Source: Pseudomonas sp. NC02 (lineage in GTDB: Bacteria; Pseudomonadota; Gammaproteobacteria; Pseudomonadales; Pseudomonadaceae). From it: a stretch of DNA of 64,000 nucleotides. Position numbers and translations under genes: made by a program. Below the pieces are notes generated by a model. The model ran no database searches, was not told the origin of the DNA, and was given only the letters and a program-made list of their open reading frames with translations. The DNA lies in assembly GCF_002874965.1 (NCBI RefSeq), contig NZ_CP025624.1:2790001-2854000 (forward strand), read 5' to 3'. This document shows positions 1-64,000 of this stretch, piece after piece; positions within the stretch are counted from its first letter, which is position 1, and each line of letters starts with the position of its first letter.

Positions 1-411
1 CCTATTAAGCTTGTTCAGTGCCAATGTTTCCTGCGGGCTTAAAAGCACTAGGCGGTAATGTTGCTGAATGTAGGAAATAATCTCTTCGTCTGTGCAACCA
101 CTAGTAACAAGTCGGATCACTTCTTGTGCAAAAGCTCTTTGCGGCATCACATGCTCAATCAAGACTCTTTCACCACGCATCCTGGCATTATGCGCATCAA
201 TGCTGCATTCGGCATCTGAGCGTGTCTTCAAGCTATTGATATGGCGAAGGTTGGGATATTTCACGCGCTGACAAAGTATGTCGAGTATGCGCTCTACAGA
301 ATGGATTGCACCGCCGTTGTCAGTAAACCCAGCCTCGATTGCCTTATTCCGGGCGTCTATAAATAAACGCAGTGGAGGCAGAAGGGTGGGCGGGCTATAT
401 TTTCCTTGCAT
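1..411 (-). CDS. Partial hypothetical protein (N-terminal 137 residues)
   Basis: A reading frame opens at an ATG at 411 on the minus strand and stays open to the window edge, giving at least 137 residues; the C-terminus lies outside. The stretch is visibly AT-richer than the rest of the window, with codon choice unlike its neighbours. The protein starts MQGKYSPPTLLPPL and later contains GERVLIEHVMPQRAFAQEV and a Thr-Asp-Glu-Glu segment before a basic end. I recall uncharacterised nuclease-like proteins with a similar EHV(V/I)P motif, but I cannot assign a family. No domain is firmly recognised. The base composition suggests horizontal acquisition. Confidence 0.6.
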   Translation of the reverse strand, partial: MQGKYSPPTLLPPLRLFIDARNKAIEAGFTDNGGAIHSVERILDILCQRVKYPNLRHINSLKTRSDAECSIDAHNARMRGERVLIEHVMPQRAFAQEVIRLVTSGCTDEEIISYIQQHYRLVLLSPQETLALNKLNR

Positions 412-544
412 AGTTTATGGCTATCTCACTTGATTGAGTCAATCACGCTTACTGTCATGTCGCTATTGTTATTGGTTTTCCACTCAAGCGCTATCAAGCC
501 ATCAGCTCGGGTCTGATAGGAGCAATGATTCTTAGGGGAAAGCA
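412..544. other. AT-rich intergenic stretch
   Basis: About 130 bases between the start of the partial left-edge gene and the terminator serving the MFS gene. It should contain the promoter of the left-edge gene. I see no further coding potential. Confidence 0.4.
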
Positions 545-584
545 AAAAAGGGGATCTATTTGATTAAAAATAGATCCCCTTTTT
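545..584. terminator. Strong bidirectional rho-independent terminator
   Basis: A perfect 17-bp inverted repeat (545-561 against 568-584) with a six-base loop. The GGGGATCTATTT core is flanked by an A-run and a T-run, so it can terminate in both directions. It lies 18 bases beyond the stop of the minus-strand MFS gene and is the natural end of that transcript. Confidence 0.85.
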
Positions 585-602
585 CTATTTACACAGGTTT
601 TG

Positions 603-1829
603 TTAGGCAGGCTGGGCCGCCAGGCTATTACTCACCTTGCGCCCCAACACCAGCACCGTCACAAACCCGGCGCCCACCAACGCGGTCGACAAACTCAACA
701 GCACCGAAGTGCCCATCTTGTCGACAATCTGCCCGCCAAAGAACGAGCCGACGGCAATGATCACCTGGAACAACGCGACGAACAGCGGCATGCCACGTTC
801 CACATCCTTGGGCGCAACCACAAACATCCAGATACTCGCGCACGCCGGGAAGGCACCGAAAGCAAAGCCCCACAGTGCGATCAGCATCACGGCGCCGCTC
901 ATGCCGGTGGCGAAGTAGGGGAACAGGGCGGTGCTGGTGCCGATCATCAGGGCCACCAGCAACAAGGTATGGCGCACGCTGCGGTTGGCGGCGAAGCCGG
1001 CGAAGACGTTGCCCATTACGCCGGCCACGCCGTAGAGCAGCAGCAGGGAGCCGATGGTCGGGCCGTCGAAGCCGGAGCTGTTTTTGAAGAACGGCGCGAC
1101 GTAGGTGTACGCGGCAAAGTGCGCCAGGCCGATCAGCAATACGGCGATCAAGCCGACCCGGGCTTGTGGGTTGATGAACAGGGCCGGCAGGTCGGCGATG
1201 CGAATGGCTTTTTCCGGTTCGAGGCGGGGCAGCAGGAACATCTGCGCAAGCAATACCGGGATGCCCACCAGTGCGGTGACGAGGAAGGTCATGCGCCAGC
1301 CCATCAGGCCGCTCAGCCAGGTGCCCACGGGTACGCCGAGGACGGTGGCCAGGGTCACGCCCATCATGATGATCGAGGTGGCTTTCGCTACGCCCACGCC
1401 CTTGGGCGCCAGGCGGCCGCTGAGGGCGATGGCGGTGGCCCAGAAGCCGCCGATGCTGATGCCCAGCAGTACGCGGCCGAACAGCAGCAGGCTGAAGTCG
1501 CTGGCGTAGGCCACCACCATGTTGGCGATGATCATGATCAGGGTCAGGCCGATCAGCAGGTAGCGACGGTCCATGGCGCCAATGCCCACCGACAGCAACG
1601 GGGCGGCGAGGGCGGCCATGATGCCGGGCAGGGTGACCATCAGGCCGGCATGGCCGGCGCTGATGCCGAGATCGGCGGCGACGTCGTTGAGTACGCCTAC
1701 CGGCAGGAACTCGCTGGTGACCAGGGCGAAGGCGCCCACGGCAACGGAAAGAATCGCCAGCCACTGCTGCAGGACGGTTTGTTGATTATGTTCGGGGAGG
1801 CCGCTAGGGGCCCGGCTTGCGCTTGGCAT
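603..1829 (-). CDS. MFS efflux transporter, DHA1 family (NepI/AraJ-like)
   Basis: An inner-membrane proton-driven exporter of 408 residues, normal for 12-helix DHA1 carriers. The first helix carries the SEFLPVG signature (about residues 39-45), and a DRRYLL loop at about 87-92 matches the helix 2-3 motif of the NepI purine-ribonucleoside and AraJ sugar exporters. A GFWATA segment in helix 4 also recalls NepI. The gene is monocistronic and ends just before a strong hairpin terminator. The substrate cannot be read from sequence; purine nucleosides, sugars or drugs are all possible. Confidence 0.85.
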   Translation of the reverse strand: MPSASRAPSGLPEHNQQTVLQQWLAILSVAVGAFALVTSEFLPVGVLNDVAADLGISAGHAGLMVTLPGIMAALAAPLLSVGIGAMDRRYLLIGLTLIMIIANMVVAYASDFSLLLFGRVLLGISIGGFWATAIALSGRLAPKGVGVAKATSIIMMGVTLATVLGVPVGTWLSGLMGWRMTFLVTALVGIPVLLAQMFLLPRLEPEKAIRIADLPALFINPQARVGLIAVLLIGLAHFAAYTYVAPFFKNSSGFDGPTIGSLLLLYGVAGVMGNVFAGFAANRSVRHTLLLVALMIGTSTALFPYFATGMSGAVMLIALWGFAFGAFPACASIWMFVVAPKDVERGMPLFVALFQVIIAVGSFFGGQIVDKMGTSVLLSLSTALVGAGFVTVLVLGRKVSNSLAAQPA

Positions 1830-2149
1830 GGTGTTGGGTTCCGGGAGGAGATTTCGCCTGCGGACAGACGGGAGGGGGAAAAGTGGAGGTGATTATAGGA
1901 ATCGGTTTTGGTAAGCCAATAGGCGACTGGTTCGATAGTAATCATCAGTCTCGTTGATAAGACTGCCTGCGTAGAGCGTTCTCTTCCGTGTAGACCCTCG
2001 CGATTGCCCATGGCCCGACTCCGCGCGTAATCCGGCCCGATCCCGCGCGCCAGAAAAAATCCCCCGCTGCATCCTGAGCCTCGGCATGTCGGTTTTGCTG
2101 ACGTGCCGAAGCGTTTCAAGGCCGATCAAACAATAATAAAGAGGTGCTT
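1830..2149. other. Divergent intergenic region
   Basis: About 320 bases between the divergent MFS and serine-hydrolase genes. It must hold both promoters. A short minus-strand frame (about 1893-2129) has no recognisable motif and poor initiation context. The only clear element is the AAAGAGG ribosome site at 2138-2144. Confidence 0.5.
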
Positions 2150-3409
2150 ATGCCCGTGCTTCATCGCCCTTCATCCCCGGTTGAACGCAGCGCGCTTCAT
2201 GTGTTGGTGTGTGCGTCGACACTTGCGCTGTCGTTAACCGCCTGCGCGGCCACCCCGGATCCCGCGAAGCCTTATCCCCATGTACAGGAACCGATTGGCG
2301 ACGTGCAGGCCATCTATGACGGCAGGCTCAGCGAGGACTTGGCGGTCACTACCTTCCGTAATACCGACCGATTGTTCCCGACGCGCACGATCAAGGCGGG
2401 CGGCCATCCGTTTCCGTTACCCCGCAGCAGCCAGCCACTCGGGCCGGTTGCCTTTGACTACAAAGGCAAGCATTACAGCCTCGATGACTACGTGGCGATC
2501 AACCGGGTAACCGGGCTGTTGGTGCTCAAGGACGGCAAGATCGTCGATGAGCGTTATGAAAAAGGCAACACCGCCGACACCCGGTGGATGTCGATGTCGG
2601 TGGCCAAGTCCATCACCTCGACGCTGGTGGGCGCGGCGCTACAGGACGGCTCCATCAAGAGCCTGGATGACAAGGTCACCCGTTATTTACCCGCGTTGGC
2701 CGGTAGCGGTTACGACCAGGTCACCGTGCGCCAGATCCTGTCCATGCGCTCCGGGATCAAGTGGAACGAGCAATACACGGACCCTACCTCGGACGAGCGC
2801 CACTTGATCAAACTGCGTAGTGAACAAGTGCCCGGGTCGCTCCTCAAGTTCATGGCCAGCCTGCCCACTGCCGCGCCGCCTGGCACTCGCACCAACTACA
2901 GCACCGGTGAAACTCAAGTGTTGGGGCAACTGGTGAGCGCTGCGGTGGGCAAGCCACTGACGCAATACCTGAGCGAGAAGATCTGGGCGCCTTACGGCAT
3001 GCAAACCGATGCCAAGTGGTGGCTCGACGGCCTCAATGGCAATGAAGTGGGCGGCAGCGGTATCAGCGCGACGCTTGAGGATTACGGGCGTTTTGGGCAG
3101 TTCGTGCTTAGCGGTGGCAAGGCCGGTGGGCAGCAAGTGTTGCCTGAAGGCTGGTTGAGTTTTGCCAGCGCGACTACGGGTTCAGATGCGGCGTACGGTG
3201 ATTTTGCGTCCATGTGGTGGCCAGGTTGGACCGACGCTTCCAAAGCGGATAAAGCCTTTACGGCGGCCGGTACGTTTGGTCAGTACCTCTACATCAATCC
3301 GACCAGGAATGTGGTGATTGTGGTGTGGCAGGCGCAGACCAAACCCACGGGTGGCAAGGTGATCGACGATATGTTTGCCTTTGATGCGGTTGCCAAAGCG
3401 CTTCAGTAA
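2150..3409 (+). CDS. Serine hydrolase, beta-lactamase/EstB/NylB family, lipoprotein
   Basis: 419 residues. The ATG at 2150 is chosen over the GTG at 2144 because AAAGAGG (2138-2144) lies five bases upstream of it and overlaps the GTG. The N-terminus is a lipoprotein signal with lipobox L-T-A-C, giving lipidated Cys32, so the enzyme is probably anchored in the cell envelope. The SxxK motif of PF00144 is S150-V-A-K153 and the Tyr motif is N-Y250-S. The flanking MSMSVAKS is close to 6-aminohexanoate-dimer hydrolase (NylB) and EstB esterases rather than AmpC. The natural substrate (ester, amide or peptide) is unknown. A REPIN follows and no other gene is linked. Confidence 0.85.
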   Translation: MPVLHRPSSPVERSALHVLVCASTLALSLTACAATPDPAKPYPHVQEPIGDVQAIYDGRLSEDLAVTTFRNTDRLFPTRTIKAGGHPFPLPRSSQPLGPVAFDYKGKHYSLDDYVAINRVTGLLVLKDGKIVDERYEKGNTADTRWMSMSVAKSITSTLVGAALQDGSIKSLDDKVTRYLPALAGSGYDQVTVRQILSMRSGIKWNEQYTDPTSDERHLIKLRSEQVPGSLLKFMASLPTAAPPGTRTNYSTGETQVLGQLVSAAVGKPLTQYLSEKIWAPYGMQTDAKWWLDGLNGNEVGGSGISATLEDYGRFGQFVLSGGKAGGQQVLPEGWLSFASATTGSDAAYGDFASMWWPGWTDASKADKAFTAAGTFGQYLYINPTRNVVIVVWQAQTKPTGGKVIDDMFAFDAVAKALQ

Positions 3410-3420
3410 CCGCGAAGTAC

Positions 3421-3516
3421 CTGTGGCGAGGGAGCTTGCTCCCGCTGGGGCGCGCAGCGGCCCCAAAAAAATGGGCCTGCTGCGCAGTCCAGCGGGAGCA
3501 AGCTCCCTCGCCACAG
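3421..3516. repeat. REPIN, GCGAGGGAGCTTGCTCCC class
   Basis: An inverted pair of REP sequences: TGTGGCGAGGGAGCTTGCTC at the left and its complement at the right (ending 3516), with a GC-rich spacer that also partly pairs. It sits between the 3' end of the serine hydrolase gene and the 3' end of the AraC gene. Copies of the same class occur at 29292, 57818 and 63160. Confidence 0.9.
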
Positions 3517-3544
3517 GTGACGGGCTACTCAGGTAGTGTGTACC

Positions 3545-4354
3545 TCACATCGCCGCCCGCAATGAGCGCGGCGAAAGCCCATAATGTGACTTGAACCTCA
3601 CCGCAAACCTCGACGCCGACGCATACCCGCACGCACTGGAAATCTCCCCAATGGAATCCCTGGAGGTTTGCAGCTGTTGCAACGCCGCCCCCAGCCGAAC
3701 ATTTTCCAGGATGGCCCTGAAGCTCGCATCCTCATTGGCCAGCTGCCGACGCAACGTCGATTCCCCCAGATTCAGCTGCTGCGCGACCGTGGCAACGGTC
3801 CAGTCCCTGGACAGGTTGCTGCCGATCAACCGCTGCACGCGTTCACTCAAGGGGTCGTTGCGATCCATCAGCAACGGTCCCGCCTGGCCGGCCAGGCACA
3901 GGCAGAGCAACACGGCCTCGCCATAGTGGGTGCACAGGGCCGACGGGGCGCCGGTGCTCAGTGCGGTCAGCAATTGGTCCCAGGCTTGTCGGGTCTGTTT
4001 GTCCAGGCGTACGCACAGGTCGGCATGCATGCTGCCCTTGAACTGCGCGCCATACCGGGCAACGAAGTTACGCAACACCGGCACCGGAAACGACACCACG
4101 TCGGCGATGTAGTCACCCTGGGCACCGGGAAAATTGGTCACCCCAAGCTCGCGGCCCGCCGGCAGTAGAATCAGGTGCTGGGGGCCGGCGCGCATTTCGC
4201 GCTCATCCCACTGCATCAGTTTTTGCCCCTGGCGCACACGGCACAGGGCGGTCATGAAGACCGGCACGCGTTGCAGGGTATGGTGTTCTCGGGCCCTGAT
4301 CACGCAGCTTTCGATGATGCTTTCCCGGTGCCGCAGACCTTCGTGAACATCCAT
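3545..4354 (-). CDS. AraC family transcriptional regulator
   Basis: 269 residues from the ATG at 4354. An upstream in-frame extension is discounted because it would run into the preceding PEBP gene. The N-terminal ~150 residues look like an AraC_N-type effector domain. The C-terminal ~100 residues carry two helix-turn-helix units (VATVAQQLNLGESTLRRQL, then ISSACGYASASRFAVRFK), with the second ending in YGLSPRSLR, the family hallmark. It starts only five bases after the PEBP stop codon, so the two are probably co-transcribed. The ligand and targets are unknown. Confidence 0.85.
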   Translation of the reverse strand: MDVHEGLRHRESIIESCVIRAREHHTLQRVPVFMTALCRVRQGQKLMQWDEREMRAGPQHLILLPAGRELGVTNFPGAQGDYIADVVSFPVPVLRNFVARYGAQFKGSMHADLCVRLDKQTRQAWDQLLTALSTGAPSALCTHYGEAVLLCLCLAGQAGPLLMDRNDPLSERVQRLIGSNLSRDWTVATVAQQLNLGESTLRRQLANEDASFRAILENVRLGAALQQLQTSRDSIGEISSACGYASASRFAVRFKSHYGLSPRSLRAAM

Positions 4355-4359
4355 CGTGA

Positions 4360-4899
4360 CTAGCGTCCGTAAGGGGCCGTGATTGTGGCCTTGGCCAAGC
4401 TGTTGGCATTGAGCATGTAGCCGACCAGGGCGCCGCTGGATTGATTGTCGATCGGCAGGGTGTCGACTTTCAACGCCCACACGGTGAATTGATAGTGATG
4501 CGGTTTATCACCCACGGGCGGGCAGGCGCCGCCGAAGCCGGGTTGGCCGTAGTCCGTGCGGCCTTGCACTGCCCCGGCCGGCAGGTGGGTGCCCACATTG
4601 CTCGGCAGGCTGGAGACGGTGACAGGCAGGTTCACCACCGTCCAGTGCCACCAGCCGCTGCCGGTCGGGGCGTCGGGATCGTAGACGGTGATGGCGAAGC
4701 TTTTGGTGCCCGCCGGGGCGTTGGCCCAGGACAGGGCAGGGGAGGTGTTGCCGCCGCTGCAGCCGAAGCCGTTGAATTCCTGCAGGTGCGTCAGCGGGCG
4801 TTGGTCGGCAATGTCCGGGCTGTTGAGTGAGAAGCTGGCGGCGTGTCCGCTGGCGGCCATGATCAGGGTGATCGCGGGGGCAAGTGCTTTGAGTTTCAT
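4360..4899 (-). CDS. YbhB/YbcL family PEBP (Raf-kinase-inhibitor-like) protein, exported
   Basis: 179 residues from the ATG at 4899, chosen because it begins with a clean signal peptide (MKLKALAPAITLIMAASGHA, cleavage near residue 21); the longer in-frame start adds a non-signal arginine-rich tail. The phosphatidylethanolamine-binding fold is shown by DPDAPTGSGWWHW (about 74-86) and GACPP followed by HHYQFTVWAL. The protein is probably periplasmic. YbhB and YbcL bind small anionic ligands, but their physiological role is poorly defined. The AraC gene follows after five bases. Confidence 0.88.
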   Translation of the reverse strand: MKLKALAPAITLIMAASGHAASFSLNSPDIADQRPLTHLQEFNGFGCSGGNTSPALSWANAPAGTKSFAITVYDPDAPTGSGWWHWTVVNLPVTVSSLPSNVGTHLPAGAVQGRTDYGQPGFGGACPPVGDKPHHYQFTVWALKVDTLPIDNQSSGALVGYMLNANSLAKATITAPYGR

Positions 4900-5000
4900 T
4901 GCGGTGATGTCCAGGCGTGGTTTGAGCCTTGATCCTAAACAGCGCGTAGGCAGGGCACTGCGCCGAAGCGCTCGATGATTGTGCCGAAACGCTCTGCCCA

Positions 5001-5864
5001 CTAAGGCTGAGCCCTCAGCGTTCGGATGATGAACGCATGCAGGCTATTGACCGCCTTGGAACCGCGGGACGCCCGGCTACGCAGAATCGCAACCTCCATG
5101 GGCTCAATGCTGCCCAAACCGTGCTCGTCACCGAGTACCTGAAGCGAATCCTGCACGGTGCATTGGGTAATCGCGGCAATCGCGAGCCCGCCCTCGACGG
5201 CGGCCACCTGGCCGGCAAGGCTGGAGCTGTTGTACACCACCTTGAATTCGCGGCCTTGCTGGGTGAGTGCGTTCACCGCATACCGCCGGGCGAGGCTTGC
5301 GCTTTCGTAGACGGCGATGGGGATCGGGTCGCGCCGCCACAGTTCGAATTGCGGTGAACCTACCCATACCATGGGCTCCTTGAACAGGAAGGTGCCGCTT
5401 TGGGGCGAGTCCCGAGACACCAGCGCCAGGTCAAGATCGCCGCTGCGCAACTGTGGGATCAGCGTGGTCGACTGTTCACAGGTCAGTTCGATTTCCACAC
5501 CGGCGTAGCGCGGCGAATAGCGTTTGAGCAGCGGCGTGAGGTACCGGGCCGCGTAGTCTTCGGCAACGCCAAGGCGGATGCGCCCGGTCAGCTCTTCACC
5601 GTGAAACGCCGCCTGGGTTTCAGCGTGCAGGGCGAGCATGCGCCGGGCGTAGCTCAGCAGCGTCTGGCCATCGGCAGTCAGTTGCAGGTGCCTCGGGCCG
5701 CGACTCAAGAGCTGTCGTCCAAGGGCGGCTTCGAGTTTCTTCATCTGCATGCTGACGGCGGACTGCGAGCGGTTGACCTCGTGGGCGGCGCCAGACAACG
5801 AGCCGGCATCTACCACGGCCACAAAGCATTTGAGCCAATCGAGTTGCAAATCGCTGGCGGGCAT
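5001..5864 (-). CDS. LysR family regulator (divergent to LysE exporter)
   Basis: 287 residues: an N-terminal winged helix-turn-helix (about 8-66, with SLSGAAHEVNRSQSAVSMQMKKLEAALG) and a C-terminal substrate-binding domain. It is divergent from the LysE-type exporter starting at 5979, with 114 bases between them. This arrangement is typical of ArgP/LysG-like control, in which the regulator senses the exported amino acid and activates the exporter. The dyad at 5878-5892 in the shared promoter region is a candidate site. Inducer unknown. Confidence 0.88.
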   Translation of the reverse strand: MPASDLQLDWLKCFVAVVDAGSLSGAAHEVNRSQSAVSMQMKKLEAALGRQLLSRGPRHLQLTADGQTLLSYARRMLALHAETQAAFHGEELTGRIRLGVAEDYAARYLTPLLKRYSPRYAGVEIELTCEQSTTLIPQLRSGDLDLALVSRDSPQSGTFLFKEPMVWVGSPQFELWRRDPIPIAVYESASLARRYAVNALTQQGREFKVVYNSSSLAGQVAAVEGGLAIAAITQCTVQDSLQVLGDEHGLGSIEPMEVAILRSRASRGSKAVNSLHAFIIRTLRAQP

Positions 5865-5877
5865 CGCGCTGACCTCT

Positions 5878-5892
5878 ATTCGTTAATCGAAT
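5878..5892. promoter_or_regulatory. Candidate LysR box
   Basis: ATTCGTTAATCGAAT is a perfect five-base dyad with a five-base centre, fitting the T-N11-A pattern of LysR sites. It lies 14 bases upstream of the lysR start and about 87 bases upstream of the divergent lysE start. The position fits combined autoregulation and activation. The assignment is by pattern only. Confidence 0.45.
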
Positions 5893-5978
5893 GGCTAAGG
5901 CCTGAATTATGCGCTTTTCATGGACGCTTGTTCACCCGCAACATTCTGCCTTGAACCAACACCTTCTGGATCGGATCC

Positions 5979-6587
5979 ATGCCCTTTGATACCTGGTTGC
6001 TTTACCTGGTTACCTGCTTCGGCATCGCGGTGGTGCCAGGGCCCAATGCGTTATTGGCGCTGACCCACGGTGCGCTTCACGGCAGCCGCAAAACGCTGTT
6101 CACCATCAGTGGCGGCGTGCTCGGTTTTGCGATTGTGCTGGCGCTGTGTGCGTTGGGGTTGGGTGCGCTGATCCAGGCGTCGGCCAGCCTGTTCACGGCC
6201 TTGAAGGTGGCGGGTGGGCTGTACCTGATCTGGCTGGGCTTCGGGCTGTGGCGCGCGGCACCGGTCAGCCTTGAGGCGACCGGCACTACCAGCTCGCGGA
6301 GCTGGCCGCTGTTCCGCCAGGGGCTGGTATCGGCGATCTCAAACCCCAAGGCCTTGCTGCTGTTCACCGCGTTTATTCCACCGTTCCTGGACCCGCACCG
6401 GAGCATCATCGCGCAGACGCTCACCATCGCCCTGACCTACGCCGTGGTAGAATTCATCGTCGAGTACCTGGTGGCCAGCGCCGCGCACCGGGTACGGCCC
6501 TGGCTGGCGCGAACCGGGCGCCGATTCAATAAAGTCTGCGGCGGTTTTTTTGTGCTGTTCGGGTTGGCCCTGCCTATCCATGCCTGA
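5979..6587 (+). CDS. LysE/RhtB family amino-acid exporter
   Basis: 202 residues, the normal size for the six-helix LysE/RhtB/Rht family. The family signature VVPGPNALLALTHGALHG is at about residues 18-35, and ISNPKALLLFTAFIPPF lies in the middle loop. It is an inner-membrane exporter for amino acids or homoserine-lactone-like solutes. The gene is divergent from a LysR regulator and converges on the XRE-cupin gene, with 17 bases between the stops. Confidence 0.88.
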   Translation: MPFDTWLLYLVTCFGIAVVPGPNALLALTHGALHGSRKTLFTISGGVLGFAIVLALCALGLGALIQASASLFTALKVAGGLYLIWLGFGLWRAAPVSLEATGTTSSRSWPLFRQGLVSAISNPKALLLFTAFIPPFLDPHRSIIAQTLTIALTYAVVEFIVEYLVASAAHRVRPWLARTGRRFNKVCGGFFVLFGLALPIHA

Positions 6588-6604
6588 GGGCACATCCCCG
6601 CGGC

Positions 6605-7177
6605 TTAGGGATGTTCGATCACCATCACCGCCGTGGTATCCGCCTCAAGTGCTTCGAACACATGGGGCGCATTCGCCAGGTAGCTGATGTAGTCGCCGGC
6701 GTGCAGCAGCACAGGCGCACCGGCCGGGCCGATATTCGCGCTGCCGCTGCACAGCAGCACGTGCTCGACGGTGCCGGCAGGGTGGGGCTGCGACAGGCGC
6801 ACTTCGCCCGGCTGTACCTTGAGCCGGTAGATATCGCGACGCACGCCCGCCGGGCAATCCGCAAGCAGTGTGGCCGCGTAGTGGCCGGTTTCGGTATAGG
6901 TGGTCAGGCCCTCGTTGGCGCGAATTACCCGTAGGTGTTGCTGGGGTTGTTCGAAGAACCGCGTCACCTGCAAGCCCATCGCCGTGGCCAACGACCACAG
7001 GGTCTCGATGCTGGGGTTGCCGATGCCGGACTCCAGCTGGGACAAGGTCGACTTCGCCACGCCTGCGCGTTTTGCCAGTTCAGTCAATGAAAGCCCCGCA
7101 GCCTGGCGTTCGCGCTTGATCGACAGGGCCAGCAGATCGATTCGGCTTGGATTGAGATTGTTCGTTATGTCGGTCAT
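6605..7177 (-). CDS. XRE-cupin transcriptional regulator
   Basis: 190 residues. The N-terminal lambda-repressor-like helix-turn-helix (about 17-70) includes LSLTELAKRAGVAKSTLSQLESG. The C-terminal cupin (about 105-188) contains SQPHPAGTVEHVLLCSG. Proteins of this build sense small metabolites through the cupin and often control amino-acid export or catabolism. The neighbouring LysE genes on both sides (5979 and 8347) are plausible targets, though neither is adjacent in a promoter-sharing sense. Confidence 0.85.
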   Translation of the reverse strand: MTDITNNLNPSRIDLLALSIKRERQAAGLSLTELAKRAGVAKSTLSQLESGIGNPSIETLWSLATAMGLQVTRFFEQPQQHLRVIRANEGLTTYTETGHYAATLLADCPAGVRRDIYRLKVQPGEVRLSQPHPAGTVEHVLLCSGSANIGPAGAPVLLHAGDYISYLANAPHVFEALEADTTAVMVIEHP

Positions 7178-7486
7178 TTGTTCTTCAAATCATCCATAAA
7201 TGGGTTGACGCTTTGTCGCCGGGTGTTCAGCATAGCAATCATTCGTTCATTATAAAAACCGAGTGTCGAATGATCTGGTGCGTGTTCCACCTCTGCGACT
7301 ATTGGCCGTGGCTGCTCTGGCGGGCGCTCTCCTACGACCTTGAAGGGTGGCGCAGCCTGCTGGTGGCGACGCAGTTGGCGCAGCAACATTTCCGGGGGCT
7401 ATTCTGCGGGCCGCTATGATTCCTTTTCGCCATCCTTCGGGATCGGGCTATGATCGCCCAATCCGAACCAGACGCTCCCCAGACCT
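7178..7486. other. Intergenic region, no convincing gene
   Basis: About 310 bases upstream of both the XRE-cupin and the diguanylate cyclase genes. Two short frames exist (plus about 7213-7419; minus 7174-7389, whose stop overlaps the XRE start codon as ATGA), but neither has a recognisable motif or good ribosome site. It probably contains both divergent promoters. Confidence 0.4.
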
Positions 7487-8350
7487 ATGCCCGTTGACCT
7501 GCAAGCCCTCTATCCCAAACTGATCCACTTGATGCTGGATACGGTGTTCGTGGTCGACAGTGAAAATCAGATCGTGTTTGTGAGTGATGCCTGCGAAGCG
7601 CTGCTGGGGTACCGCGCCGAGGAGCTGACCGGCACCCTGATCACCCACTACATGCACCCTGAAGACCTGGCCCGCACCCGGGCGTCGATTGTGCGGGTCA
7701 TGAATGGCAAGCCCCACGTCGACTTCCGCAACCGCTATATCCGCAAGGATGGCAGTGTGGTGCACATTCTGTGGGCGGCCTTCTGGTCCGAGGAAGTGGG
7801 GGCGCGGATCGGTGTTGCGCGGGACGTAACCGCCCTGACGCAGGCGGAGGAAGAGCTGCGTTTCCTCGCCCATCACGACCCGTTGACGGCCCTCACCAAT
7901 CGCTCGCTGTTCAATGACCGGTTGGACGAGGCCCTGCAAGCCGCCCACCGCCACAAAAGTCCTCTGGCCTTGCTGTTTCTGGACGTGAATGACTTCAAGG
8001 CCATCAATGATGTGCACGGGCATGCCGTGGGCGACCGCGTGCTTTGCGTGATTGCACGACGGTTGGAAGGGTGTGTGCGTGAGAGCGACCTGGTGGCCCG
8101 GATGGGCGGGGATGAATTCACCGTGCTGCTGACGGATATTCAATCACCGGAAGCCGTGTCGGCCAAAGTGCAGCAGATAGTTGCGGTGATGACCCAGCCC
8201 CTGAGCGCTGAGTTTGGCGCGGTCAAGATGCCGTCCTGCAGTATCGGCGTAGCGTTTTACCCGGCGGATGGAGCAGATGCCGACAGCCTGCTCAGCCACG
8301 CGGATGGTGAGATGTACCGGGTTAAAAGGCAGCGGTTTGCAACCGATTAA
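7487..8350 (+). CDS. PAS-GGDEF diguanylate cyclase
   Basis: 287 residues. A PAS domain (about 10-118, with FVVDSENQIVFVSDACEALLGY and RNRYIRKDGSVVHILW) is followed by a GGDEF domain starting at FLAHHDPLTALTNR. The active site GGDEF is intact at 207-211. The product-inhibition site RxxD is present as R198-E-S-D201, exactly five residues upstream. It should therefore make cyclic di-GMP with feedback inhibition. No membrane segment is seen, so it is probably cytoplasmic. Its stop overlaps the stop of the convergent exporter gene within TTAA. Confidence 0.92.
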   Translation: MPVDLQALYPKLIHLMLDTVFVVDSENQIVFVSDACEALLGYRAEELTGTLITHYMHPEDLARTRASIVRVMNGKPHVDFRNRYIRKDGSVVHILWAAFWSEEVGARIGVARDVTALTQAEEELRFLAHHDPLTALTNRSLFNDRLDEALQAAHRHKSPLALLFLDVNDFKAINDVHGHAVGDRVLCVIARRLEGCVRESDLVARMGGDEFTVLLTDIQSPEAVSAKVQQIVAVMTQPLSAEFGAVKMPSCSIGVAFYPADGADADSLLSHADGEMYRVKRQRFATD

Positions 8351-8973
8351 CGCTGCTGGAAAGCAATCTTCAGCCCCAATCCCATGAACAACGTCCCAAT
8401 GATCTTCCCCTCCCAACGGCGCAGCCTTGAAAGGCCCACCATCCATTGGCTCAACGGACGAATCGCCAGCGAAATCAGCGTGGTGTACACCGCACTGAGC
8501 CCCGAGAAGATCAACCCCAACACCGCGAACTGCGCCAGGGAAGAACCGGATTCCGGGTGAATAAACTGCGGCAGGAAGGCCAGGAAGAAAATCGCGGTTT
8601 TCGGGTTCAGCACTTCGGCACCCACCGCCTGGAAATACGCCTGGGTCGAGGTCACGGTGGGCAGGTCTTTGCGCGTGGTGGCGCCAGGCTTGGCCATAAA
8701 CGCACGTATGCCCAGGTAGATCAGGTAACAGGCGCCGACGATTTTGACCACGTTAAACGCCACGGCCGAGGTCATCAGGATGGCGGACAGGCCCAGCGCC
8801 GCGCACAGCGTATGGATCAGGTCGCCCGAGGCCACCCCCAGCCCGGTGGCAATGCCGACCTTGCGGCCACCCTGGAGGGTGCGGGTGATCACCAGCAGCA
8901 CGGCTGGGCCGGGAATCAGGAAAAGGCCGATGACCACGGCGACATACGTCAGGATGGGGGCGAGTTCGAACAT
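8347..8973 (-). CDS. LysE family translocator
   Basis: 208 residues with six hydrophobic segments. The family signature LFLIPGPAVLLVITRTLQGG lies near residues 17-36, and EVLNPKTAIFFLAFLPQF marks the second conserved loop. It is an inner-membrane exporter of amino acids or related compounds. Its stop codon overlaps that of the convergent diguanylate cyclase gene. No adjacent regulator is clearly dedicated to it. Confidence 0.87.
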   Translation of the reverse strand: MFELAPILTYVAVVIGLFLIPGPAVLLVITRTLQGGRKVGIATGLGVASGDLIHTLCAALGLSAILMTSAVAFNVVKIVGACYLIYLGIRAFMAKPGATTRKDLPTVTSTQAYFQAVGAEVLNPKTAIFFLAFLPQFIHPESGSSLAQFAVLGLIFSGLSAVYTTLISLAIRPLSQWMVGLSRLRRWEGKIIGTLFMGLGLKIAFQQR

Positions 8974-9068
8974 GCGGTGTTATCTCAATGCCGGATGCGT
9001 CCTACAGTAATCCTCATCCCGGGGATTAACGCAATACAGATGAACACCCGCCGGAACCGCCTGGCCTT

Positions 9069-9695
9069 TTACTTCGCGAACGCGTATGCGCCACCCTGTT
9101 CCAGCGCCTTGCGATACGCAGGCCGTTCCTGGAACCGTTGCACCCACGCCGCCACATTGGGATAGGCCTGCAGCTTGCCCTGAGCCCGGGCGATTTCGCC
9201 GATGAAGCTCATCTGGATATCCGCGCCGGTCAATTCGTCACCCACCAGGTACGGCGTGAGCCCCAGTGCGTTGTCCAGATAACCCAGGTAGTTCGCCACC
9301 TCGGATTCGATACGCGGATGCAACGGCGCACCCGCGTCACCCAGGCGCCCAACGTACAGGTTGAGCATCAGTGGCAGCATGGCCGAACCTTCGGCGAAGT
9401 GCAGCCATTGCACGTATTCGTCATAGGTGGCAGTGGCCGGATCCGGTTGCAGGCGGCCGTTGCCATGGCGGCGAATCAGGTAGTCGATGATGGCGCCGGA
9501 CTCGATCACCACGTGGGGACCGTCTTGAATCACCGGTGATTTGCCCAGGGCATTGATCGCCTTGAGTTCAGGGGGCGCGAGGTTGGTTTTCGGGTCGCGC
9601 TGGTAGCGCTTGAGCTCGTAGGGCAGGCCGAGTTCTTCGAGCAGCCACAGGATGCGTTGCGAACGGGAGTTGTTGAGGTGGTGGACGATGATCAT
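9069..9695 (-). CDS. Glutathione S-transferase family protein
   Basis: 208 residues. The thioredoxin-like N-terminal domain (about 1-80) contains HHLNNSRSQRILWLLEELGLPYEL; the Ser in NSRS is placed where GST active-site Ser/Cys residues lie, and IESGAIIDYL is the glutathione gamma-glutamyl recognition motif. An all-helical C-terminal domain follows (about 90-205). It resembles the YfcG/Beta-like small bacterial GSTs. It is a cytosolic detoxification or reductase enzyme with unknown substrate. Confidence 0.87.
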   Translation of the reverse strand: MIIVHHLNNSRSQRILWLLEELGLPYELKRYQRDPKTNLAPPELKAINALGKSPVIQDGPHVVIESGAIIDYLIRRHGNGRLQPDPATATYDEYVQWLHFAEGSAMLPLMLNLYVGRLGDAGAPLHPRIESEVANYLGYLDNALGLTPYLVGDELTGADIQMSFIGEIARAQGKLQAYPNVAAWVQRFQERPAYRKALEQGGAYAFAK

Positions 9696-9840
9696 GGTGG
9701 CTCCGCTAGGCGAGAATAGAGGCGTATAGGGACAGACCGCGGTGGCGCTATGGAGTGCCGTGAATTAAATCTGCTTCGATAAAGGCATGAAAGATGGATA
9801 ATCACGCCGGCAAGCACTGATTACACACCGGATAGAAAAC

Positions 9841-10002
9841 ATGAATCGTCAAAAAAAACTACAGCAGCTGTTCAAGGCCAAGGCCAAAAAGGCCAGCGCC
9901 AAATTGGCACCGGCCAAAAAGGATAAATACATCAGCAAGGCAGACCGATTGAAGCTGGCTGCCGAGTCCGGTGATGAGCCTGTTGTTACCTCTGAGAGCT
10001 GA
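9841..10002 (+). CDS. Lysine-rich small protein, DUF2986-like
   Basis: 53 residues starting at the ATG at 9841. The N-terminal half is strongly basic, with repeated Lys-Ala-Lys (FKAKAKKASAKLAPAKKDKY). It is followed by YISKADRLKLAAES and an acidic-polar tail. The MNR-KK start and the YISKADR-KLA segment match my recollection of the DUF2986 family (PF11661), small gammaproteobacterial proteins of unknown function. The basic nature suggests nucleic-acid or ribosome association, but that is inference. No linked operon partner. Confidence 0.7.
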   Translation: MNRQKKLQQLFKAKAKKASAKLAPAKKDKYISKADRLKLAAESGDEPVVTSES

Positions 10003-10048
10003 TCCAGAAGGCCTAAGCATTACCTGATAGGGAATTGACGGAAAAACC

Positions 10049-10261
10049 ATGAGCACTGCTCAACTCGCGATTCAGCACTACATACTCGCCAAGGACGGCA
10101 ACCGCCCGCATTTGAATACACTGCCGGCGTCAGACCTGGGGAGCGTGATGAGCTGGGTGTCCGGCCTGAGTTACCCATGGTGCAGCCCGCAAGCCGCCGT
10201 GAGCGAGGCTCCCGATATTGACGGGATTGGAGAGGTGCTCCAGTGCCTTGCGGCCTTATGA
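10049..10261 (+). CDS. Hypothetical 70-residue protein, possible truncated SnoaL/NTF2-like fragment
   Basis: The frame begins MSTAQLAIQHYILAKDGNRP, which resembles the N-terminus of NTF2/SnoaL-like proteins found in Pseudomonas. The remaining ~45 residues do not continue that fold, and the protein is about half the expected length. It may be a decayed gene with a new C-terminus. Its end overlaps the 3' end of the convergent HxlR gene by six bases. It could equally be a non-coding frame. Confidence 0.4.
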   Translation: MSTAQLAIQHYILAKDGNRPHLNTLPASDLGSVMSWVSGLSYPWCSPQAAVSEAPDIDGIGEVLQCLAAL

Positions 10262-10696
10262 CTCGGTGTTGCACCGTAGATCGAAATCCGCCCGTGCCTG
10301 TTCAATCTCCTCCAGGTTGTTTGCCGCCCAGACCCATACGCCACAAAAGGCGGCACCCAGCGTAAAGCCGAGGGTTGTCAGGCTGTATTCAACCTTCGGC
10401 GGTACGACGGGGTAGACCTTGCGCACCACCAGGCCGTCCCTCTCCATCCCCCGCAAAGTCTGCGTCAGCATTTTCTGGCTGATGCCGCCGACTCGCTCAC
10501 TCAGGCGCGTGAAGCGCAGCGGCGTCGTCTCGATCAAGGCTTCAAGAATCAGCATGGTCCATTTGTCTGCAACGCGACCTATCAGGTCGGTCACCAGGGG
10601 CGCGATCCGTGGGTCCAGATCCTTCGGGGGTGTTTGCCGGGCATAAAACTGAGCGGCGGCAATCTGCTCGTCGGTAAAGCCAGGATGTTTGTTCAT
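10256..10696 (-). CDS. HxlR family transcriptional regulator
   Basis: 146 residues. The HxlR winged helix is clear: RVADKWTMLILEALIETTPLRFTRLSERVGGISQKMLTQTLRGMERDGLV, then PPKVEYSLTTLG. These regulators often respond to electrophiles, quinones or aldehydes and control an adjacent oxidoreductase. Here the divergent SDR gene at 10806, about 110 bases away, is the obvious candidate target. Confidence 0.9.
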   Translation of the reverse strand: MNKHPGFTDEQIAAAQFYARQTPPKDLDPRIAPLVTDLIGRVADKWTMLILEALIETTPLRFTRLSERVGGISQKMLTQTLRGMERDGLVVRKVYPVVPPKVEYSLTTLGFTLGAAFCGVWVWAANNLEEIEQARADFDLRCNTES

Positions 10697-10805
10697 TCGT
10701 TGGACACTCTCTTTCAGGTGCGTATAGATCTTTTGGGTGCCTACTTACTTAAGGCCAGTGTATCCCTCAAGCTCCTTGCGTGTGACCCACCATTGGAGAG
10801 TTTCG

Positions 10806-11585
10806 ATGAAGATGACCGGACGAACAGTGCTAGTGACGGGAGGTTCGAGTGGTATCGGGCTTGAGCTTGCCCGCCAGCTTGTGGCACGAGGCAATACCGT
10901 GATCGTGACGGGCCGCGATCAGCACAGGCTGGACGAGGCGCGGCAACTGCTGCCGAGCCTGCACACGTTTCAAAGCGACGTGCGCGACCCCGCCAGCATC
11001 CAAACGCTGTTTGCGGCAGTCACCGGTCAGTTCCCTGGGCTCGATACGCTGGTGAATAACGCGGGCGTGATGCGCAATATCAAGCTGGCCGGGGAGCGGG
11101 CGCTGGAGGACGTGACTGAAGAGATCGAGATCAACCTGAACGGCCCGATCCGGATGATCCAGCAGTTTCTTCCCTGGCTGCTCAAGCACCCGCGCGGTTT
11201 GATTGTTAACGTCTCGTCCGGGCTGGCGTTTGTGCCGTTTCCGGCGGCGCCCGTCTACAGTGCGTCCAAGTCCGCATTGCACGCTTACACCCAGTGCCTG
11301 CGGGCACAGCTTCAGCACAGCGCCGTCACCGTGGTGGAGCTTGCCCCACCCGGCACCGAAACACCGCTGCTCAGGGCCGAGTTCGCGGAAGAAATGAAGA
11401 ACGAAAAAGGCATGGACCCGGTGCTGATGGTGCAGCACTGCATCCGGCAAATCGAAGCCGGCCAACTGGAAATATGCCCGGGGTTGAGCAAGGTGCTGAA
11501 GGTGGCCAGCCGGGTTGCGCCTGGCCTGATATTCAAACAGATGACCAAGCTCAGCCGGCTGGCGCCGGTGCGGCCTTCAACATGA
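10806..11585 (+). CDS. SDR family oxidoreductase (DltE-like)
   Basis: 259 residues from the ATG at 10806, preceded by GGAGAG at 10795-10800; an earlier in-frame start lacks such a site. The Rossmann motif TGGSSGIG is at 11-18, NNAG at 84-87, and the catalytic residues are Ser137/138, Tyr151 and Lys155 (YSASK). The PPGTETPL loop and long C-terminal helix resemble DltE-type reductases. NADP preference is suggested by GRDQHR after strand 2. Probably controlled by the divergent HxlR regulator. Substrate unknown. Confidence 0.88.
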   Translation: MKMTGRTVLVTGGSSGIGLELARQLVARGNTVIVTGRDQHRLDEARQLLPSLHTFQSDVRDPASIQTLFAAVTGQFPGLDTLVNNAGVMRNIKLAGERALEDVTEEIEINLNGPIRMIQQFLPWLLKHPRGLIVNVSSGLAFVPFPAAPVYSASKSALHAYTQCLRAQLQHSAVTVVELAPPGTETPLLRAEFAEEMKNEKGMDPVLMVQHCIRQIEAGQLEICPGLSKVLKVASRVAPGLIFKQMTKLSRLAPVRPST

Positions 11586-11594
11586 TCGGACGAT

Positions 11595-13160
11595 TCAATG
11601 CGCATCCGCAGACGGCTGCTTCGGCGGCTGCACCTTGCGCATCAACGGCACCAGCAGCACCGCGACGATGAAGCACACCATGATCATCAGGAATGCGTCC
11701 GCATAGGTCAGCGTTTGCGCCTCGCGCCAGGTCAGCGCCCACAGCTGACTCAGCGCGAACTGGCTCGAATCCAGGCTGTTTTGCCCCAGCAACTGGGCAT
11801 TCCCCGAAAGCTGGTCAAGCCAGACGTTCATCGATTCGTTGCGGATGTTCAGGTGCTCGGCCAGGCGCAAGAAGTGCAGGTTGGTGCGGTCATTGAGCAC
11901 CGTGGCGCAGGCGGCGATGCCGATGGCGCCGCCGAGGTTGCGCATCAGGTTGAACAGGCCCGAGGCGAGCTTCAGGCGGTCGGGGGCCAGTGCGCCGAGG
12001 GTCAGGGTGACCACCGGCGGCACTGCCATTTGTTGAGCAAACCCGCGTATGGCTTGGGGCAGCAGCAGCTCCTTGGCGCCCCAGTCGTGGGTGATGGGGG
12101 AGAAGTCCCACATCGACAGGGCGAATAACGACAACCCGAACATCAAAATCCAGCGCAGGTCGAAACGATTGGCCAGCAAGGCGTACACCGGGATCGCCAG
12201 CAACTGGAACACCCCCGTGGAAAACACCGCCAGGCCGATATCCAGCGAGCCGTACCCGCGCACCCGCCCGAGAAACAGCGGCGTGAGGTAGATGGTGGCG
12301 AAAATGCCGATGCCGGTGATAAATGAAAACAGGCAGCCCAAGGCGAAGTTCCTGTCCCGAAGCGCGCGCAGGTCGACGATCGGCTCCTTGATTTCCAGGC
12401 AGCGCCAGATAAACAGCCCGCCGCTGATGGCGGCTATCCAGGCCGTGGTCGAGATGGTGCTGTCGCTGAACCAGTTCCAGCGCGGGCCCTCTTCAAGGGT
12501 GTATTCCAGGCAGCCGAGAAACACCGCCATCAACGCCATGCCGATATAGTCGGCGCCCTTGAGCAATGACGGGTTGGGGCGGTCGACCTTGACCAGCATC
12601 GGCACCGCAAAGGTCACGAACAGGCCGGGCAGCAGGTTGATGTAGAACAGCCAGTGCCAGGAGGAGATGTCGGTGATCCAACCGCCCACGGCCGGGCCCA
12701 ATGTGGGGGCCAGGGACGCGATGGCGCCGATGGTGGAGGCGGCGATCACCCGCTGCTTGCCGTTGAAGTACATGAACGCGGTGGTGAACACCAACGGAAT
12801 CATCGAGCCCCCCAGGAACCCCTGCAAGGCGCGAAACGCGATCATGCTCTGGATGTTCCAGGCCATCGCGCACAGCAGGCTGGTCAAGGTAAACCCGGCC
12901 GCCGACGCCGCGAACAGCCAGCGCGTGCTCATCACCCGGGAGAGCCAGCCTGACATGGGGATCACGATGATTTCCGCGATCAGGTAGGCGGTCTGCACCC
13001 ACGCCGTATCGTCCGCGCCGGCAGACAACCCGCCGCCGATGTCCTTGAGGGAGGCGGAGACGATCTGGATGTCGATCAAGGCGATGAACATGCCCACGCA
13101 CATGGTGGCGAAGGCCGCGACTTTTTGTGCGGTGCTGAGGGCGGGCAACGGGCTGTTCAT
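11595..13160 (-). CDS. DHA2 family multidrug MFS transporter (EmrB-like)
   Basis: 521 residues with 14 predicted helices, the size of EmrB/QacA carriers. Helix 1 has the LIDIQIVSASLKDIGGGL pattern (EmrB: LDTTIANVALP-type D1 motif), and helix 5 has the antiporter motif as LAPTLGPAVGGWI. It works with the adjacent EmrA-type adaptor, whose stop codon it overlaps by four bases, and probably with an outer-membrane TolC-like channel encoded elsewhere. The operon order is HxlR, EmrA, EmrB. Likely role: export of drugs or aromatic/electrophilic compounds. Confidence 0.9.
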   Translation of the reverse strand: MNSPLPALSTAQKVAAFATMCVGMFIALIDIQIVSASLKDIGGGLSAGADDTAWVQTAYLIAEIIVIPMSGWLSRVMSTRWLFAASAAGFTLTSLLCAMAWNIQSMIAFRALQGFLGGSMIPLVFTTAFMYFNGKQRVIAASTIGAIASLAPTLGPAVGGWITDISSWHWLFYINLLPGLFVTFAVPMLVKVDRPNPSLLKGADYIGMALMAVFLGCLEYTLEEGPRWNWFSDSTISTTAWIAAISGGLFIWRCLEIKEPIVDLRALRDRNFALGCLFSFITGIGIFATIYLTPLFLGRVRGYGSLDIGLAVFSTGVFQLLAIPVYALLANRFDLRWILMFGLSLFALSMWDFSPITHDWGAKELLLPQAIRGFAQQMAVPPVVTLTLGALAPDRLKLASGLFNLMRNLGGAIGIAACATVLNDRTNLHFLRLAEHLNIRNESMNVWLDQLSGNAQLLGQNSLDSSQFALSQLWALTWREAQTLTYADAFLMIMVCFIVAVLLVPLMRKVQPPKQPSADAH

Positions 13161-14266
13161 AGCTGGGCCTTGAGGGCGCTGGCCTGGTCCTCGAACGCCT
13201 CATCGGTGTTGACCTTCGCCATCACCGACAGGCCCGGACGCAGGGCGCCGAAGTCGGCATCGTTGCTGTCGAGGCGCACGCGCACCGGCACTCGCTGCAC
13301 GATCTTGGTGAAGTTGCCGGTGGCGTTTTCCGGCGGCAGCACACTGAATTGCGCCCCGGTGGCAGGGGCCAGGCTCTCGATGTGCCCGTGGAATTCACGG
13401 CCGGGGAGGATGTCGGCGCGGATGCTCACGCTTTGCCCGACCTGCAGGCGCCCCAATTGGTCTTCCTTGAAGTTGGCATCCACCCACAATCCTTTCGCGG
13501 GCACCACCGAGATCAGTTGGCTGCCGGCCGCGGCGTAGGCACCGACCCGGGCGCGGCGATTGCCCACGTAGCCGTCCACTGGGGCCCGCAGTTCGGTGTA
13601 GCTGATGTTCAATTGTGCCTGGTCACGTTCGGCCTGGGCCTGTTGCAGCGCTGCGCGGGCCTGGTCGCGCTGGGTTTCAATCACGTCGATTTGCCGGCGC
13701 GCCGCCATCAACCCGGCCTGTGCCCGGGAGTGGTCGGCGCGGGCGGTCTTCCATACGGCGCTGACCCGCTGTGCGCTTTCGACCGATACGGCCTGGCTGC
13801 GCACCAGGTTCTGGTAACGCGTTTGATCGTCGCCGGCCCGTTGTGCTTCGGCATCGGTGGCGTCGATCTGTGCCTTGGCCTGGTTGATCACCGCCAGTTG
13901 CAGTTGTTCGGTGGCGTCGAGGTTGGCGAGCGAGGCCTGTTGCGCGGCCACGGCGCCGTCGGCCTTGGCCAGGGCCGTGCGGTAGTCGCGCACATCAATG
14001 CGCGCCAGCACGTCGCCGGCCCGTACGAACTGGTTGTCCTGCACCGTCACTTCGCTGATGTAGCCCGGCACTTTGGCGCTGATCACCGTCACATCCGCCC
14101 CGACATAGGCGTCGTCGGTGTCTTCGATAAACCGGCTGACCAGCCACCAGTGACTGGCGTACCACACGCCGCCCGCCACGGCCAGGGTCAGCAGCCCCAG
14201 GCGTAAAACCTGTTTGCGCCGGGATGGTTGGGTGGGTTCGGGCACAGCGCTGACTGGAGCGTCCAT
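13157..14266 (-). CDS. HlyD/EmrA family membrane fusion protein
   Basis: 369 residues. One N-terminal membrane anchor (about 21-40) is followed by the beta-barrel/lipoyl region (VTVISAKVPGYISEVTVQDNQFVRAGDVLARID). A long Ala/Gln-rich coiled coil (about 95-210) leads to the second lipoyl half (ELRAPVDGYVGNRRARVGAYAAAGSQLISVVP). It spans the periplasm and couples the EmrB-type pump to an outer-membrane channel. The ATGA overlap with the pump gene indicates translational coupling. Confidence 0.92.
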   Translation of the reverse strand: MDAPVSAVPEPTQPSRRKQVLRLGLLTLAVAGGVWYASHWWLVSRFIEDTDDAYVGADVTVISAKVPGYISEVTVQDNQFVRAGDVLARIDVRDYRTALAKADGAVAAQQASLANLDATEQLQLAVINQAKAQIDATDAEAQRAGDDQTRYQNLVRSQAVSVESAQRVSAVWKTARADHSRAQAGLMAARRQIDVIETQRDQARAALQQAQAERDQAQLNISYTELRAPVDGYVGNRRARVGAYAAAGSQLISVVPAKGLWVDANFKEDQLGRLQVGQSVSIRADILPGREFHGHIESLAPATGAQFSVLPPENATGNFTKIVQRVPVRVRLDSNDADFGALRPGLSVMAKVNTDEAFEDQASALKAQL

Positions 14267-14288
14267 GACGAAATGACCTCGTTGAATA

Positions 14289-14810
14289 TTAGTGGGGGAA
14301 GGGGCTGACCAACTGGTCTTTTTCGGCGTAGGCCCGGCCGGTTCGTGCGCGCCACAGGGTCAGCGGTTCGGCATCGGCGCTGACATGTACGCGGTGGCCC
14401 GCACGGGTGATGGGGTTGCCGGTGTTGGCATCCATCAACGCCAGCACCACCGGGCGCCCGGTGGCCTCATCGGCGAGAAACACCTTGGTCGAGCCCTCGG
14501 CATGCCGCGCGCCCCAGGCCATCAGCGTGAGGATGACCTGGCGCAAGTCCCGGCCCGCTTCGGTGAGGTGGTACTCATGGCGCGGCGGGTTGTCCTGGTA
14601 CGGGCGCCGTTCCAGCAAGCCGCCGGCCACCAACGCATTCAGGCGGCGGGTCAGGGTGTTCGAGGCGATCCCGAGGCTCTGCAGGAACTCGTCGAAACGG
14701 CGCAGCCCGTAGAACGCATCACGCAGGATCAACAGGCTCCAACCATCACCGATGTGCTCCAGGGCACGTGCGACCGGGCAGGACATGGGTTGGAAGCTGG
14801 CTTTCTTCAT
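14289..14810 (-). CDS. HxlR family regulator of the emrAB-like operon
   Basis: 173 residues. The N-terminal HxlR domain (about 8-105) includes CPVARALEHIGDGWSLLILRDAFYGLRRFDEF and PPRHEYHLTEAG. A ~60-residue C-terminal extension (from about 110) is longer than the usual family member and may bind an effector. It is the first gene of the efflux operon, 22 bases upstream of emrA, so it probably represses its own transcript until a toxic substrate binds. Confidence 0.88.
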   Translation of the reverse strand: MKKASFQPMSCPVARALEHIGDGWSLLILRDAFYGLRRFDEFLQSLGIASNTLTRRLNALVAGGLLERRPYQDNPPRHEYHLTEAGRDLRQVILTLMAWGARHAEGSTKVFLADEATGRPVVLALMDANTGNPITRAGHRVHVSADAEPLTLWRARTGRAYAEKDQLVSPFPH

Positions 14811-14926
14811 GAGGGACTCCGGGAACTGTTGCTAAATATTACGCAAGTAATATTGCACAGTGGATTTCATAATGAAAGTCACTAGTTGAAATTTTTTGCA
14901 GCGATGGATGGCGGCCAGGCAGACGC

Positions 14927-14953
14927 AAAAAAGCCCCGGGATTCGGGGCTTTT
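14927..14953 (-). terminator. Rho-independent terminator of the 14995-16179 MFS gene
   Basis: The minus strand reads GCCCCGAATCCCGGGGC followed by six T residues. Stem 14930-14938 pairs with 14944-14952, with a five-base loop. It lies about 40 bases beyond the stop codon of the MFS gene. Confidence 0.85.
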
Positions 14954-14994
14954 CAGAGGGTAGGGTGTAGAGGGCCGTGTGAGCGCGGCTGTCC

Positions 14995-16179
14995 TTATGC
15001 CTGCGCCGGTTCCTGGCAGATACGTAAACCTGTGCGCCGCGAACGCCAGCCGAGGCCCAGCACCATCAGCAAACCCAGGGCCGCCATGATCGCGCCAGCC
15101 AGTGAAATGGCCGGGTAGCCCAGCCCTGCGTTGATCACTGCTCCCCCCAGCGCCGCGCCAATGGCGTTACCGAAGTTGAACGCACCGATGTTCATCGCCG
15201 AGGCCAGGTTGGGTGCATCCTTGGCGGCTTCCATCACGCGCATCTGCAAGGGAGGTACCAGCGCAAAGCTGGCGGCGCCCCACAGCAGGATCGACAAGGC
15301 GGCGGGCAGCGGCCATTGCATGAGCACAGAGAAGGCCAGCAGCACGGCAATCAGGACCACGAGCGACGTTATCAGGGTGCGGTCCACCGAACGGTCCGCA
15401 GACCTGCCGCCCCAGACGTTGCCGAGGGTCAGGCCGATCCCGAACAGCACGAGCATTGCGGTGACGAAGTTGGTCGAGGCGTGGGTGACATCCCGCAGAA
15501 TCGGCGCGATATAGGTAAACACCGTGAACATGGCGCTGGACCCCACCACGGTCAACGCCAGCGCTGCCAGTACCGGCCCGCGGCCCAGTACGCGGATTTC
15601 GGCCATCAGGCTTGCCCCTTTTGGAGCGGGCGTATTCGGTAGCGCCCACCACAGGGCCACCATCACGAACGCCCCGAGCCCGCTGATGCCCCAGAACGCC
15701 GTACGCCAGCCGAAGTTCTCGCCGAACCAGGTTGCCAGGGGCACGCCACCGATGGTCGCCAGGGTCAGCCCGAGGAACATCGCGGCGACGGCCCCCGCGC
15801 GTTTGTCGGGCGCCACCACACTCGCTGCCACGATGGAGCCGATGCCGAAGAATGCCCCGTGATTCAGCGATGTCACCAACCGGGCGACCATCAGGGTCTG
15901 GTAGTCGGTGGCCAGGGCGGACAGCAGATTACCCAGGGTGAAAATGGCCATCAGGCCCACCAGCAGATAACGGCGCGCCACCCTGGCTGTCGCGAGGGTC
16001 ATGATCGGGGCGCCGATCAGCACGCCCATGGCATAGGCGCTGACCAGCAGCCCGGCGGCGGGAATGGAAACACCGAGGTCGGCGGCGATCCCGGGCAACA
16101 TGCCCATGGGGGCAAACTCGGTGACCCCGATGCCGAAGGCGCCGATGGACAGTGCTACAAGGGGTGGGTTGATACGCAT
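14995..16179 (-). CDS. MFS transporter, DHA1 family (AraJ/YdhP-like)
   Basis: 394 residues and 12 helices. TEFAPMGMLPGIAADLGVS in helix 1 is the signature of the AraJ/YdhP/NepI branch, and ARVARRYLL is the helix 2-3 motif. It is an inner-membrane exporter, perhaps for sugars or drugs. It is divergent from the LysR gene at 16274, whose product is the likely regulator. A good terminator follows. Confidence 0.87.
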   Translation of the reverse strand: MRINPPLVALSIGAFGIGVTEFAPMGMLPGIAADLGVSIPAAGLLVSAYAMGVLIGAPIMTLATARVARRYLLVGLMAIFTLGNLLSALATDYQTLMVARLVTSLNHGAFFGIGSIVAASVVAPDKRAGAVAAMFLGLTLATIGGVPLATWFGENFGWRTAFWGISGLGAFVMVALWWALPNTPAPKGASLMAEIRVLGRGPVLAALALTVVGSSAMFTVFTYIAPILRDVTHASTNFVTAMLVLFGIGLTLGNVWGGRSADRSVDRTLITSLVVLIAVLLAFSVLMQWPLPAALSILLWGAASFALVPPLQMRVMEAAKDAPNLASAMNIGAFNFGNAIGAALGGAVINAGLGYPAISLAGAIMAALGLLMVLGLGWRSRRTGLRICQEPAQA

Positions 16180-16195
16180 AGGTGACTCCTCATCT

Positions 16196-16213
16196 TTGTA
16201 TCAAATGCTACAA
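16196..16213. promoter_or_regulatory. Candidate LysR box between the MFS and LysR genes
   Basis: TTGTATCAAATGCTACAA contains a TTGTA/TACAA dyad separated by eight bases. It is located 17 bases upstream of the MFS start and 61 bases upstream of the lysR start. It fits T-N11-A-like LysR recognition by pattern only. Confidence 0.4.
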
Positions 16214-16273
16214 TCACGACTTTTCAGGCGGTAGCCCTCGGCAGGGCACTACAGCTTTGCGTGGAGATCACAA

Positions 16274-17167
16274 GTGGACATAGGCGGTCGGTCGGGGGAG
16301 ATGGCGGTGTTCTCCATGGTCGCGGAGCAGGGCAGTCTCTCGGGGGCGGCTCGGGTGCTGGGCCTCACGCCGTCATCCATCAGCCGCATCATCACCCGCA
16401 TCGAGGGGCGCATAGGCACCCGCCTGCTGCTGCGCACCACCCGGGCGATCACGCTCACGGCCGAAGGCGAAGCGTATTTGCGCGGCGCCCGGCGGATCCT
16501 GGCGGACATGGCCGAAGTCGAGGATGCGATCACCGACCAGGGCGCGCCACGGGGGCGGCTGAGGGTCAGCGCGGCGCTCGCACACGGGCGGCTGTCGATC
16601 GTGCCGCTGGTTGCCGCGTTCAGCGCGCGCTACCCGGCCATCGTGGTTGAGTTGCGGCTGGAGGATGAGGTGGTGGATATCCTGGGCGGGCAAGCGGACG
16701 TTGCAATCCGCTTCGGTCAATTGGCCGACAGCCCCTTGACCGCTCGCCTTATCGGCTCCATCGGCGAGGTCATAGTCGCTTCCCCGGACTACCTGGCGCG
16801 TCATGGCACACCGCAGGTGCCGCAGGATTTGCTCAACCACAACTGCCTGCGTTTCAACTTCCGCCGGGCAGCGCCCGACTGGCCGTTTCGCGTGGACGGG
16901 CGCGATTTTTCGCTGCAGGTGTCGGGTACGATCGAGGGTAACAGCGGGGAGGTATTGTCCCAGTTGGCCAAGCTGGGTGCCGGCATCGCGCGCATTGGCG
17001 CATTCAGCGTGGCAGATGACCTGGCCAGCGGTGATCTGGTGCCGTTGCTTGAAGCGTACAACCCCGGAGACCAGGAGCCGATTCACGCGGTGTTCGTCGG
17101 CGGCGCGGCGATGCCTGCGCGGGTCAGGGCATTTGTCGACTTTCTGGTGGAACACCACCCGGCGTGA
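16274..17167 (+). CDS. LysR family regulator (divergent to MFS exporter)
   Basis: 297 residues from a GTG at 16274, preceded at seven bases by GGAG (16263-16266); the next in-frame ATG (16301) sits directly against its purine run and would cut into the DNA-binding domain. The N-terminal HTH (about 8-66) contains GSLSGAARVLGLTPSSISRIITRIEGRIG. The C-terminal substrate-binding domain is of the common PBP2_CrgA type. The divergent MFS gene is the likely target. Confidence 0.88.
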   Translation: MDIGGRSGEMAVFSMVAEQGSLSGAARVLGLTPSSISRIITRIEGRIGTRLLLRTTRAITLTAEGEAYLRGARRILADMAEVEDAITDQGAPRGRLRVSAALAHGRLSIVPLVAAFSARYPAIVVELRLEDEVVDILGGQADVAIRFGQLADSPLTARLIGSIGEVIVASPDYLARHGTPQVPQDLLNHNCLRFNFRRAAPDWPFRVDGRDFSLQVSGTIEGNSGEVLSQLAKLGAGIARIGAFSVADDLASGDLVPLLEAYNPGDQEPIHAVFVGGAAMPARVRAFVDFLVEHHPA

Positions 17168-17417
17168 CCGCCACTGACACCACAGGCCGCTCCTCCTGAC
17201 GCAATCCTCTTGAATACTTGCCTAATCCTGCGATCTTGCCCACCCCTGCATAGCGCCTTGATGAACCAGGGTCTAAAGTCATTCCCATCGCCCGCTAGAC
17301 TAGTCAAACCACGCGCGCGCGAACCAGACGGGCCATCGATGCCCAGCGGCGAGGCCCCGTCTTGCCGTCTAAAAATACTAAAAAATGCAACACCAACCGA
17401 TGATCAGCGGGTGAGCC
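17168..17417. other. Intergenic region upstream of the molybdenum-hydroxylase operon
   Basis: 250 bases separate the LysR stop from the iorA-like start. It should carry the operon promoter. A GGGTGA ribosome site lies just before the ATG at 17418. No gene or clear operator is visible. Confidence 0.4.
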
Positions 17418-17873
17418 ATGGAATTACGAATTAACCAGCAGACCCACCAAGTCGACGCCGAACCCGACACGCCCTTGCTCTGGGTCATCCGCGACAACCT
17501 GGACATGACCGGCACCAAATACGGCTGCGGCCTGGCGCAATGCGGTGCGTGTTCGGTGCTTGTGGACGGCAATGTCGTGCGTTCCTGCGTCACGCCCGTT
17601 TCCGGCGTGGTCGGCCGAGAAATCACCACCATCGAAGCCATCGAGTCCGATGACGTCGGCAAGCGGGTCGTTGCCACCTGGGTGGAATACCAGGTCGCCC
17701 AATGCGGCTACTGCCAATCCGGCCAGGTAATGGCGGCCACCGCGCTGCTCAAGCACACGCCCAAGCCCAGTGATGCGCAGATCGAGGCCGCCATGGTCAA
17801 CCTCTGTCGCTGTGGCACCTATAACGCCATTCATGCCGCCGTGCATGACCTTGCGCAGAAGGGAGAGGCCTGA
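17418..17873 (+). CDS. [2Fe-2S] subunit of a molybdenum hydroxylase (IorA/PaoA-like)
   Basis: 151 residues, usual for the small iron-sulfur subunit. The plant-type ferredoxin cluster uses C37, C42, C45 and C57 (YGCGLAQCGACSVL). The second cluster uses C96, C99, C130 and C132 (QCGYCQSGQ and LCRCGTY). It passes electrons from the molybdenum subunit to the cytochrome. Its TGA stop overlaps the ATG of the next gene (ATGA), so translation is coupled. No Tat signal is present; it would be co-exported with its partner. Confidence 0.92.
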   Translation: MELRINQQTHQVDAEPDTPLLWVIRDNLDMTGTKYGCGLAQCGACSVLVDGNVVRSCVTPVSGVVGREITTIEAIESDDVGKRVVATWVEYQVAQCGYCQSGQVMAATALLKHTPKPSDAQIEAAMVNLCRCGTYNAIHAAVHDLAQKGEA

Positions 17874-20125
17874 TGAACATTCGCATTGATCCCACTGCGC
17901 TGCCCTTGGTCGCGGCGCTGACTGACCCGGTGAACCTGTCCCGCCGTCGCTTCCTGGCCAGTACGGCCGTGGGCGCGCTGGTGATCGGTTTTGGCCTGCC
18001 GCTGGGGTCTGGCCGAGTGCAGGCGGCCACCGCCGCGGCCACGGCCGAACGCGGTACGCAGGTGCCGGCCTTCCTGGAGATTCGCCCGGACAACACGATT
18101 CGTTTGCTCAGCCCGTTTATCGAAGGCGGCCAGGGCACGTTCACCGCGATGGCGCAGATTGTCGGCGAGGAGTTGGACGCCGACCCGGCCACGTTCCTGG
18201 TTGAGTGTGCCCCGCCCGGTGAAGCCTTTGTGGTGATGGAGAACGGCATGCGCATCACCGGCGGCAGTATGTCGGTGCGGATGAGTTACCCCACGATGCG
18301 CCGGCTGGGTGCGCTGGCCCGGGCCATGTTGCTGGAGGCCGGGGCGCAGGCGCTGAAGGTACCGGTGAGCGAGCTGTCGACCGAGCCGGGCAAGGTGGTA
18401 CACGCGGCGTCCGGGCGTTCCCTTGCGTATGGCGAGTTGGCCGGGCGGGCGATGGACCTGCCGGTACCGGATGTGGCCAGTGTGAAGCTGCGCGACCCAA
18501 GCCAGTTCCGTTGGATCGGCAAGCCGGTGAAGCGCCTCGATGCGTATGACAAGTCCACCGGCAAGGCGCTGTACAGCATTGATATGAAGGTCGACGGCAT
18601 GCTCCATGCCGCCGTGCAGCATGCGCCCCGGCTCGGCATGACCGTGGGCAGCCTGCGCAACGAAGACCAGGTCAAGGCCATGCCGGGCGTGCATTCGGTG
18701 CATCGCCTGCCCGGTGCGGTGGCGGTGGTGGCCGAGCGTTGGTGGCATGCCAAGCGTGCGGTGGAGTCGATTCAGGTCGACTGGCTGGAGCCGACGGCTG
18801 ATTCCAAGGTGCGCGGGATGCCGAAGGACTTTTCCAGCGACGAGCATTTCAAGCGTCTGGCCGCAGAAACCGGCCCGGCCCGTGATGATGAGAACGAGGG
18901 CGACGTGGCCGGCACGCTGGCCAATGCCAAGACCAGGGTCGAGGCCACTTACCACAACCAGTACCTGCACCATGCCCAGTTGGAGCCGCCTTCGGCGCTG
19001 GCGCGCTTCAACCCTGACGGTTCGCTGGAGATCTGGCTGCCGAATCAGGCGCAGGACATGTTCCTGGCCGATATCGCCAAGCGCACCGGCCTGGCCCCGG
19101 AGCGGATTACCCTGCATTCGCCGTTGTTGGGTGGTTTTTTCGGGCGGCACTTCCTGTATGACTCGGCCAGTCCTTACCCGCAGGCCATCGAGTTGGCCAA
19201 GGCGGTGGGGCGCCCGGTGAAGTTGATCTGGAGCCGCGAAGAAGAATTCCTGCGGGATGTGCTGCGCCCGGTCGCAGCGGTGAATTTCCGTGGGGCGCTG
19301 GACAGCGACGGCTGGCCGGTGGCGATTGAAGCGGTGAGTGCCACGGAGGGGCCAACCGAGGCCCTGGCGGGCAAGCAGGGCGAGAAGCTCGACCCGACGG
19401 CCCTTGAGGGACTGTCCGGCAAGTCCTATGCGATTCCCAACAAGCGTATCGCACAGATCTATGTGAAGGGCCCGGTGATGCTGGGCTACTGGCGTTCGGT
19501 GGGCAATTCGCTGAATGACTTTTTCTACGAATCTTTCCTGGATGAACTGGCCGACAAAGGGGGCAAGGACCCGTTCGAGTTGCGCCTGCATCTGTTGCGG
19601 GATAACCAGCGGCTGACCACCCTGCTGAAGGCGGTGGGCGAGTTGTCGGGTGGCTGGAAACGTGGACCGTTTGTTGCCGAAGACGGCAGCAAGCGCGCAC
19701 GCGGGGTGGCGATGGCGTCACCGTTCGGCACCCAGACGGCGGTGATTGCCGAGGTGTCGATCGAGAACGGCCAGGTCAAGGTGCACGACATCTGGCAGGC
19801 AATCGACCCGGGCAGCATCGTCAACCCGGCGATTGTCGAGGCGCAGGTGAATGGGGCGGTGTCGCTGGGCTTGTCCCAGGTGCTGTTGGAGGAAGCGGTG
19901 TATGTGGACGGCTTGCCTCGGGCGCGTAACTACGATTTGTACCCGGTGCTGCCGCCTTCGCGGATGGCCCGGGTGCACGTGCGCGTGATCGAGAGCGGGG
20001 AAAAAATGGGCGGTATTGGCGAACCGCCGCTGCCCGCCGTGGCGCCTGCCGTGGCCAACGCCGTCGCGGCGTTGACCGGGCAGCGCGTTCGCAGCATGCC
20101 GTTAAGCCGCCACTCCTTCACCTGA
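17870..20125 (+). CDS. Molybdopterin-binding subunit of aldehyde/isoquinoline oxidoreductase (IorB-like)
   Basis: About 750 residues. The Tat signal (SRRRFLASTAVGALVIGFG, about 23-41) shows periplasmic targeting. The two-part aldehyde-oxidase/xanthine-dehydrogenase Mo domain follows; GGFFGRHF is the Mo-cofactor loop, and GGIGEPPLPAVAPAVANA near the C-terminus carries the catalytic Glu. With a cytochrome partner instead of an FAD subunit, this matches membrane aldehyde dehydrogenase or isoquinoline 1-oxidoreductase-type enzymes, not xanthine dehydrogenase. The coding start may be the ATG at 17873; the ATGA overlap begins at 17870. Substrate is probably an aldehyde or N-heterocycle. Confidence 0.9.
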   Translation: MMNIRIDPTALPLVAALTDPVNLSRRRFLASTAVGALVIGFGLPLGSGRVQAATAAATAERGTQVPAFLEIRPDNTIRLLSPFIEGGQGTFTAMAQIVGEELDADPATFLVECAPPGEAFVVMENGMRITGGSMSVRMSYPTMRRLGALARAMLLEAGAQALKVPVSELSTEPGKVVHAASGRSLAYGELAGRAMDLPVPDVASVKLRDPSQFRWIGKPVKRLDAYDKSTGKALYSIDMKVDGMLHAAVQHAPRLGMTVGSLRNEDQVKAMPGVHSVHRLPGAVAVVAERWWHAKRAVESIQVDWLEPTADSKVRGMPKDFSSDEHFKRLAAETGPARDDENEGDVAGTLANAKTRVEATYHNQYLHHAQLEPPSALARFNPDGSLEIWLPNQAQDMFLADIAKRTGLAPERITLHSPLLGGFFGRHFLYDSASPYPQAIELAKAVGRPVKLIWSREEEFLRDVLRPVAAVNFRGALDSDGWPVAIEAVSATEGPTEALAGKQGEKLDPTALEGLSGKSYAIPNKRIAQIYVKGPVMLGYWRSVGNSLNDFFYESFLDELADKGGKDPFELRLHLLRDNQRLTTLLKAVGELSGGWKRGPFVAEDGSKRARGVAMASPFGTQTAVIAEVSIENGQVKVHDIWQAIDPGSIVNPAIVEAQVNGAVSLGLSQVLLEEAVYVDGLPRARNYDLYPVLPPSRMARVHVRVIESGEKMGGIGEPPLPAVAPAVANAVAALTGQRVRSMPLSRHSFT

Positions 20126-20142
20126 CCGGGGCCTGAGCACTT

Positions 20143-21486
20143 ATGAACAACCGTCGATTCGCAAGAACCGTTGGCTGGCTGGCGCTGCCGTGCCTGGTCG
20201 CCGCAGGCCTGCTGGCCTGGTATGTCACCCGCGAGCCTGTCTCGCCGTTGGGGGCCGAGCCCGTCGCCACGGACCCGGCGCTGGTCGCCCGAGGCGAGTA
20301 TGTCGCCCGGCTCAGCGACTGTGTGGCGTGCCACAGCGTGCCCAACGGCAAGCCCTTTGCCGGTGGCCTGGAAATGGCCACGCCGCTGGGGGCGATCCAC
20401 GCCACCAACGTCACGCCAGACCCGGAAACCGGCATTGGCAGCTACAGCCTCGCCGACTTCGACCGCGCGGTGCGCCAGGGTGTCGCGCCGGGTGGGCGCC
20501 GCCTGTATCCGGCGATGCCGTATCCGTCCTACGCCAAGCTCAGCGACGATGATGTGCGCGCCCTATACGCGTTCTTCATGAAGGGCGTGGCGCCGGTGCA
20601 GCAGGCCAATATCAAGAGTTCGATCCCGTGGCCATTGAATATGCGGTGGCCGATCGCGCTGTGGAATGGCGTGTTTACCGACAGCAAGCCATATGTCGCG
20701 AAGGCCGGGAAGGATGAACTGTGGAACCGGGGGGCCTACATCGTGCAGGGCCCGGGGCATTGCGGCAGTTGCCACACGCCACGGGGCCTGGCCTTCAACG
20801 AGAAGGCACTGGATGAAAGTGGCAAGCCGTACCTGGCCGGTGGCTTGCTCGACGGCTGGTACGCACCGAGCCTGCGGGATGATCCCAACACCGGCCTGGG
20901 GCGCTGGAGCGAGCCGGAAGTGGTGCAGTTCCTCAAGACCGGTCGCAACAAACATGCGGTGGTTTATGGCTCGATGACCGAGGCGTTCAACAACTCCACG
21001 CAGTTCATGAGCGACGATGACCTGGCGGCGATTGCGCGCTATCTGCGGTCATTGCCGGGCGACGAGCAGCGCGACGGTGCGGCCTGGCAGTATCAGGCGG
21101 TGTCGGCTGCGCAACGCCTGGATGCGCCGGGTGCGCATACCTATGTGACCCGCTGCGCCTCGTGCCACGGGCTGGAAGGCAAAGGGCAACCGGACTGGAT
21201 GCCGCCGCTGGCCGGCGCCACCTCCGCACTGGCCAAGGAGGACGCCTCGGCGATCAACATCACCCTCAATGGCTCGCAGCGCGTAGTGGCGGCCAATGTG
21301 GCGGACGCTTATCGCATGCCGGCGTTCCGTGAGCAGTTGTCGGACCAGGAGATTGCTGAAGTGCTGACGTTTGTGCGCGGCACCTGGGGCAATCAGGGTG
21401 GGGCGGTGGATGCCAAGGCGGTGGGCAAGTTGCGTGAGCACACGGGCCCGGCGAGCAGCAGCCCGATCATTCTGCAAATGCGCTGA
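20143..21486 (+). CDS. Triheme cytochrome c subunit
   Basis: 447 residues. An N-terminal membrane anchor or signal (about 11-28) is followed by three CxxCH heme sites: C60-C63-H64, C207-C210-H211 and C338-C341-H342. This build equals the cytochrome subunit of periplasmic alcohol, gluconate and aldehyde dehydrogenases. It takes electrons from the molybdenum/iron-sulfur pair encoded just upstream (17-base gap) and delivers them to ubiquinone or an oxidase. The three genes form one operon. Confidence 0.92.
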   Translation: MNNRRFARTVGWLALPCLVAAGLLAWYVTREPVSPLGAEPVATDPALVARGEYVARLSDCVACHSVPNGKPFAGGLEMATPLGAIHATNVTPDPETGIGSYSLADFDRAVRQGVAPGGRRLYPAMPYPSYAKLSDDDVRALYAFFMKGVAPVQQANIKSSIPWPLNMRWPIALWNGVFTDSKPYVAKAGKDELWNRGAYIVQGPGHCGSCHTPRGLAFNEKALDESGKPYLAGGLLDGWYAPSLRDDPNTGLGRWSEPEVVQFLKTGRNKHAVVYGSMTEAFNNSTQFMSDDDLAAIARYLRSLPGDEQRDGAAWQYQAVSAAQRLDAPGAHTYVTRCASCHGLEGKGQPDWMPPLAGATSALAKEDASAINITLNGSQRVVAANVADAYRMPAFREQLSDQEIAEVLTFVRGTWGNQGGAVDAKAVGKLREHTGPASSSPIILQMR

Positions 21487-21532
21487 GGGAAATGCGCCTT
21501 GTGAGGGAGGCGCTTTGTGTAGGAACTGCTTT

Positions 21533-21623
21533 ATGTGGGAGCGGGCTTGCTCGCGAAAGCGGTGGGTCAGTGAAGAACTTGCTGACTGACACACCGCCTT
21601 CGCGAGCAAGCCCGCTCCCACAT
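21533..21623. repeat. REPIN, GTGGGAGCGGGCTTGCTCGC class
   Basis: ATGTGGGAGCGGGCTTGCTC and its complement enclose a variable centre (AAAGCGGTGGGTCAG...). It lies between the convergent cytochrome and msrA genes and its right end almost touches the msrA stop (21626). It may act as a transcript-end hairpin for both. Confidence 0.9.
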
Positions 21624-21625
21624 TT

Positions 21626-22132
21626 TCAACCGCGTTTCGGCAGCTTCCAGTTGGGTCGGATGAAGTGGCAGGTATAGCCATTCGGAATCCGCTCCAGGTA
21701 ATCCTGATGCTCCGGCTCCGCCTCCCAGAACGGCCCCGCCGGTTCGATCTCGGTGACGACACGGCCCGGCCACAGTTTTGAGGCGTCGACGTCGGCAGCG
21801 GTGTCTTCAGCGATGTCGCGTTGCTGTTCGCTCAGGTAATAAATCGCCGAACGGTAGCTGGGGCCCAAGTCGTTGCCCTGGCGGTTGGGCGTGCTGGGGT
21901 CGTGGATCTGGAAAAAGAACTCGAGGATCTGCCGGTAAGTGATCACCGTCGGGTCGAAGACGATCTCGATGGCTTCGGCATGGTTGCCGTGGTTGCGATA
22001 CGTGGCATTCGGCACATCGCCGCCGGTGTAGCCGACCCGCGTGTGCAGCACGCCGGGGTAGCGGCGCAGCAGGTCTTGCATGCCCCAGAAGCAGCCGCCG
22101 GCGAGCAGGGCGGTTTCGGTCGGGTTGGTCAT
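21626..22132 (-). CDS. msrA: Peptide-methionine (S)-S-oxide reductase MsrA
   Basis: 168 residues. The catalytic motif GCFWG is at 13-17 with nucleophile Cys14, and [22 protein letters not shown] and a C-terminal resolving Cys155 follow. It repairs methionine-S-sulfoxide using thioredoxin. No MsrB domain is fused. The ATG overlaps the stop of the upstream MFS gene by four bases, so it is translated from that transcript. This is shorter than the housekeeping MsrA of about 215 residues, so probably a second copy. Confidence 0.93.
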
Positions 22133-23616
22133 GGTCTGTGCTTCCCCTTGTTGGATACCTCGCTAGTTATGGGGGCAGGTTGGACGATTCCAAGGTCGAG
22201 GGGCGCGCCTTCGATCGGCTTCGTCCGCGTTGCCCGCAGCGCCATCAACAGCGCCAACACGGGTGCCAGGGTAAACAGCGCGAACAGCCAGCGCGCGGCA
22301 TGGGCGATGCCGCCATTGCCCGCCACTTCATTGATGCCCGCCATGTTCGAGATCACCCCCGCCAGCGCCGCGCCCATGGCCATGGCGAACAGTTGCAGGG
22401 TGGTGATCGACGAAGCGGCCGTGTCCTTGTCCTGTTCCGAAGCCACTTGCAGGATGCGCGTCAGCAGGTGCGGCCAACCCAGGCCGATGCCGAACCCCAC
22501 CAGGAACAGCCCCAGGCAGATAGGGGCCAGCAATGTCCATTCGCCCTGGCTGGCGATGGGCGTAGTGATCGCCAGCATCATCAAGCCCGCCACGATAAAC
22601 AATGGCCCCGCGATGATGGCGCGATGTGGACCGCGGCCGGTCCAGCCGGAGCTGATGATTTCCGAGACCGTCCAGCCGGCCGCCATCAGCGCGGCCATGT
22701 AACCGGCGATCAGCGGCGACTGGCCATGTAAGTGCTGCAGAAAGTACGGCATGAAGATCTCGCTGCTCATGCCGATCACCAACAGGCAGGTGGTCGCATA
22801 AAGCGCGCAGAGCGGGGTGCTGAACTTCAATGCATCCCGGGGCAAAAGACGCACGGTAGCGCTGGACTCCTTGCGGATCAACAGCACCACCAGCACGACG
22901 CAGGTGGCGATACCCAACAGGTTCCAGCTCGGCAGCGCCGAGACGCTGCCGGCACACACCGCCAGCACCGCGCCCGCCAGCAGCACCAGTTGCGGCACCG
23001 GCAAACGGGCGGTGGCGGTCGCCGTGGTGTCGCGCGGGGGCAGGGCGCGGCTGGTGAGTACCATGTACGCCAGGCTCACCGGCACCATCGAGCCGAAGGC
23101 CAGGCGCCACGCGTCCATCTCGGCAAACACGCCACCCACCGCCGGCCCGACGAGCGTCGCCACGCCCCACATCCCCGACACCAGTGCCATTGCGCGCGGC
23201 CACAGGCGCTCTTCGAACACCAGTTGGATCATCGAGTAACACAGGGCCAGCAAGACCCCGCCGCCCAGTCCCTGGATGGAGCGCCCGGCGAGCATCACCG
23301 GCATGTTCGGCGCCAGGGCACAGATCAGTACGCCTACCATGAACACCAGTGTGGCCAGCGCATACGCCAGCCGTGGACCGGTGCGTTGCAACAGCTTGGA
23401 GGTGAGGGCGGAACCGAGGATCGAGGCCACCACGTACAGTGTGGTGCTCCACGCATAAAGCGCCAGGCCGCCGATTTCGGCCACCACCGACGGCAGGATG
23501 GTGGTGGCGATGTAGGTGTTGGTGGCATACAGCGCGATGCCGCCTGAAAGGGCAATGGAGCGGGTGGCGTTCTTGCCGCTAAGCAACTCGCCCCAACTGC
23601 TGTCTTGGGTTTGCAT
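22129..23616 (-). CDS. MFS transporter, 14-helix DHA2-like
   Basis: 495 residues from the ATG at 23616, with AAGGA seven bases upstream; a TTG immediately before it is less likely. The sequence has about 14 hydrophobic helices. [22 protein letters not shown] and [19 protein letters not shown] follow DHA2 patterns, and [12 protein letters not shown] is the antiporter motif. It is an inner-membrane proton antiporter for drugs or metabolites. It is coupled to msrA by an ATGA overlap, hinting at a role in oxidative or toxic stress. Confidence 0.85.
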
Positions 23617-23818
23617 CAACGATTCCTTGTAATGCGTTCGCGGTATGGAAGCCGGCGAAGGGCATAAGCGTCAGGCTTGAGGTAATTAACCAAGCAATTG
23701 CTTTTAATATTGCGTTGAGGCGAATTATTTTGCAAGGAATGACTTGTCAGGTGGCTGAGTTCCTATGGCAGCCGAGGGGGGAGCGTGAGGCGCGCCGTTT
23801 CCCACGGCCGGCAGCACT
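23617..23818. other. Intergenic region
   Basis: About 200 bases upstream of the MFS-msrA operon and downstream of the Lrp gene. An AT-rich segment near 23690-23740 is a likely promoter for the MFS gene. No gene seen. Confidence 0.35.
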
Positions 23819-24295
23819 TCACACCATCAGTTTCCGGCTGAACTTGGTTTCCATCACGATATGCGAAGCGGTGTGCGCCACCCCTTTGATCATGTTGATC
23901 CTGATGAGCTCGGCATTGAGTTCGCTCAGGGTGGCGGTGGCCAGGTGAATGATGAAATCGGACTCTCCCGAGACCGCGTAAACGGCCTGCACCGCTTCCA
24001 TCCTGCGCAGCGAGGTCATCACATCGGTGTAGCTCTTGTTGGTGCAGGAGGTCATGGTAAAGCAGGTCACCGTCTGCTGAAGCCGGTCCTGGTCGATGCG
24101 CACGCTGTAGCCGGTGATGACGCCGGCCTTTTCCAGGCGGGTAATCCGCTCCTGCACCGCAGAGCGCGAGACCCCGAGCTTGCGGGCCAATGACGCGGTG
24201 GGTTCGCGTGCGTTGGCTTGCAGCAGGCCAAGCAATTGCCTGTCCTTGTCGGTGAGGTTAAACAGTGGACCGGGATTCTGCGTATCCATGGACAC
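23819..24295 (-). CDS. Lrp/AsnC family transcriptional regulator
   Basis: 158 residues (156 if the second Met is used). The N-terminal HTH (about 16-62) includes DRQLLGLLQANAREPTASLARKLGVSRSAVQERITRLEKAGVITGY. A C-terminal RAM/ligand domain follows, with AVSGESDFIIHLATATLSEL. It lies 21 bases after the FAD oxidase gene on the same strand and probably controls the oxidase/ABC operon in response to an amino acid. Confidence 0.9.
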   Translation of the reverse strand: MSMDTQNPGPLFNLTDKDRQLLGLLQANAREPTASLARKLGVSRSAVQERITRLEKAGVITGYSVRIDQDRLQQTVTCFTMTSCTNKSYTDVMTSLRRMEAVQAVYAVSGESDFIIHLATATLSELNAELIRINMIKGVAHTASHIVMETKFSRKLMV

Positions 24296-24316
24296 GTCCT
24301 TGACCCTCGCTGGGGT

Positions 24317-25624
24317 TCAGTTTTTATGAGTCGCCCTGTGTTGCGAGCGCTTTTCCTGAAACATATCCATCATTTTCAGGCCGGCGTAAACCGTTTGTGC
24401 GGCCGCCGGGCCCAGGGGGCCGCCATTCCATTCCAGGCCGTAGGCATCGAACAGGCGGTAGCGATCGGTTTCGCCGCAGATCGCCTCGGCGATGACGCGT
24501 GCGCCGATCGGCGCGGTGTTCATACCATGGCCACCAAATGATGTACACGCCCACAATCCCTGCCCCAGCGGGCCAATGTGCGGCATCTTGTGCCGCGCAT
24601 AACCCATCAACCCGGACCAGGCCTTGTCGATCCTGATGCCGCGCAATTGCGGATAAACGTCGAGGATATCCTGCGTCAGCAATTGCCCCAGGCGTTTCTC
24701 ATCCTGCAGGTTGCGCGTGGTAATGCGGCCGCCCCAGAGCAGGCGGTCGCCCTCGACGATGCGGTAATAGTCCGAGGCCCGGCGGTTATCGCCCACGGCA
24801 TCGGAGGTACAGACCGCCTCGGCCAGGCGATCGCCCAGGTGCTCGGTCAGCACTGCATAGGTCGCGATCGGCAGGAAGGCGCGGCGTAATTTGCCGAACT
24901 CAGGCCCCCCATAGCCGCCGCAGCAGTACACCACGTGGGCACAATCGACAGTGCCCTGATCGGTGATGACCCGGTGTCGCCCGTTGCGGCTTTCGACGGC
25001 GGTCATGGGCGAGCGTTCATGGATTTTGCCACCACTTTGCTCGATCAGTCGGGCCAGGCCGAGGCAATAGTTCAAGGGGTGGAAGTGAAAGCCATGGTTG
25101 TCGCGCAGCGCCTGGAAATACCGCTCGGTCTTGAGCTTTTCGCGCACCGCCTGGCGATCCAGGTAGTCGAGGTGAAAGTCGAAATCCGCGGCCATTTTGT
25201 CCCGCACGCGCTGCAGGTTGTCGCCATCTTCGTAGCGCACCACACTCAGTTTTCCCGGGGTTGGCGTGCAGCCGGGCAACTGATGATGGGCGATCATGCC
25301 CCGAACAATCTCGACGCCTTCAAGCGACAGTTTGAACAGCGCGGCGGCCGTCGGTTTGCCGCAGCGTCGCTCGATGGCGGCCAACCCTTCGGACCAGCCC
25401 TGGAGCACGAAGCCACCGTTGCGCCCCGACGCTCCCCAGGCCACGCGACCGGCATCCAGCAGCACCACCGACTGCCCGCGGGAGACCAGCTCCCACGCCG
25501 TGCTCAGCCCCGCCAGCCCGGCGCCGATCACGCACACATCGGCCCGGGCGTTGCCACACAGCGCCTGGCGTTCAGTCGTGTCGCGCATCGTGGCGGTGTA
25601 GTAATTGTTGTTATAGGTGTACAT
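24317..25624 (-). CDS. FAD-dependent amine/amino-acid oxidase (PuuB/DadA-like)
   Basis: 435 residues from the ATG at 25624, preceded by AAGGA; a 39-residue in-frame extension upstream would overlap the binding-protein gene and is not conserved-looking. The FAD motif VCVIGAGLAGLSTAWEL is at about 31-46, and WGASGRNGGFV is typical of gamma-glutamylputrescine oxidase and related enzymes. TSFGGHGMNTAPIGARVIAEAI near the C-terminus closes the FAD site. It probably oxidises the amine or amino acid imported by the ABC transporter encoded immediately upstream, giving an aldehyde or keto acid, ammonia and peroxide or reduced acceptor. Confidence 0.88.
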   Translation of the reverse strand: MYTYNNNYYTATMRDTTERQALCGNARADVCVIGAGLAGLSTAWELVSRGQSVVLLDAGRVAWGASGRNGGFVLQGWSEGLAAIERRCGKPTAAALFKLSLEGVEIVRGMIAHHQLPGCTPTPGKLSVVRYEDGDNLQRVRDKMAADFDFHLDYLDRQAVREKLKTERYFQALRDNHGFHFHPLNYCLGLARLIEQSGGKIHERSPMTAVESRNGRHRVITDQGTVDCAHVVYCCGGYGGPEFGKLRRAFLPIATYAVLTEHLGDRLAEAVCTSDAVGDNRRASDYYRIVEGDRLLWGGRITTRNLQDEKRLGQLLTQDILDVYPQLRGIRIDKAWSGLMGYARHKMPHIGPLGQGLWACTSFGGHGMNTAPIGARVIAEAICGETDRYRLFDAYGLEWNGGPLGPAAAQTVYAGLKMMDMFQEKRSQHRATHKN

Positions 25625-25707
25625 GAAGTCGGTCGTCCTTTTTTCGCGGCGCAGGCATACAGCGCGCCGCATCGGGGACGGGGCGCCTGTACGGCCTGTG
25701 AGGGTTT

Positions 25708-26547
25708 TTACTGCACCTGGGTGAGGTCGGCGCCGTACCATTTCTCTGACAATTGCTTGAGCGTGCCATCGGCTTTCATGTCGGCGACGATCTTGGTCAG
25801 CGCGCTGTTGAACGCCTCATCGCCCTTGTCCACGGCGATGGCCAGGGGTTCGTAGTAGGCGGGTTTGCCTTCCACCCTGACGATGGGGTAGCCATTCTTG
25901 ACGGCGGCGACGATGGTGGGCAGGGCGGACAGGGTTGCGTTCAGGCGCACCCCGTCTCCCATGCGCAGGTCATCCAGCGGGCCCATGCTGTCGCCGTACG
26001 TGCGAACCTCGCCGGGGGTGACTTCGTAAGTGAACGGCGGCACATCGGCGGCGTCGATCTTCAGGCGGCGGTTGATATAGTCCTCCGAAGTCGTACCGGC
26101 TTCGACGCCGATGATCTTGCCGTTCAGGTCCGCCACTTTGGTCTCGGCCGCGTCCTTGTGCACCGCGAATACATACGGCGTGTAGTAGTAGATCGCGGGG
26201 AAGTCGAGCACCCGGGTGCGCTCGGTGGTAGGCGTCATGGAGCCGACCGACAGGTCCCAGCGGCTCGACCAGCGCCCGGCGGTGATGATCCCGTATTCGG
26301 GCGTCACGAAGTCGACTTTGCTGCCCAGGCGTTTGCCGATTTCGCTGGCGACGTCGATATCGAAGCCTTGCAGCTTATTGTCCGGGCCCAGGAACGATTG
26401 CGGTGGCCAGTTGGCCGACGTGGCCACCTTGATCACCTTGGTTTCATGGATGCGGTCGAGGGTCGAGCCCGCCCAGGCCGCGCCTGTGAGGCTGGTGAGG
26501 GCGGTGGCGACAGCGGCTGCGGTGAAGAAGCGAGTGAACGAGATCAT
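25708..26547 (-). CDS. Polar amino-acid ABC transporter substrate-binding protein
   Basis: 279 residues. Signal peptide about 1-26 (AAWA-GS cleavage). The mature part is a family-3 solute-binding protein: KVATSANWPPQSFLGPDNKLQGFDIDVASEIGKRLG, then ERTRVLDFPAIYYYTPYVFAVHK, ending in LSEKWYGADLTQ. It is periplasmic and delivers substrate to the permease/ATPase encoded upstream. GGAGG precedes the start. The substrate is unknown; linkage to an amine oxidase suggests a polar amino acid or polyamine conjugate. Confidence 0.9.
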   Translation of the reverse strand: MISFTRFFTAAAVATALTSLTGAAWAGSTLDRIHETKVIKVATSANWPPQSFLGPDNKLQGFDIDVASEIGKRLGSKVDFVTPEYGIITAGRWSSRWDLSVGSMTPTTERTRVLDFPAIYYYTPYVFAVHKDAAETKVADLNGKIIGVEAGTTSEDYINRRLKIDAADVPPFTYEVTPGEVRTYGDSMGPLDDLRMGDGVRLNATLSALPTIVAAVKNGYPIVRVEGKPAYYEPLAIAVDKGDEAFNSALTKIVADMKADGTLKQLSEKWYGADLTQVQ

Positions 26548-26621
26548 GGGTAAGCCTCCAGTATCTTGAGTGCGGTGCCTGTTGTTTTTATCGGTGACTT
26601 CGCAAGGTTCGACGGTGCTGC

Positions 26622-27386
26622 TCAGTGGCTGAGAATCTGCGACAGGAATTCCCGGGCACGCTCGTGCTGCGGGTTGTCAAAAAACTCGGTGGGTTTGGCT
26701 TGCTCGATGATGCAGCCCTGGTCCATGAAGATGATCCGGTCGGCCACCCGCCGGGCGAATCCCATCTCGTGGGTGACGCAGACCATGGTGATGCCGTCCT
26801 GGGCCAGTTCGCCCATCACGTCCAGCACTTCCTTGACCATCTCGGGGTCAAGGGCCGACGTGGGCTCGTCGAACAGCATGATGCGCGGGCGCATGCACAA
26901 GGCCCGGGCAATGGCGACGCGCTGCTGCTGGCCGCCCGAGAGCTGGCTGGGGTATTTGTCGGCCTGGTTCCCGATGCGCACCCGATCCAGGTATTCATAG
27001 GCCAGTTCGCGGGCCTGGGGCTCGCTGAGCTTGCTCACCAGACGCGGTCCCACCATGAGGTTCTCCAGCACCGTCATATGCGGGAACAGGTTGAACTGCT
27101 GGAACACCATGCCGACCTGGCGCCTTATGCCCGCCACGCAGGCGGCATCACGGGTCAACTCGGTGCCCTCGATGAACACGTGGCCTTTCTGGAAGTCTTC
27201 CAGCAGGTTCAGGCAGCGAATCAACGTGGACTTGCCGGAGCCCGACGGCCCGCAGACCACCACGATTTCACCGCTGGCAATGTGCAGGTCGATGCCCTTG
27301 AGCACATAAAAATCGCCATACCATTTATGCATGTCCTGGATCGATATTGCAGGGTATGGAGCAGGGACTATTGAGGGCTGATTCAT
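26622..27386 (-). CDS. Amino-acid ABC transporter ATP-binding protein (GlnQ/HisP-like)
   Basis: 254 residues from the ATG at 27386, with AGGAG seven bases upstream; the ATG at 27392 would be only one base from it. Walker [10 protein letters not shown] 46-54, signature LSGGQQQR 149-156, Walker B LFDEPT 171-176 and the switch His206 are all intact. It energises the permease encoded just upstream on the same transcript. Confidence 0.94.
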
Positions 27387-27401
27387 CGTCATGCTCCTGG
27401 T

Positions 27402-28367
27402 TCAGCGATGGGCGCGGTTGAAGTGCTTTTCCAGGCGGGCCTGGACGGTTTCCAGCACGATCGACAGCAGCCAATACAGCACGGCGGCGGTGATCAGCAT
27501 TTCCAGGTGCCGGAACTCGGCGCGTCCCTGGGTTCGTGCCAGGAACATCAGCTCCCAGACGCCGATCACCGACACCAGCGAACTGTCCTTGAGCATCGAG
27601 ATGAACTGGTTGCCCGTTGGCGGAATGATCAAGCGCATGGACTGCGGGAGAATCACCCGGGTCATCGTCTGGAACGGGTTCAGGCCAATCGCCCGCGAGG
27701 CTTCCCACTGGCCCCGCGAGATGCTGCTGATACCGGCGCGGAAGATCTCCGTCATGTAGGCGCCATAACACAGCGAGAGCGCCAGGATCCCGGCTGGAAC
27801 CGCTCCGACGACATAGCCCAGTTGAGGGATGCCCAGGTAAATCAGATAGATCTGGATCAGCAGCGGAACGCCGCGGAAAAACGAGGTGTAGAAGCTCGCA
27901 ATCGCAATCGCGAAGCCGTTGGAAGACAAGCGCGCGGTGGCGCCCAGCAGCGCCAGGACGAACGCAATCGCAATCGAAATCGCCGACACGTAGACGGTGG
28001 TGAACACCCCCTGGGTGATCATGAAGCCGATTTTGGTCGCGATGAAACTGTAGGAAAGGTTGAAGGTGTCGAAGAACAACAGGAACAGCACCAGCAACTC
28101 GCACCAGACCGTGATGATCTGCGCGCGCAAGGGAAAGCGGCCAAGGATGAACAGGTTCAGCACCACCGTCAGGGTGAACGTGCCGCCCACTGCAATATCT
28201 CGTGCCAGTGGTGCCTTCAGATCGAGAACGATGGGGCCCATCAAGTGGGAGAGGCGGCCATCACCGACGCCGCAGGCGAGCGTGATGATGAAAATCACCA
28301 CGGCCACCGCGCCCATGAATACCGCGCTGTCCGTCATGCGGGTCTTGACGATATGGTCTCTGTACAT
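27402..28367 (-). CDS. Amino-acid ABC transporter permease, N-terminally extended
   Basis: 321 residues, about 90 longer than ordinary HisM/GlnP permeases (~220-240). The C-terminal ~215 residues are the standard domain, with FFRGVPLLIQIYLIYLGIP and the EAA loop EASRAIGLNPFQTMTRVILPQ. The N-terminal ~100 residues add hydrophobic segments (about 14-35, 58-80, 84-100). It is the only permease in the cluster, so it presumably forms a homodimer. First gene of the operon permease-ATPase-binding protein-oxidase. Confidence 0.9.
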   Translation of the reverse strand: MYRDHIVKTRMTDSAVFMGAVAVVIFIITLACGVGDGRLSHLMGPIVLDLKAPLARDIAVGGTFTLTVVLNLFILGRFPLRAQIITVWCELLVLFLLFFDTFNLSYSFIATKIGFMITQGVFTTVYVSAISIAIAFVLALLGATARLSSNGFAIAIASFYTSFFRGVPLLIQIYLIYLGIPQLGYVVGAVPAGILALSLCYGAYMTEIFRAGISSISRGQWEASRAIGLNPFQTMTRVILPQSMRLIIPPTGNQFISMLKDSSLVSVIGVWELMFLARTQGRAEFRHLEMLITAAVLYWLLSIVLETVQARLEKHFNRAHR

Positions 28368-28582
28368 GGCTTACGCGCCCCGGGGTGAGCCCCTTTATTG
28401 TTGTAAGCCCATTATGGGTTGACGAAATGCCGGGCGGCACCCTGCGGATTGTTGGGATTTGCGGTTTTCATTGGCGTATGAGGGGATGGGAGCCGTACAT
28501 ATGCCGGGCGGAGTCATCAAGCTTTCGCCAGCAATCATTTCGCGCAAGACTCATGGGCATTCATCGCCCCAAGGTAGCCGCC

Positions 28583-28990
28583 ATGATTTCCCATGTGTTT
28601 TTAGGTACAGGTGATTTTGATCGGGCTTTTGCTTTCTATTCGAAGGTGATGGCTGAGTTGGGCCTCAGGTTGAAATTTTGCGATGCGGATAAACCGTGGG
28701 CCGGTTGGGTGGCTGAAACCGAACCTCGCCCGATCTTCGTCATTGGGGCGCCATTTGATGGCAAACCGAGTGCACCTGGGAATGGGCAGATGGTGGGGCT
28801 ACTTGCACCCAGTCGGGAAGCGGTTAGAAGAAGTTATACAGCGGCGTTGGCGCTCGGCGGGATATGTGAAGGAGAGCCTGGATTAAGGCCTCACTACCAC
28901 CCCGATTATTACGGCGCGTATTTTCGAGATACTGATGGCAACAAGCTGTGCGTGTGCTGCCATGATCCACAAGCAAATTACCCTCGGTGA
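28583..28990 (+). CDS. VOC family protein (glyoxalase/bleomycin-resistance fold)
   Basis: 135 residues from the ATG at 28583 with AAGG just upstream; the longer in-frame frame starts in non-coding-looking sequence. MISHVFLGTGDFDRAFAFYSKVM is the first beta-alpha-beta unit, and GLRPHYHPDYYGAYFRDTDGNKLCVCCH the metal-site strand near the end. Many relatives are lactoylglutathione-lyase-like or of unknown activity. Monocistronic; no substrate can be given. Confidence 0.85.
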   Translation: MISHVFLGTGDFDRAFAFYSKVMAELGLRLKFCDADKPWAGWVAETEPRPIFVIGAPFDGKPSAPGNGQMVGLLAPSREAVRRSYTAALALGGICEGEPGLRPHYHPDYYGAYFRDTDGNKLCVCCHDPQANYPR

Positions 28991-29571
28991 GGGTGAGTTG
29001 AACGAGCAAAAGCTGAGGCTGGGATTTCGCATAGGCCAGGACGCTACGCAGCAGTTTGTTTCCGATGCCTTTCTGGAACGTACATTCCGAAGAGCGTCGA
29101 CCCGAAGCACCCTCTCAACACGTTTTGTGAGGACCCGTCGCCAACGTCTGCCATGTGAGTCCGAGCTGCATCAATTTCCCCACAGCAAAAGATTCACCAG
29201 GTTCGGCAAACCCAGAAAGTAAATCCCGCTCTCCGCCGAAATTCCGGGCGCGCCGTCCATTGGCACTCCTGATTCAGCAAGCACTCACCCCGTGGCGAGG
29301 GAGCAAGCTCCCTCGCCACAGGTTGTCGGCTGCCCTCACGCTTGCGGTATTGGTCAGACGGTTACCGTTCTGCCACCTGCGCTGAGTGCTTTCGCCCCAT
29401 TTTCGCGCACGGTACAGCGTGTTTTGCACGACGTCCCGCCTATCCAGCGGGCCCGACAACAGCGGTCCGTTTCTTGCTAGAGCCAGCTTAATCAATGACA
29501 TGGCATTTTGCCGTCAATCATTTCAAAGCTTGATTCGCTGTTGAGGCGAGTGGTTCTAGGAGTAGTCGGAC
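28991..29571. other. Gene-poor intergenic stretch
   Basis: About 580 bases with no convincing gene. It holds a compact REP palindrome at 29292-29319 and a 75-codon minus-strand frame (29274-29501) whose C-terminal end runs through that REP and which has no recognisable family; I treat it as non-coding or decayed. The ribosome site of the chemoreceptor (AGGAG near 29559) closes the region. Confidence 0.45.
29292..29319. repeat. Solitary REP palindrome, GCGAGGGAGC class
   Basis: GTGGCGAGGGAGC and its complement are separated by only two bases, so the two halves of a REPIN seem to have collapsed into one perfect hairpin. Same family as the copies at 3421, 57818 and 63160. Confidence 0.8.
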
Positions 29572-31629
29572 ATGCAAAGTGTGTTGTCGCCAGGTATCCG
29601 CCTGCTCGGACGTTTTGGATTCGCGCGCAAGTTCCAGATCCTGTTTTTCCTGTTCATGCTGCCCCTGGCAGGCAGCCTGTGGATGATCGCGCAGGAGTAC
29701 CGCACCAAGCTGACGGTGATTTCCAATGAGCAATCCGGGGTGCGCGAACTGTTGGCGCTGGATGCCCTGGACGCCCAACTGACCGCCCAGCGCAACCTGG
29801 CGGCGCGCTGGAAAGCCGCCGACATCCTCCACGACCAGACACCCGCGGCCAAGGCGGCCATGACTGCGGTCGATACCAATTTCCCGATGATCCTGCAAAG
29901 CGTGCAGGCCCTGGGCGAGGCCCTCAAAGCCCAGAACGCCCGCCCGGATACCCTTGCACGTTTTGAGGCATTGCAAGCCTCGGTCACGGGCATGGATTCC
30001 CAATCCCTGCGCACCGTGGGCTGGTGGCCGGATGGTTATGACCGCTTCACGTCTGCGCTGAGCGCGATGCAAACCCTGCGCGAACAGATCACCATGGACA
30101 CCGGGTTGATCCTCGATCCGTGGCTTGAAACCTATTTGCTGATGCAGATTTCCACCCAGCAAACCCCCGACCTGATCGAGCGTATCGGGCGTATGGCGAG
30201 CGTCGGGCAGTCATCCATCGCATCGGGGCAGTTCACCCTGCAAAGCCGTTTGCAGATGCGTGATTTGCGCGGTCGCATCGGCGATGCAAGGGACCAGTTG
30301 GTCAAGGCCGCCGCATCCCTCAAGGCCAAGCAATACCCGGGGCTGCAAACCTGGATCGCGCAATACGACGACAGCTTGCAACTGCTGGACAACGAACTGA
30401 AGACCCTGGACGAAGGCGTGTTCGGCGGCACCATCAAGCTCGATACCACCGGCTTCGAACGCAGTGTGGATGGCATGCTTGGTACCCTCGGCGCGTTGCG
30501 TAAACAGTCGCTGACCTCGCTGGACGCGCGCTTGGGTTACTACCGCGACAGCTCGCTCAAGCAATTCATTCCGGTGGCGGTGACGTTCAGCGTGCTGGCG
30601 CTGGCAGCCCTGTACCTGTTCGTGTGCTTGCAGGCATCGATTCGCCGCAGTGCCAGCGGCATCACCACCCTGGCCGAATCCCTGCGTGACGGTAATCTGT
30701 GCGTTGAAGTGGCGGTGGAAGGGCGCGATGAACTGGCGGCCATCAGCACGGCGCTCAACGTGGCGGTGGTGCAGTTGCGCACCAGCCTGCTGGGGGTCAA
30801 TCACGAGACGCAGCAGTTGGGCTCTGCGGTGCTGACACTCAATTCGCAATCGGGCAGCACGCTGACCGAAGTGGAAGACCAGCAACAGCAGATCAGCCAG
30901 ATTGCAGCGGCCGCCACACAGTTGGCCGCGACCTCCATGGGCGTCGCCAAGAGCTGCGAGCAGGCCTCCGGCAGCGCGCAGAAAACCCGGCAGATTGCCG
31001 AAGACAGCAGCCGCGACAGCCAGCGCACCACCGCGAGTATCCAGCAACTCAACCAGCGCTTGACCGACACCTCCGATGCATTGGAGCGCGTCAGCCAGCA
31101 GGGCCAGCAGATCCAGTCGGTGGTTGACACCATTCGGGGTATCGCCGAGCAGACCAACCTGCTGGCGCTGAACGCTGCCATCGAGGCTGCGCGGGCTGGT
31201 GAACAGGGGCGGGGATTTGCGGTGGTAGCCGATGAGGTGCGCAGCCTGTCGCAACGGACCCAGGCCTCCACGGCGCAGATCGCCGGCACGGTCGACAGTT
31301 TGCGCGCGACGGTGAGCCAGGCGGTCACCCTGATGGGCGTGGCCTGTGAGCAGGCGGTGACCGATGCCGAGTCCGTCACGGGCCTGGGCCATCGCCTGGG
31401 GGAGATCGCCAGCGCGGTGCAGAGCGTCACTGACACCCTGGCGCAGATCGCCACGGCGGTTGAGGAACAGGCAGCGACGGCGGATGAAGTGAGCGGCAAT
31501 ATCCAGCAGGTTGACCAGGCCGCCGGGCGCTTGCTCGACGGCGCGCGGGCGGTGAACCAGGCGGCGGATAGGTTGAGCAAGGGCAGCCGGGCGTTGAGCG
31601 ACAACACGGCGCGGTTCCAGCTGGGTTGA
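29572..31629 (+). CDS. Methyl-accepting chemotaxis protein
   Basis: 685 residues. Two membrane segments (about 24-40 and 325-347) enclose a ~285-residue periplasmic region that is almost wholly helical ([28 protein letters not shown]), not a Cache domain that I recognise. A HAMP domain (about 350-400) and a cytoplasmic signalling domain follow, with the conserved tip [44 protein letters not shown] precedes the ATG. It senses an unknown ligand and signals to CheA/CheW. No CheB/CheR-tethering pentapeptide is evident. Confidence 0.93.
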
Positions 31630-31651
31630 GGGGCGGCCTACAGCGCAATGG

Positions 31652-31677
31652 ATAGATGTTCTATCATGAGCATCTAT
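31652..31677. promoter_or_regulatory. Dyad upstream of the LysR gene
   Basis: ATAGATG (31652-31658) is inverted as CATCTAT (31671-31677), 23 bases before the LysR ATG. The location suits an autoregulatory LysR operator. It could also be a weak transcript-end hairpin for the chemoreceptor gene, but no T-run follows. Confidence 0.45.
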
Positions 31678-31699
31678 TCATAAACGGTGAAGCAATGCC

Positions 31700-32605
31700 A
31701 TGAGAGACCTGCCACCCACCTCGACATTGCGCGCCTTTGAGGTTGCCACACGCCACGCAACCTTCACTTCGGCTTCAGAAGAGTTGCATGTCACCCAGAG
31801 TGCCGTCAGCCATCAGCTCAAGCACCTTGAAGAACTCTGGGGGTTGCAGTTGTTCCAGCGGGGCAAGTCACTCAGCCTGACGCCTGCCGGAGCAGCCCTT
31901 GCGCCGATCGTGCGCGAGTTTTTCATGAACCTTGAGGCGACACTCGCGGACCTGCGCGAGCAAAAGGGCAGGGTCCGGCTCAAGGTCAGTACCACCTATT
32001 CCTTCGCGCTGAAATGGCTGCTGCCCCGATTGCCGAGCCTGGCCCAACGGCACCCTGAAATATTGGTCACCCTGGACTCCAGCGACAAGATCATCAACTT
32101 CTCCAGTGCGGAGGCTGATGTTGCAATCCGCCTGGGCAACGGGAATTACCCGGCGCTGTATTCGGAGTTCCTGTTCCGCGAGCAGATTTTTCCGGTGGCC
32201 AGTCCCGATCTGTTGAAACGCTTTGGCCGGCCACACACACCCGCCGAATTGCTGCGCTATCCCTTGCTGATGCGCGACGGCGCCGACCTGGTGCCGAAGT
32301 GGGAAGTCTGGTTCCAGCACGTCGGGCTCGCGATTGCGCCGCTCAAGGAAAGTGTCAGGTTTGCGGATACCAACATGACGATAGAGGCGGCCTTGCTCGG
32401 CCAGGGCATTGCATTGGCGCGCAGTGGGCATGTGGAGTCAGAGCTGAGCGATGGCAGCCTGGTGAGGCTGTTCGATGTGCCGTTCCCGTCACCGGTCGCT
32501 TATTACTTTGTCTGCCCCAAGGGCATCGAGTCCCAGCCGCATATCGTCAGTTTTCGTGATTGGCTGATGCAGGAAGCCGTAAACGCCGGGCTGGCTTACG
32601 AATAA
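31700..32605 (+). CDS. LysR family regulator, GcvA type
   Basis: 301 residues. MRDLPPTSTLRAFEVATRHATFTSASEELHVTQSAVSHQLKHLEELWGLQLFQR is the GcvA-like start and HTH. The C-terminal substrate-binding domain contains ADVAIRLGNGNYP and ends with AYYFVCPKG, also GcvA-like. It precedes an EamA transporter in the same direction by 75 bases and may control it. Confidence 0.9.
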   Translation: MRDLPPTSTLRAFEVATRHATFTSASEELHVTQSAVSHQLKHLEELWGLQLFQRGKSLSLTPAGAALAPIVREFFMNLEATLADLREQKGRVRLKVSTTYSFALKWLLPRLPSLAQRHPEILVTLDSSDKIINFSSAEADVAIRLGNGNYPALYSEFLFREQIFPVASPDLLKRFGRPHTPAELLRYPLLMRDGADLVPKWEVWFQHVGLAIAPLKESVRFADTNMTIEAALLGQGIALARSGHVESELSDGSLVRLFDVPFPSPVAYYFVCPKGIESQPHIVSFRDWLMQEAVNAGLAYE

Positions 32606-32617
32606 AGCATGAGGATT

Positions 32618-32637
32618 TGCTCATTCTTCAATGAGCA
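32618..32637. promoter_or_regulatory. Perfect inverted repeat between the LysR and EamA genes
   Basis: TGCTCATTCTTCAATGAGCA: eight-base arms and a four-base loop, with no T-run. It lies 12 bases after the LysR stop and about 43 bases before the EamA start. It is either an operator for the transporter gene or a weak terminator. Confidence 0.45.
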
Positions 32638-32680
32638 GACTTCGCTTCAGTTAAGGCGCCGGTTTGCTTAGGATGGGCGC

Positions 32681-33508
32681 ATGCCTTATCCCATTATTCT
32701 CCTGGTCCTCTTCGCTGCCTTACTGCACGCCAGTTGGAATGCGCTGCTGCGTGGCGGCGCCGACCGGCTCTGGTCGATGACGGTCATGTGCCTGGCGGTC
32801 GCTATCGCCAGTGGCGGCGTTGTGGTGTTCCTGGACCCTCCGGCGCCAGCCAGCTGGTTTTATGTGGTGCTGTCAGCGGTGCTGCACGTGGGCTACAACC
32901 TGTTCCTGGTGCGCAGCTACAAAGTCGGAGACCTGGGGCAGACCTATCCGATTTCACGGGGCTCCTCGCCGGTGCTGATCACCCTGGGTGCCGCCGTGTT
33001 TGCCGGGGAGAGTGTCTCGGCCAGCTCGCTTCTGGGCATTGCCCTGGTGTCGGGCGGCATCATTTCCCTGGCGTTCAGGGGGCGCCGGCTCGCCGTTCCC
33101 AGCCTGCCATACGCCCTGGGCACCGGCTGTTTCATTGCCGCCTACAGCGTGACAGACGGCATCGGCGCGCGCCTGTCGGGTGCGCCGATGGCCTATACGG
33201 TGTGGATGTGCGCCTTGTGGGGCGTGTTGATGCCGGCGGTGTATATCGGCCTGCGGGGCCCGAAAAGTCTGTTCAGCCTGCGGCCCGGGTTTTTCACGGC
33301 CTTCGCCGGTGGGCTGGTGTCGCTCCTGGCCTACGGAATCATTATCTATGCCATGGCCGGTGCGCCCATGGGCGCGGTCTCGGCCTTGCGCGAGACCAGC
33401 GTGCTGTTTGCGGCACTGATCGGCTATTTCTTCCTGGGCGAGACACTGACGGTCCGCAAGGTGCTGGCGTGCGTGGTGATTGCCACGGGCACCATCCTGA
33501 TCGGCTGA
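32681..33508 (+). CDS. EamA/DMT family transporter
   Basis: 275 residues with about ten hydrophobic helices in two EamA halves. LLHASWNALLRGGADRL in the first helix and TYPISRGSSPVLITLGAAVFAGE in the fourth are DMT motifs; the second half repeats with GAPMGAVSALRETSVLFAALIGYFFLGETL. It is an inner-membrane exporter for a small metabolite. The LysR gene upstream is a plausible regulator, and the SDR gene follows after ~43 bases. Confidence 0.88.
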   Translation: MPYPIILLVLFAALLHASWNALLRGGADRLWSMTVMCLAVAIASGGVVVFLDPPAPASWFYVVLSAVLHVGYNLFLVRSYKVGDLGQTYPISRGSSPVLITLGAAVFAGESVSASSLLGIALVSGGIISLAFRGRRLAVPSLPYALGTGCFIAAYSVTDGIGARLSGAPMAYTVWMCALWGVLMPAVYIGLRGPKSLFSLRPGFFTAFAGGLVSLLAYGIIIYAMAGAPMGAVSALRETSVLFAALIGYFFLGETLTVRKVLACVVIATGTILIG

Positions 33509-33551
33509 CAGCAGGCAAAGCATTTTCCACCACCACATGAAGGTTCGCGCA

Positions 33552-34313
33552 ATGGATACCGTCCCGCAGGCACCGCTGATTCTGATAACAGGTGGAAGTC
33601 GTGGCGTTGGCGCCGCCACCGCGCGGCTGGCCGCCGCACAAGGTTATGACGTGGCGATCAGCTTCGTTTCCGATGAGTCTGCCGCCCTCGCGGTGGTGGC
33701 GGATGTAGAAGCGGCAGGGCGCCGGGCGTTGGCTGTACGCGCGGACAGCGCAGACCCGGAGCAGGTCGTCCAGTTATTTGCGGCGATAGATCGGGCGTTC
33801 GGGCGCATCGATGTGCTGGTTAACAACGCCGGGATCAACGCATTGCAGTCCCGGGTCGAAGACTTGCCGTTCGAGCGGATGCAGCGGATTTTCGCGGTCA
33901 ACGCGATCGGGCCGATGCTGTGTGCCCAGCAAGCGGTGAAGCGCATGTCGTTTCGTCACCAGGGGCGGGGTGGTGCCGTGATCAATATCTCGTCGGCATC
34001 CGCCCGGCTGGGCAGCCCCAACGAATATGTCGACTACGCCGCATCAAAGGGGGCTCTCGAGACCTTCACCATCGGGTTTGCCAAGGAAGTGGCCAGGGAG
34101 GGAATACGCGTCAACTGCATCCGCCCCGGGCATATCTACACCGACATTCACGCCAGTGGCGGGGAGCCAGGGCGGGTTGATCGCGTGAAGGATTCGATCC
34201 CCATGGGCCGCGGCGGCCAGCCTGAAGAAGTGGCTCGGGCGATCCTGTGGCTGGCAGGCGCCGAGGCGTCCTTCATCACCGGTACGTTCCTGGACGTCAC
34301 CGGCGGGAAATGA
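33552..34313 (+). CDS. SDR family oxidoreductase (glucose-1-dehydrogenase/FabG-like)
   Basis: 253 residues from the ATG at 33552, preceded by AAGG at eight bases. TGGSRGVG is the dinucleotide motif, LVNNAGIN the NNAG motif, and SSASARLGSPNEYVDYAASKGAL gives the Ser/Tyr/Lys catalytic set. GGEPGRVDRVKDSIPMGRGGQPEEVARAILWLAGAEASFITGTFLDVTGGK is the classical FabG-type end. Substrate unknown. Probably co-transcribed with the EamA gene. Confidence 0.87.
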   Translation: MDTVPQAPLILITGGSRGVGAATARLAAAQGYDVAISFVSDESAALAVVADVEAAGRRALAVRADSADPEQVVQLFAAIDRAFGRIDVLVNNAGINALQSRVEDLPFERMQRIFAVNAIGPMLCAQQAVKRMSFRHQGRGGAVINISSASARLGSPNEYVDYAASKGALETFTIGFAKEVAREGIRVNCIRPGHIYTDIHASGGEPGRVDRVKDSIPMGRGGQPEEVARAILWLAGAEASFITGTFLDVTGGK

Positions 34314-34319
34314 GCAGCA

Positions 34320-34357
34320 GGGCGTGGCACCGAGGTTTCCCTCGGTAGGCCACGCCC
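34320..34357. terminator. Hairpin between convergent SDR and transketolase genes
   Basis: GGGCGTGGC (34320-34328) pairs with GCCACGCCC (34349-34357), and ACCGAG/CTCGGT pair inside. It sits between the two convergent stop codons. There is no long T-run, so strength is uncertain, but the position is right for a two-way terminator. Confidence 0.6.
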
Positions 34358-34374
34358 GGCATGCATGCACTGGC

Positions 34375-36435
34375 TCAGCTGTTGAGCCTGACTTGCTCCT
34401 TCGCCAGCTTCACCACATTGTCCAGGGTAAAGCCGAACTTGGCCTGCAACTTGGACAGCGGTGCCGAGGCGCCAAAGCTGTTCATCACCACCTTGGCCCC
34501 GGTTTGCCCCACGTAGCGGTCCCAACCCAACGGGCCGGCCTGTTCCACCACCAGTCGTGCCTTCACTGCGGGTGGCAGCACGCTGTCGCGGTAGGCCTGG
34601 TCCTGTTCTTCGAACAGTTCCCAGCTCGGCATCGACACCACTTGCGCCGCCACGCCTTCAGTCTTCAGTTGCTCATAGGCTTCCACCGCCAGGCTGACTT
34701 CACTGCCGGTGGCCATCAGGATCACCTGGGGCTTATCGGCGCCGGCCAGCACATACGCGCCACGGGAAGTGCCCGACGCCGCGGCGTATTTCGTGCGGTC
34801 CAGGGTCGGCAGGTTCTGCCGCGACAGCACCACGCAGGTCGGCCGATGGGTCTGGGCCAGGGCGATCTTCCAGGCTTCCAGGGTTTCATTCGCGTCGCCC
34901 GGGCGCAGGGTCAGCAAACCCGGGGTGGCCCGCAGTTGGGTCAGGTGTTCGATGGGCTGGTGAGTGGGGCCGTCTTCGCCGACACCAATCGAGTCATGGG
35001 TAAACACGAACACCACCGGCAGCTCCATGATTGCCGCGAGGCGAATCGGCGGCTTCATGTAATCGCTGAACACCAGGAAGGTCGAGGTGTAGGGCCGCAG
35101 GTACGACAGCGCCATGCCGTTGGCAATCGCGCCCATGGCATGTTCACGAATACCGAAGTGCAGGTTGCGCCCGCCGTAGTTCTCGGCGCTGAAGCGCCCG
35201 GCGTCGTCGAACGTCAGGTTGGTCTTGGTGGACGGCGACAAGTCGGCCGAGCCCCCCAGCAGCCACGGGATCTGCTTGGCAAACGCATTCAACACCTCGC
35301 CCCCGGCGGCACGGCTGGCGACGCCTTTGGCATCAGTGGCAAAGCTCGGCAGTTGCTCCTGCCAATGCTCGGGCATCTCGCCGGCACGCATGCGGCGCAG
35401 TTCATCGGCCAGTTCCGGTTCGTACTGTTCGAGGTGGGACAGGGTCTCAGTCCATTGCTCATACAGCGGCTTGCTGCGCTTGAGCAGTGCATCCCGCAGG
35501 ACCGTGCGTGCTTCATCCGGCACCAGGAAGCTTGAGTCTTCGGGCCAGCCGTACGCGGCTTTGGTCAGGCGGATTTCTTCTTCGCCCAAAGGCTCGCCAT
35601 GGGCCGACGCGGTGTTGTGCTTGTGGGGCGAGCCATAGCCGATCACGCTGTCGACCACGATCAGCGTCGGTGCCCCAGTGTTTTTCTGGAACGTGCTCAG
35701 CGCGTCGCTCAGGGCCAGCAGGTTGTTCGCATCGGTGACGTGCAAGGTGTGCCAGCCATAAGCCTGGAAACGCTTGATCACGTCTTCGCTGAAGGCCAGT
35801 TCAGTGTGGCCTTCGATGCTGATGGTGTTGTTGTCGTAGATCCAGCACAGGTTCTCCAGCTTCAAGTGCCCGGCGATGGACGCGGCTTCGCTGCTGATGC
35901 CTTCCATCATGTCGCCGTCGCCGCACAGGGTGTAGACGTTGTAGTCGAACAGCACCTGGTCGTCACGGTTGAAACGCTTGGCCAGCCAACGCTCGGCCAT
36001 GGCCATGCCGACGCTGTTGGCGCACCCCTGGCCGAGGGGGCCGGTGGTGGTTTCTACGCCGGTGGTCATGCGGTATTCGGGGTGGCCGGGAGTTTTGGAG
36101 CTCATCTGCCGGAACTGCTTGATGTCGTCCAGGCTGATGGCCGGCTGGCCGGAGCGCTTGCCGTGGGCGTCAATCTCCACCACGCCCGCCAGGTGCAGCA
36201 GCGAATACAACAGCATCGAGGCATGGCCCACCGACAACACGAAACGGTCACGGTTGGGCCAGTCGGGGTGCTCGGGGTGATAGCGCAGGAAGCGGCTCCA
36301 CAAGGTGTAACCGACGGGCGCCAGGCCCATGGGAGTGCCGGGGTGGCCGGAGTTGGCCTTTTGCACAGCGTCCATGGCGAGGGTACGAATGGTGTTGATG
36401 CACTGGGTGTCGACAGCGTTGGCAGCGTGATTCAT
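34375..36435 (-). CDS. tkt: Transketolase
   Basis: 686 residues, full length. The thiamine-diphosphate motif GDGDMMEG (172-179) to NN (202-203) is intact, and the substrate-binding His residues (SGHPGTPMGLAP at 29-40, SVGHASMLLY at 68-77) and GIREHAMGAIANGMAL in the pyrimidine domain are present. It transfers two-carbon units in the pentose-phosphate pathway (xylulose 5-P with ribose 5-P or erythrose 4-P). It is not next to epd or pgk, where Pseudomonas housekeeping tktA usually lies, so it may be a second copy. It could consume erythrose 4-P from the tetritol cluster 12 kb away. Confidence 0.94.
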   Translation of the reverse strand: MNHAANAVDTQCINTIRTLAMDAVQKANSGHPGTPMGLAPVGYTLWSRFLRYHPEHPDWPNRDRFVLSVGHASMLLYSLLHLAGVVEIDAHGKRSGQPAISLDDIKQFRQMSSKTPGHPEYRMTTGVETTTGPLGQGCANSVGMAMAERWLAKRFNRDDQVLFDYNVYTLCGDGDMMEGISSEAASIAGHLKLENLCWIYDNNTISIEGHTELAFSEDVIKRFQAYGWHTLHVTDANNLLALSDALSTFQKNTGAPTLIVVDSVIGYGSPHKHNTASAHGEPLGEEEIRLTKAAYGWPEDSSFLVPDEARTVLRDALLKRSKPLYEQWTETLSHLEQYEPELADELRRMRAGEMPEHWQEQLPSFATDAKGVASRAAGGEVLNAFAKQIPWLLGGSADLSPSTKTNLTFDDAGRFSAENYGGRNLHFGIREHAMGAIANGMALSYLRPYTSTFLVFSDYMKPPIRLAAIMELPVVFVFTHDSIGVGEDGPTHQPIEHLTQLRATPGLLTLRPGDANETLEAWKIALAQTHRPTCVVLSRQNLPTLDRTKYAAASGTSRGAYVLAGADKPQVILMATGSEVSLAVEAYEQLKTEGVAAQVVSMPSWELFEEQDQAYRDSVLPPAVKARLVVEQAGPLGWDRYVGQTGAKVVMNSFGASAPLSKLQAKFGFTLDNVVKLAKEQVRLNS

Positions 36436-36624
36436 GGAACCTGTTCTCCATCGGGTGACGATCTACAGTGGAGGGCAGCGTGCGCCAAAGGTTTTATGAA
36501 ATCGTCTGCCCCGCGACGAACGGGGACGCAAACGCGACAGGTTGATCTCAAACATGACAAGAGCCCGCCGGATGGGCTAGCTTCAAGGGGCATTCAGTCA
36601 ATGATCAACTTGCGGAGGTACTCC
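36436..36624. other. Divergent intergenic region tkt / DUF465 gene
   Basis: 190 bases carrying the promoters of the transketolase gene (minus) and the DUF465 gene (plus). A GCGGAGG-type ribosome site at about 36612-36618 precedes the plus-strand ATG. No other element recognised. Confidence 0.4.
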
Positions 36625-36864
36625 ATGCCAGTGAAACACGACCTGTATCAGGACCTGGGTTTGAGCAAGGAAGCTATTCATGAACGCAGGGCGAGCGATA
36701 ACCGATTGGATTCGCTGCTCCACCAATACGACAGCGCCGACAAGGAGGTGCTGGAGCTTGAGTCCTCAAGCGGCGGTGACGAGGAGCTGGAGAAGCTGAA
36801 GAAGAAACGCCTGTTGATCAAAGACAAGATCGTCGAGCAACTGGAGAAAGCGACGGCCAAGTAG
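36625..36864 (+). CDS. YdcH/DUF465 family small coiled-coil protein
   Basis: 79 residues from the ATG at 36625 (GGAGG upstream). MPVKHDLYQDLGLSKEAIHERRASDNRLDSLLHQYDSADKEV is followed by a charged helix with EELEKLKKKRLLIKDKIVEQL. This is the DUF465 pattern: a short helical hairpin with an L-K-K-x-R-L-x-x-K-D core. Function unknown. It is transcribed on its own toward the convergent HglS-like gene. Confidence 0.85.
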   Translation: MPVKHDLYQDLGLSKEAIHERRASDNRLDSLLHQYDSADKEVLELESSSGGDEELEKLKKKRLLIKDKIVEQLEKATAK

Positions 36865-36989
36865 AAGATTTGTTCAGAATTGCCCGAAAGACAGCAGCAC
36901 CGCCGCTGCCTATCATGCCAACCGTTCGCCCGGCACTGGGGCTCTTAGACGGCGCATGGAATGCGCTGTGGCCGGGCGAACTCTCTCTT

Positions 36990-38348
36990 TCAAGCCAGCA
37001 GCGCGCGCTTGCATTCGTCAATCGAGCGCTGCTGGGTTTCACCGTACAACTTCAACTCGTCGATAGTCTGGCGACCCAGGGCCTTTTCAAACTCGGCCTG
37101 GTTGGAGTTGGCCGCGTAGTGACTCTGCGCCGCATCCCCCAGGTTCGACTGGAAAATCCCCGCCGCACTCACCGGCAGAAAATCTTCGTACACCAACGGC
37201 TCCACGTCCACGTGGCCGGCGGCGATCAGTTCGTCCAGGGTTTTAAACTTGTCCTGGGCGGCCAAGCCTTTCTCGGTTACGAAGTAGCGGAAGTACGCCA
37301 GCTCCTGCTCACGCATCTGCTGGTAATTATCGGGAAACGCCTGGAAGTGCTGCTCCATCAATTCGGTGTAGCGCCCGGCATTGGCCTCATTCGGAAACGC
37401 GCCCAATTCATCCCGTGCAGCATTCAGCAGTTGGTCGTACAGCGCGCGGCCCTTGGGGGTCAGCGCCACGCCGCGTTGTTCGATTTCGCCGAAGCGCGCG
37501 CTGTGGCTGCCTTTGGCATCGGTAAAGGCGATTGCCTCGTCGAGGGCCTTGAAGCTGGTCTGGCGCAGCAGTATCGGGCACTGGCGGCGGGGCGGGCCTT
37601 CGATCACCGCCTTGGGGGTGATGCCTTTGCCGGGCATTGCGGCCTGCACCTGGTCAATGTCCAGGGTGCGCGGTGTCAGGTGGTTGATGTGCGGGCCCTT
37701 GAAGGCGACCACGTCGGCGATCAGCCGGTGCTGGTCGCTCAGTTGCTGGTATTGCGCGGCCGTGACGGTGGCGGTGTGGTGCCAGCGGAAGGTTTCCAGG
37801 GCTTGCTGGATAAACTCTTCGGCATGGGCGGCATCGAGGCCGCCGTCGGCTTCGGCTTGTTGGATCAGCTCAAGGGCGCGTGGGGTGAAGATCGAACGCT
37901 TGGCCAGGGCTGACTGGGCGAAGGCCCGCAGTTCCGGGTTTTCGATCAGCTCCAGGCGCAGCAGCGAAGTGAACACCCGGAAGGGGCTGGTTTGCAGGGC
38001 GCTTTCATGCACGGCGCGAAAGGCGGTGGAGTGCACCGGTACCCCGGCCGGCGTGAGGTCGTAATAGCCCACCGGCTGCATGCCCATCACCGCAAACAGG
38101 CGGCTGATGGTGGCCAGTTCTTCAGCGGTGCCCAGGCGGATGGCGCCGTGGCGCTCCCTGTCCAGGCGCTGGATTTCCCCGGTGCGCTTCAGTTGTTGCG
38201 CCAGCGCGGTGTCGGTTTCCAGCACCCGGGCATTGGTCTCGGCCACCAGTTCCATCAGTGCGCCATACAGCGGCACTTCATCGCGGTACATGTCGGACAT
38301 GGCTTTGGAGAAGCCTTTGCGAATCTCGTCAGGGCTGACGGTGGACAT
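36990..38348 (-). CDS. hglS: 2-oxoadipate dioxygenase/decarboxylase (HglS, DUF1338/YdcJ)
   Basis: 452 residues from the ATG at 38348; the longer frame adds 12 residues that lack family likeness. VSPDEIRKGFSKAMSDMYRDEVPLYGALMELV is the typical DUF1338 start. His68 (RHGAIRLGT), His223 (GPHINHLTPRTLD) and Glu288/290 (FGEIEQRGVALT) sit about where Pseudomonas putida HglS has its iron ligands His70, His226 and Glu294. The enzyme converts 2-oxoadipate to D-2-hydroxyglutarate in the D-lysine/2-aminoadipate route. Other lysine genes are not visible nearby. Confidence 0.88.
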   Translation of the reverse strand: MSTVSPDEIRKGFSKAMSDMYRDEVPLYGALMELVAETNARVLETDTALAQQLKRTGEIQRLDRERHGAIRLGTAEELATISRLFAVMGMQPVGYYDLTPAGVPVHSTAFRAVHESALQTSPFRVFTSLLRLELIENPELRAFAQSALAKRSIFTPRALELIQQAEADGGLDAAHAEEFIQQALETFRWHHTATVTAAQYQQLSDQHRLIADVVAFKGPHINHLTPRTLDIDQVQAAMPGKGITPKAVIEGPPRRQCPILLRQTSFKALDEAIAFTDAKGSHSARFGEIEQRGVALTPKGRALYDQLLNAARDELGAFPNEANAGRYTELMEQHFQAFPDNYQQMREQELAYFRYFVTEKGLAAQDKFKTLDELIAAGHVDVEPLVYEDFLPVSAAGIFQSNLGDAAQSHYAANSNQAEFEKALGRQTIDELKLYGETQQRSIDECKRALLA

Positions 38349-38543
38349 AGAAAAATTCCTGGCGGCTATAGAGAGGAAAGGCACGGTTGCCTGATTTTGT
38401 TGGGCCTGCCGACGCCTTGCAAACGAAGATTCCTCTGGACTTCATTCTGCAAATGAATGAGCTGGATGACGTCAGCTTCACGTGCATCTCACCGTCGAAG
38501 GGCTCTACACTGGCCGTCACCTCTGAACGCGACGGAAGACTCG
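38349..38543. other. Divergent intergenic region
   Basis: About 195 bases holding the promoters of the HglS-like (minus) and glucosidase (plus) genes. GGAAGA at 38534-38539 is the ribosome site of the glucosidase. Nothing else seen. Confidence 0.4.
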
Positions 38544-41180
38544 ATGACGGCACAGCCTGCGACGAACATTCTGGAAACGATTGAAGGCCAGCGCCTGGCC
38601 AAGCCTGACGGCGAGCGCTGGCGTGACTGGGGCCCCTACCTGAGCGAGCGGCAATGGGGAACGGTGCGCGAAGACTACAGCGCCGACGGCGATGCCTGGC
38701 GCTACTTCCCCCACGAACATGCCCGCAGCCGCGCCTACCGCTGGGGCGAGGATGGCCTGGCGGGCTTCAGCGACAAGGCCCAGCGCTGGTGCCTGGGCCT
38801 GGCGCTGTGGAACGAGCGCGACGCGATCATCAAGGAGCGCCTGTTTGGCCTGAACAACGCCGAGGGCAACCACGGCGAAGACGTCAAGGAACTGTACTTT
38901 TTCGTCGATGGCGTGCCGAGCCATGCCTACATGCGCATGCTCTACAAATACCCTCACGCGGCCTTTCCCTACGATGACCTGATCACCGAGAACGCCCGCC
39001 GTGGCCTTGGAGATGCCGAATACGAGATCCTCGATACCGGGGTTTTCGAAGACAACCGCTATTGCGATGTCACCGTCGAATACGCCAAGCACCAGCCCGA
39101 TGATGTGTTCATGCGCATTACCGTGCACAACCGTTCGGACCAACCCACACGCCTGCAGGTGTTGCCGCACCTGTGGGCGCGCAACGACTGGAGTTGGACC
39201 CACGATGCCCCCAAGCCTGAATTGCGCCTGGAGGGCGAACAGGTGGTGGCGCGGCACCATGAATTGTTTGATCGCCACCTGAGTGCCTGGGGCCAGGACG
39301 GTGTGGAATGGTTGTTCTGCGAGAACGAAACCAACTTCCCCAAGCTGGACGGGCAACCTGGGCCGGGGCCGTTCAAGGACGGGATCAACGACTATGTGAC
39401 CACTGGTTCGGAAGCAGCGATTCGCCGGGACTCGGGGACCAAGGTGGCCGCGCGTTTCATCCTCGAACTGGCGGGCCAGGAAAGCAAAACCCTGTACCTG
39501 CGCTTCGCCCCGGTGGAGGCGCCGTGGATCAATGCGCGCAAGCTATTCGAAGAGCGCCGCCAGGAGACCGATGACTTTTACGCGGCGCTGCAACAGGGCA
39601 TCGCCGATGAAGACGCACGCAACGTGCAGCGCCAGGCCCTGGCCGGGTTGCTGTGGTCCAAGCAGCTGTACTACTTCGACGTGAATCAATGGCTCGACGG
39701 CGACCCGGCCCAGCCCGCGCCGCCGCCCGAGCGTTTGCATATCCGCAATACCCATTGGCGGCACTTGTCGAATTTCGACATTCTCTCGATGCCCGACACT
39801 TGGGAATATCCGTGGTATGCCTCCTGGGACCAGGGGTTCCAGGCGGTGGCCGTTGCCCTGATCGACCCCGGTTATGCCAAGCAGCAACTGTTGCTGTTGG
39901 TGAAAGACCGCTTCATGCACCCCAACGGTCAGTTGCCGGCCTACGAGTGGCGTTTCGACGACGCCAACCCGCCGGTGCATGCCTGGGCCAGTTGGCGGGT
40001 GTATCAGCAGGACAAGGCGCTGAATGGCGTGGGCGACATGGATTTCCTCGAGCGGATCTTCCACAAGCTGCTGCTGAATTTTTCCTGGTGGGTCAACCGC
40101 AAGGACGCCGAGGGCCGCAACCTGTTCCAGGGTGGGTTTCTCGGGCTGGACAACATTGCGCTGTTTGATCGCTCGGCTGATTTGCCGCCGGGTTATCAGC
40201 TGGATCAAGCCGATGGCACGGCGTGGGTGGCGGCGTATGCGCTGGACCTGATGCGCATCGGCCTGGAGCTGGCCAAGCGTAACGTGGTGTATGTGGATAT
40301 TGCGGTGAAATTCTTCGAGCACTTCCTGTACATCGCCGGGGCGATCAACCGCGTCGACAATGGCGCCGAAGGCTTGTGGGATGAGCAGGACCAGTTTTTC
40401 TATGACGTGCTGCATCGGCCTGGCGGTGAAAGCGAACCGGTGCGCCTGCGCTCCATCGTCGGCCTGATGCCGCTGTTTGCGGTGCTGGTGCTGGAGCAGC
40501 GCGAGCACGAAGGGCTGGAGGGGTTGCGCGAGCGATTGCTGGGTTTTATGAAACACCGGCCGGACCTGGCCAAGCTGGTGTCGCGCTGGAACGAGCCGGG
40601 ACAGGGTAATCGCCTGCTGCTGGCGCTGTTGCGGGGTGAGCGGACCAAGGATTTGCTGCGGCGGATGCTGGATGAGTCGGAGTTTCTCTCCACCTTTGGG
40701 GTGCGGTCGCTGTCGAAAGCGTTCGCCGAGGAACCGCTGGCGCTGAAGATGAATGGCAATACCCTGTGTGCCCGCTATGAACCGGCGGAGTCGGATTCGC
40801 GGCTGTACGGCGGTAACTCCAACTGGCGCGGGCCGTTGTGGATGCCGGTCAACTACATGTTGATCGAGTCGCTGCGGGAGTTTCATCGGTACTACGCGGA
40901 TAATTTCTCGGTGGAGTATCCGGCGGGGAGTGGGTATCTGGCGTCGCTGGAGGAGGTTGCCGATGGGCTCAGTCAGAGGTTGACGCGATTGTTTCTGAGG
41001 GATGAGAACGGTTCGAGGCCGTCGATGGTCGGGTATGCGCAGTTGGAGGCGGATCCGGCCAGTCGCGATCTGGTGTTGTTTCATGAGTACTTTCATGGCG
41101 AGACGGGGCGGGGGTTGGGGGCTTCGCATCAGACGGGGTGGAGTGCGTTGGTGGCGCTGTTGTTGCAGCCAAAAACCTGA
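38544..41180 (+). CDS. Large glucosidase, MGH1/GH63-like
   Basis: 878 residues from the ATG at 38544 with GGAAGA upstream. No signal peptide, so cytoplasmic. The N-terminal half is beta-rich; the C-terminal (alpha/alpha)6-type part contains WEYPWYASWDQGFQAVAVALIDPGYAKQQLLLLVKDRFMHPNGQLPAYEW and YGGNSNWRGPLWMPVNYMLIESLREFH, both typical of GH63/MGH1 mannosyl-oligosaccharide-glucosidase-like proteins. These act on alpha-glucosides such as glucosylglycerate or trehalose-related compounds, but the bacterial substrate is mostly undefined. Followed by a REPIN. Confidence 0.85.
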   Translation: MTAQPATNILETIEGQRLAKPDGERWRDWGPYLSERQWGTVREDYSADGDAWRYFPHEHARSRAYRWGEDGLAGFSDKAQRWCLGLALWNERDAIIKERLFGLNNAEGNHGEDVKELYFFVDGVPSHAYMRMLYKYPHAAFPYDDLITENARRGLGDAEYEILDTGVFEDNRYCDVTVEYAKHQPDDVFMRITVHNRSDQPTRLQVLPHLWARNDWSWTHDAPKPELRLEGEQVVARHHELFDRHLSAWGQDGVEWLFCENETNFPKLDGQPGPGPFKDGINDYVTTGSEAAIRRDSGTKVAARFILELAGQESKTLYLRFAPVEAPWINARKLFEERRQETDDFYAALQQGIADEDARNVQRQALAGLLWSKQLYYFDVNQWLDGDPAQPAPPPERLHIRNTHWRHLSNFDILSMPDTWEYPWYASWDQGFQAVAVALIDPGYAKQQLLLLVKDRFMHPNGQLPAYEWRFDDANPPVHAWASWRVYQQDKALNGVGDMDFLERIFHKLLLNFSWWVNRKDAEGRNLFQGGFLGLDNIALFDRSADLPPGYQLDQADGTAWVAAYALDLMRIGLELAKRNVVYVDIAVKFFEHFLYIAGAINRVDNGAEGLWDEQDQFFYDVLHRPGGESEPVRLRSIVGLMPLFAVLVLEQREHEGLEGLRERLLGFMKHRPDLAKLVSRWNEPGQGNRLLLALLRGERTKDLLRRMLDESEFLSTFGVRSLSKAFAEEPLALKMNGNTLCARYEPAESDSRLYGGNSNWRGPLWMPVNYMLIESLREFHRYYADNFSVEYPAGSGYLASLEEVADGLSQRLTRLFLRDENGSRPSMVGYAQLEADPASRDLVLFHEYFHGETGRGLGASHQTGWSALVALLLQPKT

Positions 41181-41198
41181 AAACAGCACAATCAAAAT

Positions 41199-41287
41199 GT
41201 GGGAGCGGGCTTGCTCGCGAAAGCGGTGGGTCAGCCAACAAATCCTGCGCTGATACACCGCTTTCGCGAGCAAGCCCGCTCCCACAC
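41199..41287. repeat. REPIN, GTGGGAGCGGGCTTGCTCGC class
   Basis: TGTGGGAGCGGGCTTGCTCG and its complement, each followed inward by CGAAAGCGGTG-type sequence. It sits between the convergent glucosidase and SCP2 genes. Near-identical to the elements at 21533 and 50604. Confidence 0.9.
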
Positions 41288-41310
41288 GGGTCTTGCCAGG
41301 GTTGCCCTGA

Positions 41311-41625
41311 TCAGGCCGGGAACAGCTCGCTCAATTTCATGGCCAGCATCATGTCGCCTTCAGTGCGCAGTTTGCCGCCCATGAATGCCTGCATGCCGTC
41401 GGTTTCGCCGCTGACGATGCCTTTCATGGTGTCGCCGTCCATCACCAGGGTGACTTGGGCGTCCGGGTTTTCACCTTCCAGCAGTTCGCAGGTGTTGTTT
41501 TTCACGACCAGCGAGAAGTTCTGGGTGTCGTCGATACGGAAACCGAACACCAGGTCCAGGCCGTCGGCAGCGGCTGGGTTGAATTTGGCTTTCATTGCTT
41601 CTACGGCTTTAGCTACGTCAGTCAT
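41311..41625 (-). CDS. SCP2 sterol-binding domain protein
   Basis: 104 residues, a stand-alone SCP2 domain: FGFRIDDTQNFSLVVKNNTCELLEGENPDAQVTLVMDGDTMKGIVSGETDGMQAFMGGKLRTEGDMMLAMKL. It probably binds a lipid or acyl-CoA in the cytoplasm. The histidine phosphatase gene follows it in the reverse orientation order on the same strand (it starts 767 bases upstream), with a small hairpin between. Confidence 0.9.
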   Translation of the reverse strand: MTDVAKAVEAMKAKFNPAAADGLDLVFGFRIDDTQNFSLVVKNNTCELLEGENPDAQVTLVMDGDTMKGIVSGETDGMQAFMGGKLRTEGDMMLAMKLSELFPA

Positions 41626-41652
41626 GGTTTCGATCCTTTTATGGTGAGTCCA

Positions 41653-41668
41653 GTGACCTTGGGGTCAC
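41653..41668. terminator. Small hairpin between SCP2 and histidine phosphatase genes
   Basis: GTGACC/GGTCAC with a TTGG loop, 14 bases beyond the phosphatase stop. No T-run; weak terminator or processing stem. Confidence 0.35.
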
Positions 41669-41681
41669 GGTTGGCCGCAAT

Positions 41682-42392
41682 TCATCGGAAAGTGATGAGC
41701 TGCGGCGCCTTCAACAGTTGCAAGTGGGTATGGCTGTTGAAGGAAGCCAGTGCCACCTCGCGACCACGGAATTTCAGCTGGTTGAGCGAGGTGTTAACAA
41801 TTTGCCAGTTCAGTTCAAAGGCCTGTGCAGCAGGCATTCGGGTAATCAGGTGGAGCAGGGCCGTGATGGTGCCGCCGGAGGTGAACACGGCGATCTTGTC
41901 ACGGTTGTCGGCGGCTTCGAGGAGGCGTTGCAGGCCACCCTGGACACGTTCGACAAATCCCAGCCAGCTTTCCAGGCCCGGCGGGTCGTAGGTGCCGGCC
42001 AGCCAGCGTTCGATGATCAGGGAAAAGATGCGCTGGAATTCGCCACGGTTTTGCGCGGCGTTGCGCAGGATATGCAGGGCTTCGGGTTCGCTGTGCAGCA
42101 GGTCCGGGAGCAGGGCGCGGATGATCGCCTCGGCGTCGAACTCGTTGAACGCGCTGTCGATTTCCAGCGTGGGTACCGGCAGGCCGAGGGCGCTGTATTG
42201 TTCGAAGGCGGCGGTAGCAGTGTGCTGCTGGCGGCGCAGGTCGCCCGACACGCAGCGGTCGAAGCTCAGGCCCAGTTCCGCCAGGTGGCGGCCCAGCACT
42301 TGCGCCTGTTGCACACCGATGGGCGACAGCACGTCGTAGTCGTCTGCACCGAAGGAGGCCTGGCCATGTCGAATCAGGTAGATGCTGCCCAC
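41682..42392 (-). CDS. Histidine phosphatase family protein
   Basis: 236 residues. LIRHGQASFG (about 6-15) carries the catalytic His9, and SGDLRRQQHTA the conserved Arg. EFDAE supplies the acid and TSGGTITALL replaces the usual SHG second-His motif (only Ser-Gly-Gly here), so the second catalytic His is not obvious. It is a phosphoglycerate-mutase-like phosphatase of unknown substrate, cytoplasmic. Confidence 0.85.
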   Translation of the reverse strand: MGSIYLIRHGQASFGADDYDVLSPIGVQQAQVLGRHLAELGLSFDRCVSGDLRRQQHTATAAFEQYSALGLPVPTLEIDSAFNEFDAEAIIRALLPDLLHSEPEALHILRNAAQNRGEFQRIFSLIIERWLAGTYDPPGLESWLGFVERVQGGLQRLLEAADNRDKIAVFTSGGTITALLHLITRMPAAQAFELNWQIVNTSLNQLKFRGREVALASFNSHTHLQLLKAPQLITFR

Positions 42393-42585
42393 GTCCGTTT
42401 TCCCGGTACGTTGAAAGTCTGGCGAGGTTATGAGGATGCCGGGAAGCTGTCAATGAAAAAACATACGCTTGTTTTAAAAGGTCGTTAGAGGCCCGCTGCT
42501 GGCGGTTTGATCACTGGCCCCATGGCGGTGGCGTCGGTATGCTTGGGCAATCCGCGCCTGGCGCACTGCACTTGTAAGGAGTCAC
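42393..42585. other. Divergent intergenic region
   Basis: 193 bases between the divergent phosphatase and sohB genes. GTAAGGAG at about 42575 is the sohB ribosome site. No gene. Confidence 0.4.
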
Positions 42586-43611
42586 ATGGATTTTCTGGCC
42601 GAGTACGCTACTTTCCTGGCTAAAACCGTCACCCTGGTCGTCGCCATCCTGGTGGTGCTGATCAGTTTCGCCGCACTGCGCAGCAAAGGCCGCCGCAAAG
42701 CTGCCGGCCAGTTGCAGGTCAGCAAGCTCAATGACTTCTACAAGGGTTTGCGTGAGCGCCTGGAGCAGACCCTGCTCGACAAGGACCAGCTCAAGGCCCT
42801 GCGCAAGTCTGAAGGCAAGGCCGAAAAGAAGAAGGGCAAGAAGAAGCCAGAAGCCAAGCCACGGGTGTTCGTGCTGGATTTCGACGGCGACATCAAGGCC
42901 TCGGCCACTGAAAGCCTGCGCCATGAAATCACGGCACTGCTGAGCCTGGCCACACCCAAGGACGAAGTGGTGCTGCGCCTTGAAAGCGGCGGCGGCATGG
43001 TTCATAGCTACGGCCTGGCGTCGTCGCAACTGGCGCGTATCCGCGAGGCGGGCGTGCCGTTGACCGTGTGCATCGACAAGGTCGCGGCCAGCGGCGGCTA
43101 CATGATGGCGTGCATCGGCGAGAAGATCATCAGCGCACCGTTTGCCATCCTTGGCTCGATTGGCGTGGTGGCGCAGTTGCCCAACGTCAACCGCCTGCTG
43201 AAGAAGCACGACATCGACTTCGAAGTGCTGACCGCCGGTGAATACAAACGCACCCTGACCGTGTTTGGCGAAAACACCGAGAAGGGCCGCGAGAAGTTCC
43301 AGGAAGACCTGGACATCACCCATCAACTGTTCAAGAACTTCGTGTCGCGCTACCGCCCGCAGCTGGCGATTGATGACGTGGCCACCGGCGAAGTCTGGCT
43401 GGGTGTCGCGGCGCTGGACAAGCAACTGGTGGACCAACTGCAAACCAGCGACGAATACCTGGCGACCAAGGCCAAGACCGCCGAGGTGTTCCACCTGCAC
43501 TATGCCGAGCGTAAAAGCCTGCAGGAGCGGGTGGGCCTGGCGGCCAGCGGTTCGGTCGACCGGGTGCTGCTGACTTGGTGGAGTCGCCTGACCCAGCAGC
43601 GTTTCTGGTAA
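42586..43611 (+). CDS. sohB: Protease SohB (S49 family)
   Basis: 341 residues. An N-terminal membrane segment (about 14-31) is followed by a highly basic linker (KAEKKKGKKKPEAKP). The S49 domain has catalytic Ser169 (VAASGGYMMA) and Lys221 (GEYKRTLT). SohB is an inner-membrane peptidase with its active site facing the periplasm, related to SppA. The gene stands alone. Confidence 0.93.
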   Translation: MDFLAEYATFLAKTVTLVVAILVVLISFAALRSKGRRKAAGQLQVSKLNDFYKGLRERLEQTLLDKDQLKALRKSEGKAEKKKGKKKPEAKPRVFVLDFDGDIKASATESLRHEITALLSLATPKDEVVLRLESGGGMVHSYGLASSQLARIREAGVPLTVCIDKVAASGGYMMACIGEKIISAPFAILGSIGVVAQLPNVNRLLKKHDIDFEVLTAGEYKRTLTVFGENTEKGREKFQEDLDITHQLFKNFVSRYRPQLAIDDVATGEVWLGVAALDKQLVDQLQTSDEYLATKAKTAEVFHLHYAERKSLQERVGLAASGSVDRVLLTWWSRLTQQRFW

Positions 43612-43636
43612 CCATTCACTGACTGTCGAAGATCAA

Positions 43637-43683
43637 AATGTGGGGGCGGCGGTGCGACGATTCGACTTGCTCGCTCCCACATT
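43637..43683. repeat. Degenerate REP-like element
   Basis: AATGTGGG at the left and CCCACATT at the right, with CTTGCTCGCTCCCAC preserved in the right half only. It looks like an eroded or shortened REPIN between the convergent sohB and MFS genes. Confidence 0.6.
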
Positions 43684-43700
43684 GGGTCGTGGTGGTCGCA

Positions 43701-45230
43701 TTATCGAGTCAGTAAAGAGGCCTGCGGCACCGCCGGTATGGGATGCCGCATCAACGAGCCCACCACCAGCGCCCCCAGCAAACCCAACAACCCCGCCACC
43801 CACAGCACCACGCTGAACCCGCCGACGAACGCCTGCCGCGCCAGTGGCTGCACCATCCCTCGTGCCGTTTCAGGCAGCAACGCCATGGCCGCGGGCATAT
43901 CGCCAGCCACTACCCGTGAAGCAATCCCTGCCGCCTGTTCCTGCCACTGGGAGCCGATGCTCGTGTGCAGCAACTGTTCGCTATGGCTGCTCAACAACGC
44001 CCCATACACCCCGATCGCCAACATGATCGCGCTGAAGCGCATGGTGGTGCTCATGCCCGACGCCATCCCCGCGCGGTCCCGTGGCACGCAAGCCATGATG
44101 TTTTTCTGCGTATCGCCATTGAGCAATCCCGCGCCGGCCCCCGTGACGGCAATCGCCAGGGCGAACGGCAGATAGCCGCCGATATTGACCGCCCAGGCAC
44201 TCAGCAGGTTGCCGCACCCCACCAACGCCAGCCCCGTCGCCATCATCGTTGCCGGGGCAAAACGGCTAGCCAGTCGGGCGCCTATCCGCGGACAAATCAA
44301 CATGGTCAAGGCAAACGGCAACATGCCCAGCCCGGAGGCAATCGCGGAGAAGCCCAGGCCGTTTTGCAGGTAGAACGGCAGCAGCGTCATCATCACCTGG
44401 GCACAGCCGGCGTAGGCGAACATCCCCAGCAGTGCGCCGATAAAGCGCGGGTGCCTGAACAGTTGCAGGTCGACCATGGGCCGCTGTTGCAGGCGTTCGG
44501 CGAGTACAAAAACACCCAGCAACGCAGCGCCTCCCAGCAGCCGCGCGTAAGTCAGCGGGTTGTCCCAGCCGATACGGTTGGCTTCGATCAAGCCCCAGAT
44601 CAGGCACAGCAGGCTGGCACTGAAACTCAGGCTGCCCCAAGGGTCGAGCCTTGCAGCCTGGGCATCGCGGGATTCCGGAATCGCGCGCAGCACCAGTCCC
44701 ATCAGCACCAGGCCGACCGGCAAATTCAGATAGAAAATCCAGCGCCAGCCCAGGTACTGGGTAATCAACCCGCCGAGGGTCGGTGCGGCGGTCATCGCCA
44801 CGCCCATGCACGCGCCCCAGAAGGCCCAGGCCTTGGCGCGCTCCACTTCGTCATGGAAGGTATGGCCGATGGAGGCCAGGGCGGAGGTCAGCAGCAGCGC
44901 TGCGCCGACACCTTTGACGGCGCGAGCGATATCCAGGAACAACGCATTCGGCGCCGCACCGCAGCCGAGGGAGGCGAGGATGAAAATACCCAGGCCCCAG
45001 ACCAGGGTCTTCTTGCGGCCAAAGCGGTCGGCAATGCTTCCGGCCGGCAATAACAGGGCGGCGAAGGCCAGCATATAAGCGCTGACCACCCATTCGATAT
45101 CGGCAAAATTCGCCCCCAGGTCCCGGGCGATGCTCGGCAGGGTCACGGCGACGATGTTGGTGTCGAGCACGATCAGCGAACAGACCCCGGAGGCGGTCAG
45201 CAATGTCAGGCGCGGGCTGACCTTGCTCAT
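43701..45230 (-). CDS. MFS transporter, 14-helix DHA2 family
   Basis: 509 residues. LDTNIVAVTLPSIARDLGANFADIEWVVSAYMLAFAALLLPAGSIADRFGRKK is the classical DHA2 helix 1-2 region with motif A, and TLGGLITQYLGWRWIFYLNLPVGL the antiporter motif. Its ATG overlaps the stop of the exported GlcG-like gene by four bases, so the two are translated together, presumably under the divergent LysR gene at 45816. Confidence 0.88.
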   Translation of the reverse strand: MSKVSPRLTLLTASGVCSLIVLDTNIVAVTLPSIARDLGANFADIEWVVSAYMLAFAALLLPAGSIADRFGRKKTLVWGLGIFILASLGCGAAPNALFLDIARAVKGVGAALLLTSALASIGHTFHDEVERAKAWAFWGACMGVAMTAAPTLGGLITQYLGWRWIFYLNLPVGLVLMGLVLRAIPESRDAQAARLDPWGSLSFSASLLCLIWGLIEANRIGWDNPLTYARLLGGAALLGVFVLAERLQQRPMVDLQLFRHPRFIGALLGMFAYAGCAQVMMTLLPFYLQNGLGFSAIASGLGMLPFALTMLICPRIGARLASRFAPATMMATGLALVGCGNLLSAWAVNIGGYLPFALAIAVTGAGAGLLNGDTQKNIMACVPRDRAGMASGMSTTMRFSAIMLAIGVYGALLSSHSEQLLHTSIGSQWQEQAAGIASRVVAGDMPAAMALLPETARGMVQPLARQAFVGGFSVVLWVAGLLGLLGALVVGSLMRHPIPAVPQASLLTR

Positions 45231-45712
45231 GGCTGCACCGAAGCCACCGCCGCGAGGGCGATCTCGTCATCGTGGGCCGGAGTATCTGCGCTGATGCCGA
45301 TGGCGCCCACTACCTGGCCTTCAAGGATGATTGGCTGGGCGCCCTTCATCATCAACAGGCCGGCGGTGATGGCTGCCGGGCGGCCATTGTTGATAGCGTT
45401 TTCCAGGTCCCCGGACGGCCGCTTGAAGAGCGCGGAAGTGCGCGCCTTGCCTTGGGCCAACTCGATACCGGCCACCACGGGAGCGCGATCCATGCGCAGC
45501 GTCAGGATCGGCCAGCCACCGTCATCGACGATGGCCACGGCGCAGGGCCAGCCCTTGTCGGCGGCGACCTTGCGCGCGTGTGCGGCGATCTGCTGGGCCG
45601 TTGCCAGGCTCAGGATTGCCTTGTGGGCAATGCTTGCGGGGGCTTCTGCGGCCAGCGCTGCGGGCACGGTGCAAAGACCGACAAGCACCAGGACCAATGA
45701 TTTGACGAACAT
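45227..45712 (-). CDS. GlcG/HbpS family protein, exported
   Basis: 161 residues with a signal peptide (about 1-21, ALA-AE). The mature part is a GlcG/HbpS-like domain: ILSLATAQQIAAHARKVAADKGWPCAVAIVDDGGWPILTLRMDRAPVVAGIELAQGKARTSALFKRPSG, then VVGAIGISADTPAHDDEIA. Related Streptomyces HbpS binds heme; others are of unknown role near glycolate or diol genes. It is probably periplasmic. First gene of a two-gene unit with the MFS pump. Confidence 0.88.
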   Translation of the reverse strand: MFVKSLVLVLVGLCTVPAALAAEAPASIAHKAILSLATAQQIAAHARKVAADKGWPCAVAIVDDGGWPILTLRMDRAPVVAGIELAQGKARTSALFKRPSGDLENAINNGRPAAITAGLLMMKGAQPIILEGQVVGAIGISADTPAHDDEIALAAVASVQP

Positions 45713-45815
45713 GGGAAAGCCTCTCTACTGTGAACGTACCGCGAGCTTATCCCCGGCAGGTGGCGCCCTTGTTAGGCGCCATACAGAACTTCATTACCTT
45801 TGAGCTAATCCTGTG

Positions 45816-46697
45816 ATGGAAATACGTCATTTCCGCTACTTCCTGGCGGTTGCCCGGCAACGCAATTTCACCCGTGCTGCCGAACAGCTGGGTATCGCGC
45901 CGCCGACCCTGAGCCGGCAGATCCAGGACATGGAAACCACCCTCGGTACGCGCTTGTTTATCCGCCGCCAGCGCGAGGTCAGCCTGACCGAGGCGGGCGC
46001 GGCCTTGCTGATCGAGGCAGAGGCCACCGTGCGCCAGTTCGAGTTTGCCCAACGCAATGCCCAGCGCGCCGGGCGTGGCGAGATCGGTCATATCGAGCTG
46101 GGTTATGTGGCGTCGGCGGTGTATTCGGGGTTGTTGCAGCGCCAGGTGCAGTCGTTCTGCGCGGACTGCCCGGACGTGAGCCTCAGCGTGCGTGAGAGCC
46201 CCATGGCGGCGTTGCCGGGGCTGGTGGCGGAGGGGCGTTTCGATATTGGCTACATTCGTTCGCCGATGACCTTGCCTGACGGAGTCGACGGGGTGCGGTT
46301 GAACAGTGAGGGGTTTGTGCTGGCGTTGCCCCAGGATTCGTGGCTGCTGGGGTTGAAGGCAATCAGTTGCGAGCACCTGCAGAACGAGACCTTCATCTTG
46401 CCCGAGCAGATCAGTGGCACGCTGCACGTGGCAGCGCAGGGTGGTTACGCGCCGCGCCTGGGGCCACAGCCGGGTGGGTTGGTGGCGGTGATTGCGTTGG
46501 TGTCACTGGGGCAGGGCGTAGCGGTAGTGCCGGAGTCGGTGGTGGGGCATGTGAGCTTGCCGAATGTCGTGTACCGCAGCATCGAAGGCAGCGAGGCGTC
46601 GTCCTGGTTGTCGCTGATTTACCGGCGCTTTGAAAAGGCGCCGGCGGTGGCGCGGTATATAGAGCAGGTGAAGCAGGTAGCCAGGTTGAAGGTTTGA
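45816..46697 (+). CDS. LysR family regulator, divergent to GlcG-MFS
   Basis: 293 residues from the ATG at 45816 (a GTG lies just before). MEIRHFRYFLAVARQRNFTRAAEQLGIAPPTLSRQIQDMETTLGTRLF is a canonical LysR head of the CatR/BenM-like branch (RHFRYF). The substrate-binding domain ends with RRFEKAPAVARYIEQV. The ~100-base divergent space to the GlcG-like gene implies control of that operon. Confidence 0.9.
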   Translation: MEIRHFRYFLAVARQRNFTRAAEQLGIAPPTLSRQIQDMETTLGTRLFIRRQREVSLTEAGAALLIEAEATVRQFEFAQRNAQRAGRGEIGHIELGYVASAVYSGLLQRQVQSFCADCPDVSLSVRESPMAALPGLVAEGRFDIGYIRSPMTLPDGVDGVRLNSEGFVLALPQDSWLLGLKAISCEHLQNETFILPEQISGTLHVAAQGGYAPRLGPQPGGLVAVIALVSLGQGVAVVPESVVGHVSLPNVVYRSIEGSEASSWLSLIYRRFEKAPAVARYIEQVKQVARLKV

Positions 46698-46738
46698 TCG
46701 CGGCGGGTTAGGTGCTTCACGGGTTAAGTGTGTTGCTG

Positions 46739-46824
46739 CCTTCGCGAGCAAGCCCGCTCCCACCTTCGACGGCATTCCAAAGATGGAATTCGGTCGAAGG
46801 TGGGAGCGGGCTTGCTCGCGAAGG
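46739..46824. repeat. Inside-out REPIN with perfect 32-bp arms
   Basis: Left arm 46739-46770 and right arm 46793-46824 are perfect complements, separated by 22 bases. Unlike other copies here, the GTGGGAG ends face inward and the CGCGAAGG ends outward. It lies between the convergent LysR and dhaL genes and makes a very stable hairpin. Confidence 0.9.
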
Positions 46825-46838
46825 GGTCATTTCAAGCA

Positions 46839-47483
46839 CTACACCAACCGCGGTTGAACCGAATCCGCCAATCGCGTCAGTATCAAGCAGCACGATACCG
46901 CCCCGGCATCCAGCACGCCCAACGAGCGCTCGCCCAGGCGGCTGGCACGCCCAATCTTCGCCACCAGATCCCTGGTGGAATCCCGCCCCCGCGAAGCAGC
47001 ACTTTTCATCGCCTCCAGCGCATCGCTGAATGACGCTCCTGACCCATGGGCCTGTTCAAACGCCTCCACCGCCGGAATCAAGGTGTCCATCAAACACTTG
47101 TCACCCACGCCGGCTTCGGTGATGTCCTGCAACGAGGTCAACCCGCCCCGCAGCAAATGGGCAAAGGTCGCCGCGTCAATCTGTTCGCTGCCGCGCACCT
47201 CATCCGCCATGCCGATAAACAGGCTGCCATACAACGGCCCCATGGAACCGCCGATGCCTTCCATCAGGCTCAGTGTCAACTCATCCAGGGCTTCGGCCAG
47301 GGTCAGCTGGCGGCCTTCAATGGTGCGCCCGCAATGGGCAAACCCCTTGGCCATGTTGATGCCGTGGTCGCCATCGCCAATGGCGCCGTCGACTTCGCTC
47401 AGGTATTCGCGGTTGGCAACGATCACGCTGACCAGGTCGGCGACGATGGCGCTGCCGTCGTGGGTGGAGAAATGCTGGCTCAT
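46839..47483 (-). CDS. dhaL: Dihydroxyacetone-kinase-type subunit L (probable erythrulose kinase)
   Basis: 214 residues. The Mg-nucleotide motif GDGDHG is at 36-41, and GGSMGPLYGSLF, TEAGVGDKCLMDTL and GRASRLGERSLGVLDAGAVSC follow the DhaL pattern. No PTS-linked DhaM is present, so it should use ATP directly or exchange nucleotide. DhaK is encoded three bases upstream. In this context the substrate is more likely erythrulose than dihydroxyacetone (compare DerK/LerK). Last gene of the operon. Confidence 0.9.
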   Translation of the reverse strand: MSQHFSTHDGSAIVADLVSVIVANREYLSEVDGAIGDGDHGINMAKGFAHCGRTIEGRQLTLAEALDELTLSLMEGIGGSMGPLYGSLFIGMADEVRGSEQIDAATFAHLLRGGLTSLQDITEAGVGDKCLMDTLIPAVEAFEQAHGSGASFSDALEAMKSAASRGRDSTRDLVAKIGRASRLGERSLGVLDAGAVSCCLILTRLADSVQPRLV

Positions 47484-47486
47484 GGT

Positions 47487-48488
47487 TTAGTCCGCCTGGG
47501 TCATGCCGATGGAACGGCAGGGTTGGTCGATCAGGGATTTCAGCTCGGCGTCCAGGCCCAGCAAGGTCAGGGTCACGCCCATCATTTCCAGGGAGGTGAA
47601 GTAGTTGCCCACGTAGCAGCGGTGAATCTTCAAGCCCCTGGCTTGCAGCTGACGTTCAACCTCGGCGTAGAAAATGTAAAGTTCCATCACCGGCGTCGCA
47701 CCCAGGCCCGAGACCAGCACCACCACGCTGTCGTCCTGGCTGAAGTCGCGGTCGGCGAGGATCGGTGCGAGCATGCGGGCCGCCATGGCCTCGGCGGATT
47801 CGATCGGGATGACTTCAATGCCAGGCTCGCCGTGATGGCCGATGCCCAATTCCATCTGCCCGTCGGGAATCTGGAAGTTCGGCTTGCCCACCGCTGCGAT
47901 GGTGCAGGGCGTGAGCCCGATGCCGATGGAGCGGCAGTTGTCGACTGCCTTCTGGGCAACACGAATCACCCCGTCCAGGTCGTAATGCTGGGCCGCGGCT
48001 GCACCGCCGACCTTCCACATGAAGATCTCGCCTGCCACGCCGCGACGCTTGGCGATGTCGGCCTTGGGCGCCGAGGCCACGTCGTCGTTGGCGACCACGG
48101 TGCGGATGCGCATGTCCTTGCTGGCGGCCATCTTCATCGCCAGCTTCACGTTCATGTTGTCGCCGGCATAGTTGCCGTACAGGCACGCCACGCCGGCGCC
48201 GTGGTCGGCGGCACGGAAGGCGTCGAAGAAGCTTTTGGCGGTGGGCGAGGAGAAGATTTCGCCGACGGCCACGGCGTCCACCAGGCCCGGGCCGACATAG
48301 CCAAGGAACGCCGGTTCATGGCCGGAGCCGCCGCCGGTCACGATGCCCACGCGGCCCTGTGGTGACGGCTTGGCCTTGCCGATCACCCGGGGATTGGTTT
48401 CGTATTGGCGCAGCTCGGGGTGCGCGACCAGAATACCCCGCAGCATGTCCTCCACCACCTGGTCCGGATCGTTTATCACTCGATTCAT
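47487..48488 (-). CDS. dhaK: Dihydroxyacetone-kinase-type subunit K (probable erythrulose kinase)
   Basis: 333 residues. GIVTGGGSGHEPAFLGYVGPGLVDAVAVGEIF (about 48-79) forms the sugar site, and MELGIGHHGEPGIEVIP holds the His (219) that covalently binds the keto group in DhaK proteins. It binds a short ketose for phosphorylation by DhaL. Neighbours for tetritol oxidation suggest erythrulose; dihydroxyacetone from glycerol is the alternative. A REPIN lies upstream, between it and the dehydrogenase gene. Confidence 0.92.
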   Translation of the reverse strand: MNRVINDPDQVVEDMLRGILVAHPELRQYETNPRVIGKAKPSPQGRVGIVTGGGSGHEPAFLGYVGPGLVDAVAVGEIFSSPTAKSFFDAFRAADHGAGVACLYGNYAGDNMNVKLAMKMAASKDMRIRTVVANDDVASAPKADIAKRRGVAGEIFMWKVGGAAAAQHYDLDGVIRVAQKAVDNCRSIGIGLTPCTIAAVGKPNFQIPDGQMELGIGHHGEPGIEVIPIESAEAMAARMLAPILADRDFSQDDSVVVLVSGLGATPVMELYIFYAEVERQLQARGLKIHRCYVGNYFTSLEMMGVTLTLLGLDAELKSLIDQPCRSIGMTQAD

Positions 48489-48533
48489 AACGCGGTTTCC
48501 TGTGTTCTTGTTCTTGGTGTGGGAGCCGGGGGC

Positions 48534-48626
48534 TTTTGTGGGAGCTGGCTTGCCTGCGATTGCATCGGCTCGGTGTCACAGATAGACCGAGGCGTCTGCA
48601 TCGCAGGCAAGCCAGCTCCCACAAAA
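48534..48626. repeat. REPIN, GTGGGAGCTGGCTTGCCTGC class
   Basis: TTTTGTGGGAGCTGGCTTGC and its complement, with a partly palindromic centre (TGCATCGG...). It differs from the other classes in the TGG and CCTGCGAT positions. It lies inside the tetritol operon between the dehydrogenase and dhaK genes. Confidence 0.88.
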
Positions 48627-48669
48627 AGCCTAAGCCCGGCGCCCGCAGGGTTTTGTGTTATTGGGCCAA

Positions 48670-49785
48670 TCAGGGTTCCAGGACGACTTTAAGCGACTTG
48701 TCCCCGCGCTCCATCACCGCAAACGCTTCCTTGAAGTCCGCCAGGGCAAACTTGTGGGTCACCACGTCGCGCATGTCGATCTTGCGGTTGCCGATAAAGT
48801 CGATGGCGCGCGGGTACATGTAGGGGCCGAGGTGCGAGCCCAGCACGTCCAGTTCCTTGCGGTCACCGATGATTGACCAGTCCACCGTGGCCTCGTCGTT
48901 GAACACGCTGAATTCCACGAAGCGCCCCAGCTTGCGCAACATCGCCAAGCCCTGGTTCACCGCCTTGTGGTGCCCGGTGGCTTCGATGTAAATGTCGCAA
49001 CCGTAGCCGTCGGTGATCTCGCGAATCTTCGCCATCACGTCGACTTCGGCCGGGTTCCACACTTCATCCGCACCCATGCGCAGGGCGAGGGCAGCGCGTT
49101 CGGGTTTCATGTCGAGCACGATGAGTTTTTTCGGGTTGCGCATGCGCACCGCACCGATGATCCCCAGGCCCAGGGTGCCGGCGCCGGCCACCACCACGAT
49201 GTCGTCGAAATCCACATTCGCCCGTTCCGCCGCGTGCAGCGAACAGGCCAGGGGTTCGATCAGGATGGCTTCGTCCGGGGCAATCGAGTCCGGTACTTTG
49301 TGGATGATGCCTTCCTTGGTGAAGATCATGTACTGGGCCATGGCGCCCTGGACGTTGTTCTGGAAGCCGTACAAGTCGTGTTTCTGGCACATCCAGTACT
49401 GGCCGTGGTTGCAGAAGCGGCAGCCCCAGCACGGCACGATCTGTTCGGAAATCACCCGGTCGCCGACCTTCACCCCGCGCTTTTCCGCGCCGGGGCCGAG
49501 GGCGACCACGCGGCAGACAAACTCGTGGCCGGGAATCATCGGCGGCTTCACGTAGCGCGGCTGCTCGGCGTCGCCCCAGAACGAGGGCGCGCCGCGGTAG
49601 GTCTTGATGTCGCCCATGCAGATGCCGCACAGCTCGACCTTGGTGAGGATCTCGTCGGGGCCGGGCGTCGGTACATCGACGGTCTCCAGGCGATAGTCTT
49701 CGGGGCCGTGACAGACCACGGCCTGCATGGTTTTCGGAATGACGGGGGACAGTTGTTCGGCAGTGCGTTCGGTAACGGTAGACAT
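48670..49785 (-). CDS. Zinc alcohol dehydrogenase, erythritol/L-threitol dehydrogenase-like (EltD)
   Basis: 371 residues from the ATG at 49785. The catalytic zinc site is C56 (GICMGD) with H87-E88 (PGHEF), and the structural zinc uses C119, C122, C125 and C133 (PCWGCRFCNHGQYWMC). MQAVVCHGPEDYRLE, the FWGD segment and the HDLYGF segment match, from memory, Mycobacterium smegmatis EltD, which oxidises erythritol and L-threitol to L-erythrulose with NAD. VVVAGAGTLGLGII is the NAD fold. Follows the SDR gene by 25 bases. Confidence 0.88.
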   Translation of the reverse strand: MSTVTERTAEQLSPVIPKTMQAVVCHGPEDYRLETVDVPTPGPDEILTKVELCGICMGDIKTYRGAPSFWGDAEQPRYVKPPMIPGHEFVCRVVALGPGAEKRGVKVGDRVISEQIVPCWGCRFCNHGQYWMCQKHDLYGFQNNVQGAMAQYMIFTKEGIIHKVPDSIAPDEAILIEPLACSLHAAERANVDFDDIVVVAGAGTLGLGIIGAVRMRNPKKLIVLDMKPERAALALRMGADEVWNPAEVDVMAKIREITDGYGCDIYIEATGHHKAVNQGLAMLRKLGRFVEFSVFNDEATVDWSIIGDRKELDVLGSHLGPYMYPRAIDFIGNRKIDMRDVVTHKFALADFKEAFAVMERGDKSLKVVLEP

Positions 49786-49810
49786 GACGATAAACCTCAC
49801 GAAAGATCAA

Positions 49811-50566
49811 TTACTGGATGCTGTAGCCACCGTCGATCACCACGTTTTCCCCGGTGATCATCTGTGCGGCGTCGCTGAGCAGGTACAACGCCAGCCCGGC
49901 GATTTCTTCCGGCTGGGCAAAGCGGCCCGCCGGGATCTGCAATTTGGCCCGTTCCCCCAGCTCGCCCGCCCAGGCCTTTTTGCCGAGGGCGGTTTCGACG
50001 ATGGTCGGGGAGATGGCGTTGACGTTGATATGCGGCGCCCATTCCATGGCGAGCACCTTGGTCATGCCGACCACGGCGGCCTTGCTGGCGCAGTAGGCGA
50101 CGTGACGGTCCAGGCCGATCACCGCCGCTTGGGAGGCGAGGTTGACGATGCGCCCGCTGCCCTGGGCAAGCATGTGCCTGGCGCAGGCCTGGGCCACGAA
50201 GAAACTGGCCTTGAGGTTGATGTCGAGAGTGGTGTCCCAGGCGTTTTCACTGACGTCCAGGGCCTTGTCCAGCAGGGCCACGCCGGCGCTGTTGATCAGG
50301 TAATCCAGGCGTTTGAAGTGATCGAATACGTAATCGACGGTGCTGTGCACCTGGTCGAGTTGGCGCAGGTCCACGGCGATGCCGATGTTCCCGGCGCCGA
50401 GGCTGGCGGCGACTTCGACCACGGCCGGGTCGCGGTCCAGCAGGGCCACCCGCGCGCCGCGTTCCACCAGCAGGCTGGCACAAGCCAGACCGATCCCGGC
50501 GGCCCCGCCGGTGATCACGGCGCAGCGGCCGGTGAGGTCGAAGGCTTGATTCCAGAATCCAGACAT
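49811..50566 (-). CDS. SDR dehydrogenase, GolD/D-threitol dehydrogenase-like
   Basis: 251 residues from the ATG at 50566, which has GGAG at a good distance; the ATG at 50572 lies too close to it. TGGAAGIG is at 19-26, NSAG at 92-95, and the catalytic set is Ser145, Tyr158 and Lys162. FWNQAFDLTGRCAVITG, SAGVALLDKALDVSENAWD and KKAWAGELGE closely recall Listeria GolD and the D-threitol dehydrogenase DthD. It should oxidise a polyol with NAD to a ketose such as D-erythrulose. A REPIN separates it from the binding-protein gene. Confidence 0.87.
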   Translation of the reverse strand: MSGFWNQAFDLTGRCAVITGGAAGIGLACASLLVERGARVALLDRDPAVVEVAASLGAGNIGIAVDLRQLDQVHSTVDYVFDHFKRLDYLINSAGVALLDKALDVSENAWDTTLDINLKASFFVAQACARHMLAQGSGRIVNLASQAAVIGLDRHVAYCASKAAVVGMTKVLAMEWAPHINVNAISPTIVETALGKKAWAGELGERAKLQIPAGRFAQPEEIAGLALYLLSDAAQMITGENVVIDGGYSIQ

Positions 50567-50603
50567 GAACATGACTCCATTTTTCAGATCGGTGGAGATC
50601 CAA

Positions 50604-50693
50604 TGTGGGAGCGGGCTTGCTCGCGAAAGCGGTGTATCAGGTGGCACATCTGTTGAATGATCCACCGCTTTCGCGAGCAAGCCCGCTCCCACA
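50604..50693. repeat. REPIN, GTGGGAGCGGGCTTGCTCGC class
   Basis: TGTGGGAGCGGGCTTGCTCG with its complement, plus CGAAAGCGGTG extensions on both sides. Inside the operon, between the binding-protein and SDR genes; it also overlaps the SDR leader just upstream of its ribosome site. Confidence 0.9.
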
Positions 50694-50717
50694 CTTGACC
50701 GGGTTTCAAGTCAAAAC

Positions 50718-51725
50718 TTACTTCGTACCGCTCACCTGCTGGTACAGCGCATCCGCATTCGCATTGGTCACCGGCACCCACGGCAGGATGTAGTTCCTGG
50801 CGGTGCCGTCACCCCATTTCACGTCCTTGCCATAACGTTCCCAGATCACCGACTGCGGCTTGTAATCCTTGCCGGCCAGCGCCCGCAGCGCCACATCCAG
50901 CGCGCCTTGAGACTGGGCCTGGGCGTCCTGCAGGAAGGTGGTCACTTCATCTTTCTTCGCCGCCTGGATCGCATCCGGCATGCCGTCGATGGACGTCACC
51001 GGTACATCCTTGGACGTCAGCCCATGGGACTTCAACGCCTGCACCGCACCGAGGGCCATGTCGTCGTTCTGCGCGATCACCCCGTTGATGCCCTTGGGGT
51101 GTGCGTTCAGCCAGTCTTCAGTCAGGGCCAGGGCCTGGGCGCGGTCCCAGTTGGCGGTTTTCTTCTCGATGATCTTGATGTCCGGGTGCTTGCCCAGTAC
51201 TTCCATCTCGCCCTTTTCGCGGTCGATCTGCGCCGACTGGCCAATCGGGCCCTGGATGATCACCACGTTCCCGCGGCCCTTGAGTTTGTCGACCATGGCC
51301 TGGGCCTGCAGGCGACCGCCTTCCACGTCATCGTTGCCAACATAAGGCACGTTGGCGTCCGCCACCTTGGTGTTGGAGGCGATCACCACCACGTCATTGC
51401 TCATGGCGGCCTTCACGGTGCCGACGCCGGCCTTGGTGTCGATCGGCACAAACAGGATCGCGTCGTAGTGCTGGGTCACCATGTTTTCAATCTGGTTGTT
51501 CTGGGTCAGTGCGTCATAGTTGCCATCGAACACGGTCAACTGCACGGTGCCGTCCTTGACTGCGGGGTGTTCCTTCAGCTCGCGCACCCAGTTCTGCATG
51601 AACTGGCCCTTGAGCCCGTACACGGCGGCGCCGATCTTGTAGGTCTTGCCATCGGCGGCCAGGGTGACACTGCTGGCGAGCAGGGAGAGTGCCGCGACGG
51701 CGGCCAAAGTCGTACCAGGTTTCAT
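50718..51725 (-). CDS. Sugar/polyol ABC transporter substrate-binding protein (RbsB-like)
   Basis: 335 residues. Signal peptide about 1-23. Type-I periplasmic binding protein fold: KIGAAVYGLKGQFMQNWVRELKEHP, FDGNYDALTQNNQIENMVTQHYDAILFVPIDTKAG, NDDMALGAVQALKSHG. It is periplasmic and hands a polyol or sugar to the RbsC/RbsA-type importer encoded upstream. By context the ligand is a tetritol such as erythritol or threitol. Confidence 0.92.
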   Translation of the reverse strand: MKPGTTLAAVAALSLLASSVTLAADGKTYKIGAAVYGLKGQFMQNWVRELKEHPAVKDGTVQLTVFDGNYDALTQNNQIENMVTQHYDAILFVPIDTKAGVGTVKAAMSNDVVVIASNTKVADANVPYVGNDDVEGGRLQAQAMVDKLKGRGNVVIIQGPIGQSAQIDREKGEMEVLGKHPDIKIIEKKTANWDRAQALALTEDWLNAHPKGINGVIAQNDDMALGAVQALKSHGLTSKDVPVTSIDGMPDAIQAAKKDEVTTFLQDAQAQSQGALDVALRALAGKDYKPQSVIWERYGKDVKWGDGTARNYILPWVPVTNANADALYQQVSGTK

Positions 51726-51764
51726 GAGAGAACTCCGTTATTGTTGTAGTGGTAGTTTTCAGAA

Positions 51765-52754
51765 CTAGCGTTTCTTCTTGCGCCACACGTCAATCAGCAC
51801 TGCGAACACGATGATCAGGCCCTTGGCGACCTGCTGGTAATAGGAGGACACGCCGAGCAGGTTCAGGCCGTTGTTGATCACGCCGATCAGCAATGCGCCA
51901 AACAGCGTGCCGACAATCGTGCCGGTACCGCCCGACAGGCTGGTGCCGCCGATTACCACGGCGGCAATCGCATCCAGCTCATACGAGGTGCCGGCCTGGG
52001 GCAGGGCAGAGGTGGTGCGCGCCGACAGCACCACACCGGCCAGCCCGGCGAGCAGGCCCGAGACCACGTACACCGAAAACATCACCTTGCGCACGCCGAT
52101 CCCGGAGGTGCGCGCGCTCTTCTCGTTGCCACCCACCGCGTACACATAGCGGCCGTAGGTGGTGTAGCGCAGTACCATCCAGAAGATCAGCGCGACCACG
52201 GCGAAGATCACGATCGGCACACCGATCGGGCCGATCTTGCCGATACCCAGCGCCAGGTAGGCGTCGGGCAGGTCAGTGATCGGGCTGCCGTCGTTCAAGA
52301 TGAAGGTCATGCCCCGGGCAATACTCAGCATGCCCAAGGTCGCGACAAAGGGCGGGATCGACAGGTTGGCGACCATAAAGCCGTTCACCACCCCGAGCAT
52401 CGCCCCGGCGAACATCCCGGCGCTGACTGCCGCGAGCACGCCATAGCCCTGGGTCGCGACCATGGCGCTGCACAGCCCGGCAAAGGCCAGGATCGAGCCC
52501 ACCGACAGGTCGATGCCCTTGGTCAGGATCACGTAAGTCATGCCCACGGCGAGGATCCCGTTGATCGAGGTCTGGCGCAGGATGTCCATCCAGTTGCGCC
52601 AGGTCATGAAGTATTCGCTGGCGAAGGCCATCACCAGGCACAGGAGGATGAACACCAGCGGCAGGCCGAAGCGGTCGAGGGACAGGCGCAGGCGGCTGCG
52701 GGGTGCGGTCGTGACGGGGGCGGCTGCAGGTGTAGAAAGTGATTTGGCATTCAT
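51765..52754 (-). CDS. Sugar/polyol ABC transporter permease (RbsC-like)
   Basis: 329 residues with about ten hydrophobic helices. GMTYVILTKGIDLSVGSILAFAGL and VVIGGTSLSGGTGTIVGTLFGALLIGVINNGLNLLGVSSYYQQVAKGLIIVFAVLIDVWRKK are RbsC-family signatures. It forms the membrane channel of the importer. Its start overlaps the stop of the ATPase gene by four bases, indicating translational coupling. Confidence 0.94.
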   Translation of the reverse strand: MNAKSLSTPAAAPVTTAPRSRLRLSLDRFGLPLVFILLCLVMAFASEYFMTWRNWMDILRQTSINGILAVGMTYVILTKGIDLSVGSILAFAGLCSAMVATQGYGVLAAVSAGMFAGAMLGVVNGFMVANLSIPPFVATLGMLSIARGMTFILNDGSPITDLPDAYLALGIGKIGPIGVPIVIFAVVALIFWMVLRYTTYGRYVYAVGGNEKSARTSGIGVRKVMFSVYVVSGLLAGLAGVVLSARTTSALPQAGTSYELDAIAAVVIGGTSLSGGTGTIVGTLFGALLIGVINNGLNLLGVSSYYQQVAKGLIIVFAVLIDVWRKKKR

Positions 52755-54238
52755 GAGGCAAGACTCAACAAGGCTTCCTGGGAAAGGGCGGTATCGCTGC
52801 TGATGGTCACCAGCCTTCCGCCTTTGAACACGGCAATACGGTCACTCAGGTGCAGCAATTCCGGGGCTTCGGACGACACCACAATCGCCGCGCCGCCGGC
52901 GCGCACGAACTGGTCCAGCAGGTGATAGATCTCCTGCTTGGCGCCTTCGTCGATGCCCCGGGTCGGCTCATCGCACAGCAGGCAGATCGGCTGGGTCGAC
53001 AGGCATTTGGCGAGCACCACTTTTTGCTGGTTACCGCCGCTCATGGATTCCACCGGCAGGTCCAGGGAAGTGGTCTTGATCTGCAGGCGCTTGACCATGT
53101 CCTGGGCCAGTTGGTTTTCCTTGCGGGCATTGATCAGCGACCAGCTCGACAGCTGCTTGTACGCCGACAATGCAATGTTCGAGAGGATGCTGCCGCTGAG
53201 CACCAGGCCGCTGTCCTTGCGGTCTTCGGTGACCAGTGACATGCCGGCCTGGATCGTTGCCTTGGGCAGGCCGATGGGCATCGGTTTGCCTTGCAGGGTC
53301 ACGCTGCCGGAGTCCGGCGTGGTGAGGCCGTAGATGCAGTTGAGGAATTCGCTGCGGCCCGAGCCCATCAGCCCGTAGATGCCGAGAATCTCGCCCTGGC
53401 GCAGTTGCAGGCTGATGTCCTGGAACTCGCCGGCGCGGCTCAGGCTGTCGACGTCCAGGCAGCATTCGGCGGCGCATTCGCGGCCGACCTTGTGGTCGAT
53501 GCGGGTCAGTTCCTGGCCGACGATGCCGCGCACCAGGTGGGCGCGGTCGATATCGGCCATGCGCCCGGTCTCAACGAAGGCGCCGTCGCGAAAGATGCTG
53601 TAGTCGTCGGCAATCTGCGCCAGTTCACTGAGGCGGTGCGACACATAGATGATGCCGGCACCACGGGCGGTGAGGCGGCGGATGGCCTTGAACAGGGTTT
53701 CGGCCTCGCGCTCGCCGATGGCCGAGGTGGGCTCGTCCATGATCATCACCTGGCAGTCGTGGCTGAATGCCTTGGCGATCTCCACCAGCTGGATCTGCGC
53801 CACGCTCAGGCGATGCATGGGGCTGGTGGCGTCGACGTCGAACTCCAGGCCTTCCAGCAGTTCGCGAGTGCGCCGGTTGAGCTCCTTGCTGTCGACGATG
53901 CAGCCGGCGCGGCGCGGTTCGCGGCCCAGCCAGATGTTTTCGGCGACGGTCATGTAGGGAATGGGTTCCAGCTCCTGGGTGATCATCGCGATCCCCGCCG
54001 CGAGTGCTTCGCTGGGGCGGTTGAACTGAGCGGGGGAGCCGTTGAGCAGGATGGTCCCGGCGTCACGCTGGGTGATGCCCATCAGGATGCTCAGGAAAGT
54101 CGATTTGCCTGCGCCATTGCCGCCGCACAGGGCGTGGACGCTGCCGGCCCGCAGAGAGAGGCGCCCCTCACGCAGGGCAGGAATCCCGGCGTAAGCCTTG
54201 GCGACGTGTTCAGCCTGGAGCAGTAATGGCGTGGCCAT
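52751..54238 (-). CDS. Sugar/polyol ABC transporter ATP-binding protein (RbsA-like, two domains)
   Basis: 495 residues from the ATG at 54238 with GAGG upstream; a 24-residue in-frame extension is discounted. Two ATPase domains: the first has Walker A GGNGAGKST (39-47), LSVAQIQLVEIAKA and MIMDEPTSAI; the second has a degenerate Walker A (LMGSGRSEF) but MSGGNQQKVVLAKCL and CDEPTRGID, as usual in RbsA/MglA. First gene of the tetritol operon, next to the regulatory palindrome. Confidence 0.94.
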   Translation of the reverse strand: MATPLLLQAEHVAKAYAGIPALREGRLSLRAGSVHALCGGNGAGKSTFLSILMGITQRDAGTILLNGSPAQFNRPSEALAAGIAMITQELEPIPYMTVAENIWLGREPRRAGCIVDSKELNRRTRELLEGLEFDVDATSPMHRLSVAQIQLVEIAKAFSHDCQVMIMDEPTSAIGEREAETLFKAIRRLTARGAGIIYVSHRLSELAQIADDYSIFRDGAFVETGRMADIDRAHLVRGIVGQELTRIDHKVGRECAAECCLDVDSLSRAGEFQDISLQLRQGEILGIYGLMGSGRSEFLNCIYGLTTPDSGSVTLQGKPMPIGLPKATIQAGMSLVTEDRKDSGLVLSGSILSNIALSAYKQLSSWSLINARKENQLAQDMVKRLQIKTTSLDLPVESMSGGNQQKVVLAKCLSTQPICLLCDEPTRGIDEGAKQEIYHLLDQFVRAGGAAIVVSSEAPELLHLSDRIAVFKGGRLVTISSDTALSQEALLSLAS

Positions 54239-54522
54239 CGGCGTGTCCTCGTGCTGTGAATTCTTATTAGGTCGCACAGTCATGTTTCGCTGTGAGCATA
54301 TGTGTATCAAATGAAATTCTGATCAGTCAATCTCTTTCACTGAAAAGTTGTAAATGGATGGATTTGCGCAAAGTACGCCGGTTTAGAGGGCTTTGACTGG
54401 AAGGTCAGCTAAATGCTGCTTGACAGGGCGACTGGAATATCCGAGAAATGACTGAGCTAAATTTCACTGAGTGATCATATGATCACTCTCCAGCACCCAA
54501 AACGGCAGCGGAGCCAAACGCC
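54239..54522. promoter_or_regulatory. Divergent promoter region of the tetritol cluster
   Basis: 284 AT-rich bases between the divergent rbsA-like and rpiB-like genes. Besides the 20-bp palindrome at 54469-54488 it has a direct repeat TTTCACTGA at 54335-54343 and 54462-54470, and TTCTGATCAGTCAA near 54317, which shares the TGATCA core with the palindrome. These are candidate binding sites for the SorC-type regulator. Promoters themselves cannot be pinned down. Confidence 0.6.
54469..54488. promoter_or_regulatory. Perfect 20-bp palindrome, candidate SorC operator
   Basis: GAGTGATCATATGATCACTC reads the same on both strands over 20 bases. It is centred 44 bases upstream of the rpiB-like ATG and about 240 bases upstream of the rbsA-like ATG. 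SorC/DeoR-type tetramers bind such dyads; the regulator gene lies in the same cluster. Confidence 0.7.
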
Positions 54523-54984
54523 ATGAACACACCTTTCCCGGTGGCTATCGGATGCGATGAAGCGGGTTATGAGCTCAAAGAACTGTTGAAGCGCCATATC
54601 GAGGCGCTGGGTTACCCGGTGACGGACTTCGGCACCCACTCCACGGCGCCGGTGCTGTACCCGGACATTGCCCTGGCGGTGGCCACGGCGATCAATGCCG
54701 GCGAGCAACGCTTGGGCGTGCTGGTGTGCGGCACCGGCATCGGCATGGCCATCTCGGCCAACAAAGTCCTGGGGATTCGTGCGGCCCAGGCCCATGACAC
54801 CTATTCGGCGGAGCGGGCACGCAAGAGCAACGATGCGCAGATCCTGTCCATCGGTGCACGGGTGATCGGCGCGGAACTGGCCAAGAGCGTCGTCAAGTCG
54901 TTCCTGGAGTCGGAGTTCGAAGCCGCGCGTTCCGGGGCCAAGGTCGACCGCATCAACGCGATCGAGCGTGACGGGCATCAGTAG
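54523..54984 (+). CDS. RpiB/LacAB family isomerase, DerI/EryI-like (tetrulose-phosphate isomerase)
   Basis: 153 residues. The proton-transfer Cys of RpiB is kept as C69 in VCGTGIGMAISANK. Two ribose-specific positions differ: GCDHxG of E. coli RpiB is GCDEAG (Glu13), and the ring-opening His99 is Ser102 (RKSNDAQ). From memory the segment HDTYSAERA-x-x-SN-x-AQI matches EryI/DerI proteins that convert D-erythrulose 4-P to D-erythrose 4-P. That substrate is acyclic and needs no ring opening. GGAG upstream; divergent from the transporter operon and 63 bases before the regulator. Confidence 0.88.
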   Translation: MNTPFPVAIGCDEAGYELKELLKRHIEALGYPVTDFGTHSTAPVLYPDIALAVATAINAGEQRLGVLVCGTGIGMAISANKVLGIRAAQAHDTYSAERARKSNDAQILSIGARVIGAELAKSVVKSFLESEFEAARSGAKVDRINAIERDGHQ

Positions 54985-55047
54985 TGGACGGAACGGGGCA
55001 AGAGTCGGGAGAATGCGCCTTTGACACCGAAACGGAAGCCCGTGCCC

Positions 55048-56028
55048 ATGAGTGACAGTACCCAGCGCATCGCCAGCGACATCGACCTGATGACCGAAGT
55101 GGCAATGCTCTATTACCTTGAGAACGTCACTCAGGAAGCCATCGCCAAGCGCTTCGACCTGTCCCGGGCAAAAGTCAGCCGCCTGCTCAAACGCGCACGG
55201 GATGAAGGGATTGTCGAGGTGCGGGTGTTGCAGCACCCGGCGATGAACAACGAGCTGGAACAGGCGCTGGTGGAGCGCTTCCAGCTGGACCGCGCGTTGA
55301 TTGCGGTGGACCACAGCGACCCGGACACCCAGCGCTCGGCGGTGGCGAGCCTGGTGGCCAACTACCTGAACAAAACCCTCAGTGACGGCATGATCGTCGC
55401 GGTCGGCATGGGGCGTAACGTCGGTGCGGTGGCCGATAATGTGTTTTTGCCGGTGACCCGCAACTGTACGTTTGTGTGCGCGATTGGCGGTTCGCTCAAG
55501 GCGGGTGAATACATGAACCCCGACCATATTTGCCGGCGCCTGGCCCTGCGGTTTGGTGGCGAGAGTGAAAGCCTGTACGCCCCGGCGCTGGTGGCCAACC
55601 CGGAACTGCGTGGGGTGTTGATCAGCAACGATACGGTGCGTTCCACGCTTGACCGTGCCCGCCGTGCGGACATGGCGTTGATCGGCATCGGTGACATGAG
55701 TGAAAACAGCAACATGGTGCGCATGGGGTGGTTTTCGCCCCAGGAAATCGCCCAGGCGCGGTTGTCCGGCACGGTGGGGGACATGATGGGTTATGACTTC
55801 ATCGACATTCATGGCCAGCCGGCGGTCAACGCGATTCAGGGGCGGGTGATCGGGTTGACGGTGCAGGAGCTGTTTCGGATTCCGGATGTGGTGGCGATTG
55901 CCAGTGAGAATACCAAGGCGGCGGCAACGCTGGGGGCGTTGCGCTCGGGAGTGATCAATACCCTGGCGACCACGGTGACCAATGCTCATACCATCCTTGC
56001 GCTGGATGACGCGACGCGTAAAAGCTGA
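55048..56028 (+). CDS. SorC/DeoR-type sugar-binding transcriptional regulator (EryD-like)
   Basis: 326 residues from the ATG at 55048 with GGAAG upstream; the TTG at 55021 is a less likely start. N-terminal HTH (about 15-55) EVAMLYYLENVTQEAIAKRFDLSRAKVSRLLKRARDEGIVEV, then a SugarBP domain with ECF-like phosphosugar motifs (VAVGMGRNVGAVADN, CAIGGSLKAGEYMNPDHICRRLALRFGG, IGIGDMSENSNMVRMGWFSPQE). EryD, repressor of the Brucella erythritol operon, belongs to this family. It probably represses the cluster until a tetrose phosphate binds. Confidence 0.9.
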   Translation: MSDSTQRIASDIDLMTEVAMLYYLENVTQEAIAKRFDLSRAKVSRLLKRARDEGIVEVRVLQHPAMNNELEQALVERFQLDRALIAVDHSDPDTQRSAVASLVANYLNKTLSDGMIVAVGMGRNVGAVADNVFLPVTRNCTFVCAIGGSLKAGEYMNPDHICRRLALRFGGESESLYAPALVANPELRGVLISNDTVRSTLDRARRADMALIGIGDMSENSNMVRMGWFSPQEIAQARLSGTVGDMMGYDFIDIHGQPAVNAIQGRVIGLTVQELFRIPDVVAIASENTKAAATLGALRSGVINTLATTVTNAHTILALDDATRKS

Positions 56029-56059
56029 CACCGCCGATAGTCCAGGCCTTGAACATCAC

Positions 56060-56159
56060 CTGTGGGAGCTGTCGAGCCTTGGCGAGGCTGCGATGGCATC
56101 ACCGCGGTATGACTGGAGTACCGAGTTGTCTGCATCGCGGACAAGCCCGGCTCCCACAG
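56060..56159. repeat. Degenerate REPIN
   Basis: CTGTGGGAGCTGTCGAGCC at the left and GCCCGGCTCCCACAG at the right are imperfect complements; the centre CTGCGATGGCATC/TGCATCGCGG also partly pairs. Closest to the class at 48534. It separates the convergent SorC and sulfonate-binding genes. Confidence 0.7.
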
Positions 56160-56168
56160 TTGACTGCC

Positions 56169-57122
56169 TCAGGGTTTCCACACCTGCACATCCTGCGCAT
56201 CCACCGCCTTGGGCAACAACCCCGCCTTGAAGAACGCATCCGCAATTTTCTGCTGTTCCCCCAACTGATCCAGCGTCACCGGCTGCACCTCATAACTGCG
56301 ATGAGCATTGGCGGCCTCGACAGTCTCCACATCCAGGTTGCCCCACAATGGCCCCAGCACTTTCGCGGCATCACGCGGGTGGCTCTTCACCCACTCGCCA
56401 GCCTGGTGCAACTGCTCGTACACCAGCTTCAGCACTTCGGGATGCGCCTGGGCATAGGGCGTACCCGTCAAGTAATAGCGCTTGTAACTGGCCAGCCCGG
56501 TACCGTCCGCAAGGGTGCGGGTGGGCAGTTGGCGCTGCACGCTGGTGAGGAACGGTTCCCACGTGACCCAGGCATCAACCTTGTTGTTTTCAAATGCAGC
56601 GCGGCCATCGGCGGGCGTCAGGTACGCCGGCTCGATATCGGAGAAGGCCAGCCCCGCCTTGTTCAAGGCAGCGATCAATAAATAGTGAGTGCCGGCGGCC
56701 TTGGTCACGGCGATTTTCTTGCCTTTCAAATCCGCCAGTTGCTGGATCGGCGAGTCCTTGCGCACCACGATCGCCTGGGCTTGGGGCGAGGGCGCTTCCT
56801 GGGCGAAGTAGGTGAGCTTGGCCTGGGCGGCCTGGGCGAAGATCGGTACGGTGTCGGCCACGTCAGCGCTGATATCCACGTTACCGACGTTGAGTGCTTC
56901 CAGCAGCGGCAGGCCACTGGGGAACTCGTGCCAGGTGACGTCGATGCCGTCGGCCTTGAGGGCTTTTTCCAGGGTGCCCTGGGTTTTCAGCAAGGTGATC
57001 AGGGTCGAGGATTTCTGGTAGCCGATGCGTACGGTTTCCTCGGCCTGAGCGTTCAGGGCGGTGCAGAGGCCCAGTGTGGCAAGGCCTGCGATGAAAAGGC
57101 GATGGAGCGAAAACTGGGGCAT
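56169..57122 (-). CDS. Aliphatic sulfonate-type ABC substrate-binding protein (SsuA-like)
   Basis: 317 residues, signal peptide about 1-27 (AQA-EE). VRIGYQKSSTLITLLKTQGTLEKALKADGIDVTWHEFPSGLPLLEALNVGNVDISADVADTVPIFAQAA is the SsuA hallmark. It is periplasmic and would bind taurine, alkanesulfonate or a sulfate ester. No permease or ATPase gene is adjacent, so it is an orphan that may serve a transporter encoded elsewhere. Its upstream region is very AT-rich (57140-57200), as in promoters of sulfur-starvation genes. Confidence 0.9.
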   Translation of the reverse strand: MPQFSLHRLFIAGLATLGLCTALNAQAEETVRIGYQKSSTLITLLKTQGTLEKALKADGIDVTWHEFPSGLPLLEALNVGNVDISADVADTVPIFAQAAQAKLTYFAQEAPSPQAQAIVVRKDSPIQQLADLKGKKIAVTKAAGTHYLLIAALNKAGLAFSDIEPAYLTPADGRAAFENNKVDAWVTWEPFLTSVQRQLPTRTLADGTGLASYKRYYLTGTPYAQAHPEVLKLVYEQLHQAGEWVKSHPRDAAKVLGPLWGNLDVETVEAANAHRSYEVQPVTLDQLGEQQKIADAFFKAGLLPKAVDAQDVQVWKP

Positions 57123-57260
57123 GGCGTGCTCGACTCTTAATGGATTAAGGTGAGCTTATTGTTCTAAAAAACATTCGATAAATAATTTTTCGATCTTAGC
57201 TTAGGCCTTTATCGGGTGCGCCGTTCGCGGCCTTTCAGCGTCAGGATGAAGGAGGGCGGT
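57123..57260. other. Divergent intergenic region, AT-rich
   Basis: 138 bases between the sulfonate-binding gene (minus) and the phosphoglycerate-mutase-like gene (plus). 57150-57200 is strongly AT-rich and probably holds promoters. GGAGG at 57250-57254 is the plus-strand ribosome site. Confidence 0.4.
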
Positions 57261-57866
57261 ATGCAGTTGTATGTTGTTCGTCACGGCGAAACTCAAGCCA
57301 ATGCCGAGGGGCGTTACCAGGGCTCGCTGGACATTGATCTCAACGAACGGGGCGTGCTGCAGGCGCGGGAGTTGCGGGAAAAATTGCCGGCGCAGATCGA
57401 CGCCGTCATCGTCTCGCCGCTGCGCAGGGCTCAGCAAACGGCGGCCATTGTGTTTGCGGATGATGGGCTGCAACTGCCTACGCTGGATGCGTTTCGTGAG
57501 CGCGGCGTGGGGGTGTTTGAGGGACTGACCCAGGCGGAGGCGGCGCAGCGTTATCCCGACCTTTGGGCGCAGAATATTACCCGGCAATGGGAGCGGGCAC
57601 CCACGGACGGTGAGTCAATCTCGCAGTTCGTCGAGCGCATCCGGGGCGGATTGAATCAGTTGCTGGTGAACCATGGGCAACAGGTGGTGGTGCTGGTTGC
57701 CCATGGGGTTGTCGCCAAGGCGATTCGCGCATTGGTTCGCGATGATTTCTCAGACTTCCTCGACTGGCAGTTGCGCAATGGCGAAGTGCTGAGTCTCAAC
57801 ATCGACGCAGAGCCCAATGTGGCGAGGGAGCTTGCTCCCGTTGGGGTGCGAAGCGCCCCCTGGTAG
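57261..57866 (+). CDS. Phosphoglycerate-mutase-like histidine phosphatase with REPIN-encoded tail
   Basis: 201 residues from the ATG at 57261 (GGAGG six bases upstream). VVRHGETQANAEGRYQG (about 5-21) holds the catalytic His8 and Arg7; SPLRRAQQTA the second Arg; ERGVGVFEG the acid; VLVAHGVVAKAI the second His. It is a full dPGM-superfamily phosphatase of the CobC/GpmB group. The last 15 residues (VARELAPVGVRSAPW, 187-201) are encoded within the REPIN starting at 57818, so the natural stop has been replaced by repeat sequence. Confidence 0.88.
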   Translation: MQLYVVRHGETQANAEGRYQGSLDIDLNERGVLQARELREKLPAQIDAVIVSPLRRAQQTAAIVFADDGLQLPTLDAFRERGVGVFEGLTQAEAAQRYPDLWAQNITRQWERAPTDGESISQFVERIRGGLNQLLVNHGQQVVVLVAHGVVAKAIRALVRDDFSDFLDWQLRNGEVLSLNIDAEPNVARELAPVGVRSAPW

Positions 57867-57948
57867 GCCTCTGCGGTCTTTCAGGATGGGCCGGTCAATG
57901 CTTTTGGGGTTGCTGCGCAACCCAGCGGGAGCAAGCTCCCTCGCCACA
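57818..57948. repeat. REPIN, GCGAGGGAGCTTGCTCCC class, overlapping a gene end
   Basis: TGTGGCGAGGGAGCTTGCTC at the left and its complement at the right, 131 bases in all, with an internal GGGGTGCGAAGCGCCCC hairpin. The left ~49 bases are translated as the tail of the upstream phosphatase. The right end is 20 bases from the stop of the convergent GFA gene. Confidence 0.9.
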
Positions 57949-57967
57949 GTGTGGGTGTGAGTCATGT

Positions 57968-58408
57968 CTACAGGGGAACGCTCAACGCCTGCGCAAACGC
58001 CTGGGGCGTAGGGCTTTCCGGCCAGGTCGGAACACCCTCCGCCAGCGTTACCCACGGCTGCTTGTGCCGCAGCCAGATATGCGCCACCGGCTGCACGGAC
58101 GGGCTCTCATCCAGTGTCCCGACCCGCAGCACAACCAACCCCGGCGCGGCCGTCGTGGTGTTGCAGATCCGCGTATGGCACACCCCGCACAACCGATGTT
58201 CCGAGCGCTGCCCATCAACGTCATAGGCATATTCCGTCAGCGAACCGTCAACCCGCAGCGCATCCGCCGGCAACAGCGCATGCAGGGCAAACGCGCTGCC
58301 GCTCCAGGTCTGGCAGTGGCGGCAATGGCAGGCATACACCGCCAGCGGCGCGTCGGTATCGAGGGTGTAGGTCACGCGGGCGCAGCGACATTGGCCGGTG
58401 AGTGTCAT
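57968..58408 (-). CDS. GFA family protein (glutathione-dependent formaldehyde-activating fold)
   Basis: 146 residues from the ATG at 58408. The zinc ligands of the GFA fold are present: C7 and C9 (GQCRCA), C27, C29 and C32 (CHCRHCQ), C74 and C77 (LCGVCHTRIC). The beta-core contains GSAFALHALLPADALRV. Most such proteins have no proven substrate; some bind glutathione adducts. Divergent from the LysR gene at 58526. Confidence 0.9.
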   Translation of the reverse strand: MTLTGQCRCARVTYTLDTDAPLAVYACHCRHCQTWSGSAFALHALLPADALRVDGSLTEYAYDVDGQRSEHRLCGVCHTRICNTTTAAPGLVVLRVGTLDESPSVQPVAHIWLRHKQPWVTLAEGVPTWPESPTPQAFAQALSVPL

Positions 58409-58525
58409 CAAAAACGATCCTGTGCAAAGTGAGGGCGAAAGCCCCATCGGTTATGCTCGCCAGCATGCCGCAGCCTCCGAACAAAGAACATCCGCCAAAA
58501 CTGCCCAGCGGCTCACAGGAAATGT

Positions 58526-59419
58526 ATGAACGCCCCGCAACTCCAATGGGAAACCCAGCGCGCCTTCCTCGCCGTGTTGCGCACCGGCAGCCTGTCGGGC
58601 GCGGCCCGTTTGCTGGGGATCGCCCAGGCCACCGCGCGGCGAAGGATCGAGGCCCTGGAGCAGAGCGTCGGGGTCAGCCTGTTTATCCGCTCACCCGCCG
58701 GGCTGTTGCCCACCGACACGGCCAAGGACCTGATCAGCCACGTTGAAGCGATGGCCGTTGCCGCCAACGCCTTCAGCCGCGCAGCCTCGGCCGACACGGC
58801 CCTCGCCGGCGGCACGGTGCGGCTCACCAGCGGCAAGCTGCTGGGCGTTGAAGTGCTGCCGCCCATGTTGCGCAGCCTGCGCCGTGATCATCCGCAATTG
58901 GCCATCGAACTGAGCGTATCCAATCGGCTCCAGGCACTTGCCCGGCAAGAGGCCGACGTCGCCGTACGCATCCGTCGCCCGGTCGAATCCACGGTGGTCG
59001 CGCGCAAGGTCGGCGACCTTCACGTAGGGTTGTACGCCGCACCCGAACTGTTGGCAGAGCAGGGCACGCCGGACACCGTTGCGCAATTGCACGGCTACCC
59101 GCTGATCGGGCCGGACCGCAACTTGCTGGAGATCGAATTCCTGGGTGAGCGCGGTTTCGACTGTTCGGCGCCCAGTACGGTGATTCGCACCGACGATCAC
59201 CTCGCGCAGTTGGCCGCTCTGCGTGCGGGGCTGGGGATCGGCGTGTGTTCAGCCCAGGTGGCACAACGTCACGGGCTGGTGCGGGTGTTGCCCGCGCAGG
59301 TGGATTTCAAGGTTGACGTGTGGATCGCCATGCATCAGGACATGCGCAAGGTCCCGCGCATCGCCGTGGTGTTCGATGGCTTGGGCGCGGCCCTGACGGA
59401 CTTCTTTCAGCCGCGATAA
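58526..59419 (+). CDS. LysR family regulator
   Basis: 297 residues. HTH at about 8-68: TGSLSGAARLLGIAQATARRRIEALEQSVGVSLFIR, an unusual variant of the A-x-x-L-x-x-S-x-x-A-V-S helix with Thr-Ala-Arg. The C-terminal domain has VAVRIRRPVESTVVARKVGDLHVGLYAAPELL. Divergent from the GFA gene, a possible target. Its stop lies within the remnant of another, opposite-strand LysR gene (see 59407). Confidence 0.88.
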   Translation: MNAPQLQWETQRAFLAVLRTGSLSGAARLLGIAQATARRRIEALEQSVGVSLFIRSPAGLLPTDTAKDLISHVEAMAVAANAFSRAASADTALAGGTVRLTSGKLLGVEVLPPMLRSLRRDHPQLAIELSVSNRLQALARQEADVAVRIRRPVESTVVARKVGDLHVGLYAAPELLAEQGTPDTVAQLHGYPLIGPDRNLLEIEFLGERGFDCSAPSTVIRTDDHLAQLAALRAGLGIGVCSAQVAQRHGLVRVLPAQVDFKVDVWIAMHQDMRKVPRIAVVFDGLGAALTDFFQPR

Positions 59420-59466
59420 CGCAACGCTTCCACCAACAGCGCAAATGCGGGTGAAGCCTGGCGGCC
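59407..59466 (-). pseudogene. 3' remnant of a LysR-type gene
   Basis: On the minus strand 59466 to 59407 reads G-R-Q-A-S-P-A-F-A-L-L-V-E-A-L-R-Y-R-G then TGA. This is a common C-terminal sequence of one Pseudomonas LysR subfamily (RQASPAFALLVEALRY). Nothing upstream continues it. The last 13 bases overlap the end of the plus-strand LysR gene. Recognition is from memory of the family, so moderately sure. Confidence 0.55.
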
Positions 59467-59469
59467 ACC

Positions 59470-59562
59470 ATGACCCATATCGCGATTAACGAAATGCTCG
59501 ACGGCAAGGTGGTGGACTGTATGGAGCAGGTCAGCGACGCTCAGTACTCGACCGCGCAATAA
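59470..59562 (+). pseudogene. 3' remnant of a cupin-family gene
   Basis: The frame reads MTHIAINEMLDGKVVDCMEQ then VSDAQYSTAQ and a stop. This matches the C-terminus of small cupin proteins ([25 protein letters not shown]). The frame has a TGA a few codons upstream and no further cupin sequence, so only the end remains. Its 3' part overlaps the end of the minus-strand thioesterase gene. Confidence 0.55.
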
Positions 59563-60109
59563 CACCTGAACGGTGCTCCTCCTCGCGCAACTGGGCGCTC
59601 ATGGTGTCGCAACTGTGCGTCCACGCCCTCAGCCATTCAGGCATCGCGGGTGATACCTCGGCCAATCCCAGCTCCCGCACAAAATCTGCGGCGGGGAGGG
59701 TGCCCTTGGCCGAGCGAAACAGCCCGCGCATCACCACTACTCCGACCACGCGGCCCCGGCTGACGAAGCGGTGCTCCATCACGCTCCATTTTTGATCCCA
59801 GCCCAGAATCCGGGTGTGGATTTCAAACGCTTCGAACAGCTTCAATTCCCGTCGGAACTTGCCCCAGGTGTCACCGACAACCGGCAGCGCCTTATTGCGC
59901 AAAGCCACGCGAAATGCGCCGCTGCGCAGTACGAAATCCATGCGCCCGACATCGGCCAGGGTGAAATACCGGCCGTTGGTGACGTGCCGGTTGAGGTCAA
60001 GGTCCAGCGGCCAGACACGCATCCGTACAACGGTGGTGGCCAGGCCATCGACGGGCTTGCGCCAGGGGCGCCGAAACAGCATGAGCAGTAAGCGAAACCA
60101 GAGATTCAT
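59531..60109 (-). CDS. Thioesterase family protein (hot-dog fold, THEM6-like)
   Basis: 192 residues. After a short hydrophobic N-terminus (about 2-14) the hot-dog core contains VWPLDLDLNRHVTNGRYFTLADVGRMDFVLRSG, the 4-hydroxybenzoyl-CoA-thioesterase-like pattern, then EAFEIHTRILGWDQKWSVMEHRF. Likely an acyl-CoA thioesterase. Its last ~10 codons lie in the cupin-remnant sequence, so the C-terminus may have been altered by the rearrangement there. Confidence 0.82.
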   Translation of the reverse strand: MNLWFRLLLMLFRRPWRKPVDGLATTVVRMRVWPLDLDLNRHVTNGRYFTLADVGRMDFVLRSGAFRVALRNKALPVVGDTWGKFRRELKLFEAFEIHTRILGWDQKWSVMEHRFVSRGRVVGVVVMRGLFRSAKGTLPAADFVRELGLAEVSPAMPEWLRAWTHSCDTMSAQLREEEHRSGVIARSSTERR

Positions 60110-60215
60110 GAATTAGCCGAGCAGTGATTGAAGCTCGCACTGTAGTGCGGAGGAATCAGGTAAGGTAGGTGCGCAAATGACTTATTTCATGCGAAAAGCG
60201 CAATCTGGAATTTTT

Positions 60216-61178
60216 ATGCACATTACCCTGCTCCTGGCCGATCGGTGTTCGGCTGCCAGCGCCACGCTCGCCCTTGAGATGCTGAGTGCGGCCAATCTGT
60301 TTGCCGAGGGCAAGCAGCCCTTTGAAGTGGTCGTCGTCTCGCTCGACGGTCAGGTCGTCAACGCTTGGGGCGGGCAGTGCTTGCAGGTTGATTGTTCGAT
60401 GGCACAAGTAGGGCACACGGATCTGGTGCTGATACCGGGGTTTTTGTTCACCTTGAAAGAGGCCTTGCCGGCGTTTCCCGCCTACGGTGCATGGCTGCGC
60501 AAGCAGCACGCGCAAGGCGCGGTGGTTGCATCAATGTGCACCGCCGCGTTCATGCTTGCCGAGAACGGTCTACTGGATGGGTTGCGCGCCACCACTCACT
60601 GGGCTTTTGCCGAACTCTTTGCCCGGCGCTACCCCGGGGTGACGTTGCAGGAGACGCAGATCCTCTGTGAAGAAAACCGGGTGATCACCAGCGGCGGGGC
60701 GAGTGCTGCGATGGACCTGCTGTTGCATCTGATACGCCGCTTCGGCACACCGGAGTTGGCGCATACCTGCAGCAAGTACCTGCTGATCGACAACGTGCGC
60801 AGTGAGCAATCCATCTATGTGATGTGGTCATCGCCTAAAAATCACGGCGACGGAGATATTTTGCGGGTGCAACACTGGCTGGAGCAGCACTTTGCACAAG
60901 CCGTTGTAATCGATGACCTGGCTCGGCGCTTTGGTTTTGGCGTTCGCAATTTCAAGCGGCGCTTCAAGGAGGCCACCGGCTATACACCCATTGCCTACCT
61001 GCAAACCCTGCGTTTGGAGCGGGCCAAGCTACTGCTGGAAACCACCCGCATGACGCTGGACAGCATCACCTACGCCGTAGGCTATGAGGACAGCAATTCC
61101 TTCCGCCGCTTATTTGAGCAACGGGTGGGTGTGTTGCCGGTGGCTTATCGCAAGAAATTCCAGCCCGCCCTCAACTGA
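60216..61178 (+). CDS. GlxA-type AraC regulator with DJ-1/PfpI domain
   Basis: 320 residues from the ATG at 60216 (GGA-rich site just upstream); two earlier in-frame ATGs (60177, 60189) are possible. The N-terminal DJ-1/PfpI-like domain (about 1-190) has the Cys elbow at C108 (VVASMCTAAFMLAENGLLDGLRATTHW). The C-terminal AraC HTH (about 215-318) has VIDDLARRFGFGVRNFKRRFKEATGYTPIAYLQTLRLERAKLLL. GlxA regulators often control arginine, carnitine or glycine-betaine catabolism; the ligand here is unknown. Confidence 0.9.
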   Translation: MHITLLLADRCSAASATLALEMLSAANLFAEGKQPFEVVVVSLDGQVVNAWGGQCLQVDCSMAQVGHTDLVLIPGFLFTLKEALPAFPAYGAWLRKQHAQGAVVASMCTAAFMLAENGLLDGLRATTHWAFAELFARRYPGVTLQETQILCEENRVITSGGASAAMDLLLHLIRRFGTPELAHTCSKYLLIDNVRSEQSIYVMWSSPKNHGDGDILRVQHWLEQHFAQAVVIDDLARRFGFGVRNFKRRFKEATGYTPIAYLQTLRLERAKLLLETTRMTLDSITYAVGYEDSNSFRRLFEQRVGVLPVAYRKKFQPALN

Positions 61179-61179
61179 G

Positions 61180-62043
61180 TCAGCGCCGCAACTGCGGCTC
61201 GCCTTCAATGCAGCTCACCAGAAACTCCATCACCACCTTCACCGAAGGCGAGCGGCGCATATCCGGATACACCGTCAGCCAGATATCGCGAACCGGGCCT
61301 TCGGTGTTTGTTGCCAGGCGCACCAATGCCGGGTCGTGATCGCCCACCAGCGTGGGCAACACCACTGCACCCACCTGGGCCCGGGCGGCCATTTGCTGGG
61401 TGATCAGGTCGCTGGCGGCGAAGGCAATCGTGCGGTTGCCGCGTACCTGATGCATCCACGCCTGTTGGGGCAGGTGGTCGCGGGTGGCGTCATAGGCAAT
61501 GAACGTCCACTGTTCAGCGGGTAACTGCTTGAGCTCGGGCGTGGCATAGAGCCGGAAACGCACGGCGCCGACCTTTCTGCGTACCAGCGCTTCCTCATCG
61601 GGACGCACCGTGCGCAGGGCAATGTCGGCTTCGCCTTTGTCGAGGGCGGCCAGCGTCGTCGAGGACATCAACACGATATTCAGCTTGGGATACTGCGCCC
61701 TGAACCGTGCGACATGGGGCGCGATGCAGTGGATGGCAATCGACGGCGGGCAACTGACCCGCACGGTGCCGGCCACTTCGATCGAGGCCACGCGGGACAG
61801 GCGCATCACTTCGGTGGCCATCTCGCCCATGCCGGCCGCCAGCTTCGCCAGTGCCAGGCCTTCCTCGGTGAGCGGCCGGCTGCGGGGCAGGCGATCCACC
61901 AGTTTGACGCCGAGGGCTTTTTCCAGGGCATCGACGCGCCGGCCGACGGTGGCGTGTTCCACCTGCAGCTCGCGGGCGGCAGCCGACAGCGACTGGGTGC
62001 GTGCCAGTACGGTGAAGAAAAACAGATCCTGCCAGTCGAACAT
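61180..62043 (-). CDS. LysR family regulator (divergent to quinone reductase)
   Basis: 287 residues from the ATG at 62043; a long in-frame extension upstream overlaps the divergent gene and is not used. HTH about 4-62: FDWQDLFFFTVLARTQSLSAAARELQVEHATVGRRVDALEKALGVKL. C-terminal domain with GEADIALRTVRPDEEALVRRKVG. About 100 bases separate it from the divergent quinone-oxidoreductase gene, its likely target. Its stop is one base after that of the convergent GlxA-type gene. Confidence 0.9.
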   Translation of the reverse strand: MFDWQDLFFFTVLARTQSLSAAARELQVEHATVGRRVDALEKALGVKLVDRLPRSRPLTEEGLALAKLAAGMGEMATEVMRLSRVASIEVAGTVRVSCPPSIAIHCIAPHVARFRAQYPKLNIVLMSSTTLAALDKGEADIALRTVRPDEEALVRRKVGAVRFRLYATPELKQLPAEQWTFIAYDATRDHLPQQAWMHQVRGNRTIAFAASDLITQQMAARAQVGAVVLPTLVGDHDPALVRLATNTEGPVRDIWLTVYPDMRRSPSVKVVMEFLVSCIEGEPQLRR

Positions 62044-62145
62044 CGGGTTATTTCCGCACGGAGGTTGGGAGGTATTGGGGAATTCTCGTACAGAGTAGCG
62101 CCTTTTACCATGGCGCATTCCCACTGCAAACGGAGTTGTCTCGCG

Positions 62146-63144
62146 ATGAAAGCCCTCACCCTTGAAACCTACGGCGGCCCGGAAGTTGTTCAACTGCGCC
62201 ACGATGTCCCTACACCTCAGGTGACACCCGGCCATGTGCTGGTCAAGGTGGCCTGCGCCGGGATCAATTTCATGGATGTGCACACCCGCCAGGGCAAATA
62301 CGCCAGCTCGGTGACCTACCCGGTTAGGCTGCCGTGCACCTTGGGCATGGAAGGGGCCGGTGTGGTGGTGGCGGTGGGCGAGGGCGTGAGCCATCTGGCG
62401 CCGGGTGATCGAGTGGCCTGGTGCATTTCATGGGGCGCGTTCGCCGAATACGCCAGCGTACCCGCCGCGCGAGTGGCGCAGATTCCCAATGCGATCGGCT
62501 TCGATCAGGCGGCTGCGGCGATGTTCCAGGGCTGCACGGCTCACTACCTGATTGAAGATGTTGCGCGGTTGCAGGCGGGCAACAGCTGCCTGATCCATGC
62601 CGCGTCCGGCAGCATCGGCCAGTTGCTGGTGCAAATGGCCCGGCGACTCGGTGCCACGGTATTCACCACCGGCAGCAGCGTCGAAAAGTGCGCGATTGCC
62701 CTTGAGCGTGGCGCGGATCAGGCCTGGCAATACGACGGGTTTGCCGAGCGAGTCTTGCAGGTAACGCAGGGGCGGGGTGTGGACGTGGTGTTCGATTCGG
62801 TGGGTAAGGCCACCTTGCGTGAAAGCTTCAAGGCCTGTCGTACGCGGGGGCTGATCGTCAATTACGGCAACGTCTCCGGTTCGATCACTGACCTCGATCC
62901 GATGGAGTTGGGGGAGGCCGGTTCACTGTTCCTGACTCGCCCACGGCTCAACGACCACATGGCTGACGGGCCTACGGTGCAGAGGCGTGCCAATGCGGTG
63001 TTCGCGGCGATACTTGAAGGTTCGCTGACGGTGGATATCGAAGGGCATTACGCCCTGGAAGAGGTGCAGCAGGTGCACGCGAGGATTGAGGCACGGCAGC
63101 AGATTGGCAAGGCGGTGGTGTGGCTGGACCGTGAACTTCACTAA
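62146..63144 (+). CDS. NADPH:quinone oxidoreductase (zeta-crystallin-like, MDR family)
   Basis: 332 residues from the ATG at 62146 with GGAG upstream. No zinc ligands, as in QOR enzymes. GINFMDVHTRQGKY is the QOR signature near residue 40, LGMEGAGVVVAVGEGV follows, and the NADPH site is HAASGSIGQLLVQMARRLGATV (AxxGxxG variant SGSIGQ). It reduces quinones or similar enones in the cytoplasm. Divergent LysR likely regulates it. Confidence 0.9.
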   Translation: MKALTLETYGGPEVVQLRHDVPTPQVTPGHVLVKVACAGINFMDVHTRQGKYASSVTYPVRLPCTLGMEGAGVVVAVGEGVSHLAPGDRVAWCISWGAFAEYASVPAARVAQIPNAIGFDQAAAAMFQGCTAHYLIEDVARLQAGNSCLIHAASGSIGQLLVQMARRLGATVFTTGSSVEKCAIALERGADQAWQYDGFAERVLQVTQGRGVDVVFDSVGKATLRESFKACRTRGLIVNYGNVSGSITDLDPMELGEAGSLFLTRPRLNDHMADGPTVQRRANAVFAAILEGSLTVDIEGHYALEEVQQVHARIEARQQIGKAVVWLDRELH

Positions 63145-63159
63145 TGGCCAGAGAGCTTG

Positions 63160-63291
63160 TGTGGCGAGGGAGCTTGCTCCCGCTGGGCTGCGAAGCGGCC
63201 CCAACACCTGCCAATGGGGTCTTCCTGGAGAAACGCGGTGAGTTCATTGGGGCTGCTGCGCAGCCCAGCGGGAGCAAGCTCCCTCGCCACA
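63160..63291. repeat. REPIN, GCGAGGGAGCTTGCTCCC class
   Basis: TGTGGCGAGGGAGCTTGCTC and its complement, 132 bases, with the internal GGGCTGCGAAGCGGCCCC arms. It starts 16 bases after the quinone reductase stop. Confidence 0.9.
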
Positions 63292-63330
63292 GGGGTCGTG
63301 GCGCTTGTGAGGATCAGTTAACAGCAGGCG

Positions 63331-63357
63331 AAAAAAAGCCGGCTGATCAGGCCGGCT
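63331..63357 (-). terminator. Rho-independent terminator of the repeat-protein gene
   Basis: The minus strand reads AGCCGGCCTGATCAGCCGGC followed by seven T residues. The stem is 63337-63343 against 63351-63357. It lies about 27 bases after the repeat-protein stop, showing that this gene is a real, terminated transcript. Confidence 0.88.
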
Positions 63358-63383
63358 GGGGGGTGAACCGCGAACCACAGTCG

Positions 63384-63731
63384 TTACGCGCGGTTTTCCA
63401 TCAGGCGGTCTGCACCACCTTCAGCCACACGGTTTTCTTGAAGACGGTCAGCACCACCTTCAGCTACACGGTTGCCCTGGAGACGTTCAGCGCCACCTTC
63501 AGCAACACGACGTTCCAGCAGGCGATCAGAACCACCTTCAGCAACACGACGTTCCAGCAGGCGATCAGACCCGCCTTCAGCAACACGACGTTCCAGCATA
63601 CGGTCAGACCCACCCTCAGCCACGCGGCTGTCCATCAGGCGATCCGCGCCGCCTTCAGCGAGGGCAGGTTGGGTAAAGGCGCTTACAGCAAGTACCGAGA
63701 AAGCGAGGCTAAGCAAGAGTTGGCGTTTCAT
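63384..63731 (-). CDS. Small exported protein of seven 13-residue tandem repeats
   Basis: 115 residues. A signal peptide (MKRQLLLSLAFSVLAVSAFT, cleavage after ALA at 25) leads to a mature part made only of repeats: seven units E-G-G-[SA]-[DE]-R-[LM]-x-x-x-R-V-A, 39 bases each (about 63656 down to 63387). Units 2-4 are near-identical at the DNA level. It is probably periplasmic or secreted. I recall similar Pseudomonas proteins named phage infection protein, but without proof. Gly-Gly/Arg periodicity suggests a regular solenoid or a disordered cationic chain. A good terminator follows. Confidence 0.82.
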   Translation of the reverse strand: MKRQLLLSLAFSVLAVSAFTQPALAEGGADRLMDSRVAEGGSDRMLERRVAEGGSDRLLERRVAEGGSDRLLERRVAEGGAERLQGNRVAEGGADRLQENRVAEGGADRLMENRA

Positions 63732-63868
63732 GAGGGTGTGCTCCGGGAAAGTCGTTGGTTGGTATGGATGCGATGTTACGCGGCAGATTTTTTAAGAGAA
63801 CTTCATTGGGCTGATGGTGACTATCGACGCCAGCGATGGCCCGTTTTCCCGGGCCATCGCGTCGCTCA
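63732..63868. other. Intergenic region with hairpin
   Basis: 137 bases upstream of the repeat-protein gene and downstream of the pirin gene. It contains the AT-rich likely promoter of the repeat gene (63785-63800) and the hairpin at 63833-63860. Confidence 0.4.
63833..63860. terminator. Hairpin after the pirin gene
   Basis: GCGATGGCCCG pairs with CGGGCCATCGC across a six-base loop, an 11-bp perfect stem nine bases past the pirin stop. There is no T-run on the minus strand, so it may end or stabilise the transcript rather than be a textbook terminator. Confidence 0.55.
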
Positions 63869-64000
63869 TCACGGCATTTCTGGCAGTTCCCGAGGGCGCA
63901 GGTCGAACACCAGCACCTCGGCGTCCTCCCCATGGCTCAGGTGAATCTCCCGCTCATCGCGCACTCGGGCGCCGTCGCCTTCGTGCAAGCGCTGGCCATT
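63869..64000 (-). CDS. Pirin family protein, C-terminal fragment
   Basis: 43 residues to the stop at 63869, the rest lies beyond the window. NGQRLHEGDGARVRDEREIH then GEDAEVLVFDL matches the end of YhhW-type pirins (short cupin proteins with quercetinase-like activity). The LHEGDGARV and EVLVFDL strands are the second cupin's last part. Identity is moderately sure because of the short length. Confidence 0.65.
   Translation of the reverse strand, partial: NGQRLHEGDGARVRDEREIHLSHGEDAEVLVFDLRPRELPEMP

Follow-up and report, generated by a model that had tools for sequence, protein, structure and literature searches.

The gene considered here is an open reading frame of 115 codons on the minus strand (63384..63731) of the window, by which we mean the whole 64,000-nucleotide stretch of Pseudomonas sp. 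NC02 DNA that was analysed; the same layout is found in the loci of 80 relatives. Its product starts with a leader of 25 codons, MKRQLLLSLAFSVLAVSAFTQPALA (63657..63731, minus), which reads by eye as a Sec-type signal peptide cleaved probably at ALA/EGG. The following 90 residues (63387..63656, minus) are resolved by Tandem Repeats Finder and translation into seven 13-residue units encoded by 39-bp repeats (period 39, 6.9 copies, 80% matches, score 237), the last of which is shortened and ends R-A, the V being absent. A sequence-only reading of this DNA had described an exported leader followed by a mature chain made solely of such repeats, and both features were recovered. Its proposal that the gene has its own terminator agrees with a terminator-like hairpin followed by a T-run (63337..63357, minus), for which the hairpin scan gives 1 structure against 0.8 expected in shuffles, while 5 of 200 shuffles fold equally well or better. 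Just 3' of this terminator lie two 45-bp inverted-repeat arms (63160-63204 and 63247-63291; 96% complementary, 42 bp between them) that we take to resemble a REP/REPIN element. A divergent LysR regulator and a zinc-binding oxidoreductase (61180-63144) adjoin the repeat gene in an arrangement that, we presume, recalls mexT-mexS. A PDB search with this LysR protein names MexT in 0 of 32 matches, a weak result since most of the names are generic.

Upstream of the start codon, a GGAG (63741..63744, minus), kept in most loci displayed, is the probable ribosome-binding site. Conservation among relatives delineates three further blocks on the minus strand. The first, CGTAACAT (63773..63780), could be a -10 region judging from its conservation, and a sigma-70 promoter scan found no promoter there. 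The second, CAATGAAGTTCTC (63796..63808), emerged from the upstream comparison of relatives. The third, ATCGCTGGCGTCGATAGTCACCAT (63814..63837), is a MexT-type nod box recognised from promoter conservation and the published consensus. A strong hairpin without T-run (63833..63860, minus; -25.6 kcal/mol, z -5.46, equalled by 0 of 200 shuffles) lies between the nod box and the pirin-type gene upstream, whose transcription unit it probably closes. The 3' end of this pirin/quercetinase-type gene occupies 63869..64000 (minus) and the gene extends past the window; the Pfam Pirin domain was shown for the relative at locus L011. The repeat gene is neighboured by pirin-type and oxidoreductase genes.

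Units 2 to 4 share 92-100% identity as protein and 87-95% as DNA, and the remaining unit pairs 59-82% as DNA; within the array pS is 0.535 and pN 0.144. This divergence limits the recent expansion that had been proposed for units 2-4 to units 3 and 4, which are 95% identical as DNA and are the only ones that look recently duplicated. The same picture is obtained for 1858 unit pairs from 80 loci (pS 0.373, pN 0.075, pN/pS 0.20): 44% of the pairs are identical as protein and 13% of these are exact DNA copies. Units are under purifying selection, therefore expansion is mostly not recent, and what keeps the units alike is mostly selection, not very recent duplication. A degree of homogenisation is seen too, internal units being 87.6% identical within a locus and 76.8% between loci (76 loci).

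The protein belongs to a large and well supported family. Scoring of 8000 candidates yielded 651 relatives at E 0.001, and matches are present in 383 of 398 Pseudomonas genomes, taken from a larger group with the own genome included, at 1-14 matches apiece, knowing that a single gene may yield more than one. A contig scan confirmed at least 195 relatives, of which the best 80 loci were used. The number of units was counted in 79 proteins, namely those of the window, of a paralogue in the same genome and of 77 of the 80 loci (L088, masked, and L032 and L087, at contig ends, were left out). It ranges from 4 (one protein) to 12 (three proteins), with 5 units in five proteins, 6 in eight, 7 in eleven, 8 in 21, 9 in 17, 10 in eight and 11 in five; the unit number, which the earlier reading expected to vary between strains, varies here between species. 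Clustering of neighbours within ~6 kb, with Pfam searches on representatives only, places the genes of the family in at least four differing neighbourhoods: a pirin gene and a DJ-1-type regulator, as in the window (29 of the best 80 loci), MatE, GGDEF or a third cluster (20), an ABC transporter, DUF3455, or a sigma factor plus DUF1615 (13), MlaD-type genes plus DUF1615 (7), and others or mixed (11). An asmA-type gene adjoins both the paralogue and a P. mosselii relative of 74.6% identity. The own genome also encodes, near 2.303 Mb (L091), a 70-residue protein composed of a leader and two A-E-G-G-A-[DE]-R-L units, in whose 220 bp upstream no MexT-type box was seen by eye.

The window protein is deposited as 'phage infection protein', a name shared by several named relatives among the best 120 of the 651. 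This name and the difference in unit number between species are the arguments for a role in surface variation or in a phage-related process, as had been suggested. Domain searches speak against it: the window protein has no Pfam match at E 10, PADLOC returned no match, and PHROGs matched four proteins no more than weakly (best E 0.0081 for the window protein and 0.0013, the overall best, for the paralogue), on which grounds a phage origin was rejected. No surface anchor was seen by eye in the window protein, the units are conserved rather than diversified, and the gene occurs in nearly every genome sampled behind one genus-wide type of promoter. We consider this role the least probable of all those discussed here, with hardly any weight left to it. 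A scaffold role, also put forward earlier, is possible.

The stretch upstream of the ATG is strikingly similar across loci despite their differing neighbours. Of 82 loci (the best 80, the window and the paralogue), 76 have the pattern ATYR-N7-YGAT-N4-ACYAT no more than 160 bp from the start, with its beginning 102-126 bp from the ATG. It occurs in 0 of 1640 shuffles, and flanking DNA has 3 occurrences in 1.75 million strand-bases. Five of the six loci missing the box (L026, L034, L052, L074, L082 and L083) are one base off, and the protein match of L082 has a start that is not an ATG. The pattern resembles the published MexT nod box, whose first half-site is ATYA; the window box, ~105 bp before the ATG, has ATCG in this position and is one base off. 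A stricter form of the nod box with ATCA is matched by 17 of the 82 loci. An exact copy of ATYR-N7-YGAT-N4-ACYAT is also found between genes at 1935-1958 (minus), where an MFS transporter gene (603-1829, minus) has its ATG 129 bp further on. This may mark a further target of the MexT type, but the reversed control likewise yielded 1 hit.

A longer pattern that includes ATGAA was searched in 41 hand-picked genomes, namely all 15 that lack a protein match and 26 that have one or, in many cases, several. It gave 67 hits in 27 genomes, with 0 in the reversed control and no exact hit in two of the 26 protein-match genomes (G014 and G018). In 30 Pseudomonas loci that were read, among them the own-genome paralogue (L122), 31 of 31 boxes precede a protein with a leader and repeats of the same core, some irregular, which begins 101-115 bp downstream. 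The promoter signature picks out members missed by the protein search: it finds the protein in three of the 15 genomes without protein match, with 12-residue units (L121), two units of ~25 residues (L128) or units of ~28 (L108), and the other 12 lack the longer pattern too. Among 293 sampled genomes of the order, the pattern occurs in 5 of 8 Pseudomonas and in 2 of 285 others. Three Pseudomonas genomes (G028, G111 and G151) have a protein match and no exact pattern hit, a repeat protein follows in each of the eight Pseudomonas loci that were read (L147 being the window gene), and both hits outside the genus lie inside open frames of ~600 codons without repeat protein. The own genome carries the longer pattern at two sites only, before the window gene and before the paralogue at 626 kb. 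Six more nod boxes with one mismatch (L100-L105) were dismissed as chance, as they overlap open frames of at least ~200 codons and the reversed control gives 1. Judged from sequence, it is very probable that the window gene belongs to this family and is under MexT-type control.

The references for scoring codon use were, in the own genome, five genes of ribosomal proteins and six genes in the vicinity of the window gene. The window gene scores +48.4 nats toward the ribosomal pattern over 111 codons, whereas the six neighbours score -55 to -91 each, and the paralogue reaches +0.32 per codon. Codon bias is thus no more neutral than unit number is constant. CGT and GGT reach the levels of the ribosomal set and GCT and GAA exceed them; CTG (0.47) and CAG (0.25) lie below both reference sets, Leu and Gln codons being off the ribosomal pattern. 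Foreign origin of the gene is less likely in view of its spread over the genus.

The paralogue connects the family to a described gene. It is found near genes read as ureE, ureF and ureG, beside the asmA-type gene, and near the orthologue of PA4880, the locus number that PA4881 follows directly. This orthologue, a ferritin-like gene, has as best PDB match 8W1D (287.6 bits), which is the DpsL of the PA4880 paper (PMC11150526). PA4881 of P. aeruginosa is described in PMC3557286 as an uncharacterised tandem-repeat protein under MexT; PA2206 raises it 7.7-fold and binds its promoter, and sensitivity to hydrogen peroxide was not raised in the case of PA4881. Other studies place PA4881 at the top of the table for a mexT deletion (log2 -6.5, PMC12607905), strongly down in parS and parR mutants together with mexEF-oprN (PMC3848899), and up with a MexEF-OprN-inducing compound (PMC10848761). 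Two reports are linked by name only. P. fluorescens In5 confronted with Rhizoctonia solani raises a 'phage infection protein' (AL066_13550) 32.4-fold, along with a pirin, azoreductases and quercetin dioxygenases (PMC5557065), and for strain 2P24 the InvF list contains another one, which has a Sec signal (PMC8490769). The window protein has a leader, recognised by eye, and tandem units with the core A-E-G-G-x-[DE]-R, which we infer to be a mark of the PA4881 kind from the position of the paralogue near the PA4880 orthologue. PA4881 being already known though uncharacterised, the window gene probably joins a known kind. A literature search by unit sequences gave no match, and the window-gene family is absent among the matches listed for MexT plus tandem repeat. 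Searches of mostly open-access literature showed no account of the genus-wide promoter rule, of the neighbourhood spread or of the results on selection and codons.

The composition of the protein gives hints of what it might do. Its mature chain has 16.7% Gly and 18.9% Arg, a net charge of -3 and a GRAVY of -0.98, and is devoid of Cys, His and aromatic residues. In a set of 79 proteins that leaves out L082 and L088, the charge-hydropathy relation classes 78 as disordered; Cys occurs in one of the 79 and one aromatic residue in two. The hydrophobic moment of the window protein is no higher than in shuffles, giving no sign of an amphipathic helix, and a PDB search found no relative, the sole match having E 0.23. 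A resemblance to RTX proteins was rejected by eye for absence of the nonapeptide pattern.

We tentatively favour the hypothesis, to which we give somewhat less than an even chance as a whole, that the window gene encodes an abundant, intrinsically disordered periplasmic protectant of the PA4881 kind, induced by stress under MexT-type control. Electrophile, quinone or disulfide stress would lead a MexT-type LysR regulator to activate the gene through the nod box at 63814-63837, upon which the exported repeat protein would be produced in large amounts. Once in the periplasm, this chain would act stoichiometrically and not enzymatically, its many identical E-G-G-x-D-R-L units serving as a hydrophilin/LEA-like shield or as weak multivalent binders of clients, and envelope proteins would be kept soluble. 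The protective mechanism, a conjecture from composition, codon use and regulon, is a shade more tentative than the whole, and we know of no protective activity of such repeat proteins. The computations that sustain the hypothesis concern the leader (by eye), repeats, promoter conservation, ribosomal-like codons, purifying selection and disorder-prone composition; control by MexT in NC02, periplasmic location and protective action are what we infer from them, the MexT control of PA4881 being taken from the P. aeruginosa literature. Another LysR regulator may act at the window gene, since PA2206 also binds the PA4881 promoter. Further points that weigh against the hypothesis are the hydrogen peroxide result for PA4881, the base by which the window box departs from the published half-site, a hydrophilicity slightly below 1 and the off-pattern Leu and Gln codons. 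Identical exported units would also suit a precursor cut into repeated 13-residue peptides active outside the cell, the R-V-A/E-G-G junctions being like the leader junction A-L-A/E-G-G. However, Arg at -3 is unlike a signal-peptidase site, neighbourhoods differ and no protease or transporter is linked to the repeat gene, so that we hold such processing for very unlikely.

The strongest rival to the protectant account stems from the core of the unit. A-E-G-G-x-[DE]-R could be a short linear motif to which one particular protein of the envelope (a protease, a chaperone or a sensor) binds; seven copies would titrate this partner in stress, and PtrA-like proteins carry one copy. Across 566 units no other part is as well conserved as this motif, which recurs with unit lengths of 12, ~25 and ~28 in the three genomes found by promoter only. 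PtrA-like and other small proteins encoded in the same genome also have it behind their leader (EGGGDR in L092, EGGSERS in L093, DDGADRS near 985 kb). However, no partner is known for it, a motif this short may be due to chance or convergence, and the single-unit similarity to the PtrA type is under the family cut-off. The NCBIfam model NF041599 (PtrA N-terminal domain) scores the window protein at 59 bits for a cut-off of 31, a sum over six stretches; its single stretch gives 17.4 bits and the paralogue 11.3, both below the cut-off, which 3 of 8 other proteins exceed. The resemblance to PtrA is therefore treated as a shared motif and not as membership. We regard motif display as rather unlikely. 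Genes of small proteins in which a single EGG/DDG-x-[DE]-R motif comes directly past the leader lie near 985-987 kb (L092) and near 3.864 Mb (L093) of the own genome; we read those of L092, the PtrA-like gene included, as having an RND-type gene and a two-component system in their vicinity. An extension that we rate as distinctly less probable would make A-E-G-G-x-[DE]-R a periplasmic address motif of Pseudomonas stress mini-proteins. The same partner might then be engaged regulon by regulon (CopR/CzcR for copper/zinc, MexT for electrophiles), through a single copy in PtrA-like proteins and multivalently in the window protein, where the number of units would set the avidity.

The MexT-type promoter, the near-universal presence in Pseudomonas and the ribosomal-like codons had been overlooked by the sequence-only reading. 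Its statement that the function of such chains is not established holds, so that nearly all Pseudomonas sampled encode, with the codons of very highly expressed genes, a family that lacks an established function and bears a misleading database name. MexT-type control, which is probable, would link this repeat protein, so far an orphan, to a defined stress and to the regulator that governs a major efflux pump.

The name 'phage infection protein' refers to Pip/YhgE, a long multi-pass membrane protein with its own Pfam domains, whereas the window protein has 115 residues and is hydrophilic past its leader. PtrA (PA2808), small, exported and stress-induced, resembles the window protein by a leader followed by A-E-G-G-x-[DE]-R. 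PtrA has one motif and copper/zinc control, whereas the window protein has seven motifs and its gene has pirin-type and oxidoreductase neighbours instead of a metal two-component system. Hydrophilins have glycine above ~6-8% and mean hydrophilicity above 1; the window protein has 0.98 and the 79 proteins a mean of 0.91. With hydrophilins and group 3 LEA proteins, the window protein shares short repeats, richness in glycine and charge, near absence of Cys and aromatics, proneness to disorder and, probably, control by stress. It differs from them by a 13- instead of an 11-residue unit, by its leader and by hydrophilicity just under 1, and is not known to be related to them in sequence. The closest known system is PA4881, likened by context and description: both are tandem-repeat proteins that very probably share MexT-type control, and the paralogue near the PA4880 orthologue has the same promoter, but the window gene lies elsewhere, beside a pirin-type gene, and encodes regular 13-residue units.
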